DNA from: Acidimicrobiales bacterium | GTDB lineage: Bacteria; Actinomycetota; Acidimicrobiia; Acidimicrobiales; GCA-2861595 | Length of the DNA stretch: 56,457 bases | Assembly: GCA_036262515.1 (NCBI GenBank) | Contig: DATAIT010000072.1 | Span: 1-56,457, forward strand | Reading direction: 5' to 3' | Shown here: positions 1-56,457 of the stretch, one piece after another | Layout: each line of letters starts with the position of its first letter | Position numbering within the stretch: the first letter of the stretch is position 1 | Notes under the pieces: model-generated | Databases searched by the model: none | The model's input: only the letters and a program-made list of their open reading frames with translations | What the model was told of the DNA's origin: nothing | Translations under genes and position numbers: made by a program

Positions 1-1
1 C

Positions 2-2425
2 CAGGCGCCGGCCGCCTCCGTGTCGGCGCCCGGCCCCGGTGCTCCCCCGGCCACGCCGTCCGGCGTGGGCGAGCCGCCGAGCGCCGGTCCCGGCGAACCG
101 CAGCCGGCGCCACCCGCAGCCGGCCCCTCCGGCCAACCGGGCCAGCCGGCCCCGCCCACCTCCCGCTCCGGCAAGCCCATCCCGCCCCCGCCCGGGCGCC
201 CGCCCACGTCGCGCTCCGGCAAGCCCATCCCCCCGCCTCCCGGCATGGGTGGCCGGGCCGCTCCGGCCGGTCCCGCCCGCACGGGCGGCATGGGTGGTCC
301 CCGCCCGTCCGGCCCCGGCGGGCCTCCCCGCACGGGCGCGCCCCGCACGGGTGGCTTCCCGCCCCGCACGGGCGGACCCGGCGGCTCGCCCGGCGGCGGC
401 TTCGGTGCCCGTCCCGGCGGCGGCGGTGGTCCCGGTGGTGGTCCCGGTGGCGGCTTCGGCGGCCGCCCCGGCGGTGGTCCCGGCGGCGGCTTCGGCGGCC
501 GCCCCGGCGGTCCCGGTGGTCGTGGCCGCCCGCCCCGCCGGAAGGGCGGGAGGCGCCGGCGCCCGCTCGAGGAGCTGGAGCCGTTCGACCCGAGCAAGGG
601 CTACGCCCCGTCGAGCCAGCCCGTGCCCACCGGCGAGATCATCGTCGAGCGGGGATCCACCGCCCAGGACCTGGGCCCCAAGCTCAACCGGTCGGCCGGC
701 GACATCGTCCGGTTCCTCTTCCTCCAGGGCGACATGACCACGGCCACCTCGCCGCTGTCCGACGAGGCCATCGAGCTGTTCGCCGACGAGGTCGGTGCCA
801 GCATCCGGCTCGTCGAGCCGGGCGAGGAGAAGGAAGCTGCCCTCCAGCGCAAGTACTTCGACGACGACGAGGAGGAGGAGGACGAAAGCCTGCTCCGCCC
901 CCGTCCGCCCATCATCACGGTCATGGGCCACGTCGACCACGGCAAGACCAAGCTGCTCGACCGCATCCGTGAGACCAACGTGGTCGAGGGCGAGGCCGGC
1001 GGCATCACCCAGCACATCGGGGCGTACCAGGTCGAGAAGGACGGGCGCCTGCTCACCTTCATCGACACGCCCGGCCACGAGGCCTTCACCGCCATGCGGG
1101 CGCGGGGTGCCAACGTCACCGACATCGTCATCCTGGTGGTGGCGGCCGACGACGGCGTGATGCCCCAGACGGTCGAGGCGCTCAACCACGCCAAGGCGGC
1201 CGACGTCCCCATCGTGGTGGCGGTCAACAAGATCGACCGCGAGGAGGCCGATCCCACCCGCGTCATGCAGCAGCTGTCCGAGCTCGGCCTCACGCCCGAG
1301 CAGTGGGGTGGCGACACGATCATGGTCGAGCTGTCGGCCCTGCAGAACCTGGGCGTCGACGACCTGCTCGAGCAGCTCCTGCTGGTCGCCGAGGTGCAGC
1401 TCCCGGAGCAGCTGGTGGCCAACCCCGAGGCCAAGGCCAGGGGCGCCGTACTCGAGGCCAACCTCGACCCCGGGCGCGGTCCGGTGGCCACGGTGATGGT
1501 CGAGACGGGCACCTTGCGGGTGGGCGACGCCATCGTCGCCGGCGCCGCATGGGGCCGGGTGCGGGCGATGCTCGACGACAAGGGCGACAAGATCAAGGAG
1601 GCGCCGCCCTCCACGCCGGTACAGGTGCTCGGGTTCTCCGACGTGCCCAGTGCGGGCGACGACTTCCGCGTCACCGCCACCGACAAGGTGGCCCGCGACA
1701 TCGCCGAGCAGCGCGAGCAGCGCTTCCGCTCGGCCGACCTGCGCAAGACGCCGTCCATGGCAGGTACCACGGCCAAGCTCGAGGACATCTTCGAGCAGAT
1801 CCAGCGGGGCGAGACGGCCACACTGAACCTGATCCTCAAGGCCGACGTCCAGGGCTCGCTGGAGGCCGTCACCGAGAGCCTGCGCAAGCGCGAGCGCGAC
1901 GAGGTGAAGCTGAGCTTCGTCCACCGGGCGGTGGGCGGGATCACCGAGAACGACATCCAGCTGGCGGCCGCCTCCAGCGCCACCATCATCGGCTTCAACG
2001 TGCGGCCCGACCGCAAGGCCCGGGCGCTGGCCGAGGCCGAGGACGTCGACGTCCGCACCTACGAGATCATCTACAAGCTGATCGAGGACATCGAAGCGGC
2101 CATGATCGGCATGCTGAAGCCCGAGTACGAGGAGGTCGTCACCGGCGACGCCGAGGTGCGCGAGGTGTACAGCGTGCCGCGGGTCGGCAAGGTGGCCGGC
2201 TGCTACGTCCTCAACGGCGTCATCACCCGGGGCTCCAAGGTCCGCTTCCTCCGTGAGGGCACCGTGATCTGGAACGGCACGGTCACGTCGCTCAAGCGGT
2301 TCAAAGACGACGTGCGCGAGGTGCAGACCGGCTTCGAGTGCGGCATCGGCCTGTCGGACTTCCAGGACCTGCGGTCGGGCGACGTCATCGAGACGTACGA
2401 GGAGCGCGAGATCCCACGCACGTAG
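2..2425 (+). CDS. infB: Translation initiation factor IF-2 (5'-truncated by window edge)
   Basis: GTPase that delivers initiator tRNA to the 30S subunit. The frame is open to the window edge, so the GTG at 20 is probably not the true start; actinobacterial IF-2 is usually longer and the missing part should lie upstream. Counting from that GTG, residues 1-180 are Pro/Gly/Arg-rich low complexity with repeated FGGRPGGG units. An IF2_N-like domain follows (about 195-275), then the G domain with GHVDHGKT at 303-310, DTPGHE, NKID and a SAL G5 motif, then the beta-barrel and C-terminal fMet-tRNA binding domains ending in EIPRT. The residue after GKT is Lys rather than Thr/Ser. It heads a ribosome-biogenesis cluster with the DUF503 gene, rbfA and truB. 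Confidence 0.95.
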
Positions 2426-2715
2426 CGCATCTCCGGGTCGACCTCCACATCCCGTCGAGTCACTCGTTGAAGGAGAAGCGGGCCGTGGTGAAGCCGATGC
2501 TGGAAGGAGCGAGGCGGCGGTTCCAGGTGTCGGCGGCCGAGGTCGCCCACCAGGACAAGTGGCAGCGGGCCGCCCTCGGGTTCGCCACAGTCGGCCCCGA
2601 TGCCGGTCACCTGGAGGAGGTCCTCGCCGCCGTCGAGCGCTTCGTGTGGTCCTTCCCGGAGGCCGAGGTGCTCGAGGCGGCGGTGGCCGTCCTTCCTGCC
2701 GACGACGATGCCTGA
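2338..2715 (+). CDS. DUF503 family protein
   Basis: A small protein of a family commonly found between infB and rbfA; its biochemical role is unknown. The recognisable domain starts at about nucleotide 2425 (LRVDLHIP, then SHSLKEKRAVVKPML and AEVAHQDKWQRAALG), typical of DUF503. No ATG/GTG/TTG lies in frame between the infB stop and the domain. The only upstream start is the GTG at 2338, which gives an 88-bp overlap with infB and about 29 extra N-terminal residues. A TTG at 2467 would remove the first strand. The 3' end overlaps rbfA by 8 bp, so translational coupling is likely. Confidence 0.8.
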   Translation: MRHRPVGLPGPAVGRRHRDVRGARDPTHVAHLRVDLHIPSSHSLKEKRAVVKPMLEGARRRFQVSAAEVAHQDKWQRAALGFATVGPDAGHLEEVLAAVERFVWSFPEAEVLEAAVAVLPADDDA

Positions 2716-3085
2716 GCGCGGCGGTGGGCGGCGCTACCCCCGCATGGCGCGGGTGAACGAGTTGCTGCGCGAGGTGATCGCCGACGAGCTCGAGCGCATG
2801 TCCGACGCCGACGAGCGCCTGCTCATGCTCACCGTGACCGGCGTCGACGCCGACTCGGACCTGAGCCGGGCCAGAGTCATGCTCAGCTCTCTCCCCCCGG
2901 GCGCCGAAGACGCTCTGGAGGAGCATCGCGTCCAGTTGCAGCGGTCGATCAACCGGCAGGCCAGATTGAAGCGCACGCCTCAACTTTCCTTCGGCACCGA
3001 CCCTGCGGTAGAGAGTGGGACGCGGGTGGAGGACATTCTGCGGGACCTCCGGACGTTGGAAGGTGGTGCGGATGCTGGCGGATGA
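2708..3085 (+). CDS. rbfA: Ribosome-binding factor A
   Basis: Cold-shock ribosome maturation factor that binds the 30S subunit during 16S rRNA 5'-end processing. The 125-residue product has the expected KH-like layout: an N-terminal RMARVNELLREVIADEL helix, a central LTVTGVDADSDLSRARVML strand-helix segment and a C-terminal helix ending in DILRDLRTLEGG. The ATG at 2708 is chosen because it starts just before this helix and overlaps the DUF503 stop by 8 bp. The 3' end overlaps the DHH phosphoesterase gene, so the cluster reads as one operon from infB. Confidence 0.93.
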   Translation: MPERGGGRRYPRMARVNELLREVIADELERMSDADERLLMLTVTGVDADSDLSRARVMLSSLPPGAEDALEEHRVQLQRSINRQARLKRTPQLSFGTDPAVESGTRVEDILRDLRTLEGGADAGG

Positions 3086-4058
3086 ACTCGATCGGGCGGC
3101 GGTAGCGATCGCCGGCTCGGCGGAGCTGGCCCTGGCGTGCCATGTCGTCCCCGACGGGGACGCCCTCGGCTCGCTGCTGGCCATGCTCGAGCTGTGCCGG
3201 GCCAACGGGAAGCCGGCCGTGGCGTCGTGGTCGGAACCGTTCGAGGTGGGCCCCCACTACCGCTTCCTGCCCGGGCTGTCGTCCGCCACCAAGCCGGCGG
3301 ACTTCCCCGCCGAACCTGACGTGATGATGACGTTCGACTGCGGGTCGCCCGAGCGCCTCGGCGACCTGGCCGCTCCCGCCGCGGCGGCGCGCTCGCTGAT
3401 CGTCGTGGACCACCACGCCACGAACAAGCGCTTCGGCACGATCAACCTGGTCGACCCCGACGCCGCCGCCACCGCCGTGCTCGTGCGACGGCTGGCCGCA
3501 CACCTCGGCTGGACGCTCACCCGCTCGGCCGCCATCTGCCTCTACACGGGGCTGGTCACCGACACCGGGCGCTTCCAGTACTCGAACACCACGCCCGAGG
3601 TGTTCGCCCTCGCCGAGGAGCTGTCCAGTTTCGACCTCCCCATCGCGTCGATGAGCCGCCAGCTGTTCGAGGAGCACCGCTTCGAGTACCTCCAGCTGAT
3701 GAGCCGGTGCCTGGCCCGGGCCGAGCTCGACCGCGACCTGAACCTGGTGGCCACCTGGGTCACCCGCGACGACCTGCACGAGCACGACTGCAGCCTCGAG
3801 GAGACCGAGGGCCTGATCGACATCGTCCGGCGGGCGGCCGAGGCCGAGGTGGCCTGCGTGCTCAAGGAGACCGACGACGGCATCCGGGTGTCGCTGCGGG
3901 CGACCACGTCGGCCGACGTCTCGGTCGTCGCCGCCCGCTTCGGCGGGGGAGGCCACCGGTACGCGGCCGGCTTCATCGCTCCGGGCACCATCACGAAGGT
4001 GCTGGCCGACATCCGCGCCGTCCTCGCCGAAGACCCGCCGCTGCCGCCGGAGCGTTGA
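3072..4058 (+). CDS. nrnA: DHH/DHHA1 phosphoesterase, NrnA-like (nanoRNase / pAp phosphatase)
   Basis: Predicted to hydrolyse short oligoribonucleotides and 3'-phosphoadenosine 5'-phosphate. The 328-residue protein has the DHH-domain metal motifs in order: VVPDGDALGS near residue 25, FDCG, and VDHHATN near 115. The C-terminal DHHA1 motif GGGGHRYAAGF is near 300. The ATG at 3072 has GGAAGG about 7 nt upstream; a GTG at 3066 is too close to it. The gene overlaps the end of rbfA. This infB-rbfA-nrnA-truB order is standard in actinobacteria and supports a role in RNA turnover. Confidence 0.9.
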   Translation: MLADELDRAAVAIAGSAELALACHVVPDGDALGSLLAMLELCRANGKPAVASWSEPFEVGPHYRFLPGLSSATKPADFPAEPDVMMTFDCGSPERLGDLAAPAAAARSLIVVDHHATNKRFGTINLVDPDAAATAVLVRRLAAHLGWTLTRSAAICLYTGLVTDTGRFQYSNTTPEVFALAEELSSFDLPIASMSRQLFEEHRFEYLQLMSRCLARAELDRDLNLVATWVTRDDLHEHDCSLEETEGLIDIVRRAAEAEVACVLKETDDGIRVSLRATTSADVSVVAARFGGGGHRYAAGFIAPGTITKVLADIRAVLAEDPPLPPER

Positions 4059-4960
4059 CGGCCGGCGCCCGCCGGCCTGCCGGGCCCGTCACCGACGGGG
4101 TCGTGGTGGTGGACAAGCCGGCCGGTTGGACGTCGCACGACGCCGTCGCCCGCTGCCGGCGGATCTTCGGGCAGAAGCGCGTCGGCCACGCCGGCACGCT
4201 CGATCCCGATGCCACGGGGGTCCTGGTCGTCGGCCTCGGCCGGGCCACCCGCCTGCTGCGATACGTCACCGACCTCCCGAAGACGTACGAGGGGGAAGTG
4301 GTGCTCGGCGTGGCCACGTCGACGTTGGACGCAGCCGGGGAGGAGACGGGGCGGTGGGACATGGGCGGCGTGGGGCTCCATGACGTGCTGGCCGCCGCCG
4401 GGACGTTCGTGGGCGAGATCGACCAGGTGCCGCCCATGGTCTCGGCCGTGAAGATCGGCGGCCAGCGCCTCCACGCCCTGGCCCGGGCCGGCGTCGATGT
4501 GCAGCGGCCACCCCGGCGGGTCACTGTGCGGCGCTTCGACGTGGAGCCGGCCTCGGCGCCCGGCGTGTTCCGCATCGTGGTCGAGTGCTCGTCGGGCACC
4601 TACATCCGCTCCCTCGCCGCCGACGTGGGGACCGCCCTCGGCGGCGGCGCCCACCTGCGGTCCCTGCGGCGCACCGCCGTCGGGCCCTTTACCCTCGCTG
4701 GCGCCGTCCCGCTGGAGGAGCTGACGCCGGACGCCACCCTGCCCCCGTCGGCCGCCGTCGCTCATCTCCCCTCCGTCGACGTCGGTCCCGACGTGGCTGC
4801 CGCCGTGGCCACCGGCAAGGTGCTGGCGCCCGACGTGCTCGGCGTCGACGGCCACGGTCCCTGGGCGGTCCTCGACTGCGCCGGCGTCCTCCTCGCCGTC
4901 TACGAGCGCCACGGCGACGGCCGGGCCAAGCCCTCCGTCGTCCTCACCACTCCCGCCTGA
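4055..4960 (+). CDS. truB: tRNA pseudouridine(55) synthase TruB
   Basis: Makes pseudouridine 55 in the T-loop of tRNAs. The 301-residue protein has the TruB core: GVVVVDKPAGWTSHD near the N-terminus, GHAGTLDPDATG with the catalytic Asp at about residue 50, PPMVSAVKIGGQRLH, and SSGTYIRSLAADVG. A TTG at 4055 overlaps the nrnA stop (TTGA) and has GGAG upstream, so it is the chosen start. The residues after about 240 fit the C-terminal PUA-like extension. A palindromic repeat begins 16 nt after the stop. Confidence 0.93.
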   Translation: MTAGARRPAGPVTDGVVVVDKPAGWTSHDAVARCRRIFGQKRVGHAGTLDPDATGVLVVGLGRATRLLRYVTDLPKTYEGEVVLGVATSTLDAAGEETGRWDMGGVGLHDVLAAAGTFVGEIDQVPPMVSAVKIGGQRLHALARAGVDVQRPPRRVTVRRFDVEPASAPGVFRIVVECSSGTYIRSLAADVGTALGGGAHLRSLRRTAVGPFTLAGAVPLEELTPDATLPPSAAVAHLPSVDVGPDVAAAVATGKVLAPDVLGVDGHGPWAVLDCAGVLLAVYERHGDGRAKPSVVLTTPA

Positions 4961-4976
4961 GCCCCGCTCGCGCACC

Positions 4977-5024
4977 TTCTGGCAGCGGAAACCGACCGCC
5001 AGCGGTCGATTTCCGCTGCCAGAA
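4977..5024. repeat. Dispersed palindromic element, copy 1
   Basis: A 48-nt near-perfect palindrome between truB and ribF. The outer arms (4977-4991 and 5010-5024) pair over 15 bp without mismatch. One mismatch follows, then 7 more pairs close on a tiny loop. A second copy with the same outer arms lies at 51924-51973. Both begin 16-17 nt after a stop codon. There is no T-tract, so it is not a canonical intrinsic terminator, but a role in mRNA 3'-end formation or stability is possible. Confidence 0.8.
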
Positions 5025-5046
5025 CGGCCCGGGGTCTGCGCGTCGC

Positions 5047-5052
5047 TAGCCT
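5047..5052 (+). promoter_or_regulatory. -10 element TAGCCT of ribF (leaderless)
   Basis: TAGCCT lies 7 nt before the ribF GTG at 5060, so transcription would start at or next to the start codon. No Shine-Dalgarno sequence is present between them. Confidence 0.55.
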
Positions 5053-5059
5053 CGCCCGC

Positions 5060-6004
5060 GTGGAGGTGCTCGAGGAGCCTGCCGGTTGTCCCCGCCCGGC
5101 CTCGGGCACGGTGGTCACCATCGGCGCCTACGACGGCGTGCACCTGGGCCACCGGGCGCTCCTGGCCCGGGTGCGGAGCATGGCCGACCAGCTCGGGTCC
5201 GCCGCCGCCGTCGTCACGTTCGACCGTCACCCGGCCACGGTGGTGCGGCCGGAATCGGCGCCCAAGCTGCTCACCGACCTCGACCAGAAACTGGAGCTGC
5301 TGGCCACCACCGGCATGGACTACGCCTACGTCGTCCACTTCGACGAGGCGAGGGCGGCCGAGTCGGCCGAGGACTTCGTGCGCCGGCTGCTGGTGGACTG
5401 CCTTTCCGCTCGCGCCGTCGTGGTGGGCCACGACTTCCACTTCGGCAACCGCCGGGGAGGCAACGTCGCGTTGCTCCAGACGATGGGCGCCGACTTCGGT
5501 TTCGACGTCCTCGGCATCAGCCTGGTGGCCGACGGCCCGGCCGGCGAGGCGGTCTCGTCCACGCGTGTCCGGCGCCTCCTGGCGGAGGGCGACGCAGCCG
5601 GAGCGGTTGCCCTGCTCGGCCGTCCCCACGAGGTCCGGGGCACGGTGGTGGCGGGCGACAGGCGGGGCCGGGAGCTCGGGTACCCGACCGCCAACGTCGT
5701 CGCGCCGGGCGACATCCTCCTGCCGGCGGACGGCATCTACGCCGGCTGGTACCGGCGCCCCGACGGCGATCTCCACCCGGCCGCCATCTCGCTCGGCCGC
5801 CGGCCCACCTTCCATCCCGACGCCGACGTCTCGGTGCTCGAGGCCTACCTGCTCGACTTCGAGGGCGACCTCTACGGCGAGCAGGCTGCCGTCCGGTTCA
5901 CGGCCCGCATCCGCGGCGAGGAGCGCTTCGACTCGGTCGATGCCCTGATCGCCCGGATGGGCGACGACGTCGTCGCCACCCGGGCCCTGCTGGCGACCGC
6001 CTGA
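5060..6004 (+). CDS. ribF: Bifunctional riboflavin kinase / FAD synthetase
   Basis: Converts riboflavin to FMN and FMN to FAD. The 314-residue protein has an N-terminal nucleotidyltransferase domain with GAYDGVHLGH (residues 22-31), VVTFDRHP and VVGHDFHFGNRRGG, ending in a SSTRVRRLL motif. The C-terminal riboflavin kinase domain carries RGRELGYPTANV and the RRPTFHPDADVSVLEAYLLD segment. Length and order match the family. The GTG at 5060 is supported by the -10 element 7 nt upstream. The gene sits next to truB, as in many bacteria. Confidence 0.94.
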   Translation: MEVLEEPAGCPRPASGTVVTIGAYDGVHLGHRALLARVRSMADQLGSAAAVVTFDRHPATVVRPESAPKLLTDLDQKLELLATTGMDYAYVVHFDEARAAESAEDFVRRLLVDCLSARAVVVGHDFHFGNRRGGNVALLQTMGADFGFDVLGISLVADGPAGEAVSSTRVRRLLAEGDAAGAVALLGRPHEVRGTVVAGDRRGRELGYPTANVVAPGDILLPADGIYAGWYRRPDGDLHPAAISLGRRPTFHPDADVSVLEAYLLDFEGDLYGEQAAVRFTARIRGEERFDSVDALIARMGDDVVATRALLATA

Positions 6005-6025
6005 CGGGTTGCAGTTCCGCTTTCC

Positions 6026-6041
6026 GGCCGGGGGACCGGCC
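6026..6041 (+). terminator. Weak hairpin after ribF
   Basis: GGCCGG (6026-6031), loop GGGA, CCGGCC (6036-6041), 22 nt after the ribF stop. The stem is only 6 bp and no T-run follows, so termination is a guess. Confidence 0.28.
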
Positions 6042-6110
6042 TCCGAGGGTCCGCCGGGCGGCGACGTGGGGGTGCGATGATCCGTGCCGTCGTCGAGACG
6101 GGAGGTCGGC

Positions 6111-7004
6111 ATGCCGCTGTCGGCGGTCCTCGAGGTGGCGGTGGGCCTGTCGTTCCTGTTCGCCACGCTGAGCCTCATCGCATCGGGCGCCCACGAGATG
6201 CTCGCCGCCGTCCTGGCGCTGCGGGCGAAGACGCTGCAGAAAGGGGTCGCCAACCTGCTGGCCGACCCCGGCAAGGCCGAGGCGATCTACGCCCACCCAC
6301 TGATCCGGTCGCTCTACCGGGACAAGCGCCGGCCGTCGTACATCCCCCGCGAGAAGTTCGCGCTGGCCTTCGTCGACACGTACGTGCAGCCGGCAGTCGG
6401 TTCGGTCGCCGGTCAGGTGGCGGCCGTGGACGGCGCCATCGCCGGCCTGCCCGAGGGCAGGATCCGCGAATCTCTCGACGTGCTGTGGCGCGACGCCCGG
6501 GGCGACGCCGCCCGGTTCCGCCACAGCGTGGAGACGTGGTTCGACGACTCGATGGAGCGGGTCTCGGGCTGGTACCGGCGCCTCACCCAGGCGATCCTGT
6601 TCGGCCTGGGCGTCCTGCTCGCCGTCGGGATGAACATCAACGCCGTCACCGTGGCGCAGCAGCTCTGGAGCGACGCCCCGCTGCGGGCAGCCGTGGCGGC
6701 CACGGCCACGAAGGTCGAGCCGCCGGCGGACGACGGCGCCGAGTCGGTCAAGGAGCAGCTCGACGACGTCCAAACCGGCATCAAGACGGTCGAGGGAATC
6801 GGGCTGCCCATCGGGTGGACGGACAGCGCGCGCCCGAGCACCTGGTACGGCGCCGTAGCCGGCTGGCTGTTCACCGCCGTGGCGATCTCGATGGGCGCCC
6901 CGTTCTGGTTCGACCTCCTCGGCCGCGTCGCCCGCATCCGCACCACCGGCGTGCGCACCCAGACCGCCGTCCCCCAGAGCGCCGACACCGAGCCCAGGAA
7001 GTAG
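6111..7004 (+). CDS. Uncharacterised membrane protein, three predicted TM segments
   Basis: I do not recognise a named family. The 297-residue product has an N-terminal hydrophobic segment (about residues 3-28), a central soluble region rich in charged residues with a conserved-looking LYRDKRRPSYIPREKFA stretch, a second hydrophobic segment near 155-185 (ILFGLGVLLAVGMNIN) and a third near 250-280 followed by a basic tail. This predicts an integral membrane protein with a large loop between the first and second segments. The ATG at 6111 follows GGGAGG by 5 nt, which decides against the upstream in-frame start. The gene stands alone between ribF and the minus-strand arfB-like gene. Confidence 0.8.
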   Translation: MPLSAVLEVAVGLSFLFATLSLIASGAHEMLAAVLALRAKTLQKGVANLLADPGKAEAIYAHPLIRSLYRDKRRPSYIPREKFALAFVDTYVQPAVGSVAGQVAAVDGAIAGLPEGRIRESLDVLWRDARGDAARFRHSVETWFDDSMERVSGWYRRLTQAILFGLGVLLAVGMNINAVTVAQQLWSDAPLRAAVAATATKVEPPADDGAESVKEQLDDVQTGIKTVEGIGLPIGWTDSARPSTWYGAVAGWLFTAVAISMGAPFWFDLLGRVARIRTTGVRTQTAVPQSADTEPRK

Positions 7005-7030
7005 CCCCCGACCCGTTCTCGGGAGCGGGG

Positions 7031-7447
7031 CTAGTCGTCGGGGGACGGCGGGCGGGCCCGCATGCGCTTGCGCTCGCCCTGCTGGCGCTTGGCCTCCAGC
7101 CGGCGTTCCTTGGCGCCCTTGCTCGGACGCGTGGGCCGGCGGGTCCGCTCGATGTGCAGCGCCTCGGCCAGCCGGGCGGCGAGGCGTTCGAGGGCGAGCT
7201 CGCGGTTGCGGGCCTGCGACCGCGAGTCCGACGCCACCACCCGCACCACGGGCCCCAGGCGCTCGAGCAGGCGGGCCCGCTGGCGGGGCCCGAGGGCGGG
7301 GGAGCCGGCCACGTCGAAGCGGACCTCGGCCCGGGTGTCCGCCGTGTTGGCGTGCTGGCCGCCAGGCCCGCCGCTGCGGGAGAACCGCCACTCGAGCTCG
7401 GCCAGCGGGATGCGGAGCGAGCCGCTCACCCGCAGGTCGTCGGCCAC
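7031..7447 (-). CDS. arfB: ArfB/YaeJ-like peptide release (ribosome rescue) factor
   Basis: Predicted peptidyl-tRNA hydrolase that rescues ribosomes stalled at mRNA 3' ends. The 138-residue protein has a release-factor class I domain with the catalytic GGQ in RSGGPGGQHANT near residue 30, then SRSQARNRELALERL. A basic tail (RRPTRPSKGAKERRLEAKRQQGERKRMRAR) matches the mRNA-channel tail of the family. Length fits ArfB and is far below RF1/RF2. The GTG at 7447 is chosen because an AATACT -10 element precedes it by 6 nt; the frame extends further upstream, but that part is low-complexity. Confidence 0.88.
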   Translation of the reverse strand: MADDLRVSGSLRIPLAELEWRFSRSGGPGGQHANTADTRAEVRFDVAGSPALGPRQRARLLERLGPVVRVVASDSRSQARNRELALERLAARLAEALHIERTRRPTRPSKGAKERRLEAKRQQGERKRMRARPPSPDD

Positions 7448-7453
7448 GCCGCC

Positions 7454-7459
7454 AGTATT
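7454..7459 (-). promoter_or_regulatory. -10 element AATACT of the arfB-like gene (leaderless)
   Basis: Read on the minus strand, AATACT lies 6 nt before the GTG at 7447. No ribosome binding site intervenes. Confidence 0.4.
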
Positions 7460-7566
7460 GCCGGGCGGGCAACCGGCCCGGGCACGCACACCGCGCCGGG
7501 CGGGGGCCGGGGACCCGCCGCGGCGAGGTGGCCGGGGGTGGGACCCGGCCGCGGAGACAACACTGC

Positions 7567-7572
7567 TACGAT
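7567..7572 (+). promoter_or_regulatory. -10 element TACGAT and structured leader of rpsO
   Basis: TACGAT implies a start near 7579 and a leader of about 55 nt. The leader holds a small hairpin (TCCGGC 7583-7588 / GCCGGA 7593-7598) and a TGAGG ribosome binding site near 7620. S15 autoregulates through leader structures in several bacteria; whether this hairpin does so is untested. Confidence 0.45.
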
Positions 7573-7634
7573 GCCAACGCGCTCCGGCGACCGCCGGACC
7601 GCGTCCCAAGGCTGGATTCTGAGGTTCCCGATAC

Positions 7635-7892
7635 ATGCCCGACAAGGCAGCGACAATCGCCGAGCACCGGCTTCACGAGACCGACACGGGTTCGTCCGAG
7701 GTCCAGATCGCACTGCTCAGCCAGCGCATCGACCACCTCACCGCCCACCTCAAGATGCACAAGGGCGACCATCACACCCGACGTGGCCTCATGAAGATCA
7801 TCGGCCAGCGTCGTCGTCTGCTCGACTACGTGAAATCCAACGACGTCGAGCGGTACCGGACGATCATCGGGCGCCTCGGCCTCCGCCGATAG
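7635..7892 (+). CDS. rpsO: 30S ribosomal protein S15
   Basis: Primary 16S rRNA binding protein of the small-subunit platform. The 85-residue product is full length and has the S15 signature: [19 protein letters not shown], then [19 protein letters not shown] and [16 protein letters not shown]. The ATG at 7635 follows a short purine-rich TGAGG. It lies directly before pnp, the conserved rpsO-pnp pair, with a strong hairpin between them. Confidence 0.97.
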
Positions 7893-7907
7893 GTACCGAG
7901 CAGTACG

Positions 7908-7931
7908 CGAGCGGCCCAACGGGGCCGCTCG
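7908..7931 (+). terminator. Hairpin between rpsO and pnp
   Basis: A perfect 10-bp GC-rich stem (7908-7917 with 7922-7931) with an AACG loop, 15 nt after the rpsO stop, followed by TTCGCATAT. It could be a partial terminator or an RNA processing site in the rpsO-pnp transcript. Confidence 0.6.
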
Positions 7932-8055
7932 TTCGCATATCGCAGGCGGTGACGGTGTCCAGCTGCCAGTGGCGACGAGCCCGCCCCGGGTGCCGGGGGA
8001 GGAGCGTGACCACTGGGAACTGGCCCGGCCGCCGCCCTTCACGAGAGGAGCGCAA

Positions 8056-10506
8056 GTGGCAGAGGCCATTTCCGTCTCCGGTCCCGTCAGCGGGACCGAC
8101 AAGACCCTTTCCTTCGAGACCGGCAAGCTGGCCGGGCAGGCCGGCGGCGCCGTCGTCGGCCGCATCGGCGACACCGTCGTGCTCGTCACCGCCACCGCAG
8201 CCAAGGCACCACGGGAGGGGGTCGACTTCTTCCCCCTCACCGTCGACGTCGAGGAGCGCATGTACGCGGCCGGCAAGATCCCCGGCTCGTTCTTCCGCCG
8301 GGAGGGCCGGGCCACCGACCAGGCCATCCTCACCTGCCGCCTGATCGACCGGCCCCTGCGCCCGTCGTTCCCCGACGGCTTCCGCAACGAGGTCCACGTC
8401 GTGGCCACGGTGTTCGGGGCCGACCAGGAGAACCCGCACGACGTCGTGGCCATCAACGCCGCCTCGGCGGCCCTGATGGTGTCGAACGTCCCCTTCGACG
8501 GGCCGATCGGCGCCGTCCGCATCGCCTACGACACCGAGGGCGGCTGGGTGCCCCATGCCACCTACCAGGAAGGCGACGCCGGCACCTTCGAGCTGGTCGT
8601 GGCCGGTCGCGGGCTCGACGACGGCGACGTCGCCATCATGATGGTGGAGGCGGGCGGGACGGAGAACGCCTGGCGGTACTACCAAGAAGGCGCCCCGAAG
8701 GTCACCGAGGCGGTCATCGCCTCCGGTCTGGAAGCGGCCAAGACCTGGATCAAGGAGTCGATCGAGCTCCAGCTGGAACTCGTCGAGAAGGTCGGTGGCA
8801 AGAAGGAGGTCATGGCCTTCCCCACCGCCTCCGACTACGCGGACGACGTGTGGGACGCGGTGAAGGACGCTGGCACGGAGCCCATCGGCAAGGCCGTCAC
8901 CATCGTGGGCAAGGCGGAGCGCAACGCCGCCCTCGAGGACGCCGCCGTCACCGTGGCCGAGAAGCTGGGCGACGCCTTCGAGGGGCGGGAGAAGGAGATC
9001 AAGGCCGCCATCAAGAGCCTGACCAAGGCCTTGATCCGCCGCCGGGTGGTGGAGGACGGGTTCCGCATCGACGGCCGCAGCGTCACCGACATCCGCCCGC
9101 TCAGCGCCGAGGTGTCCCAGATCCCCACCGCCCATGGCTCGGCCCTGTTCCAACGGGGCGAGACGCAGGTGATGGGCGTGTCCACGCTTGGGATGCCCCG
9201 CATGGACCAGCTGCTCGACACCATCGGCACCGAGGTCCGCAAGCGCTACATGCACCACTACAACTTCCCGCCCTTCTCCACCGGCGAGACAGGCTTCATG
9301 CGCGGTCCCAAGCGCCGCGAGATCGGCCACGGCCTGCTGGCCGAGCGGGCCCTGCTGCCGGTGGTGCCGCCCCTCGAGGAGTTCCCCTACGCCATCCGGG
9401 TGGTGAGCGACGTGCTGTCGTCCAACGGCTCCACGTCGATGGCGTCGGTGTGCGCCTCGACGCTCTCGCTGATGGACGCCGGCGTGCCGTTGAAGGCGCC
9501 CGTGGCCGGCATCGCCATGGGTCTCATCTACGCCGAGGGCAAGTACACCACGCTCACCGACATCCTCGGGGCCGAGGACGCCTTCGGCGACATGGACTTC
9601 AAGGTGGCCGGCACCGAGGACTTCGTCACCGCCCTCCAGCTCGACACCAAGATCGCCGGCATCCCGGCCGACGTGCTGGGCAAGGCGCTCCAGCAGGCCC
9701 GCGAGGCCCGCCTCCAGATCCTCGAGGTCATGGCCGGCGCCATCGCCGAGCCCCGCGAGGAGGTGGCCGCCACCGCCCCCAAGATCGTGAGCATCTCCAT
9801 CCCGATCGACAAGATCGGCGAGGTCATCGGTCCCAAGGGCAAGGTCATCAACGCCCTCCAGCAGGAGACCGGCGCCGACATCAACGTCGACGACGACGGC
9901 ATGGTGGGCACCGTCACGATCGGGGCCAAGGACGGCACGGCGGTGGCCGAGGCCAGGCGCCGCATCGAGCTGATCCTCGACCCGCCCAAGGCGGTCATCG
10001 GGGCCGTCTACACCGGCCGGGTGGTCAACGTCACCAAGTTCGGTGCGTTCGTCAACATCCTCCCCGGCCGCGACGGCCTCGTCCACATCTCCAAGCTGGG
10101 CCAGGGCAAGCGGGTCGAACGGGTGGAGGACGTGGTCGATCTGGGCGACGAGATCACCGTCCGGGTCGACGACATCGACCAGCAGGGCAAGGTGTCGCTG
10201 TCGCCGGTCGGCGCCGACGGCGTGGCGGCCGAGGCGCCGGCTCCCCGTGAGCGGGCGCCCCGGGTCGAGGGCGGCGGCCGCCCCCGCGAGCCCGAAGCCG
10301 CTCCGGCGGCAGGGGGCGGTGCCGAGACGGTGTCGTTCGAGGCGGCCTGGGAATCGGAGGCGGCCCAGGAGTTCGGCGACCTGGGGCCGGCTCCGGCCGG
10401 CGGCGCACCACGGGAGGGATTCGGCGGCGCCCGGCGGTCCGACGATCGCGGAGGCGACGGCCCGCGGCGCAACCCGAGGCGGGGCGGAGGCGGCGGGCGT
10501 CGCTAG
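8056..10506 (+). CDS. pnp: Polyribonucleotide nucleotidyltransferase (PNPase)
   Basis: Phosphorolytic 3'-5' exoribonuclease of the RNA degradation machinery. The 816-residue protein has two RNase PH-like domains (about 5-240 and 330-560), with FFRREGRATDQAILTCRLIDRP in the first and TGETGFMRGPKRREIGHG in the second. A KH domain (IDKIGEVIGPKGKVIN, near 590) and an S1 domain (GRVVNVTKFGAFVNILPGRDG, near 660) follow. An actinobacterial-style acidic/Gly-Arg tail of about 100 residues ends in RRGGGGGRR. The GTG at 8056 has GAGAGGAG 5 nt upstream. Its TAG stop forms part of the -10 element of the next gene. Confidence 0.96.
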   Translation: MAEAISVSGPVSGTDKTLSFETGKLAGQAGGAVVGRIGDTVVLVTATAAKAPREGVDFFPLTVDVEERMYAAGKIPGSFFRREGRATDQAILTCRLIDRPLRPSFPDGFRNEVHVVATVFGADQENPHDVVAINAASAALMVSNVPFDGPIGAVRIAYDTEGGWVPHATYQEGDAGTFELVVAGRGLDDGDVAIMMVEAGGTENAWRYYQEGAPKVTEAVIASGLEAAKTWIKESIELQLELVEKVGGKKEVMAFPTASDYADDVWDAVKDAGTEPIGKAVTIVGKAERNAALEDAAVTVAEKLGDAFEGREKEIKAAIKSLTKALIRRRVVEDGFRIDGRSVTDIRPLSAEVSQIPTAHGSALFQRGETQVMGVSTLGMPRMDQLLDTIGTEVRKRYMHHYNFPPFSTGETGFMRGPKRREIGHGLLAERALLPVVPPLEEFPYAIRVVSDVLSSNGSTSMASVCASTLSLMDAGVPLKAPVAGIAMGLIYAEGKYTTLTDILGAEDAFGDMDFKVAGTEDFVTALQLDTKIAGIPADVLGKALQQAREARLQILEVMAGAIAEPREEVAATAPKIVSISIPIDKIGEVIGPKGKVINALQQETGADINVDDDGMVGTVTIGAKDGTAVAEARRRIELILDPPKAVIGAVYTGRVVNVTKFGAFVNILPGRDGLVHISKLGQGKRVERVEDVVDLGDEITVRVDDIDQQGKVSLSPVGADGVAAEAPAPRERAPRVEGGGRPREPEAAPAAGGGAETVSFEAAWESEAAQEFGDLGPAPAGGAPREGFGGARRSDDRGGDGPRRNPRRGGGGGRR

Positions 10507-10509
10507 TCT
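10504..10509 (+). promoter_or_regulatory. -10 element TAGTCT of the M16 peptidase gene
   Basis: The first three bases are the pnp stop codon. The element lies 9 nt before the GTG at 10519, and no ribosome binding site lies between them. Confidence 0.42.
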
Positions 10510-10518
10510 TCGCCCGCT

Positions 10519-11769
10519 GTGATCGACTCGACGACGCTCGACAGCGGTCTCACCGTGATCACCGAGCGCATCCCCTGGGTGCGCTCGGTGAGCGCAGGGT
10601 TCTGGGTCGGCACCGGATCGCGTGACGAAGGCGACGGACTGTTCGGCGCCTCCCACTTCCTCGAGCACCTGCTGTTCAAGGGCACTCCCGAGCGCACCGC
10701 CCGCCGTATCGCCGAGGACGTCGACGCCGTGGGCGGCGACATGAACGCCTTCACCACCAAGGAGTACACGGCGTTCTACCTCCGGGTGCTGGACCAGAGC
10801 CTCGACCTCGGGCTCGACATCCTCTCCGACATCCTGTGGAGCCCGGCCTTCCGCCCCGAGGAGGTCGAGGCCGAACGCCAGGTGATCCTGGAGGAGATCC
10901 TGATGCGGGCCGACGAGCCCGCAGACCTCGTCCACGAGGTCTTCATGGAGGCGCTGTTCCCCGAGCACCCCGTCGGGCGCGAGGTGCTGGGTGACGAGCC
11001 GTCCATCGAGGCCATGAGCAGGACCGACATCGCGTCCTTCCACCAGCACCACTACCGGCCCGGGAACATGGTCTTCGCGGCGGCCGGGAACCTCGAGCAC
11101 GCCGCCATCGTCGACGGCATCGAGCGCCGCTTCGCCGGACCCGAGGGCGGCGCCAAGCCGTTGCGGACGCCGCCGACGGCCGGTCCGCAGCCCCTTGCCG
11201 TCGACCCTCGCCCGACGGAGCAGGTCCACGTGGTCTGCGGCGTGCGCAGCCTCCCCAGCCACTCCGACGACCGTTACGCCCTGGCCGTGGTGAACCACGT
11301 GCTCGGCGGCGGCCTGTCGTCGCGCCTGTTCCAGAAGATCCGCGAGGAGCGGGGACTCGCCTACTCGGTGTACTCCTACCGGTCCGCCCTGGCCGACACG
11401 GGGTCGCTCGCCGTGTACGCCGGCACCATGCCGGCCCGAGCGTCAGAGGTCCTCGACCTGATCAGCGCCGAGCTCGACGCGATGGCGTCGTCGGGCATCA
11501 CCGAGCGGGAGCTGGCGGTGGCCAAGGGCCACCTCGTGGGGGAGATGGCGCTGTCCCTCGAGGACTCGGCCGCCCGCATGAGCCGCATCGGGCGCAGCCA
11601 GCTCCTCCACGGCACGGTGCTCACGGTCGACGACGTGGTGTCGCTCATAGACGCCGTCACCGTCGACGACGCCGGCCGGGTGGCCGCCAGCGTGCTCGGT
11701 GGCGAGCGGGTGCTGGCCGTCGTCGGCCCCGTCGAGGACGGAGCCTTCGACACCTCACGGGTGGCCTGA
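10519..11769 (+). CDS. M16 family zinc metallopeptidase (processing-peptidase-like)
   Basis: Predicted zinc-dependent peptidase of the pitrilysin/mitochondrial processing peptidase family. The 416-residue protein carries the inverted zinc motif HFLEH at residues 46-50 and a downstream Glu in EEVEAERQVILEEI (near 115-125). The C-terminal half is the inactive M16 repeat with the conserved GGGLSSRLFQKIREERGLAY segment. The metal ligands are intact, so it should be active. Position directly after pnp and before dapB is a common actinobacterial arrangement. The natural substrate is unknown. Confidence 0.92.
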   Translation: MIDSTTLDSGLTVITERIPWVRSVSAGFWVGTGSRDEGDGLFGASHFLEHLLFKGTPERTARRIAEDVDAVGGDMNAFTTKEYTAFYLRVLDQSLDLGLDILSDILWSPAFRPEEVEAERQVILEEILMRADEPADLVHEVFMEALFPEHPVGREVLGDEPSIEAMSRTDIASFHQHHYRPGNMVFAAAGNLEHAAIVDGIERRFAGPEGGAKPLRTPPTAGPQPLAVDPRPTEQVHVVCGVRSLPSHSDDRYALAVVNHVLGGGLSSRLFQKIREERGLAYSVYSYRSALADTGSLAVYAGTMPARASEVLDLISAELDAMASSGITERELAVAKGHLVGEMALSLEDSAARMSRIGRSQLLHGTVLTVDDVVSLIDAVTVDDAGRVAASVLGGERVLAVVGPVEDGAFDTSRVA

Positions 11770-11772
11770 ATC

Positions 11773-12561
11773 GTGCGGGTCGCCGTGTTCGGCGCAGGGG
11801 GGCGGATGGGCTCCACCGTGTGCCGGGCGGTGGCCGAGGACCCGGACCTCGAGCTGGTCGCCGCCGTCGATCCCCATCACCGGGGCATCGACCTGCGCCA
11901 ACTGGTCGGCCCAGGCGTCGACGGTGTGCAGATCGCCGGCGACGCGTCGGCGCTGGCCGACGCAGGCGCAGAGGTGGCGGTGGACTTCACCGAGGCGGCC
12001 GCCGCCCGGCGCAATCTGGGGTGGTGCGCGGTCAACAGGGTGCACGCCGTGGTGGGCACCACGGGCCTCACCGGCGACGACCTCCGCCAGCTCGGCGACG
12101 TCTTCGTGGACGGCGTCAACTGCGTGGTCGCGCCCAACTTCGCCATTGGAGCGGTGTTGATGATGCGCTTCGCCGAGATGGCGGCGCCCTGGTTCGAGAC
12201 GGCGGAGATCATCGAGCTCCACCACGACGCCAAGGTCGACGCCCCGTCGGGCACCGCCATGCTCACCGCCGAGCGGATGGCGGCAGCGTCGGACGACTGG
12301 GCACCGGACCCGACGCTCGACGAGGTCGTGGCCGGCGCGCGAGGAGGAAGCGTGCCGGCGGGGATCCGTGTGCACTCCGTGCGCCTGCGTGGCCTGGTGG
12401 CCCACCAGGAGGTGCTGCTCGGCACCACCGGCCAGACCCTCACGATCCGGCACGACTCGTTCGACCGGTCGTCGTTCATGCCGGGTGTGCTGCTCGCCGT
12501 CAAGGCGGTGGCTGACCGGCCCGGTCTCACCGTCGGCCTCGACCGCCTCCTCGGCCTCTGA
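11773..12561 (+). CDS. dapB: 4-hydroxy-tetrahydrodipicolinate reductase
   Basis: Second dedicated step of lysine/diaminopimelate synthesis (NAD(P)H-dependent). The 262-residue protein has the Rossmann motif FGAGGRMG at residues 6-13, VGTTGL, APNFAIGAVLMM, and the substrate/catalytic segment ELHHDAKVDAPSGTA near residue 155. The GTG at 11773 is 3 nt after the M16 peptidase stop, so the two are probably co-transcribed. Length is normal. Confidence 0.95.
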   Translation: MRVAVFGAGGRMGSTVCRAVAEDPDLELVAAVDPHHRGIDLRQLVGPGVDGVQIAGDASALADAGAEVAVDFTEAAAARRNLGWCAVNRVHAVVGTTGLTGDDLRQLGDVFVDGVNCVVAPNFAIGAVLMMRFAEMAAPWFETAEIIELHHDAKVDAPSGTAMLTAERMAAASDDWAPDPTLDEVVAGARGGSVPAGIRVHSVRLRGLVAHQEVLLGTTGQTLTIRHDSFDRSSFMPGVLLAVKAVADRPGLTVGLDRLLGL

Positions 12562-12578
12562 GGGCCTGACTCCCCGCT

Positions 12579-13367
12579 CTACTCGGGCTGCGGCCGGTCG
12601 TCCTCGTCGGCCGTCTCGGAGCGGGCCTCCTCCAACTCGCGCTCGAGGGAGGAAACCGACTCGAGATCCGAGGTGCCGCTCCTGCGGGCCATCACGATCT
12701 GGACGACCACCAGTGCCACCGACACGACGGTGAGCTGCCACTGGTAGCGGCGCAGGAACCGGAGCACGCTCTCCAGGGGGCTCGAGAAGGCGTCGCCGAA
12801 GATGCGCAGGAGGACGATCGTCACGATCGTGCCGCTGACGTTCAGCACCACGAACGCACCGGTCTTCATCTTGGAGGCGCCGGCCAGGACGCAGATGATC
12901 GGGTTCGGCGCGATGGCCACCATCGGGTAGGCGGCCTTCTTGAACCAGCCCTCGAACATGGTCACGCCGGCTGCACCCTCGCCCAGCTTGCGCTCGAGCC
13001 AGCGCACGCCCGCGTCGCCGTAGCGACGACCGATGAAGTAGTACAGCGGGTCGGACAGCAGCTGGCGGGCCACACCCACGACGACGAAGGTCACGACGTC
13101 GATCTGGGGGGATGCCAGCGCCAGGTAGCGCTTCCGCGAGTTCAGCAGGATCAGCCAGATCGGGTGCGAGTTGACCAGCGTGGGGGCCAGGGCATCCCCG
13201 ACGTATGACAGAGCGGTGAGGACCACGATCGGCGACAGGAGCAGGTAGAGGGACCGGCGACTGCGCGCCGACTCGGCGCCGCCACCTGTCCGGTCGACCC
13301 CACCCGCCCCGACGTCGCCGGCGCCGTGCTCGTCACCCTTCTCGCCGGCCGGCGGGGTGTCGGTCAC
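12579..13367 (-). CDS. VTT/DedA-like membrane protein, paralog 2
   Basis: A 262-residue polytopic membrane protein. After a hydrophilic N-terminus (about 40 residues) come a hydrophobic segment, a re-entrant-looking region (RYGDAGVRWLERKLG, then WFKKAAYPMVAIAPNPIICVLAGASKM) and two C-terminal helices ending in an acidic tail. The AP-NP/G-S layout resembles VTT (SNARE-associated/DedA) proteins implicated in lipid scrambling and undecaprenyl-phosphate flipping; that function is inferred from the family. The GTG at 13367 overlaps the stop of the upstream paralog by 4 nt (GTGA), indicating translational coupling. Confidence 0.8.
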   Translation of the reverse strand: MTDTPPAGEKGDEHGAGDVGAGGVDRTGGGAESARSRRSLYLLLSPIVVLTALSYVGDALAPTLVNSHPIWLILLNSRKRYLALASPQIDVVTFVVVGVARQLLSDPLYYFIGRRYGDAGVRWLERKLGEGAAGVTMFEGWFKKAAYPMVAIAPNPIICVLAGASKMKTGAFVVLNVSGTIVTIVLLRIFGDAFSSPLESVLRFLRRYQWQLTVVSVALVVVQIVMARRSGTSDLESVSSLERELEEARSETADEDDRPQPE

Positions 13368-14098
13368 CGGCGGTCCATTCCGTTGTCGGTCTCGTCGTCA
13401 TGGCTCGGACGCGGAGCGGTGCCGGCCGTCTCGGCCAGCTCCATCTCGATGGTGGCGATCGACCGGAGCTCGGATCGGCCGCGCCGGCGCTGGGCCAGGA
13501 ACCACAGCCCGACGATGGCGATCGACACCAGGGTGAGCAGCCACGTGTGGTGCTCGTAGAACCGGTTGACGGCGCCCAGAGGGCCGTCGAACGCCTCGGC
13601 GAACTCGTAGACCAGCGTGACCACGACGACTGTACCGAGGAGGTTGAGGACCAGGAAGAGCACGGGGCTCATGCCGGTGGCGCCGGCCAGCACGCACACG
13701 ACGGCTCCCGGGAAGGCGAAGACCATCAGGGGCGCCGCTTTGGAGAACCCTCGTTCGGTGGCTCGCATGATGCCCACATCGTCGCCCACCCGCCGCTCGA
13801 TCCAGCGCACGCCGGCATCGCCGTAGAGCGAACCGAGCAGGAAGAACAGCGGGTCCGAGCTGAGCCTGCGGATCGTCGCCACGGCGACGAAGGGGACGAG
13901 ATCCACCTTGCCGGCCACGAGGAGCAGGAACCGGTTGCGCGGCTCCATGGCGACGAGCCACAGCGGGTGGTCCCGCAGGAGCGCAGGGTGGAACATGTTC
14001 CCCAGCGTTCCGATGGCCACCACGGCGAGGATGGGACCGACGACGAGGGCGAGCGTCCGGCGGCTGGGCGGCGGCCGCCCGGGCGGGATGTCGTCCAA
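13364..14098 (-). CDS. VTT/DedA-like membrane protein, paralog 1
   Basis: A 244-residue paralog of its downstream neighbour with aligned motifs: RNRFLLLVAGKVDLVPFV, LYGDAGVRWIERRVG, FSKAAPLMVFAFPGAVVCVL and AGATGMSP. The start is assigned to a TTG at 14098 because a TAGCGT -10 element precedes it by 7 nt on the minus strand; the longer open frame upstream runs antisense to the ferritin-like gene. The -10 elements of this pair and of the divergent di-iron protein gene lie about 50 bp apart. Confidence 0.78.
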   Translation of the reverse strand: MDDIPPGRPPPSRRTLALVVGPILAVVAIGTLGNMFHPALLRDHPLWLVAMEPRNRFLLLVAGKVDLVPFVAVATIRRLSSDPLFFLLGSLYGDAGVRWIERRVGDDVGIMRATERGFSKAAPLMVFAFPGAVVCVLAGATGMSPVLFLVLNLLGTVVVVTLVYEFAEAFDGPLGAVNRFYEHHTWLLTLVSIAIVGLWFLAQRRRGRSELRSIATIEMELAETAGTAPRPSHDDETDNGMDRR

Positions 14099-14105
14099 GT
14101 CCGAG

Positions 14106-14111
14106 ACGCTA
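14106..14111 (-). promoter_or_regulatory. -10 element TAGCGT of the VTT pair (leaderless, TTG start)
   Basis: Minus-strand TAGCGT is 7 nt before the TTG at 14098. It has the same geometry as the promoters of ribF and dapA. Confidence 0.45.
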
Positions 14112-14157
14112 CCGCCGGCTCCGCGCCGCCCGGCACGGCACTGCCGGACTCTGACGG

Positions 14158-14163
14158 TATCGT
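14158..14163 (+). promoter_or_regulatory. -10 element TATCGT of the ferritin-like gene (leaderless)
   Basis: TATCGT is 7 nt before the GTG at 14171, in the 72-bp divergent intergenic region. Confidence 0.5.
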
Positions 14164-14170
14164 CGTCGTC

Positions 14171-15295
14171 GTGGCGCTGTCCGAGGACCGGGGCACCGTG
14201 GGCGACGAGGTGGCCGAGCTCCAAGCCGTCATGTCGGTGACGAACACCGACGTGAGCGAGGCGCTCCACGCCGTCCGGGACAACGCCGACGCCATCTTCA
14301 CCTGGGACTACGAGAAGGGCGCCCGGCCCAAGCTGGAGCGGCTCTACGAGAAGTCGAAGATCTCGATGTGGAACGCCCGCACAGACCTGGCGTGGGACAC
14401 CGAGGTCGACCAGGAGCGGGTGGTCGCCGACAACAACTTCGCGGCCCAGAGCCTGCTCGGCGGCAACGTCGACGTCACCGGCACCCCGCTCGCGGCGTGG
14501 GGCGACGCGGAGTGGCTCCAGTTCGGCATCGAGAGCCAGAACTGGACGCTCTCGCAGTTCCTCCACGGCGAGCAGGGCGCCCTCGTGTGCACGGCCAAGA
14601 TCGTCGAGTCGGTGCCGTGGATCGACGCCAAGTACTACGCCGCCACCCAGGTGATGGACGAGGCGCGCCACGTGGAGGTGTTCGCCCGCTACCTCGACGA
14701 GAAGCTGTCCGGGCACTACCCGATCAACGCCCACCTGAAGATGCTGCTCGACGACATCATCTCGGACAGCCGGTGGGACATGACCTATCTCGGCATGCAG
14801 ATCATGGTGGAAGGCCTGGCCCTGGCCGCGTTCGGGTTCATCTCCCAGCTCAGCACCGAGCCGCTGCTCAAGCAGCTGCTGCGCTACGTCATGAACGACG
14901 AGGCCCGCCACGTGGCGTTCGGCGTGCTCAGCCTCCACGACTACTACGCGGAGCTGACTGACGCCGAGATGAAGGAGCGCCAGGAGTTCGCCTTCGAGGC
15001 GGCCGTCCGCATGCGCGACCGGTTCCTCCAGCAGGAGGTGTTCGAGCGCATGGGGATCTCGCCCGCCGTGGCCGCACCGTTGGTGCAGCAGGCCCCGGAG
15101 CGCCTGCTGTTCCAGTCGATGCTGTTCTCCCGCATCGTCCCGAACTGCCGGCGTCTGGGGCTGCTCGACGCCAACGACGGCTGGTTGCGCGACCGCTTCG
15201 TCGAGCTCGGCGTCATCGCCTTCGAGCACTGGGAGGACCCCGAGCACGAGGCCATGTTCGCCCTGGCCGAAGGCGGCGGTCCACCGGCCGCCTGA
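14171..15295 (+). CDS. Ferritin-like di-iron protein, possible oxygenase
   Basis: A 374-residue all-helical protein with the two ExxH motifs of a ferritin/RNR-R2-type di-iron site: DEARHVEVFARYLDEKL near residue 165 and NDEARHVAFGVLSLHDYY near 245. Additional Glu residues in the HGEQGALVCTAKIVESVPW and MVEGLALAAFGF helices are plausible ligands. The metal-site residues look complete, so an O2-activating di-iron enzyme or oxidase is expected; the substrate cannot be told. An ATG 60 nt downstream is an alternative start, but the GTG at 14171 fits the -10 element. Its only close neighbours are the divergent VTT proteins. Confidence 0.8.
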   Translation: MALSEDRGTVGDEVAELQAVMSVTNTDVSEALHAVRDNADAIFTWDYEKGARPKLERLYEKSKISMWNARTDLAWDTEVDQERVVADNNFAAQSLLGGNVDVTGTPLAAWGDAEWLQFGIESQNWTLSQFLHGEQGALVCTAKIVESVPWIDAKYYAATQVMDEARHVEVFARYLDEKLSGHYPINAHLKMLLDDIISDSRWDMTYLGMQIMVEGLALAAFGFISQLSTEPLLKQLLRYVMNDEARHVAFGVLSLHDYYAELTDAEMKERQEFAFEAAVRMRDRFLQQEVFERMGISPAVAAPLVQQAPERLLFQSMLFSRIVPNCRRLGLLDANDGWLRDRFVELGVIAFEHWEDPEHEAMFALAEGGGPPAA

Positions 15296-15304
15296 CGCCG
15301 CCCG

Positions 15305-15321
15305 GCACCCGTCCCGGGTGC
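15305..15321 (+). terminator. Hairpin after the ferritin-like gene
   Basis: GCACCCG (15305-15311), loop TCC, CGGGTGC (15315-15321), 9 nt after the stop. The 7-bp stem is GC-rich and lacks a T-run. Confidence 0.4.
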
Positions 15322-15377
15322 ACCGGCAGGCCACCGTCACCCGGGGCAGTGCCGGTGGGCGTCCGGAACGACCCGGC

Positions 15378-15383
15378 TACGCT
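15378..15383 (+). promoter_or_regulatory. -10 element TACGCT of dapA (leaderless)
   Basis: TACGCT lies 6 nt before the dapA ATG at 15390. Confidence 0.55.
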
Positions 15384-15389
15384 CGGGTG

Positions 15390-16331
15390 ATGGCGTCCGA
15401 TCCAGCCCTCGCGGGCACCGCCTCGCCGCCGGGCCGCTTCGGCGCAGTGCTCACCGCCATGGTCACGCCGTTCGACGCCGAGGGGCGGCTCGATCTCGAC
15501 GCGGTGGCCGTCCTGGCCCGGTGGCTGGTCGACAACGGCAGCGAAGGCCTGGTCGTGTCAGGCACCACCGGCGAGGCGCCCGTGCTCACCGACGACGAGC
15601 GCAAGGACTTGTGGCGGGCCACCATCGAGGCGGTCACCGTGCCCGTCGTCGCAGGCGCCGGCACGAACGACACGGCCCACTCGGTGCTGATGGCGAAGGC
15701 GGCGGCCGACGTCGGAGCAGCCGGGTTGCTGGCCGTCACCCCGTACTACAACCGCCCGTCGCAGGCCGGCATCGAAGCCCACTTCCGGGCGGTCGCCGAC
15801 GCCACCGACCTTCCGGTCATGCTCTACGACATCCCGGTCCGCAGCGGACGGAAGATCGCCCACGGCACGCTGGTGCGTCTGGCTCGGGACGTGCCCACCA
15901 TCGTGGGCGTGAAGGACGCAACCAGCGATCTGGCCGGGTCGGCCCGCCTGGTCGCCGACGCCCCGGCCGGGTTCGAGGTCTACAGCGGCGAGGACGGCGT
16001 CACGCTCCCTCTCCTGGCCATCGGCGCCGTGGGTGCGGTCGGCGTCGCCACCCACTGGACGGGCCGCCTGCACGGACGGATGATCGACGCCTTCGTGAAG
16101 GGCGACGTCGAAGAGGCGCGACGGATCAACGCCTCGATGCTTCCCAGCTTCGCCTTCGAGACGGGCGACGACGCACCCAACCCGGTGCCCGCCAAGGCGC
16201 TGCTGCGGGTGCTCGGCCTGCCCGTCGGCCAGTGCCGCCTGCCCATGGGCGACGCGCCCGAGGGTCTCGAGGATCGCGCCCGGGCCGTGCTGGCCGGCCT
16301 CGGTGAGGAAGCACCGGCGCCGTATGGCTGA
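15390..16331 (+). CDS. dapA: 4-hydroxy-tetrahydrodipicolinate synthase
   Basis: First committed enzyme of lysine/diaminopimelate synthesis, condensing pyruvate with aspartate semialdehyde. The 313-residue TIM barrel has SGTTGEAP (residues 57-64), VTPYYNRPSQ with Tyr120, LYDIPVRSG with Tyr146, and the Schiff-base Lys175 in VGVKDATSD. All catalytic residues expected for DapA are present. The ATG at 15390 is chosen over upstream in-frame codons because of the leaderless -10 element. The 3' end overlaps rnj by 8 nt. Confidence 0.95.
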   Translation: MASDPALAGTASPPGRFGAVLTAMVTPFDAEGRLDLDAVAVLARWLVDNGSEGLVVSGTTGEAPVLTDDERKDLWRATIEAVTVPVVAGAGTNDTAHSVLMAKAAADVGAAGLLAVTPYYNRPSQAGIEAHFRAVADATDLPVMLYDIPVRSGRKIAHGTLVRLARDVPTIVGVKDATSDLAGSARLVADAPAGFEVYSGEDGVTLPLLAIGAVGAVGVATHWTGRLHGRMIDAFVKGDVEEARRINASMLPSFAFETGDDAPNPVPAKALLRVLGLPVGQCRLPMGDAPEGLEDRARAVLAGLGEEAPAPYG

Positions 16332-17988
16332 AGCCGTCCGGATCACCTTCCTGGGCGGGCTGGGGGAGATCGGCCGCAACTGTGCGGCGGTCGAGCTCGG
16401 CGGGCGCATCCTGCTCCTCGACTGCGGTCTCATGTTCCCCGACCTGGAGATGCCCGGGGTCGACCTCGTCCTCCCCGACTTCACGTGGCTGCGCCAGAAC
16501 GGCGACCGGGTGGAAGGGTGCGTGGTGACCCATGGCCACGAGGACCACGCCGGCGGCCTGTCCTTCCTGCTGCGGGAGCTGTCCTTCCCGATCTACGGCT
16601 CGGCGCTCACGCTCGGGCTGGCCCGCAACCGCCTGGAGGAGGCGGGGGTGCTCGCCAACACCGAGCTGATCACCGTCCACGACGGCGAGCGCCGCATGAT
16701 CGGCCCCTTCGACGTGGAGTTCATCCCGGTCACCCACTCGGTGCCCCACGGCTTCGCCACCGCCTTCCACACGCCTCAGGGCGTGATCCTGCATTCGGGC
16801 GACTTCAAGCTCGACCTCACGCCCGTCGACGGGCGCCTCACCGACCTGGCCCGTATCGGCGCCATCGCCTCCGACACCGGCATCCGCCTGCTCCTGTCCG
16901 ACTCCACCAATGCCGAGGAGCCCGGCTTCACGGCCAGCGAGTCGTCGGTCGGCGAGACCCTCCGGGACCTGTTCCGCGACAACTCCGACAAGCGCGTGAT
17001 CGTGACGTGCTTCGCCAGCCACATCCACCGGGTGCAGCAGGTGGCCGAGGTGGCCATCGCCAGCGGGCGCACCATCGCCACGCTCGGGCGTTCGATGGCC
17101 AAGAACGTGGCGCTGGCTCGCGACATGGGTCTGCTGCGGATCTCCGACCAGTCGATCGTCGACATCGACAAGATCGGTAACCTCGACCCTCGGCGCGTCT
17201 GCGTCATCTCCACCGGTTCGCAGGGCGAGCCGATGTCTGCGCTGGCCCTCATGGCGGCGGGCGAGAACAAGCGCCTCCAGGTGGGCGAGGGCGATCTGGT
17301 GATCCTCAGCAGCCACGCCATCCCCGGGAACGAGATGAACGTGGGGAAGGTGATCGACGGCCTGCACCGGCGCGGCGCCGAGGTGGTCCACTCGGGCATC
17401 GCCGACGTGCACGTGAGCGGCCACGCCATGCAGGGCGAGCTCTCGACCCTGCTGGCCATCGCCCGGCCCGAGCACTTCATCCCCGTGCACGGCGAGTACC
17501 GCCACCTCACGCACCACAGCCGCCTGGCCATGAGGATGGGTGTGGCCACCGACAAGGTGCTGCTGGCGGAGGACGGCGACGTGGTCGAGCTGAGCGACGC
17601 CGGCCTCGACTTCGCCGGGGAGGTTCCCGCCGGGTACCTCTACGTCGACGGCATCGTGGGCGACGTGGGCCATGGCGTGCTGCGGGACCGCCGCGTGCTG
17701 TCCGAGGAGGGCGTTGTGCTGGTCGTCGTGACGGTGGACTCCCGCTCCGGCGAGGTGCTCACGGGCCCGGAGATCATCACGCGGGGCTGGGTGTTCGAGC
17801 GCGAGGCCGAGGGGCTGATCGAGGAGGCCCGCAAGGTGGTGCTGGCCCGCCTGGAGGAGGTTGCCCTGGCCGAGGGTGGCACGGACTTCGAGGTGATGAA
17901 GCGCCACGTCCGCTCGGCGCTGGCCAAGTTCGTGCAGGAGCGGACCCGCCGCCGGCCCATGATCGTGCCGGTGGTGATGGAGGTCTAG
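16324..17988 (+). CDS. rnj: Ribonuclease J
   Basis: Metallo-beta-lactamase/beta-CASP endo- and 5'-exoribonuclease of RNA maturation and decay. The 554-residue protein has LGGLGEIGRNC at the N-terminus, the zinc motif THGHEDHAGG (His70, His72, Asp74, His75), LHSGDFKLD, SDSTNAEEPG, the beta-CASP segment CFASHIHRVQQ, and HVSGHA plus PVHGEYRHL. A C-terminal domain follows from about residue 450. The ATG at 16324 overlaps the dapA stop. The dapA-rnj-ftsK order is a conserved actinobacterial block. Confidence 0.95.
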   Translation: MAEAVRITFLGGLGEIGRNCAAVELGGRILLLDCGLMFPDLEMPGVDLVLPDFTWLRQNGDRVEGCVVTHGHEDHAGGLSFLLRELSFPIYGSALTLGLARNRLEEAGVLANTELITVHDGERRMIGPFDVEFIPVTHSVPHGFATAFHTPQGVILHSGDFKLDLTPVDGRLTDLARIGAIASDTGIRLLLSDSTNAEEPGFTASESSVGETLRDLFRDNSDKRVIVTCFASHIHRVQQVAEVAIASGRTIATLGRSMAKNVALARDMGLLRISDQSIVDIDKIGNLDPRRVCVISTGSQGEPMSALALMAAGENKRLQVGEGDLVILSSHAIPGNEMNVGKVIDGLHRRGAEVVHSGIADVHVSGHAMQGELSTLLAIARPEHFIPVHGEYRHLTHHSRLAMRMGVATDKVLLAEDGDVVELSDAGLDFAGEVPAGYLYVDGIVGDVGHGVLRDRRVLSEEGVVLVVVTVDSRSGEVLTGPEIITRGWVFEREAEGLIEEARKVVLARLEEVALAEGGTDFEVMKRHVRSALAKFVQERTRRRPMIVPVVMEV

Positions 17989-18000
17989 CTTCTCCTCCTG

Positions 18001-18231
18001 ATGATCGAGCTGGCCACCGCCGCCGTGGTCCTGGTGGCAGGTGTCGGTGGCGCCGGCGTGGCCCTCGCATGGTTGAACGACCGTCGCCTGGCTGCCAGCA
18101 AGCGACGGAGGCCGAAGCTCGACCCCAAGGCCATACTCGAGACCCGGTTCGCCAAGGGTGAGATCGACGAGGAGGAGTACAACCGGCGGATGCGCCGCTT
18201 GCTCTACGGCCCGCCGCTGGAGCTGGAGTAG
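18001..18231 (+). CDS. Small membrane protein with C-terminal SHOCT-like domain
   Basis: A 76-residue protein with one N-terminal TM helix (about residues 3-25), a basic linker (RRLAASKRRRPK) and a C-terminal ILETRFAKGEIDEEEYNRRMRRL, which is a good SHOCT motif (short C-terminal oligomerisation-type domain). Function is unknown. A TAGCTT hexamer (17986-17991), overlapping the rnj stop, lies 9 nt before the ATG and may be its promoter; no good ribosome binding site is at the right distance. Confidence 0.78.
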   Translation: MIELATAAVVLVAGVGGAGVALAWLNDRRLAASKRRRPKLDPKAILETRFAKGEIDEEEYNRRMRRLLYGPPLELE

Positions 18232-18306
18232 GGCGCGCGCCGGGCGGGCTCGGCTGGCAGGTCGTCCCCTGGGGCGGGTGGTGCTCCTGTTACTGTTGTT
18301 GCCACT

Positions 18307-20718
18307 GTGACGACGACCAAGCGTCCTCCGGCCAAGCGCCGTCCTACCGGAGCGCGCCGCCCGGCCGGCAAGGGGAGATCCGCGGCCCGGCGGCCGGCGG
18401 CCAGGGGTCCCTCGGCCGCCACGCGGCTGCGGGACGCCCTGGCCCGCTCGCTCGGGCGCCAGGCCGACGACGTGTGGGGCGTGGCCCTGCTGGTGGCCGG
18501 TCTGCTTGCCGCGCTGGGCATCTACGCCGACCTGGCCGGGCCGGCCGGCAGCGTGCTCGGCGACGCCACGGGCAGGGTGCTCGGCGTGGCCCGCTTCCTC
18601 GTGCCCCTCGCGCTGGCCGGCGTCGGGTTCTCCCTCGTGCGGGGCCGGCCGCGGGCCGAGCCGAGCCGGGCCGTGATCGGCTCGACACTCGCCCTCGTCG
18701 CCTGCGCCGGGCTCGGACACCTTCTCGGCGGCGCTCCCCGCGTCGACGCCGAAGGCAGCATGCTGCGCCGGGCGGGCGGGTACCTGGGCGCCGCCGTGGC
18801 CGGGCCCCTGCGGGCCCTCGTCTCCCCGTGGGGCGCCGGCCTCGTGCTGGTGAGCGTGGCTGCTGTCGCCCTCCTCGTGCTCACCCGCACGCCCGCCCGG
18901 TCGGCCGCCGAGCGGATCGGCGCCGGTGCCTCCGCCGTGGGCCGCGCCGTGCCTCCGGCCGCCCGCTGGGTCCTCACCTTGGGGCGGAGCGCCGAGGTCG
19001 ACGCCACCGCCGGCCGCCACCCGTCGTCCCGCGCCCCGTCCCCGGAGGACCCCGACGCGGTGGACGAGGGGGGGCCGGACGAGCCACCTCTCGCCGACGG
19101 CGGCGGCCCCGACGACCATCAGCCCCCGCCCCTGACCGACCTCGGCGTCCATGTGCCGCACGAGCCCGCCGCCAAGGCCGACCAGCTGGCCATCGACCTG
19201 GGCCCGGCCGCCGCCGCCACCCACTGGCGGCTGCCGCCGCTCGCCCTGTTGAAGCGGGCCAAGAACCAGGAGATCGACCACCGTGTGCTCGACGCCCGCG
19301 GCCGCGTGCTCGAGGAGTCGTTGGCGGCGCACGGCGTGGAGACCCGCCTGGTGGGCAAGACGGTCGGTCCCACGGTCACCCGCTACGAGCTGGAGCTCGG
19401 TCCTGGCGTCAAGGTGGCGCGGGTCACCAGCCTCCAGAAGGACATCGCCTACGCCATGGCGGCGCCGGACATCCGCCTGCTGGCGCCCATCCCCGGGCGC
19501 TCGGCCATCGGCGTCGAGGTGCCCAACGTCACCCGCCAACTCGTCTCCCTGGGCGACGTACTCGGATCGCCCGAGACGCGCTCGTCCCGCCACCCGATGG
19601 AGGTCGCCATCGGGCGTGACATCGCCGGTCGCGCCGTGATGGAGAGCCTGGCCTCCATGCCCCACATCCTCATCGCCGGGGCGACGGGCGCAGGAAAGTC
19701 GAGCTGCCTCAACTCCATTCTCACGTCGATCCTGCTACGGGCCACCCCCGACCAGGTGCGCATGATCCTGGTCGACCCGAAGCGGGTCGAGCTCGGCCAG
19801 TACAACGGTCTGCCCCATCTGCTGACGCCCGTGGTCGTGAACCCCCGCAAGGCGGCCAACGCGCTGGCCTGGGCGGTCACCGAGATGGAGCGGCGCACCG
19901 ACCTGCTGGCCGAGGTCGGAGTCCGCGACATCAACGGCTACAACGCCGCCTACGACCGGGGCGAGCTCACCAAGGAGCAGGCGCCCGGCATCCCCGCCGC
20001 CGTCGAGCACCACCGGCTGCCCTACGTGCTCGTGGTCGTCGACGAGCTCAACGACCTCATGATGGTGGCGGCCCGCGACGTCGAGGAGTCGATCTGCCGC
20101 ATCGCCCAGATGGGCCGCGCGTTCGGCATCCACCTGGTGATCGCCACCCAGCGCCCGTCGGTCGACGTCATCACCGGCGTCATCAAGGCCAACGTCCCGT
20201 CGCGCCTGGCCTTCGCCGTGTCCTCGTTGGCGGACAGCCGCGTCATCCTCGACCAGCCCGGCGCCGAGCGCCTGGTGGGCAAGGGCGACATGCTGCTGCT
20301 CACCGCCTCGTCCAACGTGGCCCGGCGCATCCAGGGCCCGTGGGTGGGGGAGGACGAGGTCCGCGCCGTGGTCGGCCACTGGCTGCGCCAGTCGAAGCCG
20401 CGCTACGTCGAGGGCGTGGAGGGCGACACCGCCGGCGCCGGCGGGGCCAACGCCGGTGCGGGCCCGGGGGCACGGCCGGACGAGGACGACGACGAGGGCA
20501 TGATCGCCGCCGCCATGGAGCTCATCGTGCGCTCTCAGCTGGGCTCCACGTCGATGCTCCAGCGCAAGCTGCGCGTGGGCTTCGCCCGCGCCGGGCGCAT
20601 CATGGACCTGCTCGAGCAGCGCGGCGTGGTCGGCCCGTCCGAGGGTTCCAAGCCGCGCGCCGTGCTGATGACGGTGGACGAGCTCGAGCCCCGGGAGGGA
20701 AGCGCGGCGTCGGCCTGA
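18307..20718 (+). CDS. ftsK: DNA translocase FtsK/SpoIIIE
   Basis: Septal dsDNA translocase for chromosome segregation. The 803-residue protein has a basic Pro/Arg N-terminus, four hydrophobic segments between about 55 and 205, an acidic Pro-rich linker, and a RecA-like motor with Walker A GATGAGKSS (near 458) and Walker B VLVVVDELNDLM. The RPSVDVITGVIKANVPSRLAF segment and a C-terminal winged-helix gamma domain (SMLQRKLRVGFARAGRIMDLLE) follow. It is on the short side because the linker is short. The GTG at 18307 follows a TACTGT hexamer (18291-18296) by 10 nt. Confidence 0.95.
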   Translation: MTTTKRPPAKRRPTGARRPAGKGRSAARRPAARGPSAATRLRDALARSLGRQADDVWGVALLVAGLLAALGIYADLAGPAGSVLGDATGRVLGVARFLVPLALAGVGFSLVRGRPRAEPSRAVIGSTLALVACAGLGHLLGGAPRVDAEGSMLRRAGGYLGAAVAGPLRALVSPWGAGLVLVSVAAVALLVLTRTPARSAAERIGAGASAVGRAVPPAARWVLTLGRSAEVDATAGRHPSSRAPSPEDPDAVDEGGPDEPPLADGGGPDDHQPPPLTDLGVHVPHEPAAKADQLAIDLGPAAAATHWRLPPLALLKRAKNQEIDHRVLDARGRVLEESLAAHGVETRLVGKTVGPTVTRYELELGPGVKVARVTSLQKDIAYAMAAPDIRLLAPIPGRSAIGVEVPNVTRQLVSLGDVLGSPETRSSRHPMEVAIGRDIAGRAVMESLASMPHILIAGATGAGKSSCLNSILTSILLRATPDQVRMILVDPKRVELGQYNGLPHLLTPVVVNPRKAANALAWAVTEMERRTDLLAEVGVRDINGYNAAYDRGELTKEQAPGIPAAVEHHRLPYVLVVVDELNDLMMVAARDVEESICRIAQMGRAFGIHLVIATQRPSVDVITGVIKANVPSRLAFAVSSLADSRVILDQPGAERLVGKGDMLLLTASSNVARRIQGPWVGEDEVRAVVGHWLRQSKPRYVEGVEGDTAGAGGANAGAGPGARPDEDDDEGMIAAAMELIVRSQLGSTSMLQRKLRVGFARAGRIMDLLEQRGVVGPSEGSKPRAVLMTVDELEPREGSAASA

Positions 20719-20737
20719 CGCCCACCCCTACCAGGTC

Positions 20738-20752
20738 GGGGCGCCGTGCCCC
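20738..20752. terminator. Weak hairpin between convergent ftsK and the next minus-strand gene
   Basis: GGGGC (20738-20742) and GCCCC (20748-20752) around a 5-nt loop, in the 37-bp gap between converging genes. The stem is only 5 bp. Confidence 0.28.
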
Positions 20753-20755
20753 TCG

Positions 20756-21220
20756 TCAGCCCGGAAGCCCGGGAACCTGGACAGCGGGCGGGAACGACAC
20801 CGATCCCACGATCGCCTTGAACTCGTCGGGAAGGGTGCCGAGGTCGAGGAAGCGCTCGCCGGCGGCGGTGGACACCGGGCTGCCGAGCTGGCTCTCGTCG
20901 ATCGTGAGCTCGACCGCGAAGAAGCGCTCGAACGTCGACTGCTTTCCCCCTATGGAGAACGTGCTGCCGACGGGGGCGTGCACCTCGAACCCGGAGTTGG
21001 CGAAGAACTGCTTGGTCCGGGCGACCTGGGCCACGGCCACCGGGACCTTCACCTCCCGGGTCGCCTCCCCGGGAGCGGGCGCGATGTGGATGCCCTCCGG
21101 GATGTCGATGTTCGGCGTCTCGGGCGCGACCGCCTCCTCACCGGGGGCTCGCTCCTCGACGGGGCGCAGCTGCACGACGGCGGACAGCCAACGGTCGGTG
21201 TTGCGATCCAGGTCGGACAC
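20756..21220 (-). CDS. Stand-alone domain resembling the S53 (kumamolisin) propeptide
   Basis: A 154-residue protein with no signal peptide. The N-terminal 60 residues are acidic and Pro-rich. The rest reads like the activation propeptide of S53 serine-carboxyl peptidases: VARTKQFFANSGFEVHAP, GGKQSTFERFFAVEL, and LPDEFKAIVGSVSF, matching the family pattern of a short 'GxxxxFExxFxVxL' strand and 'LPxxxxxxVxxV' end. No peptidase domain follows here or in the neighbouring genes. It could be an inhibitor, a chaperone or an unrelated ferredoxin-like fold. The GTG start is backed by a leaderless -10 element. Confidence 0.6.
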   Translation of the reverse strand: MSDLDRNTDRWLSAVVQLRPVEERAPGEEAVAPETPNIDIPEGIHIAPAPGEATREVKVPVAVAQVARTKQFFANSGFEVHAPVGSTFSIGGKQSTFERFFAVELTIDESQLGSPVSTAAGERFLDLGTLPDEFKAIVGSVSFPPAVQVPGLPG

Positions 21221-21227
21221 GACCCCG

Positions 21228-21233
21228 ATCCTA
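21228..21233 (-). promoter_or_regulatory. -10 element TAGGAT of the propeptide-like gene (leaderless)
   Basis: Minus-strand TAGGAT lies 7 nt before the GTG at 21220. Confidence 0.5.
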
Positions 21234-21281
21234 GTGGCGCCCGGCCGTTCCGGGACTGCGAGGCGTGCGCCCCGCGGAGGG

Positions 21282-22238
21282 TCAGGCGACCGTGACCTCG
21301 ATGATCTCGCCCGTGTGCCGCTTGCCGTCGCCTCCCTCCTCGTCGTCCTCGTGCGCGCACCCGATCAGGTAGTCCCCGGGCTCGAGATCGGTTGTCACGA
21401 CGATGGACTTGCCCGACACGACGTCGAACGTCGTGGCGGCGAGGATCCCCGGGGCGGTGTCGGCGTATCCCTTGGGAGGCGCCGTGTCGCTCTCGAACAG
21501 GTTGCTGAAGAACCCGTCGATGTCGTCGTAGGTGGTCGTCTTGCTGGCCTTCTTGGCCACGAACAGCTCGTGCGGCCCCTTCCCCGACGACGTCATGCGG
21601 ATCTTGTTCTCACCGGCCTTGAGCGTCTTCGGGCCGTCGATCGACCCGTCGTCGATGGTGTACTCGGCGTCGGCCTGGACCTCTGTGGCCTCCACCGCAC
21701 CGGGGGCGACGTCGAACGTGCCGAGCATGCCCTTGGCCAGGTGGGGGATCGAGGTGGCTTCGCCCGCCGTCGGGATGAAGCACATCACCGCGTAGGACCC
21801 GGCGACGAGGAAGTCCGTAGTCAGCTCCTCGGACTGCCCCGGGCTGAGGATGGAGCCGGGGGAGTCGAGGCGGCGGGCGACCACCGCATCGAAGGCGGCG
21901 TCGTCCCCGGACTGCAGGGCCGTCTGCACGTCGGTCAACGTCTTTCCCTCCTTGAGGAGCGCGAACGCGGCCATGTGCACCTCCGTGCCGGAGTTCTTGA
22001 TGGTCACGGTGCTGGTGCCCGCCTGCAGGTCACCGGCGATCCCGTACTTGTACTCCGTCATGTCGATGGCGACGGCGTTCACCTCGGCGTCCTCTTCGCC
22101 GCTGCCGCTCTCCGGGACGGTCGTGGTGGTGCGGCTCGACGCCGCGTCCTCGTCGTCGTCGCTGCAAGCGCTGAGACCGACCCCGAGGAGCAGGACGGCC
22201 AGCATGAGAACGGCGCGACGGTTCCGGACGTGGGGCAT
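21282..22238 (-). CDS. Secreted lipoprotein with two cupredoxin-like domains
   Basis: A 318-residue protein with a lipoprotein signal: a basic MPHVRNRR start, a hydrophobic core and the lipobox GLSAC, so it should be acylated at Cys25. A Thr/acidic linker follows. Two beta-rich halves each end in a cupredoxin-like strand pair: GSYAVMCFIPT...HLAKGMLGTFDV (near 150-175) and GDYLIGCAHEDDEEGG...HTGEIIEVTV at the C-terminus. The Cys/His spacing hints at a type-1 copper site, but ligands are not complete in both. The start has AAGGAGG 4 nt upstream, and a TAGATT hexamer (minus strand) further upstream may be its promoter. Confidence 0.75.
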   Translation of the reverse strand: MPHVRNRRAVLMLAVLLLGVGLSACSDDDEDAASSRTTTTVPESGSGEEDAEVNAVAIDMTEYKYGIAGDLQAGTSTVTIKNSGTEVHMAAFALLKEGKTLTDVQTALQSGDDAAFDAVVARRLDSPGSILSPGQSEELTTDFLVAGSYAVMCFIPTAGEATSIPHLAKGMLGTFDVAPGAVEATEVQADAEYTIDDGSIDGPKTLKAGENKIRMTSSGKGPHELFVAKKASKTTTYDDIDGFFSNLFESDTAPPKGYADTAPGILAATTFDVVSGKSIVVTTDLEPGDYLIGCAHEDDEEGGDGKRHTGEIIEVTVA

Positions 22239-22325
22239 CTGGCCTCCTTGAGGGGGTAAGGGGAATCTATCCAGGCCCGGCGGGTGGCGAACCCGCTTGG
22301 ATGTCTGCGCAGCGAGCGCCGTGGC

Positions 22326-23342
22326 TCACCGCCCGTCTTCGGCTCGTCGGCGCGCCCGTCGTGCCCGCCCTCCCCATGCCACCAGGCCGGTTAGGACGGC
22401 GGCGAAGAGGGCCAGGCCCGCCGGGCTGCCACCCTCGCCGGCGCCGTGGGCCGAGGTCCGGCGCGCCGCCGATCCTGAGGGCGCCGCCCCCCCGCCGCCG
22501 GCCGGCGCCGGCGCATCGGCCCGGTCCGATCCCGGCGGCGCGGTGGTGTCCGACGTCGACGGAGCCGCAGTGACGGGAGCGGCGGGGCCGGTGGTCGTCG
22601 CAACCGCCCCCTGCCGGGTCGTGGCCGTCGTCGCCGAGGAGGCGACCGACGTCGCCGTGGCCGGCGCTCCGGCAGCCGTCGTGGCGACGGCAGGTGGCGC
22701 GGGCGCCGGTGCGGTGGTCTCCGGCGCCGCCGCGGACTCGCCGCACACCTGCTCCACCGTCCGGAACGGAGGCGCACCGCCCAGCGCCCACCGCCAGCCC
22801 TCGACGTCCCCGTCGTAAACGGTGGTGCTCGACGCGCCGACCGGCGATACCCGGAGGCTCGTGGCGCCGGCGGGCGCCCGGCTGTAGCTCCAGAATCGGC
22901 CTTCGGGGTTGCAGGTCAGGCAGGAGTCGCCGGCCGGGCACCCGACGCCGCACAGGGCGCACACGGCGGCACCCTTGCCCGAGAACGCTTGGACCACCGG
23001 GTCCACCTGGGCTCGGGCGAGGGCGTCGATCCCGCTGAGCGACTCCTCCTGGAACCGGACGCAGACCGACTTCACCTCCGTCCCGGTGTCGATGATGACG
23101 GCGGCCCGGTGCTGGGCGACTCCCGCCGTCGCCGCAGCCGCAGGGGCCGGGGCGCCGGGCGGGGGGCCGCTCCAGGCGACGACGAGCCACACCGCGACCG
23201 CCGCGGCCAGCCGCCGCCTGGCAGCCGGGCCCGTCAGAGTCGGGAACGCCCAGCGGCGGGGCCGAGAGCGAGCGGTGTCGCGCTGGTCTTCGTGCCGGCG
23301 CCCGGCGGCGCCATCAGCAGGAACCCGGCTGCGCTCGGACAT
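22326..23342 (-). CDS. Surface-anchored protein with DUF4430-like (transcobalamin beta-type) domain
   Basis: A 338-residue exported protein. It has a basic N-terminus and signal-like helix (about 45-75), then a compact domain (about 78-205), a Thr/Ala/Pro-rich stalk (about 205-300) and a C-terminal TM helix followed by RRARRRAEDGR. It therefore looks anchored with the domain outside. The domain reads AAVIIDTGTEVKSVCVRF, a six-cysteine cluster (CALCGVGCPAGDSCLTC), FWSYSRAP and DGDVEGWRWALG. The W-Y and DGD-WxW features resemble DUF4430, the C-terminal domain of animal cobalamin carriers, and SCO2322-like actinobacterial proteins. It lies 19 bp after the barrel gene, so it is probably under the same riboswitch. 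The domain call is from pattern only. Confidence 0.68.
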   Translation of the reverse strand: MSERSRVPADGAAGRRHEDQRDTARSRPRRWAFPTLTGPAARRRLAAAVAVWLVVAWSGPPPGAPAPAAAATAGVAQHRAAVIIDTGTEVKSVCVRFQEESLSGIDALARAQVDPVVQAFSGKGAAVCALCGVGCPAGDSCLTCNPEGRFWSYSRAPAGATSLRVSPVGASSTTVYDGDVEGWRWALGGAPPFRTVEQVCGESAAAPETTAPAPAPPAVATTAAGAPATATSVASSATTATTRQGAVATTTGPAAPVTAAPSTSDTTAPPGSDRADAPAPAGGGGAAPSGSAARRTSAHGAGEGGSPAGLALFAAVLTGLVAWGGRARRARRRAEDGR

Positions 23343-23361
23343 GGCGACGGACCCGGACGGG

Positions 23362-24999
23362 CTAGCCGGAGATCCCGACGATGGGCGCGTTGAGCGGCAG
23401 CCGCTCGGACGGGGCCGACGAGCCGGCGCCCTGGGAGACTGCTCGCCCCTCGGCGTCGGCGTAGACGTAGCCGTCGGCCCGCCGGCCGGCCCGGATGCCC
23501 ACGACGCTCGTGAGGGCGCCGGTCGGGGCGGACGACCCGAGGAAGCGGGCGTCGCCGAAGGCGAACACTCCGCCGTCGGCGGCGACGAGCCAGTAGCCGC
23601 GGCCGGAGGGTGTCGGACCGATCCCCGTCACCGGCTTGTTCAACGTCAGGGCGCCGGTGGACCCGAGGTAGCGGGCGTCGCCGAAGGCGAACACGCCCCC
23701 GTCGCGCGCCACCAGCCAGTACCCCCCGCCGGACGGCGTGGCCGCCATCCCGACGATGGGTTGATTCAGCGGGAGGCCGCCGGTGGACCCGGCGAAGTGG
23801 GCGTCGCCGAACGCGAACACGCCGCCGTCCGACGCCACCAGCCAGTACCCCTGGCCCCCTGGCGTCGTGGCCATCCAGACCATCGGACGGTTGACCCGCA
23901 CGCCGCCCATCGAGCCGAAGTACGGGGCGCGCACGGCGAACACGCCGCCGTCGGCCGCCACCAGGCGGTAGCCGTCGTCCGGGCAGTAGGCCGGGCGCCT
24001 CGACACGGGGAGCCAGCGACGGCCCGCGGCCTGAACGGCCTGCGACGTGGCGAAGGTGTTGACGCCGAAGGCGTCGTTGGGACCGGCCACGTGGCCGTCG
24101 GCGGCCTGGCGGGCGGCGAGAACGCCGCCCGCACCCGGCCAGCACGTGTCCACCTTCTCGCCCACCGCGGTCAGCCCGAGGACGGCCACGGCGGTGGCGT
24201 TGGGATCCTCGGCGTCGAAGGCCGGCCACCCTCCGGTCGCCAGCTGGTTGGAGGCGAGGAAGGCCACGGCCCGGCGCACGGCGCTGGTGTGGGGGTCGAC
24301 TCCGGCGGCCGCGAGGGCTTGCAGCGCCAGCCCGGTCGTGTCGACATCGATCTCGCCGCCCGTCGCATCTCCCGAGAAGCTCCATCCGCCGTTGGCCTGC
24401 TGGGCGGCGAGGATCAGGCTCTGGGTGGCGGGTGGCACCGAGCGGCCGATCAGGGGATGGGCGATGGCGGCGTAGAGGGTGGCGTTGAGGGTGCCGGGCG
24501 GTCCGAACGACCCGTTGACGTTGCGGCCGGCATCCATCCTGGCGACGAGGTCGGTCGCCGCGTCGCCCTGCGGATCGAAGGTGGCGGGCGGGAGGCCGAG
24601 CGGCGCGGCGACGAGGACGATGAGCTTGGCCGCCTGCCCGGCCGAGGTGGTGGTCTCGGCGAGGTCGTCGACGTAGTCGAGCGGGGAGCGGCCGTCGTGG
24701 ACGGCGGCGGCGACGGCGGCACGGCCCGAGGCCGTGTTCCATGACGACGTGGCCTGGGCCGCCTCGGCGAGGGCCAGGACGGCGTCGGGGGTCTCGAAGC
24801 CGGGGAAGCCGGCGGTCTCGAACCCGCCGTCGGGTTGCTGGTTCGCCCGCAGGAAGGCGGCCGCCCGGGCGAGATCGAGAGACGCCGTCGCCGCCCCGGC
24901 GGGCCGGATGGCGGGCACCGGGAGCGAGGCGGGCGCGAAGAGGGCGAGCGCGAGCGCGCCGAGGACGATGCCGATGACGGCGGAAGGACGGCGGGACAT
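23362..24999 (-). CDS. Secreted alpha/alpha-barrel (prenyltransferase/squalene-cyclase-like) protein with C-terminal beta repeats
   Basis: A 545-residue exported protein. A signal peptide covers residues 1 to about 36 (AGAA cleavage region). Residues 40-330 are helical-hairpin repeats with QW-like turns (QQPDGGF, QQANGGWSF, NQLATGGWPAF), the fold of squalene cyclases and of the cobalamin-binding barrel of intrinsic factor/transcobalamin. The cyclase DxDD acid motif is degraded to DVDTTGLALQAL, so catalysis is unlikely and ligand binding plausible. Residues 340-545 form about five 42-residue repeats. The ATG at 24999 has GGAGG upstream and replaces a longer frame that would run through the riboswitch. 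It is preceded by a cobalamin riboswitch and divergent from an ECF transporter operon. Confidence 0.82.
   Translation of the reverse strand: MSRRPSAVIGIVLGALALALFAPASLPVPAIRPAGAATASLDLARAAAFLRANQQPDGGFETAGFPGFETPDAVLALAEAAQATSSWNTASGRAAVAAAVHDGRSPLDYVDDLAETTTSAGQAAKLIVLVAAPLGLPPATFDPQGDAATDLVARMDAGRNVNGSFGPPGTLNATLYAAIAHPLIGRSVPPATQSLILAAQQANGGWSFSGDATGGEIDVDTTGLALQALAAAGVDPHTSAVRRAVAFLASNQLATGGWPAFDAEDPNATAVAVLGLTAVGEKVDTCWPGAGGVLAARQAADGHVAGPNDAFGVNTFATSQAVQAAGRRWLPVSRRPAYCPDDGYRLVAADGGVFAVRAPYFGSMGGVRVNRPMVWMATTPGGQGYWLVASDGGVFAFGDAHFAGSTGGLPLNQPIVGMAATPSGGGYWLVARDGGVFAFGDARYLGSTGALTLNKPVTGIGPTPSGRGYWLVAADGGVFAFGDARFLGSSAPTGALTSVVGIRAGRRADGYVYADAEGRAVSQGAGSSAPSERLPLNAPIVGISG
23365..23980 (-). 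repeat. Five ~42-residue 'GYWLVAxDGGVFAFGDA' repeats
   Basis: Coding repeats in the 3' part of the barrel gene. The three central units are closest (GYWLVA-DGGVFAFGDA-, G-S-, PTPSG). The first (GYRLVAADGGVFAV) and last units diverge. Such units are frequent in secreted actinobacterial proteins and probably form a beta-propeller-like or beta-solenoid surface module. Confidence 0.8.
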
Positions 25000-25069
25000 G
25001 GGTGTTGCCTCCGTTGAGCCCCGTTCCACGAGGGCCTGGCCGATGCACGGACGCCGTTGGATCCGGCGT

Positions 25070-25205
25070 GCAGGGGCGGGCATCCTGGCTCCCGGCCCGG
25101 GGACCGGTCACAGTTGCGGGTCAGCGTCGGTCTCTCACCGACTTCCCCCGTCCCCCTCCGAGGAGGGGGACCACCACCGGCATCCGGACCGGCGGCGACC
25201 TCTGC
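25070..25205 (-). ncRNA. Cobalamin (B12) riboswitch
   Basis: Read on the minus strand, the leader contains the hallmark core CCCGCAACTGTGA (25120-25108). It is preceded by GGGGGAAGTCGGTGAGAG and ACCGACGCTGA, the GGAA-x-GGTG-x-GAC-CGC pattern of AdoCbl aptamers. The B12 box GAGCCAGGATGCCCGCC follows at 25091-25075. An 8-bp GC-rich hairpin (TCCCCCTC/GAGGGGGA) occupies the P3 position. The box ends 75 nt before the ATG of the barrel gene. The intervening leader can form a TGCAC-GCCG/CGGC-GTGCA hairpin that may belong to the expression platform; the on/off mechanism is not resolved. Exact ends are approximate. Confidence 0.88.
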
Positions 25206-25213
25206 CGGGCCGC

Positions 25214-25242
25214 ACACTAGGCGCCGGCCCGGAGCCCGTCCA
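25214..25242 (-). promoter_or_regulatory. Promoter of the riboswitch-barrel-DUF4430 transcript
   Basis: Minus-strand TGGACG (25242-25237) and TAGTGT (25219-25214) are separated by 17 bp. Transcription would start near 25207, just before the aptamer. Confidence 0.5.
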
Positions 25243-25318
25243 TACGAACCGGCGCCGGCTTCCGGGGCCGTCCCGACCGGCGGTGACCCGGAAATGGCGA
25301 GGTGTGCGAACGTGCAGC

Positions 25319-26407
25319 GTGCGCCGCACGACCGAGCCGACCGTGCACGCCGTGGCGTGGCTGGTGTGGGCGCTGTCGGCGGCGGCCTGCGTCGAGCTGG
25401 CCCCCAGCCCCGTCTACGTCGCCGTCGTCATCGCGGTGGCGTTCGTCGTCGTGTCCGCCCACGGGGTGGAGACACCGCTGGCGCGCGCCTTCCCGTTGCT
25501 CCTCGCCGTGGGGGTCGTCTTCGCCGTCGTCCGGGTGCTGCTCACTGCGGCCACGGCGCACGGGATGGGCCAGGCGTGGTTCACGACGCCCCACGTCACG
25601 TTGCCCCGGCTGCTCGGGGGATTCCAGGTGGGCGGCGCCGTCGAGCCGGCCGTGGTGTTCCAGGCGGCGGCCGAGAGCTTCGCCGTCGTCGGCGTCATGG
25701 CCGTGTTCGGGGCGTTCAACGCGGTCGTGTCCCATCACGAGCTCGTCCAGGCGGCGCCCCGCGCCTTCTACGAGACCGGGCTGATCCTCACGGTGGCCGT
25801 GGCCTTCGTGCCGGCCACCGTCGCCACGGTGGCGAGGGTCCGGGAGGCGGACCGGGCCCGCACGGGTGGCCACGTCGTGCGGCGCGGCCGCCTCGTCCGC
25901 CTCGCCGTGCCCATCCTCGAGAGCGCGCTGGAGCGGGCCCTGCTGCTGGCCGAGTCGATGGACGCCCGGGGCTTCGCCGGCGCGCCGCCGTCTGCCGCCG
26001 ACCGGGCGGCGGCGTGGTGCGCGCTGGGCGGCCTGGCGGGGATCGGTGGCGCCTTCGTGGCGTTGGTGGCCAGGTCCCGGGTCCCGGCGGCGGTGCTGGC
26101 GTCGCTCGGCATGGCGGGGGTGACGGCGGCCGTCGTGGTGTCCTCCCGTCAGGTCCGCAGGGTCTCGTACCGCCCGCGGCGGATGACCCGACGGGACTGG
26201 GCGCTGGCGGGTGCATCGCTCGCCGCGCCGGCCGGCCTCGCCGTCCTGGCGCTGGCCGGCGACACCACCCTCACGTGGACCGCCAGCCCGCTGCGCGCTC
26301 CGGGCTTCGGCGCCCTGGCCGCACTGGCGCTGCTGGCCCTCACCGGGCCTGTGTGGCGGCTGCCGCGCGAGGGGGCGGCTGCGGGCGCCGATGTGGCCGC
26401 AGCATGA
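25319..26407 (+). CDS. ECF transporter transmembrane component EcfT (CbiQ-like)
   Basis: Membrane coupling subunit of an energy-coupling-factor importer. The 362-residue protein has several hydrophobic helices in the first 180 residues. The signature coupling helix ALERALLLAESMDARGF near residue 205-220 contains the Ala-Arg-Gly motif that docks on the ATPases. Two further hydrophobic pairs follow. The start is uncertain: GTG codons at 25283, 25304 and 25319 are in frame and none has a clearly spaced ribosome binding site; I chose the one closest to the first TM helix. The stop overlaps the ATPase gene (ATGA). Confidence 0.85.
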   Translation: MRRTTEPTVHAVAWLVWALSAAACVELAPSPVYVAVVIAVAFVVVSAHGVETPLARAFPLLLAVGVVFAVVRVLLTAATAHGMGQAWFTTPHVTLPRLLGGFQVGGAVEPAVVFQAAAESFAVVGVMAVFGAFNAVVSHHELVQAAPRAFYETGLILTVAVAFVPATVATVARVREADRARTGGHVVRRGRLVRLAVPILESALERALLLAESMDARGFAGAPPSAADRAAAWCALGGLAGIGGAFVALVARSRVPAAVLASLGMAGVTAAVVVSSRQVRRVSYRPRRMTRRDWALAGASLAAPAGLAVLALAGDTTLTWTASPLRAPGFGALAALALLALTGPVWRLPREGAAAGADVAAA

Positions 26408-28029
26408 GCACGGCGCAACCGGCGATCGACTACCGCGGCGTCGGGTTCGCCTACCCAGGCGGCGAGCCGGTGCTGAGCGGCGTCGACCTGGCCGTGACCG
26501 CCGGCGAGGTGCTCCTGGTCGCCGGCCCGTCCGGTTCCGGCAAGAGCACCCTGCTGCGCTGCGCCAACGGGCTCGTGCCCCACGCCAGCGGGGGTCGCTT
26601 CCGCGGCGAGGTCGTGGCCCTCGGCCGGTCCACCCGGTCACATCCGCCCCGCAAGCTGGCCGACGTCGTCGGGTTCGTGCACCAGGACCCCGAGGCCCAC
26701 TTCGTCGTCGATCGGGTGGAGGGCGACATCGCCTTCGTGCTCGAGAACCTGTCGATGGACCCCGTGGCGATGCGCCGGCGCGTCGAGGAGGTGCTCGACG
26801 CTCTCGCCATCGCCCACCTCCGGGACCGGTCGCCGGGCACGCTCTCCGGGGGTGAGCAACAGCGTGTGGCCATCGCCGGCGCCCTGGCCGCGGGCCCGTC
26901 GGCCCTCGTGCTCGACGAGCCGACCTCCCAGCTGGACCCGCAGGGGGCGGAGGACGTGCTGGCCGCGCTGGCCCGCCTCAATGCCGATCTGGGCACCACG
27001 GTGGTCATTGCCGAGCACCGGCTCGAGCGAGCCGCCCCGCTGGCGGACCGGGCTCTGCTCCTGGCACCGGCCGGCGACGGCCACCCCGGGCGTGCCGCCG
27101 CCCGTCTCGGTCCCGTGGGCGGCGTCCTGGCCGGGTACGCCGGGGCGCCCGCCGTCACGCGGCTCGGGCGGCTGCTGGGATGGGACCCGCCGCCCCTGAC
27201 GGTGCGCGACGCACGGAGGCTCGCCGCGTCGTCGGCGCCGCTGCGTGCGCTCACGGCGGGAAGCGCCCTCGGCGGTGCGGTTGGGCCGGCACACCGGGCG
27301 CCGGCGCCCGGTGCGGTGCTGCTCGCCGCCCGGGGCGTCCGGGCGTCGCTCGGCGGGCGCCAGGTGCTGCACGGCGTCGACGTCGACGTGCACGCCGGCG
27401 AGGTCGTCGCCCTGCTCGGGCGCAACGGCTCGGGGAAGACCACGCTGCTGCGAACCCTGGCCGGTCTGCTCCGTCCCGATGCGGGCGCCGTCCGCTGCGC
27501 CGGCCGCGCCGCCTACGTGCCGCAGGACCCGAACTCGCTCCTCCTCGGCCCGACGGTCCGCGCCGATGTCGCCGCCACGCCCCGGCTGCTGAAGCGGCCC
27601 GCCGACTCGGTCGACCACTGGCTGGACGCCCTCGGTCTCACGGCACTCGCCAAGCGCCATCCCCGCCAGCTGTCGGCGGGGGAGCGCCAGCGGGTGGCCG
27701 TCGCCGCGGTGGCGGCCGGCTGCCCCGACGTCCTCCTCCTGGACGAGCCGACGCGCGGGATGGACGCCCCCTCCCGTGCCGCCCTCGAGCGGGCATTGGC
27801 GGCGGTGGCGGACTCGGGCGCGGCGGCCGTCCTGGCCACCCACGACGTCGAGCTGGCGGCCCGGTGCGCCACGCGCGTCGTTGTGCTCGGCGACGGTGAC
27901 GTCGTGGCCGACGGACCGAGCCGTTCGGTGCTCGCCGGATCGTTGTTCGCGCCCCAGGTGCTGCGGGTGGCGGCCCCGTTCGTGACCGTCGAGGAGGTCG
28001 CCGCCGCCCTCCGGACCCTCCAGCGGTGA
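26404..28029 (+). CDS. ECF transporter ATPase, two ABC domains fused (EcfA-EcfA')
   Basis: Energises the importer. The 541-residue protein contains two complete nucleotide-binding domains. Domain 1 has GPSGSGKST (41-49), a Q-loop in FVHQDPEAHF, LSGGEQQR near 147 and LVLDEPTSQLD. Domain 2 has GRNGSGKTT (339-347), VPQDPNSLLL, LSAGERQR near 424, LLLDEPTRGMD and an ATHDVE H-loop. The fused arrangement replaces the usual separate A1 and A2 genes. Both flanking overlaps are 4 nt (ATGA, GTGA), so all three transporter genes should be translated together. Confidence 0.93.
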   Translation: MSTAQPAIDYRGVGFAYPGGEPVLSGVDLAVTAGEVLLVAGPSGSGKSTLLRCANGLVPHASGGRFRGEVVALGRSTRSHPPRKLADVVGFVHQDPEAHFVVDRVEGDIAFVLENLSMDPVAMRRRVEEVLDALAIAHLRDRSPGTLSGGEQQRVAIAGALAAGPSALVLDEPTSQLDPQGAEDVLAALARLNADLGTTVVIAEHRLERAAPLADRALLLAPAGDGHPGRAAARLGPVGGVLAGYAGAPAVTRLGRLLGWDPPPLTVRDARRLAASSAPLRALTAGSALGGAVGPAHRAPAPGAVLLAARGVRASLGGRQVLHGVDVDVHAGEVVALLGRNGSGKTTLLRTLAGLLRPDAGAVRCAGRAAYVPQDPNSLLLGPTVRADVAATPRLLKRPADSVDHWLDALGLTALAKRHPRQLSAGERQRVAVAAVAAGCPDVLLLDEPTRGMDAPSRAALERALAAVADSGAAAVLATHDVELAARCATRVVVLGDGDVVADGPSRSVLAGSLFAPQVLRVAAPFVTVEEVAAALRTLQR

Positions 28030-28886
28030 AGGATCGCCCCCGGCGCGAACGCGGCCGGCTGGTCGCCGTCTACGGCCTCGTCGTTCTGGTCGGCGCAGGC
28101 GCCTTCCTGTACCCCTTCTGGCTCCCGCGAGACGCCATCCCCGCCAACGCCCACGCCGGCGACGCGCCGCTGGTGGCGGCCGTGATCGGCGTGCTGGTCG
28201 TGGTCGCAGTCACCCTGGAGCTGCGGCGCGGCACGATGAACGGCGCCGCTGTCGCCGTGCTCGGTGTCCTCAGCGCAACGGCCGGGCTGCTCCGGCTGGT
28301 GGACCTGCCGGGCGGCGGGAGCGGGATCTTCTTCCTCGTGGTACTCGCCGGCGCCGCTCTCGGGCCTCGCTTCGGGATGCTGCTCGGACTGTGCGCCATG
28401 GCGACGTCGGCCCTCATCACCGGGGGGATCGGCCCGTGGCTTCCGTTCCAGATGCTCGCACTCGGGTGGATGGGGGGCAGCGCCGGCCTGGCCGGCCGTG
28501 CGACCCGCCACCTGCCGCCGCGTGCCGAGGTGGCCGTGCTCGGGGCGTTCGGCTGGGCCTGGGGTTTCGCCTTCGGCGCCATCATGAACCTGTGGTTCTG
28601 GCCCTTCGCGGTCGGCGACGGGCCGCTGTCATGGGAGCCGGGTCTGTCGTTCGGGGCCACCCTGTCGAGGTACTGGACCTTCTACGTGGCGACCTCGCTG
28701 GCCTGGGACGCGGCTGCCTCTGCGACGAACGCCGTGGTCATCGTCGTGGCGGGCCGGCAGCTGCTGGCGTCGCTCCGGCGGGTGGCGGGCCGGCTCGATC
28801 CGATCGTCGAGCTGCTCGACGACGGGCCACTCGAGGCCGGACGCGCCGGAGGCGCCCTCTCCATCGAGGGCGCCTCCGCAGGCTGA
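28026..28886 (+). CDS. ECF transporter substrate-binding S component, CblT-like
   Basis: Substrate-specific membrane subunit. The 286-residue protein has six or so hydrophobic helices, with AGAALGPRFGMLLGLCAMATSALITGG and GPWLPFQMLALGWMGG, typical of S components grouped with CblT (predicted corrinoid or dimethylbenzimidazole transport). Near the end is a cytoplasmic tail after RQLLASLRRV. The GTG at 28026 overlaps the ATPase stop. A perfect hairpin lies in its last codons. Specificity is inferred from the neighbouring B12 riboswitch; the sequence alone does not fix the ligand. Confidence 0.82.
   Translation: MKDRPRRERGRLVAVYGLVVLVGAGAFLYPFWLPRDAIPANAHAGDAPLVAAVIGVLVVVAVTLELRRGTMNGAAVAVLGVLSATAGLLRLVDLPGGGSGIFFLVVLAGAALGPRFGMLLGLCAMATSALITGGIGPWLPFQMLALGWMGGSAGLAGRATRHLPPRAEVAVLGAFGWAWGFAFGAIMNLWFWPFAVGDGPLSWEPGLSFGATLSRYWTFYVATSLAWDAAASATNAVVIVVAGRQLLASLRRVAGRLDPIVELLDDGPLEAGRAGGALSIEGASAG
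28848..28877 (+). terminator. Perfect 12-bp hairpin at the end of the ECF operon
   Basis: GGAGGCGCCCTC (28848-28859), loop TCCATC, GAGGGCGCCTCC (28866-28877), inside the last codons of the S-component gene, 9 nt before the end of its stop codon. No T-run follows. It resembles the hairpin after recA (14-bp stem, 6-nt loop). Confidence 0.5.
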
Positions 28887-28908
28887 CGTCGAGGTCCGGT
28901 ATGCGACT

Positions 28909-29235
28909 CTAGGCCGCTCGCACCGAGGGGCGGTGCGTGTGGCGCACGGCCGGCTCCTCGCCCTCGGACGAGCCGAGCCAGTGGAAGGCCGCTCGCCACA
29001 CGCTGGTCGCACCGGCGACGGTTGCGCCGGTGAGGAAGGTGCCCATCCAGTCCTCCCGGAGGGCGACGCCCCAGCCATCGAACAGTGAGAAGTCGATGGC
29101 GAAGGCGCCGATCACGGCAATGCCGAGGGTCAGCAGGCCGTGCAGCTTGGCGATGGCGGGCGCAAGGTCCTCGAACGCGTCGACGATCTTGAACAGGGCC
29201 AGTCCCAGGAGCAGGATCACGGCGAAGGTGTACAT
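28909..29235 (-). CDS. Small membrane protein of unknown function
   Basis: A 108-residue protein with an N-terminal hydrophobic segment (MYTFAVILLLGLALFKIVDAF), a second near residues 28-50 (LLTLGIAVIGAFAIDFSLF) and a third shorter one (FLTGATVAGATSVWRAAF), ending in a charged His/Arg tail. I recognise no family. The ATG at 29235 has GGAGG 11 nt upstream; the longer frame upstream of it starts at 29280. It is transcribed away from thrB. Confidence 0.7.
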   Translation of the reverse strand: MYTFAVILLLGLALFKIVDAFEDLAPAIAKLHGLLTLGIAVIGAFAIDFSLFDGWGVALREDWMGTFLTGATVAGATSVWRAAFHWLGSSEGEEPAVRHTHRPSVRAA

Positions 29236-29315
29236 GGCTGTTGTTTCCTCCTGACGGGAGGTCGTGGGTTCCCGTCGCATCTATGACCGTCGGGAAGGCC
29301 GCGTGGTAACAGGAT

Positions 29316-29321
29316 TACCGT
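29316..29321 (+). promoter_or_regulatory. -10 element TACCGT of thrB (leaderless)
   Basis: TACCGT lies 6 nt before the GTG at 29328. Confidence 0.5.
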
Positions 29322-29327
29322 GACGCC

Positions 29328-30176
29328 GTGCTTGCCCGGGCGCCCGCCTCTTCCGCCAATCTGGGCCCGGGCTTCGACACGCTGGCCCTGGCCGTGTCGC
29401 TCTACGTGGAGGTGGAGGTCGTCGCCGCGGATCGGCTGGCGCTGCATGCCGAGGGCGAGGGGAGCGACTATCCCGCCGATGCATCGCACCTCGCCGCCCG
29501 GGTCGCCAGCGGGATCGTGGGGCACGATCGCCTCGACATCACGGTGCGATCGTCGATACCGGTCGGCCGGGGACTGGGATCGTCGGCCGCGTTGGCGGCG
29601 GCGGCCGCCGCCGCCGCGGGCGCCCGCGATCCGCTGGCGGTTGCGACCGCAGTCGACGGCCATCCCGACAACGCCGCCGCCTCGGTGCTCGGCGGCCTCG
29701 TCACCGCCACCACGGTGGACGGCGCGCCCGTCGCCCGGCGGCTGCCGCTCGACCCCGGCCTCGCGTTCGTCGTGCTCGTCCCGGAGCGCACGCTGCCCAC
29801 CGAGGAGGCACGCGCCGCCCTCCCGGCGACGGTGCCCCACCACGACGCCGCGTTCAATCTCGGGCGCCTCGGCCTGCTCATCGCCGGCCTGGCCGACCAA
29901 CGCCTCCTCCTGCGGGCGTCCACCGAGGACCGCCTGCACCAAGGTCAGCGGAGCGGGTTGTTCCCGGAGGCGCCCGAACTCCTGGCGCGCCTGCTCGACG
30001 TGGGCGCGCTGGCCTCGTGCTGGTCCGGCGCCGGCCCGAGCCTCCTCGCCCTGTGCGCGGCGGATGCCGGCTCGGCCGTGCGGGCGGCGGGCGAGGAGCT
30101 TCTCGCCGAGGCCGGTGTCAGGGGGACGGCGCTCCTCCTCGGGCCCGACGTCGACGGTCTCGTGGTCGGCGGGTAG
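29328..30176 (+). CDS. thrB: Homoserine kinase
   Basis: GHMP-family kinase that phosphorylates homoserine for threonine synthesis. The 282-residue protein has RAPASSANLGPGFDTLALA at the N-terminus, the ATP-binding PVGRGLGSSAALAAAA motif near residue 80, and GHPDNAAASVLGGL. A C-terminal GHMP motif follows in SWSGAGPSLLALC form (CWSGAGPSLL). Key residues are intact. It is alone here, since thrC and the homoserine dehydrogenase gene are not in the window. The GTG start fits the -10 element. Confidence 0.9.
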   Translation: MLARAPASSANLGPGFDTLALAVSLYVEVEVVAADRLALHAEGEGSDYPADASHLAARVASGIVGHDRLDITVRSSIPVGRGLGSSAALAAAAAAAAGARDPLAVATAVDGHPDNAAASVLGGLVTATTVDGAPVARRLPLDPGLAFVVLVPERTLPTEEARAALPATVPHHDAAFNLGRLGLLIAGLADQRLLLRASTEDRLHQGQRSGLFPEAPELLARLLDVGALASCWSGAGPSLLALCAADAGSAVRAAGEELLAEAGVRGTALLLGPDVDGLVVGG

Positions 30177-30199
30177 CCGGATACACCGAGCGGCTCGGC

Positions 30200-30205
30200 T
30201 AGCGT
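30200..30205 (+). promoter_or_regulatory. -10 element TAGCGT of the zinc-ribbon gene (leaderless)
   Basis: TAGCGT is 6 nt before the ATG at 30212. Confidence 0.5.
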
Positions 30206-30211
30206 CTCGGA

Positions 30212-30364
30212 ATGGCCAGTTACGAGGGTTACTGCGTGAAGTGCCGCGAGAAGCGGGAGTTCGACGGTCAGGTCGTGGAGATGGCGAACGGCCGGCGGGC
30301 CGCCCAGGGCACCTGTCCCGTCTGCGGCACCAAGATGAATCGCATGCTGGGCAAGGACGCCTGA
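30212..30364 (+). CDS. Small zinc-ribbon protein, DUF5679-like
   Basis: A 50-residue protein: [17 protein letters not shown], a short strand region, then [17 protein letters not shown]. Two CxxC knuckles (Cys8/Cys11 and Cys37/Cys40) make a zinc ribbon. It matches the pattern of the small DUF5679 proteins found in actinobacteria. Function is unknown. It has its own leaderless promoter and sits between thrB and queF. Confidence 0.8.
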
Positions 30365-30390
30365 CGGCCCTGCGGGCGCAGACGCGGCGG

Positions 30391-30396
30391 TAGCCT
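30391..30396 (+). promoter_or_regulatory. -10 element TAGCCT of queF (leaderless)
   Basis: TAGCCT is 5 nt before the GTG at 30402. Confidence 0.45.
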
Positions 30397-30401
30397 CGGG
30401 C

Positions 30402-30752
30402 GTGCCGAGCCAGTCGTCCCGAAGCCTCGAAGCTGTCCCGAACCCCAGCGTGGGGCGGGACTACGAGGTTCGCTGCCGGACCCCGGAGTTCACCTGCGTC
30501 TGCCCGCGCACCGGCCAACCCGACTTCGCCACGGTCACCATCACCTACGTGCCGGGGGACTCCATCGTCGAGCTCAAGTCGCTCAAGCTGTACCTGTGGA
30601 GCTTTCGCGACGAGGGCGCCTTCCACGAGGACGTCACCAACCGCATCCTCGACGACCTCGTCGCCGCCATCGCCCCCCGCCGGATGACCGTGCACACCGA
30701 CTGGCTCGTACGAGGCGGGATCTCCACCACGGTGGAGGCGTCGCACCCCTGA
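30402..30752 (+). CDS. queF: NADPH-dependent 7-cyano-7-deazaguanine reductase QueF
   Basis: Reduces preQ0 to preQ1 in queuosine synthesis. The 116-residue protein is of the short, single-domain (B. subtilis-like) type. It has [19 protein letters not shown] with the catalytic Cys and Asp, [21 protein letters not shown] with the NADPH-binding QueF motif and Glu, and a C-terminal [11 protein letters not shown] strand. No other queuosine gene is in the window. The frame ends where the next gene begins. Confidence 0.9.
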
Positions 30753-31876
30753 CCTCGCCGGCACGCCCGCTCGATCTGCCGGCGACGGCGGCGGCTATCC
30801 GGACGGGTGCGGCCGAGGGCCTCCACCTGGGGGCCCAGGTGGCCGTGTCGTTTCGGGACCGTGCCGCCGCGTTCGTCGACGGGCTGGCCGCGCCGGGTCG
30901 CCCGATGCGGGATGACACGCTGCTCCCCTGGTTCTCGGCCACCAAGGTGGTGACGGCCGTCGCCGTGCTCCAGCAGTGGGAGCGCGGCAACCTCGCACCC
31001 GACGATCCGGTGGCCGTCCACGTCCCGGAGTTCGCGGCGGCCGGCAAGGACGGGGTGACCATCCGCCACCTGCTCACCCACACGGCAGGGCTGGCGGCGG
31101 GGGCGGGTTCTGGGCTCGGGTGGGACGAGCTGCTCGCCGCCGCGTGCTCCTCGTCGCTCGTGGCCGGGTGGCAGCCGGGCCGGCGGGCGGCGTACTCGCC
31201 GCGGCTCGGGTTCCACGTGCTCGGCGAGGTGGTGCGCCGGGTCGATGGTCGTGCATTCGACGCCTATGTCAGCGAGGAGGTGCTCGAGCCGCTGGGGATG
31301 GCCGACTCGTGGCTGGCGATGACGCCGTCCCGCTGGACGGCGTACGGCGAGCGCATGGGTGTCATACACGACACCGCAGGCGGGGCGGTGCGCCCCATCG
31401 ACACCCTGGCCCGGCCGGAGGCCTTCGCCGTCCCCTTCCCGAGCAGCAGCGGCGTCGGGCCGGCGGGTGACCTGCTCCGGTTGTTCTCCGCCCTGCTGGG
31501 CACGGGGACGCTCGACGGCGTGCGGATGCTGTCGGCGCAGACGGTGGACGCCATGTGCGCGCGGCACCGGGCCGGACTGGAGGACGAGACGTTCGGCGCT
31601 GTCGTCGACTGGGGCCTCGGCGTCATGGTGAACTCCTGGCAGTACGAGCGCCGCCCGGCGCCGTACGGCTACGGCGACGTCGCGTCATTGCGCACGTTCG
31701 GCCACGGTGGCAGCCAGTCGTCGGTCGGCTTCGCCGACCCCGACGCCGGCTTGGCCGCCGTCGTGATCTTCAACGGGATGGCGGGAGAGGCCCGGCATCA
31801 CCGGCGCACACAGCCCGTGCTGAACGCCCTGTACGAGGACCTCGGGCTCACCGGACGTACCCCTTCCGGGGGTTGA
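30749..31876 (+). CDS. Serine hydrolase, beta-lactamase (class C/EstB-like) family
   Basis: A 375-residue penicillin-binding-protein-like esterase or peptidase. The nucleophile motif SATK is in [18 protein letters not shown] near residue 75. A YSP triad replaces the usual YxN in [18 protein letters not shown]-terminal [16 protein letters not shown] supplies the HGG of the third motif. No signal peptide is seen, so it is likely cytoplasmic. No ATG, GTG or TTG fits the start of the domain; the frame meets the queF stop at a CTG (30749), taken here. The alternatives are a GTG at 30596, deep inside queF, or a GTG at 30839, inside the domain. Confidence 0.8.
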
Positions 31877-31900
31877 CAGGATTTGAACAGCGTATAAGAT
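31873..31900 (+). promoter_or_regulatory. Promoter of the TetR gene (TTGACA / TAAGAT)
   Basis: TTGACA (31873-31878) and TAAGAT (31895-31900) are separated by 16 bp, the best -35/-10 pair in the window. TAAGAT is 8 nt before the ATG, so the transcript is leaderless or nearly so. Autoregulation by the TetR protein is possible, but no clear operator palindrome was found. Confidence 0.65.
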
Positions 31901-31908
31901 TACCGATC

Positions 31909-32559
31909 ATGGTGCAGGAAACGGCGGAGCCGCCCGACTGGCGGGAGTCCCGACGGCGCTCGGCGCAGTCGGTCATCGTGCAGGCGGCCTGGTCCGTCGT
32001 GCACGAGGACGGCCTGGCTGCGCTTTCCCTGCGCGACCTCGCCCGGCGGGCGGGCATCACGACCCCGACGGTGTACGCGTACTTCGCCTCCAAGAACGAC
32101 ATCTACGACGCCATGTTCTGCGAGGCGGCCGAGCAGTTCGAGCTGTCCGCCACGGCACCCTACGACGTCGACGACCCGCGACAGGTCCTGGTGGCCAGCG
32201 TCCACCGCTTCGTCGACTTCTGCACGAGCGACCTGGCTCGGTACCAACTGCTGTTCCAGCGGGCGATCCCCGGGTTCGAACCATCGGCTGCGTCCTACGC
32301 TCCCGCCGTCCGGACCCTGGCCCGGGTCCAGGACCAACTCGCCGCCATTGGCATCGCCGACGGGAAGTACGTCGACATGTGGACGGCGTGGACCACCGGG
32401 CTGGTCGACCAGCAGATCGCCAACGACCCGGGCGGTGACCGTTGGATCCGGCTGATCGAGGACTTCGTCGCCATGTTCCTGGCGCATTGCTCGCCGGCCG
32501 GGCCTCGTGCACCGGACCCGGCCCCACGACGAACCCGCCCGCGACGAACCTCGCCATGA
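31909..32559 (+). CDS. TetR/AcrR family transcriptional regulator
   Basis: A 216-residue regulator. The N-terminal helix-turn-helix is in VIVQAAWSVVHEDGLAALSL, DLARRAGITTPTVYAYFASK (about residues 22-65). The ligand domain (about 75-195) carries a WTAWTTGLVDQQIANDPGG helix typical of one TetR C-terminal class. The tail is Pro/Arg-rich. It lies 85 bp before a VOC-family gene, the most likely target along with itself. Confidence 0.9.
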   Translation: MVQETAEPPDWRESRRRSAQSVIVQAAWSVVHEDGLAALSLRDLARRAGITTPTVYAYFASKNDIYDAMFCEAAEQFELSATAPYDVDDPRQVLVASVHRFVDFCTSDLARYQLLFQRAIPGFEPSAASYAPAVRTLARVQDQLAAIGIADGKYVDMWTAWTTGLVDQQIANDPGGDRWIRLIEDFVAMFLAHCSPAGPRAPDPAPRRTRPRRTSP

Positions 32560-32644
32560 CGACGAGGAACTTCCGCCTCGCGCCTTCCCCGGCGACTCCG
32601 CCGGCCATCGCCCTCTCGCCATCCACACCGACAAGGAGAAGAAC

Positions 32645-33079
32645 ATGTCGAGCGTCACGCGTCCCCGGACGCACCACATCGCCCTCACCGTCACCGACAT
32701 CGACGCCAGTGTCGACTGGTACCAGGCCATCTTCGGCGTCAACTTCAAGATGGACGTCCCCCACCAGGGCGGCGTCGGGAAGCTCCTGATGGACGACAGC
32801 GGCGAGCTCGTGATCGTGCTCCACCGCCACGACGGCAACGAGGGGGCCCTGTTCGACGAGACGGCCACGGGGCTCGACCACGTCGGCTTCTTCGTGCCGG
32901 GCAGGGCCGATCTCCAGGCGTGGCAGGAACACCTCGAGCGCGGCGGTGTCACCCGTAGCGAGACGGCGGCCAAGCCTTCGACGCAGTCGCCGATCGCCGA
33001 CGAGGCCTACGGGTCGGTGCTGGTGTTCCGCGACCCCGACAACATCCAGCTGGAGATCTTCAGTCCGCCCGGGGCTTGA
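32645..33079 (+). CDS. VOC family (glyoxalase/dioxygenase-like) protein
   Basis: A 144-residue vicinal-oxygen-chelate protein with two beta-alpha-beta-beta-beta modules. Candidate metal ligands are His in PRTHHIALTV, His in LVIVLHRHD, His in GLDHVGFFVPG and Glu in NIQLEIFSPPG. The ATG at 32645 has AAGGAGA 6 nt upstream, a good ribosome binding site. The substrate is unknown. Its place after a TetR gene suggests inducible expression. Confidence 0.88.
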   Translation: MSSVTRPRTHHIALTVTDIDASVDWYQAIFGVNFKMDVPHQGGVGKLLMDDSGELVIVLHRHDGNEGALFDETATGLDHVGFFVPGRADLQAWQEHLERGGVTRSETAAKPSTQSPIADEAYGSVLVFRDPDNIQLEIFSPPGA

Positions 33080-33089
33080 GCATCGGCGT

Positions 33090-33842
33090 TCAGGAGCGCA
33101 ACCGGTACACGACGAAGAAGGCGCTGAACCCCATCAAGAGCAGGCCGAACGCCCGGCGGAGGCGATCGGCGGCGACATGGGCGACGGTGACCGAGCCGGT
33201 GAACGCGCCGGGGACGGCGCCCGCCGCAAACGGCAGGGAGACGGACCAGTCGATGTGGCCCAGCAGCCAGTGGCTGACGAGGGTGGGGACGGAGAGGGCG
33301 GCGATCACGACGAGGCTCGTGCCCGCCGACTCTGGCATGGTGAGACCCAGGACGAGGACGAACAGCGGCACGAGCAGGAAGCCGCCGCCGTTGGCCAGCA
33401 GCCCGGTGAACAGGCCGATGGCGGCAGCTGCCGGCACGACGACCGCGGCGCGCCGGCGGGCGCGCCCGGCCAGGCGCTTGTCGGAGGGGATCGGCAGCAC
33501 GATGCGGAACCCGACGACGGCGAGCATGAGGCCCGAAGCCACCAGGAGGGCCTTCCCGCCGACCTCTCTCGACAAGAGGGCTCCGGCGACGGTTGCCGGC
33601 GCGCCGCCCGTGATGGACCACCGGGCGATGCGCCAGTCGACCTGACCGCGGCGAACGAAGTGGTAGGCGCCGGCCGCGGCAGCAGGGATCGCCGCCGGCA
33701 GTGGCGCAGCCACGGCGACGAGACCGGGGACGCCGAGGAGCCCGAGCACAGGGGTGGCGAAGCTCGAGCCCCCCACGCCGAACACGCCGAAGAGGAAGCC
33801 GACGGCGGCGCCGGCACCGGTGAGCGACAGCCACGGGGGCAT
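33090..33842 (-). CDS. TauE/SafE family membrane transporter
   Basis: A 250-residue protein with about eight hydrophobic segments in two homologous halves. The first half carries GFLFGVFGVGGSSFATPVLG and the second GLFTGLLANGGGFLLVPLFV, the paired GVGG/GxxGGG signature of TauE/SafE sulfite or organosulfonate exporters. The substrate is inferred only at family level. It is convergent with the VOC gene and divergent from the LuxR regulator. Confidence 0.9.
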   Translation of the reverse strand: MPPWLSLTGAGAAVGFLFGVFGVGGSSFATPVLGLLGVPGLVAVAAPLPAAIPAAAAGAYHFVRRGQVDWRIARWSITGGAPATVAGALLSREVGGKALLVASGLMLAVVGFRIVLPIPSDKRLAGRARRRAAVVVPAAAAIGLFTGLLANGGGFLLVPLFVLVLGLTMPESAGTSLVVIAALSVPTLVSHWLLGHIDWSVSLPFAAGAVPGAFTGSVTVAHVAADRLRRAFGLLLMGFSAFFVVYRLRS

Positions 33843-33872
33843 CGGGCCAGTCTGGCCGGGATCTCCCGGTGT

Positions 33873-33878
33873 CAGACT
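33873..33878 (+). promoter_or_regulatory. -10 element CAGACT of the TPR-LuxR gene (leaderless)
   Basis: CAGACT is 7 nt before the GTG at 33886. The first base departs from TANNNT. Confidence 0.38.
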
Positions 33879-33885
33879 TCCGGCT

Positions 33886-35550
33886 GTGGCCTCCCCGCTC
33901 GAGCGTGCCCGCGCCGCCTACGCACGCCAGGCCTGGGGAGACGCGTTCGCCGCCTTCGATGCCATCGGCGAGGACACCTCCGCTGGCCCGGCGGACCACG
34001 AGGCGCGGGCGGTGTGCGCCTACCTGCTCGGCAAGGACGGCGAGTGCGCGCGCTCCTGGGAGGCGGCGCACCGGTCGGCCCTTGAGGCGGGCGCCACGGC
34101 CGAGGCGGCGCGGTACGGGTTCTGGCTGGCGCTGTGCCTCATGCTGGAGGGCCGCATGGCACAGGCGGGCGGGTGGCTGACCCGCACCGAGCGGCTGGTC
34201 GGCGACGGGCGGCTCGACTGCGCGGCGTCGGGCTACCTGCTGATCCCCGCGTTGCTGGCCGCGCTCGACCAGGGCGACGCCAAAGGCGCTCGGGACCTGG
34301 CGGTCCGGGCCACCGGGCTCGGCGTCCGGTTCGGCGACGCCGACCTGCGAGCCTTCGCCACCTTGGGCCACGGCCAGGCACTCATCGCCCTGGGTGACAT
34401 CGTCGGTGGGACGGCGCGTCTCGACGACGTCATGGTGTCCGTGACGGCGGGCGAGGTGGGGCCGATCACCACGGGCATCGTGTACTGCGCAGTCGTCCTC
34501 GAGTGCATGAAGGTCTTCGACCTGCAGCGCGCCGCCGAGTGGACCGGGGCCCTGAGCGCATGGTGCGAGGCGCAGCCCGACCTCGTTCCGTATCGCGGCC
34601 AGTGCCTGGTGCACCGGTCGCAGCTCGACCAGGCGACGGGAGACTGGCGAGCGGCGATCTCGACGGCGGGCGCCGCGTGCGCCCGCCTCACCGACCCGCC
34701 CCACCCGGCCCTCGGCCTCGCGCACTACCAGGAGGCCGAGCTGCACCGGCTGACCGGGGCCCTCGCCGACGCCGAGGCGGGCTACCGCCGAGCCAGCCGT
34801 CACGGCTACGAGCCCATGCCCGGCCTGGCCCTGCTGAAGCTGGCCCAGGGCGACGCGATGGCGGCGGCCGCGACGATGCAGCGCGCTCTGGGCGAGGCCG
34901 GCGCGTCCCTGCAGCGGACGGCGCTGCTGTTCGCGGCGGTCGAGGTCCTGACTGCTGCGGAGGACCTCTCGGGTGCGCGGGCGGCGGCCGTCGAGCTCGA
35001 GCGGATCGCTGCCGCATCGCCGTCTGCCGTCGTCACGGCCATGGCGGCGCAGGCGGCCGGGACGGTCCTGGTCGCCGATGGCGACCCGGCCGCCGCGCTC
35101 GTCCGGTTGCGCTCTGCGGCTTCGGCGTGGCAGGCGTTGCACATGCCGTACGACGCGGCAAGGGCGGCGACGCTGGTGGGAGTGGCCTGCGCCGCCCTCG
35201 GTGACCACCTCTCCACCGCGCTCGAGCTCGACAACGCGACCGAGTCGTTCAGCGCTCTCGGGGCCGTCCCCGACGTCGAGCGGGTGGCTGCGCTCAGGCA
35301 TTCGCTGGTCAACGCGACGGCACCGGCGACGGCGACGAGGTCGCCGATCCAGGCGGCGCCGGCGCTGTCGACGCGGGAGCGCGAGGTGCTGGCCCAGGTG
35401 GCAGCGGGTCGGACCAACCGTCAGATCGCCGCCGAGCTGTTCATCAGCGAGCACACCGTCGGCCGGCACGTGGAGAACATCTTCACGAAGCTGGGGGTGA
35501 CGAGCCGCGCCGCGGCCACCGCGTACGCCTACGAGCGCCGCCTGCTCTGA
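33886..35550 (+). CDS. TPR-containing LuxR-family transcriptional regulator
   Basis: A 554-residue regulator. Residues 1-480 are Ala-rich helical hairpins typical of TPR repeats (for example AYARQAWGDAFAAFDAIG at the N-terminus). The last ~60 residues are a LuxR/GerE helix-turn-helix: ALSTREREVLAQVAAGRTN, then RQIAAELFISEHTVGRHV and ENIFTKLGVTSR. There is no N-terminal AAA ATPase or receiver domain, so it resembles the C-terminal part of LAL/MalT-type regulators. The signal and targets are unknown. It lies before a SnoaL-like gene. Confidence 0.88.
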   Translation: MASPLERARAAYARQAWGDAFAAFDAIGEDTSAGPADHEARAVCAYLLGKDGECARSWEAAHRSALEAGATAEAARYGFWLALCLMLEGRMAQAGGWLTRTERLVGDGRLDCAASGYLLIPALLAALDQGDAKGARDLAVRATGLGVRFGDADLRAFATLGHGQALIALGDIVGGTARLDDVMVSVTAGEVGPITTGIVYCAVVLECMKVFDLQRAAEWTGALSAWCEAQPDLVPYRGQCLVHRSQLDQATGDWRAAISTAGAACARLTDPPHPALGLAHYQEAELHRLTGALADAEAGYRRASRHGYEPMPGLALLKLAQGDAMAAAATMQRALGEAGASLQRTALLFAAVEVLTAAEDLSGARAAAVELERIAAASPSAVVTAMAAQAAGTVLVADGDPAAALVRLRSAASAWQALHMPYDAARAATLVGVACAALGDHLSTALELDNATESFSALGAVPDVERVAALRHSLVNATAPATATRSPIQAAPALSTREREVLAQVAAGRTNRQIAAELFISEHTVGRHVENIFTKLGVTSRAAATAYAYERRLL

Positions 35551-35705
35551 CCGGGCAGGAACCGTGCGCGGCGTCGATGGGGCATTCGCCCCATGGACGG
35601 CCGGTTCCGAGATGGGGTGTCCGGGCGATGCCCGGGCGAGCGCCGAGCCGTACGTTCAACGTGTCAGCAGAACCCGCTCAGGGACCGACTTCCGGAGGAC
35701 GAACG

Positions 35706-36140
35706 ATGCTCGTACAGGCGCCCGCCACATCTCTCGACCAGGAGACCGCCGCCGAGCTCAGCGCGGCGTATCCCCGTTGCTTCTCGGACTTCGTCGCCGG
35801 CGACGGATTGTTCGCCCCGGACGCGTTCTTCGATCTGCTGCCGCCGATGTGGCGCTTCCAGTTCAAGGGAACGGGCGACATGTTCGCCGCCCAACTCCGT
35901 TCCATTGCGGAAGGTCGCGTGGAGATCGAGGTCGTCCGCACCGCTCCGACGTCGTCGGGCTTCGTGACCGAGCACGTCGAGACGCAGCACACGCCACAGG
36001 GCGTGATCACGGCTCGGCGGATCCACCTGTGCGAGGTCCGCGACGGCCGGATCTGCGCCGTCACGATCTACTGCAACGGTGGCTGGGACGACGAGCTCCG
36101 GGCTCGCCATGCCGCCGAAGCCCCGATGGTCCGCCCGTGA
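35706..36140 (+). CDS. SnoaL-like / NTF2-like protein
   Basis: A 144-residue protein with the cone-shaped NTF2 fold pattern: an N-terminal helical half (SAAYPRCFSDFVAGDGLFAPDAFFDLLP), then curved strands (VEIEVVRTAPTSSGFVTEHVE, TARRIHLCEVRDGRICAVTIYCNGGWD). Such proteins are cyclases, isomerases or ligand binders; no function can be assigned. The ATG at 35706 has GGAGG 7 nt upstream. The 155 bp between the LuxR gene and this one hold no recognisable feature. Confidence 0.78.
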   Translation: MLVQAPATSLDQETAAELSAAYPRCFSDFVAGDGLFAPDAFFDLLPPMWRFQFKGTGDMFAAQLRSIAEGRVEIEVVRTAPTSSGFVTEHVETQHTPQGVITARRIHLCEVRDGRICAVTIYCNGGWDDELRARHAAEAPMVRP

Positions 36141-36164
36141 GGCCCGTGAGGCTTGCGCGGCCCG

Positions 36165-36767
36165 TCAGGTCAGCCGCGGCTGCTTGAGGTCGAGGTACTC
36201 GTCGATGGCGGCGGCAGCCGACCATTCGGCGAACATGGCCTGCATCTCGGCCGGCATCTCCGCACCCTCGGCGCTGCGCGCGGCAGCTTCGGACGTGAAG
36301 TACACCGCGTCGGTGAACGTCCCGTCGGCGTGGACGGCGGTCACATCGCCGATCACGTCGGGCCGGTGGCTGGCCAGGGCCGACTCGAACTCCGCCATCC
36401 GAGGCCGGAGCTCGGCCATCTTCGCCTCGTCGAGGACGTGACCCCGCATGACCTGGACGAAGCCCGCGTCGTTCGAACCGCCCGCCCCCATCACGATGAC
36501 GTCGGTGCTGTCCTGGAAGGACACGCCGTCGAGCATCTTCTCGGTCTCGGCCCACCACGCGGACTGTTCGGGCCGATCGCTGTTGCGCCGGGCCGCCTCC
36601 TCGGAGTCGAACCGGACGAGCCCGATGAGGCGACCGTCCTCGGTGATGCCGCTCGTGCTGCCGAGGTAGCCCTCGGCGCCCGGGCGGATCTCGCTCTCCC
36701 AGCGGTCGAGCTGCCGCCACAGCCCTTCGGCGTCGACGACCTTGGCGGTGATGACCTGGATGAACAT
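36165..36767 (-). CDS. Protein with tandem dimeric alpha/beta-barrel (monooxygenase-like) domains
   Basis: A 200-residue protein with two ~95-residue halves of similar pattern: FIQVITAKVVDAEGLWRQL...LIGLVRFDSEEAARRN, and FVQVMRGHVLDEAKMAELRP...FTDAVYFTSEAAARSAEG. This is the layout of stress-responsive/antibiotic-biosynthesis monooxygenase (ABM-like) folds. No catalytic residues can be assigned. The start has GAGGAGG upstream. It converges with the SnoaL-like gene. Confidence 0.72.
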   Translation of the reverse strand: MFIQVITAKVVDAEGLWRQLDRWESEIRPGAEGYLGSTSGITEDGRLIGLVRFDSEEAARRNSDRPEQSAWWAETEKMLDGVSFQDSTDVIVMGAGGSNDAGFVQVMRGHVLDEAKMAELRPRMAEFESALASHRPDVIGDVTAVHADGTFTDAVYFTSEAAARSAEGAEMPAEMQAMFAEWSAAAAIDEYLDLKQPRLT

Positions 36768-36847
36768 GTCACCCTCCTCGTGTGGGGCGTGCGATGGTGC
36801 GGGGCGCACCGCCGCCAGCCTACGCAACCGAAGCGGCGCAGGCTCCG

Positions 36848-37105
36848 TCAGAGGTGGGCGGCGGCCGCCTGCTGGACGGCTTCCACGATCGGGTCCCAGT
36901 CGGCGCCTGCCGCCCGGGTGACGGTGACGAAGTCGTTCACGCCGAAGATGGCGGCGACGCCTGGCGCCGCGAACACCGCTTCGGCGAAGGAGTTGCCCGA
37001 GGCCTCCGCCGCGCTGTTGACGGTGAGGGTGCCCGCCAGGGTGACGTCCAGCTGGAATCGCACGGCGTTGGGGTTGGGGGACGGTGATGGGACGGCGGTG
37101 GCCAT
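36848..37105 (-). CDS. Nfu/NifU N-terminal domain protein
   Basis: An 85-residue protein made of the Nfu-N scaffold domain alone: SPNPNAVRFQLDVTL near the N-terminus, then SFAEAVFAAPGVAAIFGVNDFVTVTRAAGADWD, the conserved end of this domain. The CxxC iron-sulfur-binding C-terminal Nfu domain is absent, so it cannot assemble clusters as a full Nfu would. Such single-domain forms occur in other actinobacteria. The ATG at 37105 fits a leaderless -10 element. Confidence 0.82.
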   Translation of the reverse strand: MATAVPSPSPNPNAVRFQLDVTLAGTLTVNSAAEASGNSFAEAVFAAPGVAAIFGVNDFVTVTRAAGADWDPIVEAVQQAAAAHL

Positions 37106-37110
37106 GGCCG

Positions 37111-37116
37111 ATCGTA
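37111..37116 (-). promoter_or_regulatory. -10 element TACGAT of the Nfu-N gene (leaderless)
   Basis: Minus-strand TACGAT lies 5 nt before the ATG at 37105. It is about 43 bp from the divergent rimO -10 element. Confidence 0.48.
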
Positions 37117-37158
37117 CCGAGCGCGTCGTCCGCCGCCTGGGAGCGGGCGGCTCGGCGG

Positions 37159-37164
37159 TAGATT
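37159..37164 (+). promoter_or_regulatory. -10 element TAGATT of rimO (leaderless)
   Basis: TAGATT is 8 nt before the ATG at 37173. Confidence 0.5.
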
Positions 37165-37172
37165 GGCGGATC

Positions 37173-38414
37173 ATGAGCGGGCGCTACTGGGTCGAGACCC
37201 TGGGCTGTCCGAAGAACCAGGTCGACTCCGAGAAGCTGGCCGGCACGCTCACCGCAGACGGCATGTCGCAGGCTGCGTCCGCAGAGGACGCCGACGTGGT
37301 CGTGGTCAACACGTGCGCGTTCATCGAGGCGGCCCGCCAGGAGTCGGTCGACACCGTGCTCGCCCTGGCCGACGTCAAGGCCGAGGGCGCCCGCCTGGTG
37401 GTCGCGGGCTGCATGGCCGAGCGCTATGGGGACGAGCTCGCCGCCGCGCTCCCCGAGGTCGACCTGGTCGCCGGGTTCGGGGTCCCGGTCACCATCGGCA
37501 CCCGTCGCGACGCGGCCCGACTCGATCTCCTGAACCTGCCTCGCCCACCGGCCGCGGCGCCGTGGGCGTACGTGAAGATCGCCGAGGGCTGCGATCGCAC
37601 CTGCGGGTTCTGCGCCATCCCGTCGTTCCGGGGCCCGCAGCGGTCCAGGCCGGCCGACGCCATCCTCGGCGAGGTCGACGATCTCGGCGCCGTGGAGATC
37701 GTCCTCGTGGCCCAGGACCTGGCGTCGTACGGCAAGGACGTGCCGGGCATGGGTGCCGGCTCGATCGTGTCCCTCGTCGAGGCGGTGGCCGCGCGGGTGC
37801 TCCGCACCCGGCTCCTGTACCTGTACCCCTCCGATCTCACCGATGCGCTGGTCGATGCCATCGGCGCCACGGGCGTGCCGTACTTCGACCTCTCGCTCCA
37901 GCACGTCTCCAAGCCCCTGCTCCGGCGGATGCGGCGGTGGGGCGACGGCGACCGCTTCCTGCGCCGCATCGCTTCCATCCGTGCGCGGTTCCCCGATGCC
38001 GCGTTCCGCACCAACTTCATCGTGGGGTATCCCGGCGAGACCGAAGCCGACCACGACCAGCTGCTGCGCTTCCTCGACGCCGCCCAGGTGGACTGGTGCG
38101 GGTTCTTCGCCTACTCGCGCGAGGACGGCACCCACGCAGCGGGCCTCGACGGTGCCGTGCCGCCGTCGCTGGTGCGCGAGCGCCTGGCCGAGGTCGGCGA
38201 GCTCCAGGACCGCATCACCGCGGCGCGGCGCCAGTCGCTCATCGGGCACACTCTGGAGGTGCTCGTCGACCGACCGGGGGTGGGACGCAGCCACTGGGAG
38301 GCACCCGAGATCGACGGCATCGTCGGCATTCCCGGGGAGCTGGAGACCGGAACCGTCGCCAAGGTTCAGGTCACCGGGGCCGAGGGCCCCGACCTCGAGG
38401 CCCGGGCGCTCTAG
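37173..38414 (+). CDS. rimO: Ribosomal protein S12 methylthiotransferase RimO
   Basis: Radical-SAM enzyme that methylthiolates an Asp of ribosomal protein S12. The 413-residue protein has the UPF0004 domain with Cys12 in ETLGCPKNQVDSE, VVNTCAFIEAA and VAGCMAER. The radical-SAM cluster motif is CDRTCGFCAIP, and the LYLYPSDLTDALVDAI and NFIVGYPGETE segments and a C-terminal TRAM domain follow. CPKNQVD separates it from MiaB, whose gene lies at 47457. It starts the rimO-pgsA-cinA block. Confidence 0.95.
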   Translation: MSGRYWVETLGCPKNQVDSEKLAGTLTADGMSQAASAEDADVVVVNTCAFIEAARQESVDTVLALADVKAEGARLVVAGCMAERYGDELAAALPEVDLVAGFGVPVTIGTRRDAARLDLLNLPRPPAAAPWAYVKIAEGCDRTCGFCAIPSFRGPQRSRPADAILGEVDDLGAVEIVLVAQDLASYGKDVPGMGAGSIVSLVEAVAARVLRTRLLYLYPSDLTDALVDAIGATGVPYFDLSLQHVSKPLLRRMRRWGDGDRFLRRIASIRARFPDAAFRTNFIVGYPGETEADHDQLLRFLDAAQVDWCGFFAYSREDGTHAAGLDGAVPPSLVRERLAEVGELQDRITAARRQSLIGHTLEVLVDRPGVGRSHWEAPEIDGIVGIPGELETGTVAKVQVTGAEGPDLEARAL

Positions 38415-38422
38415 AGGTTCGG

Positions 38423-39004
38423 GTGTCCACCGTGCCGTTCGGGCCTTCGGCCCTCGCCACTCCGGCCAACGCCGTCACCGTCGTGCGCTTCCTCGTGACG
38501 CCGGTGCTGCTGGCCATGATCCTCGGTGGGGGGGACTCGTGGCCGGCCTTCGCCTTCTGGATCGTGCTGGCCGGCACCGACTGGGTCGACGGGTGGCTGG
38601 CCCGCAAGCAGGGCAGCACCCGCTCGGGCGCCTTCCTCGACCCGTTGGCCGACAAGTTCCTCGTGCTCGGAGCCATGTACGCGCTGGTCGCCGAAGGGGT
38701 GTTCTGGTGGCTGCCGGTCACCCTGATCGCCGTGCGGGAGGTCGCCATCAGCGTGTACCGCACGTGGATGGGCAAACGGGGCGTGAGCATCCCGGCCCGC
38801 TGGTGGGCGAAGGTCAAGACCGTGGTGCAGCAGGTGGCCGTCGCCTGCGCGCTGCTCCCCCTCACCGCCCATGCCCGCACCGTGGCGAACGTCGGATTGT
38901 GGACGGGAGTCGGCCTGGCGCTCGTCACCGGGGCCCAGTACCTGCTCGATGCCCGCAAGGTCTCCGCCGCCGAACATCCGGCGGTAACCGGCCATGCGGT
39001 GTGA
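38423..39004 (+). CDS. pgsA: CDP-alcohol phosphatidyltransferase, PgsA-like
   Basis: Predicted CDP-diacylglycerol-glycerol-3-phosphate phosphatidyltransferase. The 193-residue membrane protein has the CDP-alcohol motif as DWVDGWLARKQGSTRSGAFLDPLADK (Asp-Gly...Ala-Arg...Gly...Asp...Asp complete, near residues 50-75) and four or more TM segments. The GTG at 38423 has GAGG upstream. It overlaps cinA by 11 nt, an arrangement (rimO/pgsA/cinA/recA) conserved in actinobacteria. Confidence 0.9.
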   Translation: MSTVPFGPSALATPANAVTVVRFLVTPVLLAMILGGGDSWPAFAFWIVLAGTDWVDGWLARKQGSTRSGAFLDPLADKFLVLGAMYALVAEGVFWWLPVTLIAVREVAISVYRTWMGKRGVSIPARWWAKVKTVVQQVAVACALLPLTAHARTVANVGLWTGVGLALVTGAQYLLDARKVSAAEHPAVTGHAV

Positions 39005-40253
39005 GCTCGTCGCGGTCGGCACCGAGCTGCTCCTGGGACAGATCGCCGACACGAACTCCGTGTGGCTTTCGGAACGGCTGGCGGCGGCGGGCATCAACTG
39101 CCACTTCCACACCTCGGTCGGGGACAACGTCGAGCGCATCGCCTCGGTTCTGCGTGTCGCCCTGGACCGCTCCGACGCCGTCATCGTGTGCGGCGGCCTC
39201 GGTCCGACCCAGGACGACGTCACGCGGGAGGCCATCGCTTCGGTGATGGATGCGCCGCTCGAGCGCGACGACGCGGTGCTCGAGCGCATCCGCGGCCTCT
39301 TCGCCGAGCGCGGGCGTGAGATGGCCGAGAGCAACGTCCGCCAGGCGGACGTCCCGCGTGGCGCCGTGGTGATCCCCCAGACGCGGGGCACGGCGCCCGG
39401 CCTCGTCTGCCCGGTCGGCGATGGGGTGCTCTACGCGGTCCCCGGCGTGCCCGAGGAGATGCGCGACATGGCCGAGCGGGCCGTGGTCCCGGACCTCGCC
39501 GCCCGGGCCGGCACCCGGGCCACGATCATCTCGCGCATGGTGCGCACGTGGGGACTGGCCGAGTCCACGCTGGCCGAAAGGGTCGCCTCCCGGGTGCAGG
39601 CACTCGAGGCGGCCGGCAATCCGACGCTCGCCTTCCTGGCCAGCGGTGTCGAGGGCATCAAGATCCGGATCACGGCCAAGGCGGCGTCGCGCGAGGACGC
39701 GCTGGCCATGGTCGAGGCCGAGGACGCCGAGCTGCGGGCGCTGCTCGGATCGCTCGTGTTCGGTGTCGACGACGACACGATGGAGTCGGCCGTCGGCGCG
39801 TTGCTGGAGGACGCCGGTCTCACCCTGGGGCTGGCCGAGTCGATGACGGGCGGCCTGGTGGCGTCGCGGCTCGTGAGCGTGGAGGGTTCGAGCGCGTGGT
39901 TCCGGGGGTCGGTCGTCGCCTACGACTCCCAGGTGAAGTTCGACGTGCTCCACGTGCCCGAGGGGCCGGTCGTCTCCGAGGAGGCGGCGGGGTCGATGGC
40001 GGACGGCGCGGCCAAGGTGCTCGGCGCCGACGTCGGTCTGTCCATCACGGGCGTGGCCGGGCCGGCCGAGCAGGACGGGATGCCTGTCGGAACGGTGTTC
40101 ATCGGTCTCCATATCGACGGCGCCACCGACGTGACCCATCACCGCATGCCCGGCGACCGTGAGCGCATCCGCCAGTTCGCCACGATCTCCATGCTCGATC
40201 TGCTGCGCCGCCGCCTGCTCGGCCGGCTCGGTCCGGGTACGACGTCCGCGTGA
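38994..40253 (+). CDS. cinA: CinA-like competence/damage protein (nicotinamide-nucleotide amidase)
   Basis: A two-domain protein of 419 residues. The N-terminal MoCF-like domain, linked to ADP-ribose pyrophosphatase activity in CinA, has VGTELLLGQIADTNS and CGGLGPTQDD. The C-terminal amidase domain (PncC, NMN deamidation) has LGLAESMTGGLVASRL, GSVVAYDSQVKFDVL and ITGVAGPAEQDGMPVG. It serves pyridine nucleotide recycling. Full length for the family. Confidence 0.93.
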   Translation: MRCELVAVGTELLLGQIADTNSVWLSERLAAAGINCHFHTSVGDNVERIASVLRVALDRSDAVIVCGGLGPTQDDVTREAIASVMDAPLERDDAVLERIRGLFAERGREMAESNVRQADVPRGAVVIPQTRGTAPGLVCPVGDGVLYAVPGVPEEMRDMAERAVVPDLAARAGTRATIISRMVRTWGLAESTLAERVASRVQALEAAGNPTLAFLASGVEGIKIRITAKAASREDALAMVEAEDAELRALLGSLVFGVDDDTMESAVGALLEDAGLTLGLAESMTGGLVASRLVSVEGSSAWFRGSVVAYDSQVKFDVLHVPEGPVVSEEAAGSMADGAAKVLGADVGLSITGVAGPAEQDGMPVGTVFIGLHIDGATDVTHHRMPGDRERIRQFATISMLDLLRRRLLGRLGPGTTSA

Positions 40254-40513
40254 GGTGGTGGCGCCGTCGCCGGCCCGCCCCTGCAGCGGCGGCCCGGCGA
40301 CCGTCGGGGGCCGGGGAGTGGCTGCTGGCCGGTGCCGCCGTCGTGCTGCGGGCGCTGGGCGGCCGGGCGCGCCACGGACGTCGACGGCGGCGGACTCGGA
40401 GCGGCCACGGGGGTCGGCGGCTCGTATGGGTCCGTCGCCCGTCCCAGGCGGGCGTCGACGGGCGTGCGGGCGGCGTGCGCCGGATGGCCGGTCTGCTTCG
40501 CCGGCGGCGCTGA
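40250..40513 (+). CDS. Arginine-rich small ORF, doubtful
   Basis: An 87-residue ORF whose GTG overlaps the cinA stop (GTGA). Composition is extreme (about a third Arg) with no recognised domain. One Ala/Leu-rich stretch (GEWLLAGAAVVLRAL) could be a short helix. It fills the 266-bp gap between cinA and thpR. The spacing favours a real gene; the composition suggests GC-driven chance. Confidence 0.25.
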   Translation: MRWWRRRRPAPAAAARRPSGAGEWLLAGAAVVLRALGGRARHGRRRRRTRSGHGGRRLVWVRRPSQAGVDGRAGGVRRMAGLLRRRR

Positions 40514-40519
40514 GGGCAC

Positions 40520-41047
40520 GTGCGGCTGTTCGTCGCCGTGTGGCCGCCGCCTGCCGTCGCGGCCGCCGTGCGGGGCGCCGTGGAGGGGGTGGACTCCGAC
40601 CAGCGGGAAGGCGTGCGATGGACCCCATGGGACCAATGGCACGTCACCCTGCGCTTCTTCGGCGAGGCGGACGCCGGTGCTGCGGCGGCCGCGTTCCGCT
40701 CCGTCGCCGGGGACCGGCTGCGCGCGCCGGTTGTCGCTGCCGTCGGTCCGGCCACCGCCAGCTTCGGGCGCCGGGTCCTGCACGTGCCCGTGGCCGGCCT
40801 CGACGCCGTGGCCGCCGCCGTCATTGCCGCCACCGCCGAGGTCGGCCGTCCGCCCGATCAGCGCCCCTTCACCGGGCACCTCACGCTGGCGCGCGCCCCG
40901 GCCCGGGCGGGGGTCGACCTGACGGCATGGTGCGGGATCCCCGTGTCCGGCTCGTGGTCGGTCGCCGAGCTGACCCTGGTGGCCAGCCGCACAGCGGGCC
41001 CGGGTGGCTCCCGCTACGAGGTGGTGGACCGTCTGGCACTGGCGTGA
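40520..41047 (+). CDS. thpR: RNA 2',3'-cyclic phosphodiesterase (ThpR/LigT)
   Basis: 2H phosphoesterase that opens RNA 2',3'-cyclic phosphates. The 175-residue protein starts RLFVAVWPPPAV and has the two HxT motifs, WHVTLRFFGE (near residue 41) and FTGHLTLARA (near 117). Both histidines are present. The GTG at 40520 follows a weak GAGG. It is commonly found between cinA and recA in actinobacteria. Confidence 0.92.
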   Translation: MRLFVAVWPPPAVAAAVRGAVEGVDSDQREGVRWTPWDQWHVTLRFFGEADAGAAAAAFRSVAGDRLRAPVVAAVGPATASFGRRVLHVPVAGLDAVAAAVIAATAEVGRPPDQRPFTGHLTLARAPARAGVDLTAWCGIPVSGSWSVAELTLVASRTAGPGGSRYEVVDRLALA

Positions 41048-41060
41048 GAGCCGAGGGTCC

Positions 41061-41089
41061 TTGTCCGAACACCCGTTCGCAATTACACT
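41061..41089 (+). promoter_or_regulatory. recA promoter with LexA (SOS) box
   Basis: TTGTCC (41061-41066) and TACACT (41084-41089) form a -35/-10 pair with a 17-bp spacer. The spacer contains GAAC-ACCC-GTTC (41067-41078), a perfect actinobacterial LexA half-site pair. LexA binding there would block RNA polymerase, so recA should be damage-inducible. The leader to 41174 has an imperfect TCACACCCT/AGGGTGA hairpin. Confidence 0.85.
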
Positions 41090-41174
41090 GACGGAACTTC
41101 ATGCATGTCAGTGTCACACCCTCTCCGTAGGGTGACCTTCGACAGAACGGACGACCGAGATGAGGGGAGCACCG

Positions 41175-43289
41175 ATGGAGCGGGAGACCGCACTCGACGT
41201 GGCACTGGGGCAGATCGACAAGCAGTTCGGGAAGGGCTCGGTCATGCGGATGGGCGACCGTCCGAGCATGGAGATCCGATCCATCCCCACGGGAGCCATG
41301 GCCCTCGACCTCGCCCTCGGCGTGGGTGGCCTCCCTCGCGGGCGCATCGTGGAGATCTACGGCCCGGAGTCCTCGGGCAAGTCCACCCTCGCCATGCACG
41401 TCGTCGCAGAGGCCCAGCGCAACGGCGGCATCTGCGCCTACATCGACGCCGAGCACGCCATGGACCCGGTGTACGCCAACGCCATCGGCGTCAACATCGA
41501 CGACCTGCTGATCTCCCAGCCCGACACAGGGGAGCAGGCCCTCGAGATCTCCGACATGCTCATCCGCTCCGGGGCCCTCGACGTGCTGGTGATCGACTCG
41601 GTCGCCGCCCTCACGCCCCGGGCCGAGATCGAGGGCGAGATGGGGGACACCCACGTCGGCCTCCAGGCCCGCCTGATGTCGCAGGCCCTCCGCAAGCTCA
41701 CCGGCACGCTGAGCCGGTCGAACACGATCGCCATCTTCATCAACCAGCTGCGAGAGAAGATCGGCGTGATCTACGGGTGCTTCTCCTACGGCACTCCGGT
41801 CACCCTGGCCGACGGCACCCAGGAGAAGATCGGCACGATCGTCGATCGGAAGCTGCCCGTCGAGGTGCTGTCCTACGACCCCGCCCTTGACGCCGTGGTG
41901 CCCAAGAAGGTCGTGAACTGGTTCGACAACGGCGTCACCGACGCGTTCCTCCAGTTCACGGTGGCCCGTGGGGGCGCCAGTGGCCCCGCCCGGTTCGCCT
42001 GTACCCCCAACCACAAGATCCGCACTCCGGGGGGCTGGCGGGAGGCGCAGGAGCTGGCAGTGGACGACCGGGTTCTCCAGGCCGTGCACCACCGGCTCTC
42101 GTCGTTCCAGGAGGAGGTCCTGCTGGGCGGTCTCATGGGTGACGGCGACCTCTCGCTCACACCGGGCGGCCACGACGCCGGGTTCCGGTTCACCTCCGGC
42201 CCCGGGGAGGCCGAGTACTGCGACTGGAAGGGCTCGCTGTTCGCCAACATCGGGACGTCACGGTCGGTCGGCGCGTCCGGCGCCGTCTCGCACGACGTGG
42301 CGCCCCTGCCGGAGCTCACCGAGCTGCACAGGGCCGTCTACGTGGCGGGCGCGAAGGTCCTCAGCGAGGACTACCTCAAGCAGCTCACCCCGTTGTCCCT
42401 CGCCGTCTGGTACATGGACGACGGCTCCTTGCACCTGCCGGCCGACGGCGTCGGCGGCGGTCGGTCGCAGATCCGCATCGACGCCATGGAAGCCTCCACT
42501 CGGCGGCGCCTGGTCGCCCACCTGGGCGACACCTGGGGCATCCGGCCCACCCTCACCACCGATGGCGTGACCACGGCCCTCGTGTTCGACGGGGACGAGA
42601 CCACCAAGCTGCACGCGCTCCTCGCCCCGTTCGTCCACCCGTCCATGGAGCACAAGCTCCTGCCCCGTTTCCGCGGCCAGTTCGCGGTGGAGCCGGTGTT
42701 CGCCCCGAGCCGGCGCGACCTGGTGGCGGTGCCGATCCTCTCCATCGCCCCCAAGCCCCGCACGAGCAACATGCACCGCTTCGACATCGAGGTCGAGGGG
42801 ACTCACAACTACTTCGCCGACGGCATCTTGGTGCACAACTCACCGGAGGTCACTCCCGGCGGGCGGGCGCTGAAGTTCTACAGCTCCGTCCGGCTCGACA
42901 TCCGCCGTATCGAGTCCATCAAGGACGGTGGCGAGGTGGTCGGCAGCCGCACCCGCGTCAAGGTCGTGAAGAACAAGTGCGCACCGCCGTTCAAGCAGTG
43001 CGAGTTCGACATCGGGTTCGGCAAGGGGATCAGTCGTGAGGGATCGCTCATCGACGTCGGCACCAACGTGGGGATCGTGAAGAAGTCCGGCGCCTGGTAC
43101 ACCTACGAGGGCGAGCAGCTCGGACAGGGGCGCGAGAACGCCAAGCAGTTCCTGATCGAGCACCCCGAGATCATGGTGGAGCTCGACGACCGGATCCGCC
43201 GCCAGGTCGGCCTGATTCCCGGTCCCGACACGGGCGACGATGCCCTCGGCCAACCGGGCGACGACGACCCCATCCTGCTCAACGACTGA
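41175..43289 (+). CDS. recA: Recombinase RecA precursor, interrupted in-frame by an intein
   Basis: Strand-exchange and SOS coprotease protein. The 704-residue precursor holds a 350-residue RecA split after residue 201. The N-extein has GPESSGKST (63-71, Walker A), [11 protein letters not shown] and [21 protein letters not shown], and ends [13 protein letters not shown]. The C-extein resumes [20 protein letters not shown] and ends with an acidic tail. The ATG at 41175 has GGGGAG 6 nt upstream, better than the ATG at 41160. No recX follows. Splicing is required for activity, because the insertion is in the core next to loop L2 and the ATPase site. Confidence 0.96.
41778..42839 (+). other. RecA intein with LAGLIDADG homing endonuclease domain
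   Basis: A 354-residue in-frame insertion (precursor residues 202-555). Block A starts at Cys ([16 protein letters not shown]). Block B has the TPNH histidine ([15 protein letters not shown]). The two dodecapeptides are [12 protein letters not shown] and [13 protein letters not shown], both retaining acidic residues. Block F is [17 protein letters not shown] and block G is ILVHN, followed by Ser as +1 residue. All splicing residues are present, and the endonuclease looks potentially active. Confidence 0.95.
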
Positions 43290-43308
43290 CCCGCGGCAGG
43301 CGGCCGGC

Positions 43309-43342
43309 AACGGCGTCGATGGTGTCGGCCATCGACGCCGTT
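43309..43342 (+). terminator. Terminator-like hairpin after recA
   Basis: AACGGCGTCGATGG (43309-43322), loop TGTCGG, CCATCGACGCCGTT (43329-43342): a perfect 14-bp stem 19 nt after the recA stop, ending in TTTCCC. It is the strongest hairpin in the 154-bp gap before spoVS. Confidence 0.65.
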
Positions 43343-43443
43343 TCCCGGCAGCTCCCGCGGCTGCGGCGGAGGAACGGCGGCCTCTGCCGTCGAACCTTGA
43401 CCCAAGCGAGCCGCCTCCAGGGCGGTGACTGGGGGTCCGCACC

Positions 43444-43884
43444 ATGGACGTACTCAAGGTGAGCAGCACGTCGAATCCGAACTCGTGCGCCGGGGCGCTG
43501 GCCGGGGTCATCCGCCACGAGGGAGGCGCCGAGATGCAGGTGGTCGGCGCCGGAGCGCTCAACCAGGCCATCAAGGCCATTGCCATCGCCCGGGGCTTCC
43601 TCCTGTCGTCCGGCTTCGATCTCGTGTGCACCCCGATGTTCACCGACATCGAGATCGGCGGCGAGCGCCGCACCGCCATCCGCCTGGTCGTCGAGGACAG
43701 GCACCGGCGGTCGCCCGGCGCCGCTCGCGCCCCGGCAGGCCCGGCCTCGCGGCGCCCTGCGGAGCCGCCAGCCGACGCCGACGCTGTCGTCGTCCTCGGG
43801 GCCGAGGGCGAACCCGGCGGCGAGCCAGGGGGCGACGGGAACGGCAAGGACGCCGAACCGGTCCTGGCCGACGCCGGTCGCTGA
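43444..43884 (+). CDS. spoVS: Stage V sporulation protein S (SpoVS) family, with C-terminal extension
   Basis: The first ~86 residues are a complete SpoVS/Alba-like domain: VLKVSSTSNPNSCAGALAGV, then AEMQVVGAGALNQAIKAIAIARGFL and CTPMFTDIEIGGERRTAIRL. SpoVS proteins are small nucleic-acid-binding-like regulators of sporulation or cell division. This one adds a ~60-residue acidic Ala/Pro/Gly tail not usual for the family. It lies after recA. It does not by itself imply spore formation. Confidence 0.9.
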   Translation: MDVLKVSSTSNPNSCAGALAGVIRHEGGAEMQVVGAGALNQAIKAIAIARGFLLSSGFDLVCTPMFTDIEIGGERRTAIRLVVEDRHRRSPGAARAPAGPASRRPAEPPADADAVVVLGAEGEPGGEPGGDGNGKDAEPVLADAGR

Positions 43885-43948
43885 GAGTCGGGCGGACCCG
43901 GCGGACCCGGCGGGGCCTGGACGACAGGCGGAGGTCGAGCGGCGCCCG

Positions 43949-46126
43949 TCAGAGGCCGTGGTGTCCGGCCGCGGTGGGCTGGGCCGGCTCGGCGACGGGG
44001 ACGAGCGGCGCCGTCCGGTTGGTCCCGAGGATCGCCTCCATGGCCTCGGCGCGAAGCGGGTACCCGAACCAGTAGCCCTGGCCCATGTCGGCGCCCATGG
44101 CGAGCAGCTCGACCGCCTGCTCCTGCTGCTCGATGCCCTCGGCCACCGTGCGCAGGTTGAAGGTGCGCGCCAGCTTCACCACGGCCCGGGCCACGGCCGA
44201 TTGCTCGGCGCCGAGGGTGACGCCCACCACGAACGACTTGTCGATCTTGAGGATGTCGATGGGGAGCGACCGCAGGTAGCTGAGCGACGAGTAGCCGGTG
44301 CCGAAGTCGTCGACGGCCAGCTTGAGCCCCAGGTCCTTGAGCCGCCGGAGCTTCTTCACCGTGGCCGTGAAGTCGCTCATGAACAAGCTCTCGGTGATCT
44401 CGAGGGTGAGGTAGCTCCCGTCGAGGCGCGCGTCGGCGAGGGCCCGGGAGACCTCTCCGAAGAACTCGGGATGCTCGATCTGGCGCACGGAGGTGTTGAC
44501 GCAGATGCGCAATGGCTGGACGTCGGGGAACCTGCGGTGCCACTCGCCGGCGGTGCGGCACGCCTGTTCGAGGATGTGGCGACCGAGCTCGCGGATGTAG
44601 CCGCTGTCCTCGGCCACGGAGATGAAGTCGAGCGGCGGGATGTGCCCCCGTTCGGGGTGCTCCCACCGGGCCAGAACCTCGGCCGCCGTCACCCGGCCGG
44701 TCTCCAGATCGACGATCGGTTGGTACGCCAGGTACAGCTCGTCGCGATCGAGCGCCCGGCGGAGGTCGGCCTCGAGGTCCAGCCGGCGCATGGCCGCCTG
44801 GTGCATCTCCGGCTCGAACAGGCGGTACTGCCCCTTGCCCGCCGCCTTGGCCGTGTACATGGCGGCGTCGGCGTTCCGCAGCAGGGTGTCGGAGTCCTGG
44901 CCCGCCTCGGAGAGCGCGATGCCGATGCTCCCCGTGAGCACCACCTCCTTGCCCTGGACGACGATGGGCGCCAGCAGCACGTCGAGGATCCGCTTGGCCA
45001 GCACGCCCGTGTCGATCTGGGAGGTGTTCTCCAACAGGACGGCGAACTCGTCGCCGCCGAGACGGGCGGCGGTGTCGCCGGGACGCATCCAGCGCAGGAG
45101 CCGGTGGCCCACCTCGGCCAGGACCTCGTCCCCGGCGGCGTGGCCGAGACTGTCGTTGATGGTCTTGAAGCCGTCGAGGTCGACGAACAGCACGGCGTGC
45201 GGCCGGGCGGGTGTGCGCCGGAGGCGGGCCAGCGCCTTGTCCACGTGCTCGCGGAACAGGACGCGGTTCGCCAGCCCCGTGAGCGGGTCGTAGAGCGCCC
45301 GCCGCACGAGGGCCTCCTCGTGGGCCTTGCGGTCGCTCACGTCGCGTATGTTCAGCACCCGGCCCTCGACGGCAGGGTCGTCGCCAAGGTCGAGGGCGGT
45401 GATCTCGGTGACCACCCAGTGGCCGTGAAGGTGGGACAGCCGCACCTCGTCGTAGGAGCGCACGCCCGGCTCGATCGGCTGCGTCCGCAACTGCAGCAGG
45501 CGAGGGCGGTCCTCCGGATGGACGAGGGCGGCCAGATTGCGGCCCGTCATCCAGGCGGCGGGCCGGCCGAGCATGAGGCTGGCAGACGGCGACGCGGACC
45601 GGACGTTTCCCTCGGGGTCCACGAACATGGTGACGTCCGGCGACAGCTGGACCACACGCAGGGCGCGGCGCGTGCTCTCGACCTCCGCAGCCAGGGTCTC
45701 GACGGCGTCGACCAGCGTTTCCATGTCGTGACCACCGCCGGTAGCGGTCGGGAGGGCGGGCCGCGGGACGGCGACGTCGCTGGCCACCACGTCGGTGGCC
45801 AGCCGCTCGAGGCGGTCGAGCGGTCGAAGGACGTGGTGGCGGATGGTGACGGCCGAGGCCGCCGCCAGGCCTGCAGCCACCACGGCGGCACCGAGCGCCA
45901 CGATCCCGGCCCAGTGACCCGTGGTCGACCGCGTGCTGCCCACCACCCACGTGGCCGCGATCACCAGCGCCAGCGCGGCGGACAAGGCGCCCAGGCCCAC
46001 GACCGGCATGTACGCCGCAGCGCCCGGCGCACGGGCGGCGCGGTACCGCCTCTCGCCAACGCCGCGGCCCGTCGCTGCGGTGTTGGCCGGTCCGGCCCAC
46101 AGACGGGTTTTCACGCCTTCCTTCAT
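43949..46126 (-). CDS. Membrane-bound PAS-GGDEF-EAL protein (cyclic-di-GMP turnover)
   Basis: A 725-residue signalling protein. Two N-terminal TM segments (about 38-60 and 72-95) lead into a HAMP-like linker, a PAS domain (about 160-280), a GGDEF domain (DPLTGLANRVLF, RLGGDEFAVLLE near 357) and an EAL domain. The EAL motif reads AEVLARWEHP, with catalytic residues in EITESLFMSDF and DDFGTGYSSLSYL near 606. Both catalytic centres look competent, so it may make or degrade c-di-GMP depending on signal. The ATG has GGAG 5 nt upstream. It is divergent from the hydrogenase-like gene. Confidence 0.93.
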   Translation of the reverse strand: MKEGVKTRLWAGPANTAATGRGVGERRYRAARAPGAAAYMPVVGLGALSAALALVIAATWVVGSTRSTTGHWAGIVALGAAVVAAGLAAASAVTIRHHVLRPLDRLERLATDVVASDVAVPRPALPTATGGGHDMETLVDAVETLAAEVESTRRALRVVQLSPDVTMFVDPEGNVRSASPSASLMLGRPAAWMTGRNLAALVHPEDRPRLLQLRTQPIEPGVRSYDEVRLSHLHGHWVVTEITALDLGDDPAVEGRVLNIRDVSDRKAHEEALVRRALYDPLTGLANRVLFREHVDKALARLRRTPARPHAVLFVDLDGFKTINDSLGHAAGDEVLAEVGHRLLRWMRPGDTAARLGGDEFAVLLENTSQIDTGVLAKRILDVLLAPIVVQGKEVVLTGSIGIALSEAGQDSDTLLRNADAAMYTAKAAGKGQYRLFEPEMHQAAMRRLDLEADLRRALDRDELYLAYQPIVDLETGRVTAAEVLARWEHPERGHIPPLDFISVAEDSGYIRELGRHILEQACRTAGEWHRRFPDVQPLRICVNTSVRQIEHPEFFGEVSRALADARLDGSYLTLEITESLFMSDFTATVKKLRRLKDLGLKLAVDDFGTGYSSLSYLRSLPIDILKIDKSFVVGVTLGAEQSAVARAVVKLARTFNLRTVAEGIEQQEQAVELLAMGADMGQGYWFGYPLRAEAMEAILGTNRTAPLVPVAEPAQPTAAGHHGL

Positions 46127-46207
46127 CGGTCTCCGAGCGCCCGTTCTGAGCGTCCCGGCCCGAGGCTGGTCCGCTCAGATGTCCTCGGCCCGTGCCGATG
46201 AACACGC

Positions 46208-47410
46208 GTGAGGCTCCGTGCGCCGGCCGAACGCCGCGAGTGCGACATTTTCTCGCCGCTGGCTCGACGCAGCGCATCCGTGCACGAATGGGACGACCCG
46301 TTCGCCCTCGGCCCCGTCCGCAAGGTGTACCTCATCTGGCTGTCCGGTGCGTCGTGCGAGGGATGCACGGTCGCCGTCACCGGCGGCACCCACCCGCGCA
46401 TCGAGCAGCTCCTCACCGGGGCGATCCCCGGGCTCCCCAAGGTGGAGCTGATCCACTCGCTGCTGTCGACCGAGTCGGGCGCGTCGTGGATCGAGAACCT
46501 CGTCATGGCCGAGCGGGGCGAGCTCGACGCTCCGTACATCATCACCTGGGAGGGCTCAGTGGTGGACGAGTCCGTGGCGGGCGACGGCTTCTGGTCCGCT
46601 CTCGGAGAGGATCCGGTCACCGGACGCCCGATCACCACCAGTGAGTGGCTGGACCGCCTCGCCGGGGGAGCGGCTGCGGTCATCGCCATCGGCACCTGCG
46701 CGTCCTGGGGAGGGATCCCGGCGGCGGCCGGCAACGTGACCAACGCCACCGGCCTGGGCGCCCATCTCGGCCCGGGCTACCGGTCGGCGGCCGGCGTCCC
46801 AGTGGTGAACATCCCCGGCTGCGCACCGCTCGGCGACAACTTCACCGAGACGGCCGCCGCCCTTCTCCTGCACCTCAACGGGCTGGCCCCGCTACCCGAG
46901 CTCGACGAGTCCGGACGACCGTCGTGGCTGTTCTCCGAGACGGTGCACAGCACTTGCCCACGAGCCGGGTACTACGACGACGGCGTCTTCGCCGCAGAAG
47001 GCGGGACCGAAACCTGCCTCGTCGAGCTCGGTTGCTGGGGGCCCGTGGTGCAGTGCAACATCGCCGAGCGCGGCGTCATCGACGGCCATGGTGGCTGCAT
47101 GGCGATGGGAGGCATCTGCATCGGCTGCACCATGCCCGGCTTCCCCGACCGCTACTCGCCGTTCTCGGTGATACACGAGCTGGTTTCCGAGGTCTTCCCA
47201 GCGGCCCCCGAGCCCGTCGCCGGGGGGTTCCTGCGCCGGATGCGCATGGTGAGAGGCCGTCACCGGCGAAGCCACCAGGCCGCCGGCCCGACCAACGCCG
47301 TCGGCCGTGGCGACGCGACCGCCCACGCGTCGCCCGCCCGTTTCTACCGGGCGGGCGTCGCCGTCCCCCCCGAGGGCGCCGAGGCGCACCAGGCCGATCA
47401 CACCCCGTAG
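46208..47410 (+). CDS. [NiFe]-hydrogenase small subunit, without a large subunit nearby
   Basis: A 400-residue protein with the full iron-sulfur ligand set of a hydrogenase small subunit: Cys50/Cys53 in WLSGASCEGCT, AIGTCASWGG, VNIPGCAPLGDNF, HSTCPRAGYYDDGVFA, CLVELGCWGPVVQCN and GGICIGCTMPGFPDRYSPF. The motifs most resemble the uptake types of group 1h (formerly group 5) and group 2a. No Tat signal or C-terminal TM helix is seen, so it is cytoplasmic or peripheral. After about residue 345 comes a 55-residue unrelated basic/Ala tail. No large subunit, maturation or accessory gene is in the window. A GTG at 46280 is an alternative start. Confidence 0.85.
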   Translation: MRLRAPAERRECDIFSPLARRSASVHEWDDPFALGPVRKVYLIWLSGASCEGCTVAVTGGTHPRIEQLLTGAIPGLPKVELIHSLLSTESGASWIENLVMAERGELDAPYIITWEGSVVDESVAGDGFWSALGEDPVTGRPITTSEWLDRLAGGAAAVIAIGTCASWGGIPAAAGNVTNATGLGAHLGPGYRSAAGVPVVNIPGCAPLGDNFTETAAALLLHLNGLAPLPELDESGRPSWLFSETVHSTCPRAGYYDDGVFAAEGGTETCLVELGCWGPVVQCNIAERGVIDGHGGCMAMGGICIGCTMPGFPDRYSPFSVIHELVSEVFPAAPEPVAGGFLRRMRMVRGRHRRSHQAAGPTNAVGRGDATAHASPARFYRAGVAVPPEGAEAHQADHTP

Positions 47411-47456
47411 CCGGCGCTCCGGCCTTCCCGCGTGCCGGCGCGAGAATGGTCGACGC

Positions 47457-48830
47457 ATGGGCCGCACGTACCTGATCCGCACCTTCGGGTGCCAGATGAA
47501 CGAGCACGATTCCGAGCGCATCGCCGGGCTCCTGGAGTCCGATGGCATGGAGGCCACGGACGACGTGGAGTCCGCCGACGTCGTCGTGCTGAACACGTGT
47601 TGCATCCGCGAGAACGCCGACAACAAGCTGTACGGCCACCTCGGCCACCTCAAGTCGCTCAAGGACCGGCGGCCGGACATGCAGATCGCCGTCGCCGGCT
47701 GCCTGGCCCAGAAGGACCGGGACCTGATCCAGGCGCGTGCGCCCCACACCGACGTGGTGTTCGGCACCCACAACGTGGCATCGGCGACCACCTTGCTGGC
47801 CCGGGCGCGCCACGAGGGACCGGTGATGGAGATCCTCGAGGAGTCCGATGCGTTCCCCTCGGCCCTCCCCGCCCGTCGCGACGTCCCGTGGGCGGCCTGG
47901 GTCACCATCCAGATCGGCTGCGACAACGCATGCGCGTTCTGCATCGTTCCGTCGGTGCGCGGGCGCGAGATCAGCCGGCCCCCCGAGGCGGTGGTGGCCG
48001 AGGTCGAGCGCCTCGCCCGCAACGGCACGGTCGAGGTGACGCTGCTCGGCCAGAACGTGAACTCCTACGGGCGCGATCTCACCCGGCGGGGCCCGCTGTT
48101 CTCCTCGCTGCTGCGGTCGGTCGGCGCGGTCGACGGGATCCGCCGGGTCCGCTGGACGAGCCCGCACCCGAAGGACCTGCGCCCGGAGACCATCGAGGCG
48201 ATGGCCGACGTGGCCACGGTGTGCGAGCACCTGCACCTGCCCCTCCAGTCCGGAAGCGACAGGATCCTTGCCGGCATGCACCGCGGCTACACGGCGCAGC
48301 GCTATCTGCAGAGGCTGGCGGCCGCCCGCGCCGCCGTGCCGGATCTGGCCGTGACCACCGACGTCATCGTTGGGTTCCCCGGCGAGACGGACGACGACTT
48401 CGCCGCCACCCTCGACGTGGTGTCCGAGGCCGGATACGACAGCGCGTACACCTTCGCCTTCTCGCCCCGCACCGGGACCGAGGCGGCGGCGCTCACCGAC
48501 CGCTTCGTGGCGCCCGACGTGGTGGCCGAGCGCTTCGAGCGGCTGAAGGTGGTAGTGGAGCGCTCGGCGCTGGCCCGCCACCAGGCCCGAGTGGGCCGGA
48601 TCGAGGAGGTCGTCGTCGAAGGCCCCAGCCGCAAGGACGCCAGCGTCCTCACCGGTCGCACGCGCCAGAACAAGCTCGTGCACTTCGCATCCTCCGGGCC
48701 CCTCGGCGCGGGCACGTTCGCCACCGTCCGGGTCACCGGTGCCGCGCCCCACCATCTGACGGGCGACCTGGTCGAGGTCACCGCCCGTCCCCGCCACCGC
48801 ATCCGCATCCCCGTGAGCGCCGGCGAGTGA
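47457..48830 (+). CDS. miaB: tRNA-2-methylthio-N6-dimethylallyladenosine synthase MiaB
   Basis: Radical-SAM methylthiotransferase acting on i6A37 of tRNAs. The 457-residue protein has Cys12 in RTFGCQMNEHDSE, LNTCCIRENADNK and VAGCLAQKD, and the radical-SAM motif CDNACAFCIVPSVRGRE (near 155). HLPLQSGSDRIL, DVIVGFPGETD and a C-terminal TRAM domain follow. GCQMNEHDS and IREN-DNK identify MiaB rather than RimO. It precedes miaA, which makes its substrate. Confidence 0.95.
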   Translation: MGRTYLIRTFGCQMNEHDSERIAGLLESDGMEATDDVESADVVVLNTCCIRENADNKLYGHLGHLKSLKDRRPDMQIAVAGCLAQKDRDLIQARAPHTDVVFGTHNVASATTLLARARHEGPVMEILEESDAFPSALPARRDVPWAAWVTIQIGCDNACAFCIVPSVRGREISRPPEAVVAEVERLARNGTVEVTLLGQNVNSYGRDLTRRGPLFSSLLRSVGAVDGIRRVRWTSPHPKDLRPETIEAMADVATVCEHLHLPLQSGSDRILAGMHRGYTAQRYLQRLAAARAAVPDLAVTTDVIVGFPGETDDDFAATLDVVSEAGYDSAYTFAFSPRTGTEAAALTDRFVAPDVVAERFERLKVVVERSALARHQARVGRIEEVVVEGPSRKDASVLTGRTRQNKLVHFASSGPLGAGTFATVRVTGAAPHHLTGDLVEVTARPRHRIRIPVSAGE

Positions 48831-48914
48831 GCGGCCACCGCACGGTTCCGTGCACCATGTCCGCCGGTATCCGGTGAAAGGGCTTCCGAGGACGCGCGGC
48901 GCGCCGGCCTCCAC

Positions 48915-49838
48915 TTGAGCGGACCCGGCGGCCGGGCCCACCTGGCCCTGATCGGGCCGACGGCGTCGGGAAAGTCGGGGTTGGCCGTCGAAGTCGCCCG
49001 GCGCTGGCCCGACGTGGAGCTGGTGTCGGTGGACTCCATGCAGGTCTACCGGGGCATGGATGTCGGCACGGCGAAGCCGACGCCGGCCGAGCAGGCCGAG
49101 GTGCCCGTCCACCTGGTCGACATCGCCGATCCTCGCGACGACTTCTCGGTGGCCGAGTTCCAGGCGGCGGCCGTCGCCACGATCGCCGGCATCGAACGAC
49201 GTGGCCACCGGGCGCTCCTGGTGGGTGGGACGGGCCTGTACCTTCGAGCCGTGATCGACGGCCTGCGACTTCCGTCGCAATGGCCGGCGGTGCGAGCCGA
49301 ACTGGAGGCCGAGCCCGACACGACCTCGCTCCACCGGCGCCTCGCCGAGGCGGATCCCGTGGCCGCCGCCCGGATGGAGCCCACGAACCGCCGCCGGATC
49401 GTGCGCGCCCTCGAGGTCGTGGTCGGTTCGGGGCGTCCGTTCTCCAGCTTCGGGGCCGGTCTGGACGTCCACCCACGCACGCGCTTCCGCCTGGCCGGGG
49501 TGTGGCTGCCGCGCCCCGTCGTGGCCGATCGCATCGCAGCCCGGCTGCACGCAATGGTGGACGTCGGCCTGGTGGACGAGGTCCGGGGCCTGCTGGCCCG
49601 CCCGGGCGGCCTCTCCCGCACGGCCGCCCAGGCCCTGGGCTACCGGGAGGTGATCCGCCACCTGGCCGGCGGGTGCACCCTGGACGCGGCGGTGGACGAG
49701 GCGGTGCGTCGCACCCGGGCCTTCGCCCGGCGCCAGCGGATGTGGTTCCGTCGCGACCCCCGGGTGACGTGGTACGGGACGGCCGAGAATCCTGTCGCCG
49801 TTCTTCCCGCCCTGCTGGGAGACTGGGGGCACCCATGA
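48915..49838 (+). CDS. miaA: tRNA dimethylallyltransferase
   Basis: Transfers a dimethylallyl group to A37 of tRNAs, upstream of MiaB. The 307-residue protein has the P-loop GPTASGKSG (14-22), SVDSMQVYRGMDVGTAKP, VGGTGLYLRAVIDGL, and RTAAQALGYREVIRHL, then RRTRAFARRQRMWFRRD. It starts at a TTG (48915), the only start codon just before the P-loop strand, with no strong ribosome binding site. The 3' end overlaps dapF (ATGA). Confidence 0.93.
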   Translation: MSGPGGRAHLALIGPTASGKSGLAVEVARRWPDVELVSVDSMQVYRGMDVGTAKPTPAEQAEVPVHLVDIADPRDDFSVAEFQAAAVATIAGIERRGHRALLVGGTGLYLRAVIDGLRLPSQWPAVRAELEAEPDTTSLHRRLAEADPVAAARMEPTNRRRIVRALEVVVGSGRPFSSFGAGLDVHPRTRFRLAGVWLPRPVVADRIAARLHAMVDVGLVDEVRGLLARPGGLSRTAAQALGYREVIRHLAGGCTLDAAVDEAVRRTRAFARRQRMWFRRDPRVTWYGTAENPVAVLPALLGDWGHP

Positions 49839-50650
49839 CGACGCTCGCCCTCACCAAGCACCACGGCCTCGGAAACGACTTCCTCGTGCTGCTCGACATC
49901 GACGGCATCCACCCGGTGGGCGGGCGGCTGGCGCGCGCCCTGTGCGATCGTCACCGGGGCGTGGGAGCCGACGGGGTCATCCGGGTCACGGCCGGCACCG
50001 AGGGCGCGGACGTGACCATGCAGCTGCGCAACGCCGACGGGAGCCTGGCCGAGATGAGCGGCAACGGCATCCGGTGTCTGGCCCAGGCCGTCCAAGCGGC
50101 GGGGCTGGTCGACGGACTGAACCTCACGGTGGCCACGGCCGCCGGTGTCCGCCGGCTCACGCTGCGAGGCGGCGACGGCCCGTCGGTCATCCAGGTGAGC
50201 GTCGACATGGGCCCGGCCAAGGTGGGGCCCGAGGAGCCGCAGCCGACGCCGGACCGCGGCGTCCGGCCGGTCGACATGGGCAATCCCCACATCGTGGTGT
50301 GGGGACCGGCGTTCACCACCGACGACGTGCTCGGGATGGGGCCCCAGATCGAGGCGCACACGGCGGGCGGGGTCAACGTGGAGTTCGTCACCCTCGGGCC
50401 CGGTCCCGACGAGCTCACCATGCGGGTCTGGGAGCGAGGAGTGGGCGAGACGCAGGCATGCGGCACGGGCGCCTGCGCAGCGGTGGCGGCAGCCCACGAG
50501 TGGGGCCTGGTGGGAACGCGAGCCGTGGTCCACCAGCTCGGCGGCGACGCCGAGGTCGAGGTCCGGCCCGACACGGTGCTCCTCACCGGCCCGTCACAGT
50601 TGATCGCCCGCGTCGAGGTCGACGTCGACGACGGCGGGAGCCGGTCGTGA
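49835..50650 (+). CDS. dapF: Diaminopimelate epimerase
   Basis: Interconverts LL- and meso-diaminopimelate for lysine and peptidoglycan. The 271-residue protein has KHHGLGNDFLVLLD at the N-terminus and both catalytic cysteines: Cys81 in SGNGIRCLAQA and Cys209 in ETQACGTGAC. MGNPHIVVW is also present. It overlaps miaA by 4 nt and hflX by 4 nt (GTGA), so miaA-dapF-hflX form one operon. Confidence 0.95.
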   Translation: MTTLALTKHHGLGNDFLVLLDIDGIHPVGGRLARALCDRHRGVGADGVIRVTAGTEGADVTMQLRNADGSLAEMSGNGIRCLAQAVQAAGLVDGLNLTVATAAGVRRLTLRGGDGPSVIQVSVDMGPAKVGPEEPQPTPDRGVRPVDMGNPHIVVWGPAFTTDDVLGMGPQIEAHTAGGVNVEFVTLGPGPDELTMRVWERGVGETQACGTGACAAVAAAHEWGLVGTRAVVHQLGGDAEVEVRPDTVLLTGPSQLIARVEVDVDDGGSRS

Positions 50651-51906
50651 GCCTCATCGAGCGGTCCTTCCGGGAGAAGATCATCCTCGTCGGCATGGCG
50701 CGGAACGGGGCCGAGGTGGAGGAGGTCGAAGCCCATCTCGACGAGCTGGCCCTGCTGGTCGACACGGCCGGCGCCGACGTGGTGGGCCGCGTGGTCCAGC
50801 GGCGGGCCAACCCCGATCCGGCGACCTACATCGGCAAGGGCAAGGCCGAGGAGCTGCGCGAGCTGTCGCTGGCCGTCGACTCCGACACGGTGGTGTTCGA
50901 CGACGAGCTGTCACCCGCCCAGCACCGCAACCTCGAGAAGATCCTGGGCCGCACGGCCATCGACCGCACGGCGGTGATCCTCGACATCTTCGCCCAGAAC
51001 GCCCACACCCTGGAGGGCAAGGCCCAGGTCGAGCTGGCCCTCCTGCGCTACCGCCTGCCCCGCCTGAAGGGCAAGGGCACGGCCCTGTCGCAGCAGGGGG
51101 CCGGCATCGGCACGAGGGGCCCCGGCGAGACGAAGCTCGAGGTCGACCGCCGGCGCCTGCTCCGCCGCATGACCAAGCTCGAGCAGGAGCTCAAGGAGAT
51201 GGACAAGAACAGGCGCGTGCAGCGCAGCGCCCGCATGCGCAGCCGGGCCCGCACAGTGTCGCTGGTGGGCTACACCAACGCCGGGAAGTCCACCGTGCTG
51301 AACACGCTCACCGATGCCGGCGTCCTGGTGGAGAACCGGCTGTTCGCCACGCTCGACCCCCGCACCCGGCGCCTCGAGCTCCCGGGCGGCGAGGCGGTGC
51401 TGCTGTCCGACACCGTCGGCTTCGTGCGCAAGCTGCCCCACCAGCTGGTCCAGGCGTTCAAGTCGACGCTGGAGGTCGTGCGCGACGCAGATCTCCTCGT
51501 CCATGTCGTCGATTCGTCGGCGCCCGATCCCGGGGGACAGATCGAGGCGGTGCGGGCCGTGCTCGACGAGCTCGACGCCGACCGCGTTCCCGAGCTGCTG
51601 GCGTTCAACAAGGCCGACATCACCGACGAGGCCAAGCGACTGGCCGCCGAGCACCCCGGTTCCGTCGCCCTGTCGGCCGTCACGGGTGACGGAGTCGAGG
51701 ATCTGCTCGGCGCCATCGGTGACCGCCTCCGGGCCGCCGCCTCGGTCGTGGAGCTGCTCGTGCCGTTCGACCGCGGCGACGTGGTCGCCGCCCTCCACCG
51801 GGAGGGCGAGGTGCTCGACGAGGAGCACACCGACGCCGGCACCCGCATCCGGGTGCGGGTCGACCGGGCCGGCGCAGCCCGCTTTCCCGAGTTCCACGTG
51901 GCATGA
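50647..51906 (+). CDS. hflX: GTPase HflX
   Basis: Ribosome-associated GTPase that helps split stalled ribosomes. The 419-residue protein has the N-terminal HflX domain with ATYIGKGKAEEL, DELSPAQHRNLEK and RLKGKGTALSQQGAGIGTRG, a coiled linker, and the G domain: GYTNAGKST (near 208-216), SDTVGFVRKLP (G3) and AFNKADI (G4). A C-terminal ferredoxin-like domain ends VDRAGAARFPEF. A palindromic repeat starts 17 nt after the stop. Confidence 0.94.
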   Translation: MSLIERSFREKIILVGMARNGAEVEEVEAHLDELALLVDTAGADVVGRVVQRRANPDPATYIGKGKAEELRELSLAVDSDTVVFDDELSPAQHRNLEKILGRTAIDRTAVILDIFAQNAHTLEGKAQVELALLRYRLPRLKGKGTALSQQGAGIGTRGPGETKLEVDRRRLLRRMTKLEQELKEMDKNRRVQRSARMRSRARTVSLVGYTNAGKSTVLNTLTDAGVLVENRLFATLDPRTRRLELPGGEAVLLSDTVGFVRKLPHQLVQAFKSTLEVVRDADLLVHVVDSSAPDPGGQIEAVRAVLDELDADRVPELLAFNKADITDEAKRLAAEHPGSVALSAVTGDGVEDLLGAIGDRLRAAASVVELLVPFDRGDVVAALHREGEVLDEEHTDAGTRIRVRVDRAGAARFPEFHVA

Positions 51907-51923
51907 CGCCGCCCCCCGGGATC

Positions 51924-51973
51924 GTTCTGGCAGCCGAAACCGACCGGTGGCAGTCGGTTTCCGCTGCCAGAAC
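51924..51973. repeat. Dispersed palindromic element, copy 2
   Basis: A 50-nt palindrome between hflX and dapC. The outer arm GTTCTGGCAGC pairs with GCTGCCAGAAC over 11 bp. After one mismatch, GAAACCGAC pairs with GTCGGTTTC. The outer arms match copy 1 (4977-5024), while the centre differs. It ends 9 nt before the dapC ATG. Confidence 0.8.
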
Positions 51974-51982
51974 GGTGGGCTG

Positions 51983-53101
51983 ATGGCGGCGCAGCCGTTC
52001 GAGCCGCCGGTCTACCCGTACGAGCGGCTGCTCGGCGCCAAGGAGAAGGCCGACGCCCACCCCGGTGGTGCGGTGGATTTGTCCATCGGCACGCCCACCG
52101 ATCCGGCGCCGGCCGCCGTGGTGGCGGCGCTGTCGACGTCGGGCCAGGAGGCCGGGTACCCGTTCTCGGTCGGGAGCGCCCGCTACCGGGAGGCGGCGGC
52201 GGGCTGGATGGAGCGCCGGCTGGGCGTGCGCGTGGACCCGTCCGCCGTCTACGCGTGCGTCGGCACCAAGGAGTTCGTGTCGACCCTGCCCCAGTGGCTC
52301 CGCCTGCGCCGGCCCGATCGCGACATGGTCCTGCATCCGGCCGTGTCGTACCCGAGTTACGCGATGGGCGCCACCCTGGCCGGCTGCCGGGCCGTCGAGG
52401 TCCGCATGGACGACGGGTGGCGGCTCGACGTCGACGCCATCGACCCGGCCGACGCGGCGAGGGCGCTGTGCCTGTGGGTCAACAGCCCGGGCAACCCGGC
52501 CGGCCAGCTGGACGACCTGGCGGCCGCCGCCGAGTGGGGCCGGGCCCACGACGTCCCGGTGTTCAGTGACGAGTGCTACGTCGAGTACACGTGGGACGGT
52601 GCGCCCCGCACCATCCTGGCCGCCGGCACGGCCGGCGTGGTCGCCGTGCACTCGCTGTCCAAGCGCTCCAACGCGGCCGGCCTGCGGGCCGGCTTCTACA
52701 CCGGTGACGCCGAGCTCGTGCGCTACCTGTCCGAGGTGCGCAAGCACGTCGGGATGCTCGTCCCCGGACCGGTCCAGGCCGCCGCCGCCGTCGCCCTCGA
52801 CGACGACGACCACGTCGAGGTCCAGCGCGGGCGGTACCGGGAGCGGCTCGCCTACTTCCGCTCCGTCCTGGGGGGGATCGGCGTGGAGGCGGCGGCGCCG
52901 GGCGGCGGCTTCTACCTCTGGGCGGCCGCGCCCGACGGGGACGCGTGGGGCTTCACGGAGCGGTTGGCGGCCGAGGGAGGCTGCCTGGTGAGCCCCGGTG
53001 ACCTCTACGGCACGGCCGGCGCCGGTCACGTCCGGATCGCGCTGGTCCGCGACCTCGACCGCTTGGCGCTGGTCGCCGAGCGCATGGGCGTCACCCCCTG
53101 A
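51983..53101 (+). CDS. dapC: Succinyldiaminopimelate transaminase
   Basis: PLP-dependent class I/II aminotransferase of the succinylase lysine pathway. The 372-residue protein has VDLSIGTPTDPAP near the N-terminus, WVNSPGNPAGQLDD, FSDECYVEYTWDG, and the PLP Lys near residue 226 in VHSLSKRSNAAGLRAGF; GGGFYLWAA and GHVRIALV follow. These match actinobacterial DapC. Presence of dapD nearby (55907) supports the assignment over a generic aminotransferase. Confidence 0.88.
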   Translation: MAAQPFEPPVYPYERLLGAKEKADAHPGGAVDLSIGTPTDPAPAAVVAALSTSGQEAGYPFSVGSARYREAAAGWMERRLGVRVDPSAVYACVGTKEFVSTLPQWLRLRRPDRDMVLHPAVSYPSYAMGATLAGCRAVEVRMDDGWRLDVDAIDPADAARALCLWVNSPGNPAGQLDDLAAAAEWGRAHDVPVFSDECYVEYTWDGAPRTILAAGTAGVVAVHSLSKRSNAAGLRAGFYTGDAELVRYLSEVRKHVGMLVPGPVQAAAAVALDDDDHVEVQRGRYRERLAYFRSVLGGIGVEAAAPGGGFYLWAAAPDGDAWGFTERLAAEGGCLVSPGDLYGTAGAGHVRIALVRDLDRLALVAERMGVTP

Positions 53102-53106
53102 GTCGG

Positions 53107-53742
53107 GTGCTCGTGCCCCGGGAGGAGGTGCCGTTCGAGGACTGGGTGGTGGCGGTGTTCGACCCGGCCGAACAGGACCCGTGGCCACCCCCGGCCCAGG
53201 ACCTGGCCCATCTCACGCGCCTGTTCGGCGATCCCGTGAGCGCCCTCGACGGCCTCAGCGACGACGAGATCGGCATCGGCCTGTGGAGCATCCTCGACTC
53301 CGGCGGCGCTGGCACGGTGCTCGCCCTGAACGACGAGGACCTCCCTCTCGCCCACCGGATCACCTGCATCGAGCTCATCCCGAACCTGTACCGCCAGCTG
53401 TTCGTGCCCCGCTGCCGGGAACGGTTGGGCCACCTGTCCGAGCAGGGCGGCCGGCTGGAGATGGCGTGCTACATGTTCTGGGACGTCGCCTGCTTCGGCG
53501 GACCGCCGGGGACCCGAGAGGGCAACCTGCTGGAGGACGCCGTCCTCGATGTGCTCGAGGAGGTGCTGCGGATGGAGCACGCGGCCTGCCAGGAGAGCGC
53601 CATCCACGGGCTCGGCCACCGGATCGGCCGTCACCCGGACCGGGCGCCCCGCATCCTCGACCAATGGCTGCGCCGCGGCCCGGTGCGCGACGACCGCCTC
53701 CGGCTGTACGCGCAGAGCGCCCGAACCGGTTGCATCCAGTGA
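53107..53742 (+). CDS. Uncharacterised helical protein
   Basis: A 211-residue soluble protein of mostly alpha-helical pattern that I do not recognise. It has no signal peptide or TM segment. Notable stretches are LPLAHRITCIELIPNLYRQL, RLEMACYMFWDVACFGG, and LRMEHAACQESAIHGLGHRIG, with several Cys and His residues. A HEAT-like arrangement is conceivable. Start codons are GTG at 53107 or 53113, 5 or 11 nt after the dapC stop, so it is probably co-transcribed with dapC. Confidence 0.72.
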   Translation: MLVPREEVPFEDWVVAVFDPAEQDPWPPPAQDLAHLTRLFGDPVSALDGLSDDEIGIGLWSILDSGGAGTVLALNDEDLPLAHRITCIELIPNLYRQLFVPRCRERLGHLSEQGGRLEMACYMFWDVACFGGPPGTREGNLLEDAVLDVLEEVLRMEHAACQESAIHGLGHRIGRHPDRAPRILDQWLRRGPVRDDRLRLYAQSARTGCIQ

Positions 53743-53777
53743 GCCGACGGCGATTCCGGCAACCCGGTCGGGCTGCC

Positions 53778-53783
53778 TAGGCT
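53778..53783 (+). promoter_or_regulatory. -10 element TAGGCT of the LLM gene (leaderless)
   Basis: TAGGCT is 6 nt before the ATG at 53790. Confidence 0.52.
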
Positions 53784-53789
53784 CCACGC

Positions 53790-54623
53790 ATGCGCCTGGG
53801 ACTGGAGACGGATCAGCACCGCGTCGAATGGCCGGACCTGTTGGCCCGTGTGCGCTTCGCCGAGGACGCCGGGTTCGACGGCGCGTGGATCTTCGACCAC
53901 TTCAAGGCGCTGTACGGCGAGGGGCCGGGCCCTTGCCTGGAAGGATGGACGCTGCTGGCCGCGCTGGCGGCCGCCACCACGCGGGTCCGGCTGGGAACGC
54001 TCGTCACCGGCATCACCTACCGGCCCGCGTCACTGCTGGCGGCCGAAGCGGTCACCGTCGACCACGTGTCAGGGGGGCGCCTGGAGCTCGCCGTCGGCGC
54101 GGCATGGAACGAGCAGGAGCACCGCGAGCTGGGATTCCCGTTCCCGCCGGCGGCCGAGCGCATCGATCGCCTGGAGGAGGGCATCGAGGTCATCCGCCTG
54201 CTGATGACCGGTGAGCCGGCCACGTTCACGGGCCGGTACAACCAGCTGAAGGGAGCCGTCTTCCGGCCGTTGCCGGTCCAGCTGCCGCACCCGCCGCTGT
54301 GGATCGGCGGTTCGGGCGAGCAACGCATGCTGCCGCTCGTCGGCCGGGTGGCCGACGCATGGCACTGCTTCGCCCCGCCTCCCGTCTACGCCCGCAAGTG
54401 GTCGATCGTCGCCCAGCACGCCGAGAAGGCCGGGCGGGATCCCGAGACGATCCTCCGCTCGACCAACCTCTCCCTGTCCGAGCCGTGGGACCACGTGCGC
54501 CGGGTCGCCGACGCCCATCGCGCCAACGGCGTGGGATACCTGGTGTGCGGCTGGCCCTCGGAGGGGAAGGCTCGTCTGGACGAGTTCGTCGAGCACGTGA
54601 TGCCCGAGCTGGCGGCGGACTGA
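53790..54623 (+). CDS. Luciferase-like (LLM) F420-dependent oxidoreductase
   Basis: A 277-residue TIM-barrel flavin/deazaflavin oxidoreductase. It has MRLGLETDQHRVEW, EDAGFDGAWIFDHFKAL, RVRLGTLVTGITYRPASLLA and DHVSGGRLELAVGAAWNEQEH, then PHPPLWIGGSGEQRMLPL. These are typical of the F420-using branch of the family, common in actinobacteria. The substrate is unknown. It has its own leaderless promoter. Confidence 0.9.
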   Translation: MRLGLETDQHRVEWPDLLARVRFAEDAGFDGAWIFDHFKALYGEGPGPCLEGWTLLAALAAATTRVRLGTLVTGITYRPASLLAAEAVTVDHVSGGRLELAVGAAWNEQEHRELGFPFPPAAERIDRLEEGIEVIRLLMTGEPATFTGRYNQLKGAVFRPLPVQLPHPPLWIGGSGEQRMLPLVGRVADAWHCFAPPPVYARKWSIVAQHAEKAGRDPETILRSTNLSLSEPWDHVRRVADAHRANGVGYLVCGWPSEGKARLDEFVEHVMPELAAD

Positions 54624-54642
54624 CCGGACGCTCCCGTCGCCG

Positions 54643-55284
54643 TCAGGGGGCGGACGCCCGCCGGAAGGCGGCCCACGTTCCCCACCCGGCGGAGGAGTGC
54701 ACGCCGTCCCACCCGCCGGGCAGGGCCGCCTCGACGTCGGAGGCGGACAGGTGGATGGGCGTGGCGTCCCCCAGGGTGTTGACCCACAGCAACACACCGT
54801 GCGGTACCAGGACGCGAGCCACCTCGTGCGGGAAGAGGAACATGTTGACCAGCGCCACGACGGCGGCCGTTCCGGCTGCAACGGGAAGGGCCGACGCGTC
54901 GGCCCGCACGCGCATGGTTCGGGTCGGTGCGTGTGCCAGCATCCCGGCGGACAGGTCGACGGCCACCAGCGGCGACAGGTGCTCGGCCAGGCGGGAGGTC
55001 ACCACGCCGGTGCCCGACCCGACCTCGAGGCTGGTGCCGGCCGGGAAGGGGCCGCCGCGTGCGAGCGCGTCGTCGACCGCTTCGAAGCGTCCCGCCGAGG
55101 GGCGCTCGTTCCAGCCGGGGGCCAGGTCGTCGAACAGGGCGGCCACCCGTGCGGCTCGCTCGGGGAACCAACCGCCGGGCTCGAAGGCGACCTGCCGGGT
55201 CACCTCCCGGATGGGCCGCCGGTCGTCGGCCAGGTCCGGTCGGCCGGGGTCGGCCGGGACCAGCCGGGGGAGCGGGCGGAGCAC
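54643..55284 (-). CDS. Class I SAM-dependent methyltransferase
   Basis: A 213-residue methyltransferase with motif I SLEVGSGTGVVTSRL (near residue 83), VAVDLSAGMLAHAP (acidic end of strand 2) and RADASALPVAAGTAAVV. No substrate motif is recognised. The N-terminal GGWFPERAARVAALFDDLAPGWNER helix resembles methyltransferases of the UbiE/Methyltransf_11 type. The GTG at 55284 is chosen because further upstream the frame runs into the preceding gene. It follows the coiled-coil gene by 17 nt. Confidence 0.82.
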   Translation of the reverse strand: MLRPLPRLVPADPGRPDLADDRRPIREVTRQVAFEPGGWFPERAARVAALFDDLAPGWNERPSAGRFEAVDDALARGGPFPAGTSLEVGSGTGVVTSRLAEHLSPLVAVDLSAGMLAHAPTRTMRVRADASALPVAAGTAAVVALVNMFLFPHEVARVLVPHGVLLWVNTLGDATPIHLSASDVEAALPGGWDGVHSSAGWGTWAAFRRASAP

Positions 55285-55301
55285 GCTGTCGATTCCGTTC
55301 C

Positions 55302-55871
55302 TCAGCGGCGGAACTGGTCGCGCAGGCGGCCGAGGCGGTCGGTGAGCGTGCCGTCCGCGGACCGGGTCGCCGACGCCTCGATCGCGTGGGCCAGGGCGTC
55401 GACCCGCTGCGCCAGCCGGCGGACCTCGGCGTCGAGGTGGCGCACGGCGGCGGCGACCTCCGCCCCGCCGTCCGGGCCGGCCCCCGTCCTGGCACCGCCG
55501 TCCTGCGCCGCGATCCTCTCGGCGATCCCGGCGAGGGCCTCCTCGATCCGGTTGAGCCGGAGGTGAACGGCCTCGGCGGGCGACGGGCCGGGCCCGTCGA
55601 CGCCGCCCGGGCCGCCGGCTGCGTCGCTCGGGTGGTCGGCGCCGCCCGTCGGGCCGGGACGCACGGCGCCGAGCCGCTCGATGGTGTCGAGGACCCGCTC
55701 GTTGCCCTCGGTCACCGCCACCCACACGTCGTCGATCCGGCTCACGATGCTCCGGGCCGAGCGCACCTCCGGCCCGGCGGCGACCGAGGCGGACGGCGCA
55801 CGGCGCAGCAGCTCCTCGATGCGGTCGAGGCGGCGCGCCAGGTCGCCGGGGTCGTCGCGGTCGTCGGCCAC
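55302..55871 (-). CDS. Putative coiled-coil protein
   Basis: A 189-residue protein with three helical segments (DLARRLDRIEELLRR, LRLNRIEEALAGIAERI and LDAEVRRLAQRVDALAHAI) of heptad character. Gly/Pro-rich linkers separate them. No membrane segment is seen. Function is unknown. Two GTG starts are possible (55889, 55871); the inner one sits 7 nt after CATACT and is preferred. Confidence 0.65.
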   Translation of the reverse strand: MADDRDDPGDLARRLDRIEELLRRAPSASVAAGPEVRSARSIVSRIDDVWVAVTEGNERVLDTIERLGAVRPGPTGGADHPSDAAGGPGGVDGPGPSPAEAVHLRLNRIEEALAGIAERIAAQDGGARTGAGPDGGAEVAAAVRHLDAEVRRLAQRVDALAHAIEASATRSADGTLTDRLGRLRDQFRR

Positions 55872-55878
55872 GTGCCCG

Positions 55879-55884
55879 AGTATG
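55879..55884 (-). promoter_or_regulatory. -10 element CATACT of the coiled-coil gene (leaderless)
   Basis: Minus-strand CATACT lies 7 nt before the GTG at 55871. It is 9 bp from the divergent dapD -10 element, so the two promoters overlap back to back. Confidence 0.4.
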
Positions 55885-55893
55885 GCCACCCGG

Positions 55894-55899
55894 TAGCCT
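55894..55899 (+). promoter_or_regulatory. -10 element TAGCCT of dapD (leaderless)
   Basis: TAGCCT is 7 nt before the ATG at 55907, the same hexamer and spacing as ribF. Confidence 0.52.
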
Positions 55900-55906
55900 C
55901 GCCGCC

Positions 55907-56457
55907 ATGGCCGATCTGCAAGCCGCCATCGAAGACCTCTGGGACCGCAGAGCCGATCTCCAGCCGGGCAACGCCGATGCGCTCGAGCCGGTGCGGGAGG
56001 CCATCGGCCTGCTCGACTCCGGTCAGGTGCGGGTCGCCGAGGTCGACGCCTCCGGTGAGGTCACGGTCCACATCTGGCTGAAGCAGGCGATCCTGCTGCT
56101 GTTCAAGCTGTCGGCCATGACCACGACGGAGCTCGGTCCCTTCGAGTTCGCCGACAAGATCCCGCTCAAGCGGGGCTACGAGTCGGCCGGCGTGCGGGTG
56201 GTGCCGGGCGCGTCCGCCCGCTGGGGCTCGTTCCTCGAGCGCGGCGTGGTGATGATGCCGAGCTACGTCAACATCGGCGCCCGTGTCGGCGCCGGCACCA
56301 TGGTGGACACCTGGGCCACGGTGGGGTCCTGCGCCCAGGTGGGCGCCAACGTGCATCTCTCCGGGGGTGTGGGCGTGGGGGGCGTGCTGGAGCCGCCCCA
56401 GGCCGCCCCGGTGATGATCGGCGACGACGCCTTCATCGGCAGCCGCTGCATGATCGT
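55907..56457 (+). CDS. dapD: Tetrahydrodipicolinate N-succinyltransferase (3'-truncated by window edge)
   Basis: Succinylates tetrahydrodipicolinate in lysine synthesis. The 183 visible residues are open to the window end. They include an N-terminal helical domain (LQAAIEDLWDRRADLQ), VHIWLKQAILLLFKL, FADKIPLKRGYESAGVRVVP, and the start of a left-handed beta-helix with hexapeptide repeats (GVVMMPSYVNIGARVGAGTM, then IGDDAFIGSRCMI). This matches the E. coli-type DapD. The rest lies outside the window. Confidence 0.93.
   Translation, partial: MADLQAAIEDLWDRRADLQPGNADALEPVREAIGLLDSGQVRVAEVDASGEVTVHIWLKQAILLLFKLSAMTTTELGPFEFADKIPLKRGYESAGVRVVPGASARWGSFLERGVVMMPSYVNIGARVGAGTMVDTWATVGSCAQVGANVHLSGGVGVGGVLEPPQAAPVMIGDDAFIGSRCMI

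Follow-up and report, generated by a model that had tools for sequence, protein, structure and literature searches.

The window, that is, the whole stretch of 56,457 nucleotides analyzed here, holds two divergent gene sets and a cobalamin riboswitch. The minus-strand genes encode two surface proteins (here called the capture genes, after their proposed role) and the plus-strand genes encode an ECF transporter. The features of the locus are as follows.

22326 to 23342, minus strand: gene for a membrane-anchored protein with a transcobalamin-type beta-grasp domain (AlphaFold, Foldseek, VIA, hydropathy)
23362 to 24999, minus strand: gene for a secreted alpha/alpha barrel protein (toroid families above the Pfam cut-off; hydrophobic N-terminus)
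25008 to 25012, minus strand: GGAGG ribosome binding site of the barrel gene (sequence; recurs in relatives)
25058 to 25190, minus strand: cobalamin riboswitch aptamer (RF00174; cmscan 63.1 bits, E = 2.7e-13)
25214 to 25242, minus strand: predicted promoter TGGACG-17-TAGTGT of the capture genes (read directly)
25319 to 26407, plus strand: ECF T component, CbiQ-like (PF02361 at E = 7e-4, under the cut-off; multi-span; conserved place)
26404 to 28029, plus strand: ECF ATPase with two fused CbiO-like domains (ABC_tran twice; TIGR01166 above the cut-off)
28026 to 28886, plus strand: ECF S component, likely B12-specific (PF12822, 33.9 bits versus a cut-off of 30.7)

The aptamer at 25190-25058 matches RF00174 over model positions 1-189, that is, at full length, and scores twice the gathering score of 31.5 bits. 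Both the aptamer and the B12 box GCCAGGATGCC (25089-25079, minus strand) read toward the barrel gene, as the earlier note had proposed, and the 3' limit of the aptamer lies 12 bases beyond position 25070 given there. The Rfam covariance-model search of both strands returned this full-length minus-strand match and, with permissive filters, nothing cobalamin-like on the plus strand of 22300-28900; permissive settings likewise yielded no second cobalamin match near the aptamer in that region. It is also the one RF00174 match in the whole genome (3.4 Mb, 97.8% complete). Weak Rfam matches, e.g. CRISPR-DR29 at ~27280-27319, fell below threshold and were taken as chance. We noted that a block like AGCGGTCGCGC lies just 5' of the Rfam match, at 25191-25210 in the window and also in the relatives L040, L042, L045, and L055; judging from this sequence, the functional RNA may start 15-20 nt ahead of the match.

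The same note had read a promoter on the minus strand, and its hexamers are indeed present: TGGACG (25242-25237) and TAGTGT (25219-25214), separated by a 17-bp spacer. The pattern T(T/G)GAC-16..18-TANNNT occurs twice in the 56 kb window, both strands counted, and TANNNT, in some cases with TTGACA, is found at similar sites 5' of the aptamer in several relatives. A generic sigma-70 scan did not call this promoter, and a generic promoter and terminator scan of the locus found neither element. The best start of the barrel gene is the ATG at 24999, behind GGAGG at 25012-25008 and 59 nt past the aptamer; an in-frame ATG at 25083 is an unlikely start since it sits within the B12 box. Sites of the GGAGG type are found in almost all acidimicrobial relatives, where the aptamer mostly ends 43-134 nt before such a site and T-runs are absent between the two. 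This spacing without T-runs favors translational control, hence regulation of the capture genes probably acts at translation. Folding of the leader RNA was no better than that of shuffled sequences (z = -0.88) and its energy was uninformative, so we claim no specific expression platform.

On the plus strand, the T component, the ATPase, and the S component are all present and in order. No riboswitch or other Rfam element facing these genes exceeded threshold within 22300-28900, in agreement with the earlier claim that the oppositely oriented ECF genes have no riboswitch of their own. S components diverge widely in sequence; that of the window had no sequence match in the PDB to any solved S component, CbrT included.

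The barrel protein consists of a signal peptide, a toroid (~24903-23965), and a C-terminal repeat tail. Sequence matches of its family are to terpene cyclases, prenyltransferase toroids, and TED domains, with toroid families found in 25 of the 26 members. The profile matches squalene-hopene cyclases in the PDB, and the matches of the barrel to terpene cyclases are better than those to transcobalamin. The toroid of a fused protein from a Chloroflexota relative (L034) gave Z up to 17.7 against terpene cyclases, and 15.1 and 14.7 against the alpha domains of haptocorrin and transcobalamin, respectively, in a low-confidence model (mean pLDDT 65 in the first half of the barrel) that was used for the toroid fold only. 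We considered and rejected a working terpene cyclase as the identity of the barrel, toroids being a shared fold and the B12 context being strong. The tail (23362-23964) carries repeats of the form GYWLVAxDGGVFAFGDAxFxGS without a confident Pfam family, common only to some relatives (L040 and L042); from their sequence, the repeats are perhaps a wall-binding module.

The beta gene begins 19 bp past the barrel stop. Its product is a membrane-anchored protein, in which the beta domain (23132-22740) is followed by a Pro/Thr/Ala-rich linker and a C-terminal membrane helix (~22433-22368, by hydropathy); linker and helix likewise follow the beta domain in L034. The Pfam search with this protein returned no match, the beta domain had no sequence match among PDB chains, and DUF4430 matched none of the 37 beta-domain members. 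Since the Pfam and PDB sequence searches gave nothing useful, structure prediction was needed. With an AlphaFold model of the 125-residue beta core (pLDDT 91.2), the leading 14 Foldseek matches were all transcobalamin, and VIA-align placed the core next to haptocorrin (Z = 12.2), transcobalamin (11.9), and intrinsic factor (11.8), the next unrelated fold being at Z = 6.5. Taken together, the barrel and the beta domain resemble a transcobalamin divided into halves, each on its own gene. We noted two further proteins. PDB 3u7z, a structural-genomics "putative metal-binding protein" from Ruminococcus gnavus (RUMGNA_00854), has the beta-domain fold (Z = 12.1) and, judging from this structural likeness, may be a B12 binder. 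A predicted lipoprotein (LSACSDDD; 21282-22238, minus strand) of no known family is encoded 87 bp past the beta gene on the same strand.

To place the locus among its relatives, we searched with the 125-residue beta core, which was found in 50 of the 247 genomes sampled from the class; with a profile the number was 58, and more were found elsewhere in the phylum and in Chloroflexota. From these, 39 loci, chosen by the beta domain alone, were mapped. A cobalamin riboswitch above the gathering score lies directly upstream of, and on the same strand as, the capture genes in 32 of the 39. Four of the seven others are truncated, with a contig end no more than 400 bases away, and in L061, L067, and L069 the upstream sequence is present with no riboswitch above threshold. 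ECF genes adjoin in 29 of the 32 riboswitch loci and were not seen in three; they are divergent from the riboswitch in 23 of these 29, and in six (L034, L035, L039, L058, L070, and L071) they follow co-directionally behind the same riboswitch. Three further loci of this kind, also co-directional, were found among a comparison set of 20 riboswitch loci of class members, mainly from genomes without the beta domain in the first search. L039, the closest sampled relative by beta domain, is itself co-directional, which shows that a divergent layout is dispensable. The beta domain and barrel are fused into one protein in L034, L036, and L037, fusion being the arrangement of the Chloroflexota relatives, and barrel, beta domain, and ECF genes are kept together across Acidimicrobiia and Chloroflexota. 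In L062 (4765-4833, minus strand), the riboswitch heads a lone barrel, and another set comprising beta, barrel, and ECF genes is oriented the opposite way, which suggests duplication or division of labor. A second barrel gene lies 3' of the beta gene in L040 (9678-11579) and L042 (8897-9919), and the 7-10 Mb genomes of genus g146 gave weak, possibly spurious matches restricted to profile positions ~72-118, in the C-terminal half of the beta domain.

Next, we considered the B12 need of the host. The genome encodes MetH and a methylmalonyl-CoA mutase B12 domain, both above cut-offs, and hence, on this gene content, needs B12; it also has two B12-binding radical-SAM-like proteins. A search of the 129-contig, 97.8%-complete assembly, in which the controls were found, detected no CbiC (corrin ring), CobS (lower loop), or FecCD (BtuC-type permease). 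Among the importer types searched, which do not include BacA, this leaves the ECF system as the best candidate for bringing in B12. In sister Acidimicrobiia, the riboswitch leads a BtuF-type binding protein (PF01497) in 10 of the 10 other loci scanned (L076-L092). FecCD (E < 1e-30) occurs in 10 of the 58 genomes with the beta domain versus 119 of the 189 without it (odds ratio 0.12, Fisher p = 6e-10, uncorrected for shared ancestry and with FecCD permeases also serving siderophores). By both observations, the capture proteins occupy the place that BtuF holds in sister lineages. As an aside, two unrelated B12 uptake systems use one RNA switch within Acidimicrobiia.

In our judgment, the locus is very probably a capture module of two transcobalamin-like chains, repressed by B12, that serves an ECF importer of B12. 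We infer B12 binding, hand-over to the pump, and the sign and level of control as follows. At low intracellular adenosylcobalamin, the ribosome binding site of the barrel gene would stay accessible in the leader RNA, allowing the cell to make two surface proteins, the secreted alpha/alpha barrel and the membrane-tethered beta-grasp domain. These would sandwich B12 between them, like the two domains of transcobalamin, and the bound vitamin would be handed to the ECF transporter encoded on the opposite strand. With ample B12, folding of the aptamer would turn off the capture proteins, probably at translation. Repression by adenosylcobalamin is established for the cobalamin riboswitch class, and for that reason we take it to apply here. 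The pump genes, having no riboswitch, would not be shut by the aptamer, which would make capture the regulated step. There is about an even chance that a fuller version also holds, in which the two-chain transcobalamin closes around B12 at the surface and docks on the ECF pump, only the capture half is under riboswitch control, and the system replaces BtuFCD in Acidimicrobiia. The earlier note had the riboswitch controlling "secreted proteins rather than the transporter". The riboswitch and promoter do face the genes of the secreted proteins and not the ECF genes, a layout seen in 23 of the 29 relative loci with both riboswitch and ECF genes, but the contrast to transport is misleading, since the fold, gene pairing, fusions, and context make the secreted proteins likely to be the extracellular B12-binding part of the ECF importer. 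Nor is the riboswitch unusual, as had been thought, in failing to lead an uptake gene: a B12-uptake gene is directly led, as usual, and it is the pump genes that lie on the other strand.

The riboswitch region might control the divergent ECF genes as well, via a promoter region common to both sets or a protein responsive to B12, for example, in which case pump and capture would be co-regulated. The gene sets start ~130 bp apart around the 5' end of the aptamer, and all genes lie behind one riboswitch in six relatives; yet the Rfam search showed neither a riboswitch nor any other element above threshold directed at the ECF genes, the divergent order is kept in 23 relatives, and we regard co-regulation as unlikely, albeit conceivable. 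Co-regulation would affect how the module is controlled but not what the module is, and the ECF genes may also be under a separate B12-responsive regulator.

A further possibility is a different cargo, i.e. another corrinoid or precursor (cobinamide, pseudocobalamin) or cobalt, with B12 serving as a regulatory signal only. The names CbiQ and CbiO stem from cobalt transport, ECF-CbrT carries cobinamide too (PMC5997447), and other ligands were raised by the reviewers of Burroughs et al., 2007 (PMC1796856). Nevertheless, in a genome where no corrin-synthesis or lower-loop marker was detected, neither cobalt nor cobinamide by itself would meet the needs of MetH and the mutase, and the fold of the beta domain is found in carriers of complete cobalamin, which together make such a cargo improbable. 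It is more improbable still, to the point that we give it little weight, that the barrel works as a secreted terpene-cyclase-type enzyme, the beta protein an unrelated surface protein, and the process under riboswitch control something other than transport. The sequence of the barrel resembles terpene cyclases, its repeat tail is unlike transcobalamin, and the riboswitch faces away from the ECF genes. Against this, barrel, beta domain, and ECF genes occur together in Acidimicrobiia and Chloroflexota, with the ECF genes behind the riboswitch in some; the barrel protein has a signal peptide; and the beta domain has the B12-carrier fold.

A B12-capture module of an ECF importer has counterparts among known systems. 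ECF importers are usually described as catching their vitamin via the S component, and the locus suggests that they can have extracellular capture proteins. Like the system proposed for the window, ECF-CbrT of Lactobacillus mediates ECF B12 import in a B12-needing bacterium (PMC5997447), but the window has a dedicated ECF set with capture proteins, and an S component without a sequence match to a solved one. An annotation in L. rhamnosus reads "additional lipoprotein component of putative cobalamin ECF transporter" (PMC9963975). BtuFCD with its B12 riboswitch, found in the sister genomes, is likewise a riboswitch-led extracytoplasmic B12 binder with an ABC-type pump, but its proteins are unrelated to those of the window, and binder and pump share one operon. 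BtuG of Bacteroides is likewise a surface B12-capture protein associated with corrinoid riboswitches and with transport genes; it is, however, an outer-membrane lipoprotein that works with BtuB and has been reported only in Bacteroidetes (PMC6143338). Animal transcobalamin, haptocorrin, and intrinsic factor have a similar beta domain (Z = 11-12) and likewise a toroid partner. By contrast, the animal carriers are one chain with the toroid first, and the proteins of the window are two chains, of which one is tethered to the membrane and the other, the barrel, bears a repeat tail.

The closest precedent is the prediction by Burroughs et al., 2007 (PMC1796856) of B12 scavenging by bacterial transcobalamin-like SLBB proteins that come with alpha/alpha toroids and share operons with CbiO and CbiQ. 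Animal B12 carriers were proposed to descend from such bacterial proteins, and riboswitches go unmentioned (PMC1796856). We found no experimental test of bacterial transcobalamin-like proteins in the literature searched, and no open-access paper on this type of locus in Acidimicrobiia. The window shares with the SLBB proteins (PMC1796856; Pfam DUF4430 and kin) a transcobalamin-fold beta-grasp domain and toroid, secretion or surface anchoring, adjoining CbiO and CbiQ, and hosts without B12 synthesis. It differs in having the beta domain and toroid on separate genes, no DUF4430 match, a leading riboswitch, and a divergent ECF set. New relative to the 2007 prediction are therefore the two genes, their position outside the DUF4430 model, the riboswitch in front of them, and the divergent pump. 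The riboswitch before the capture genes in dozens of genomes, together with that before BtuF in sister genomes, provides independent evidence for a corrinoid ligand, and the locus offers a compact two-gene system for testing bacterial transcobalamin-like proteins.
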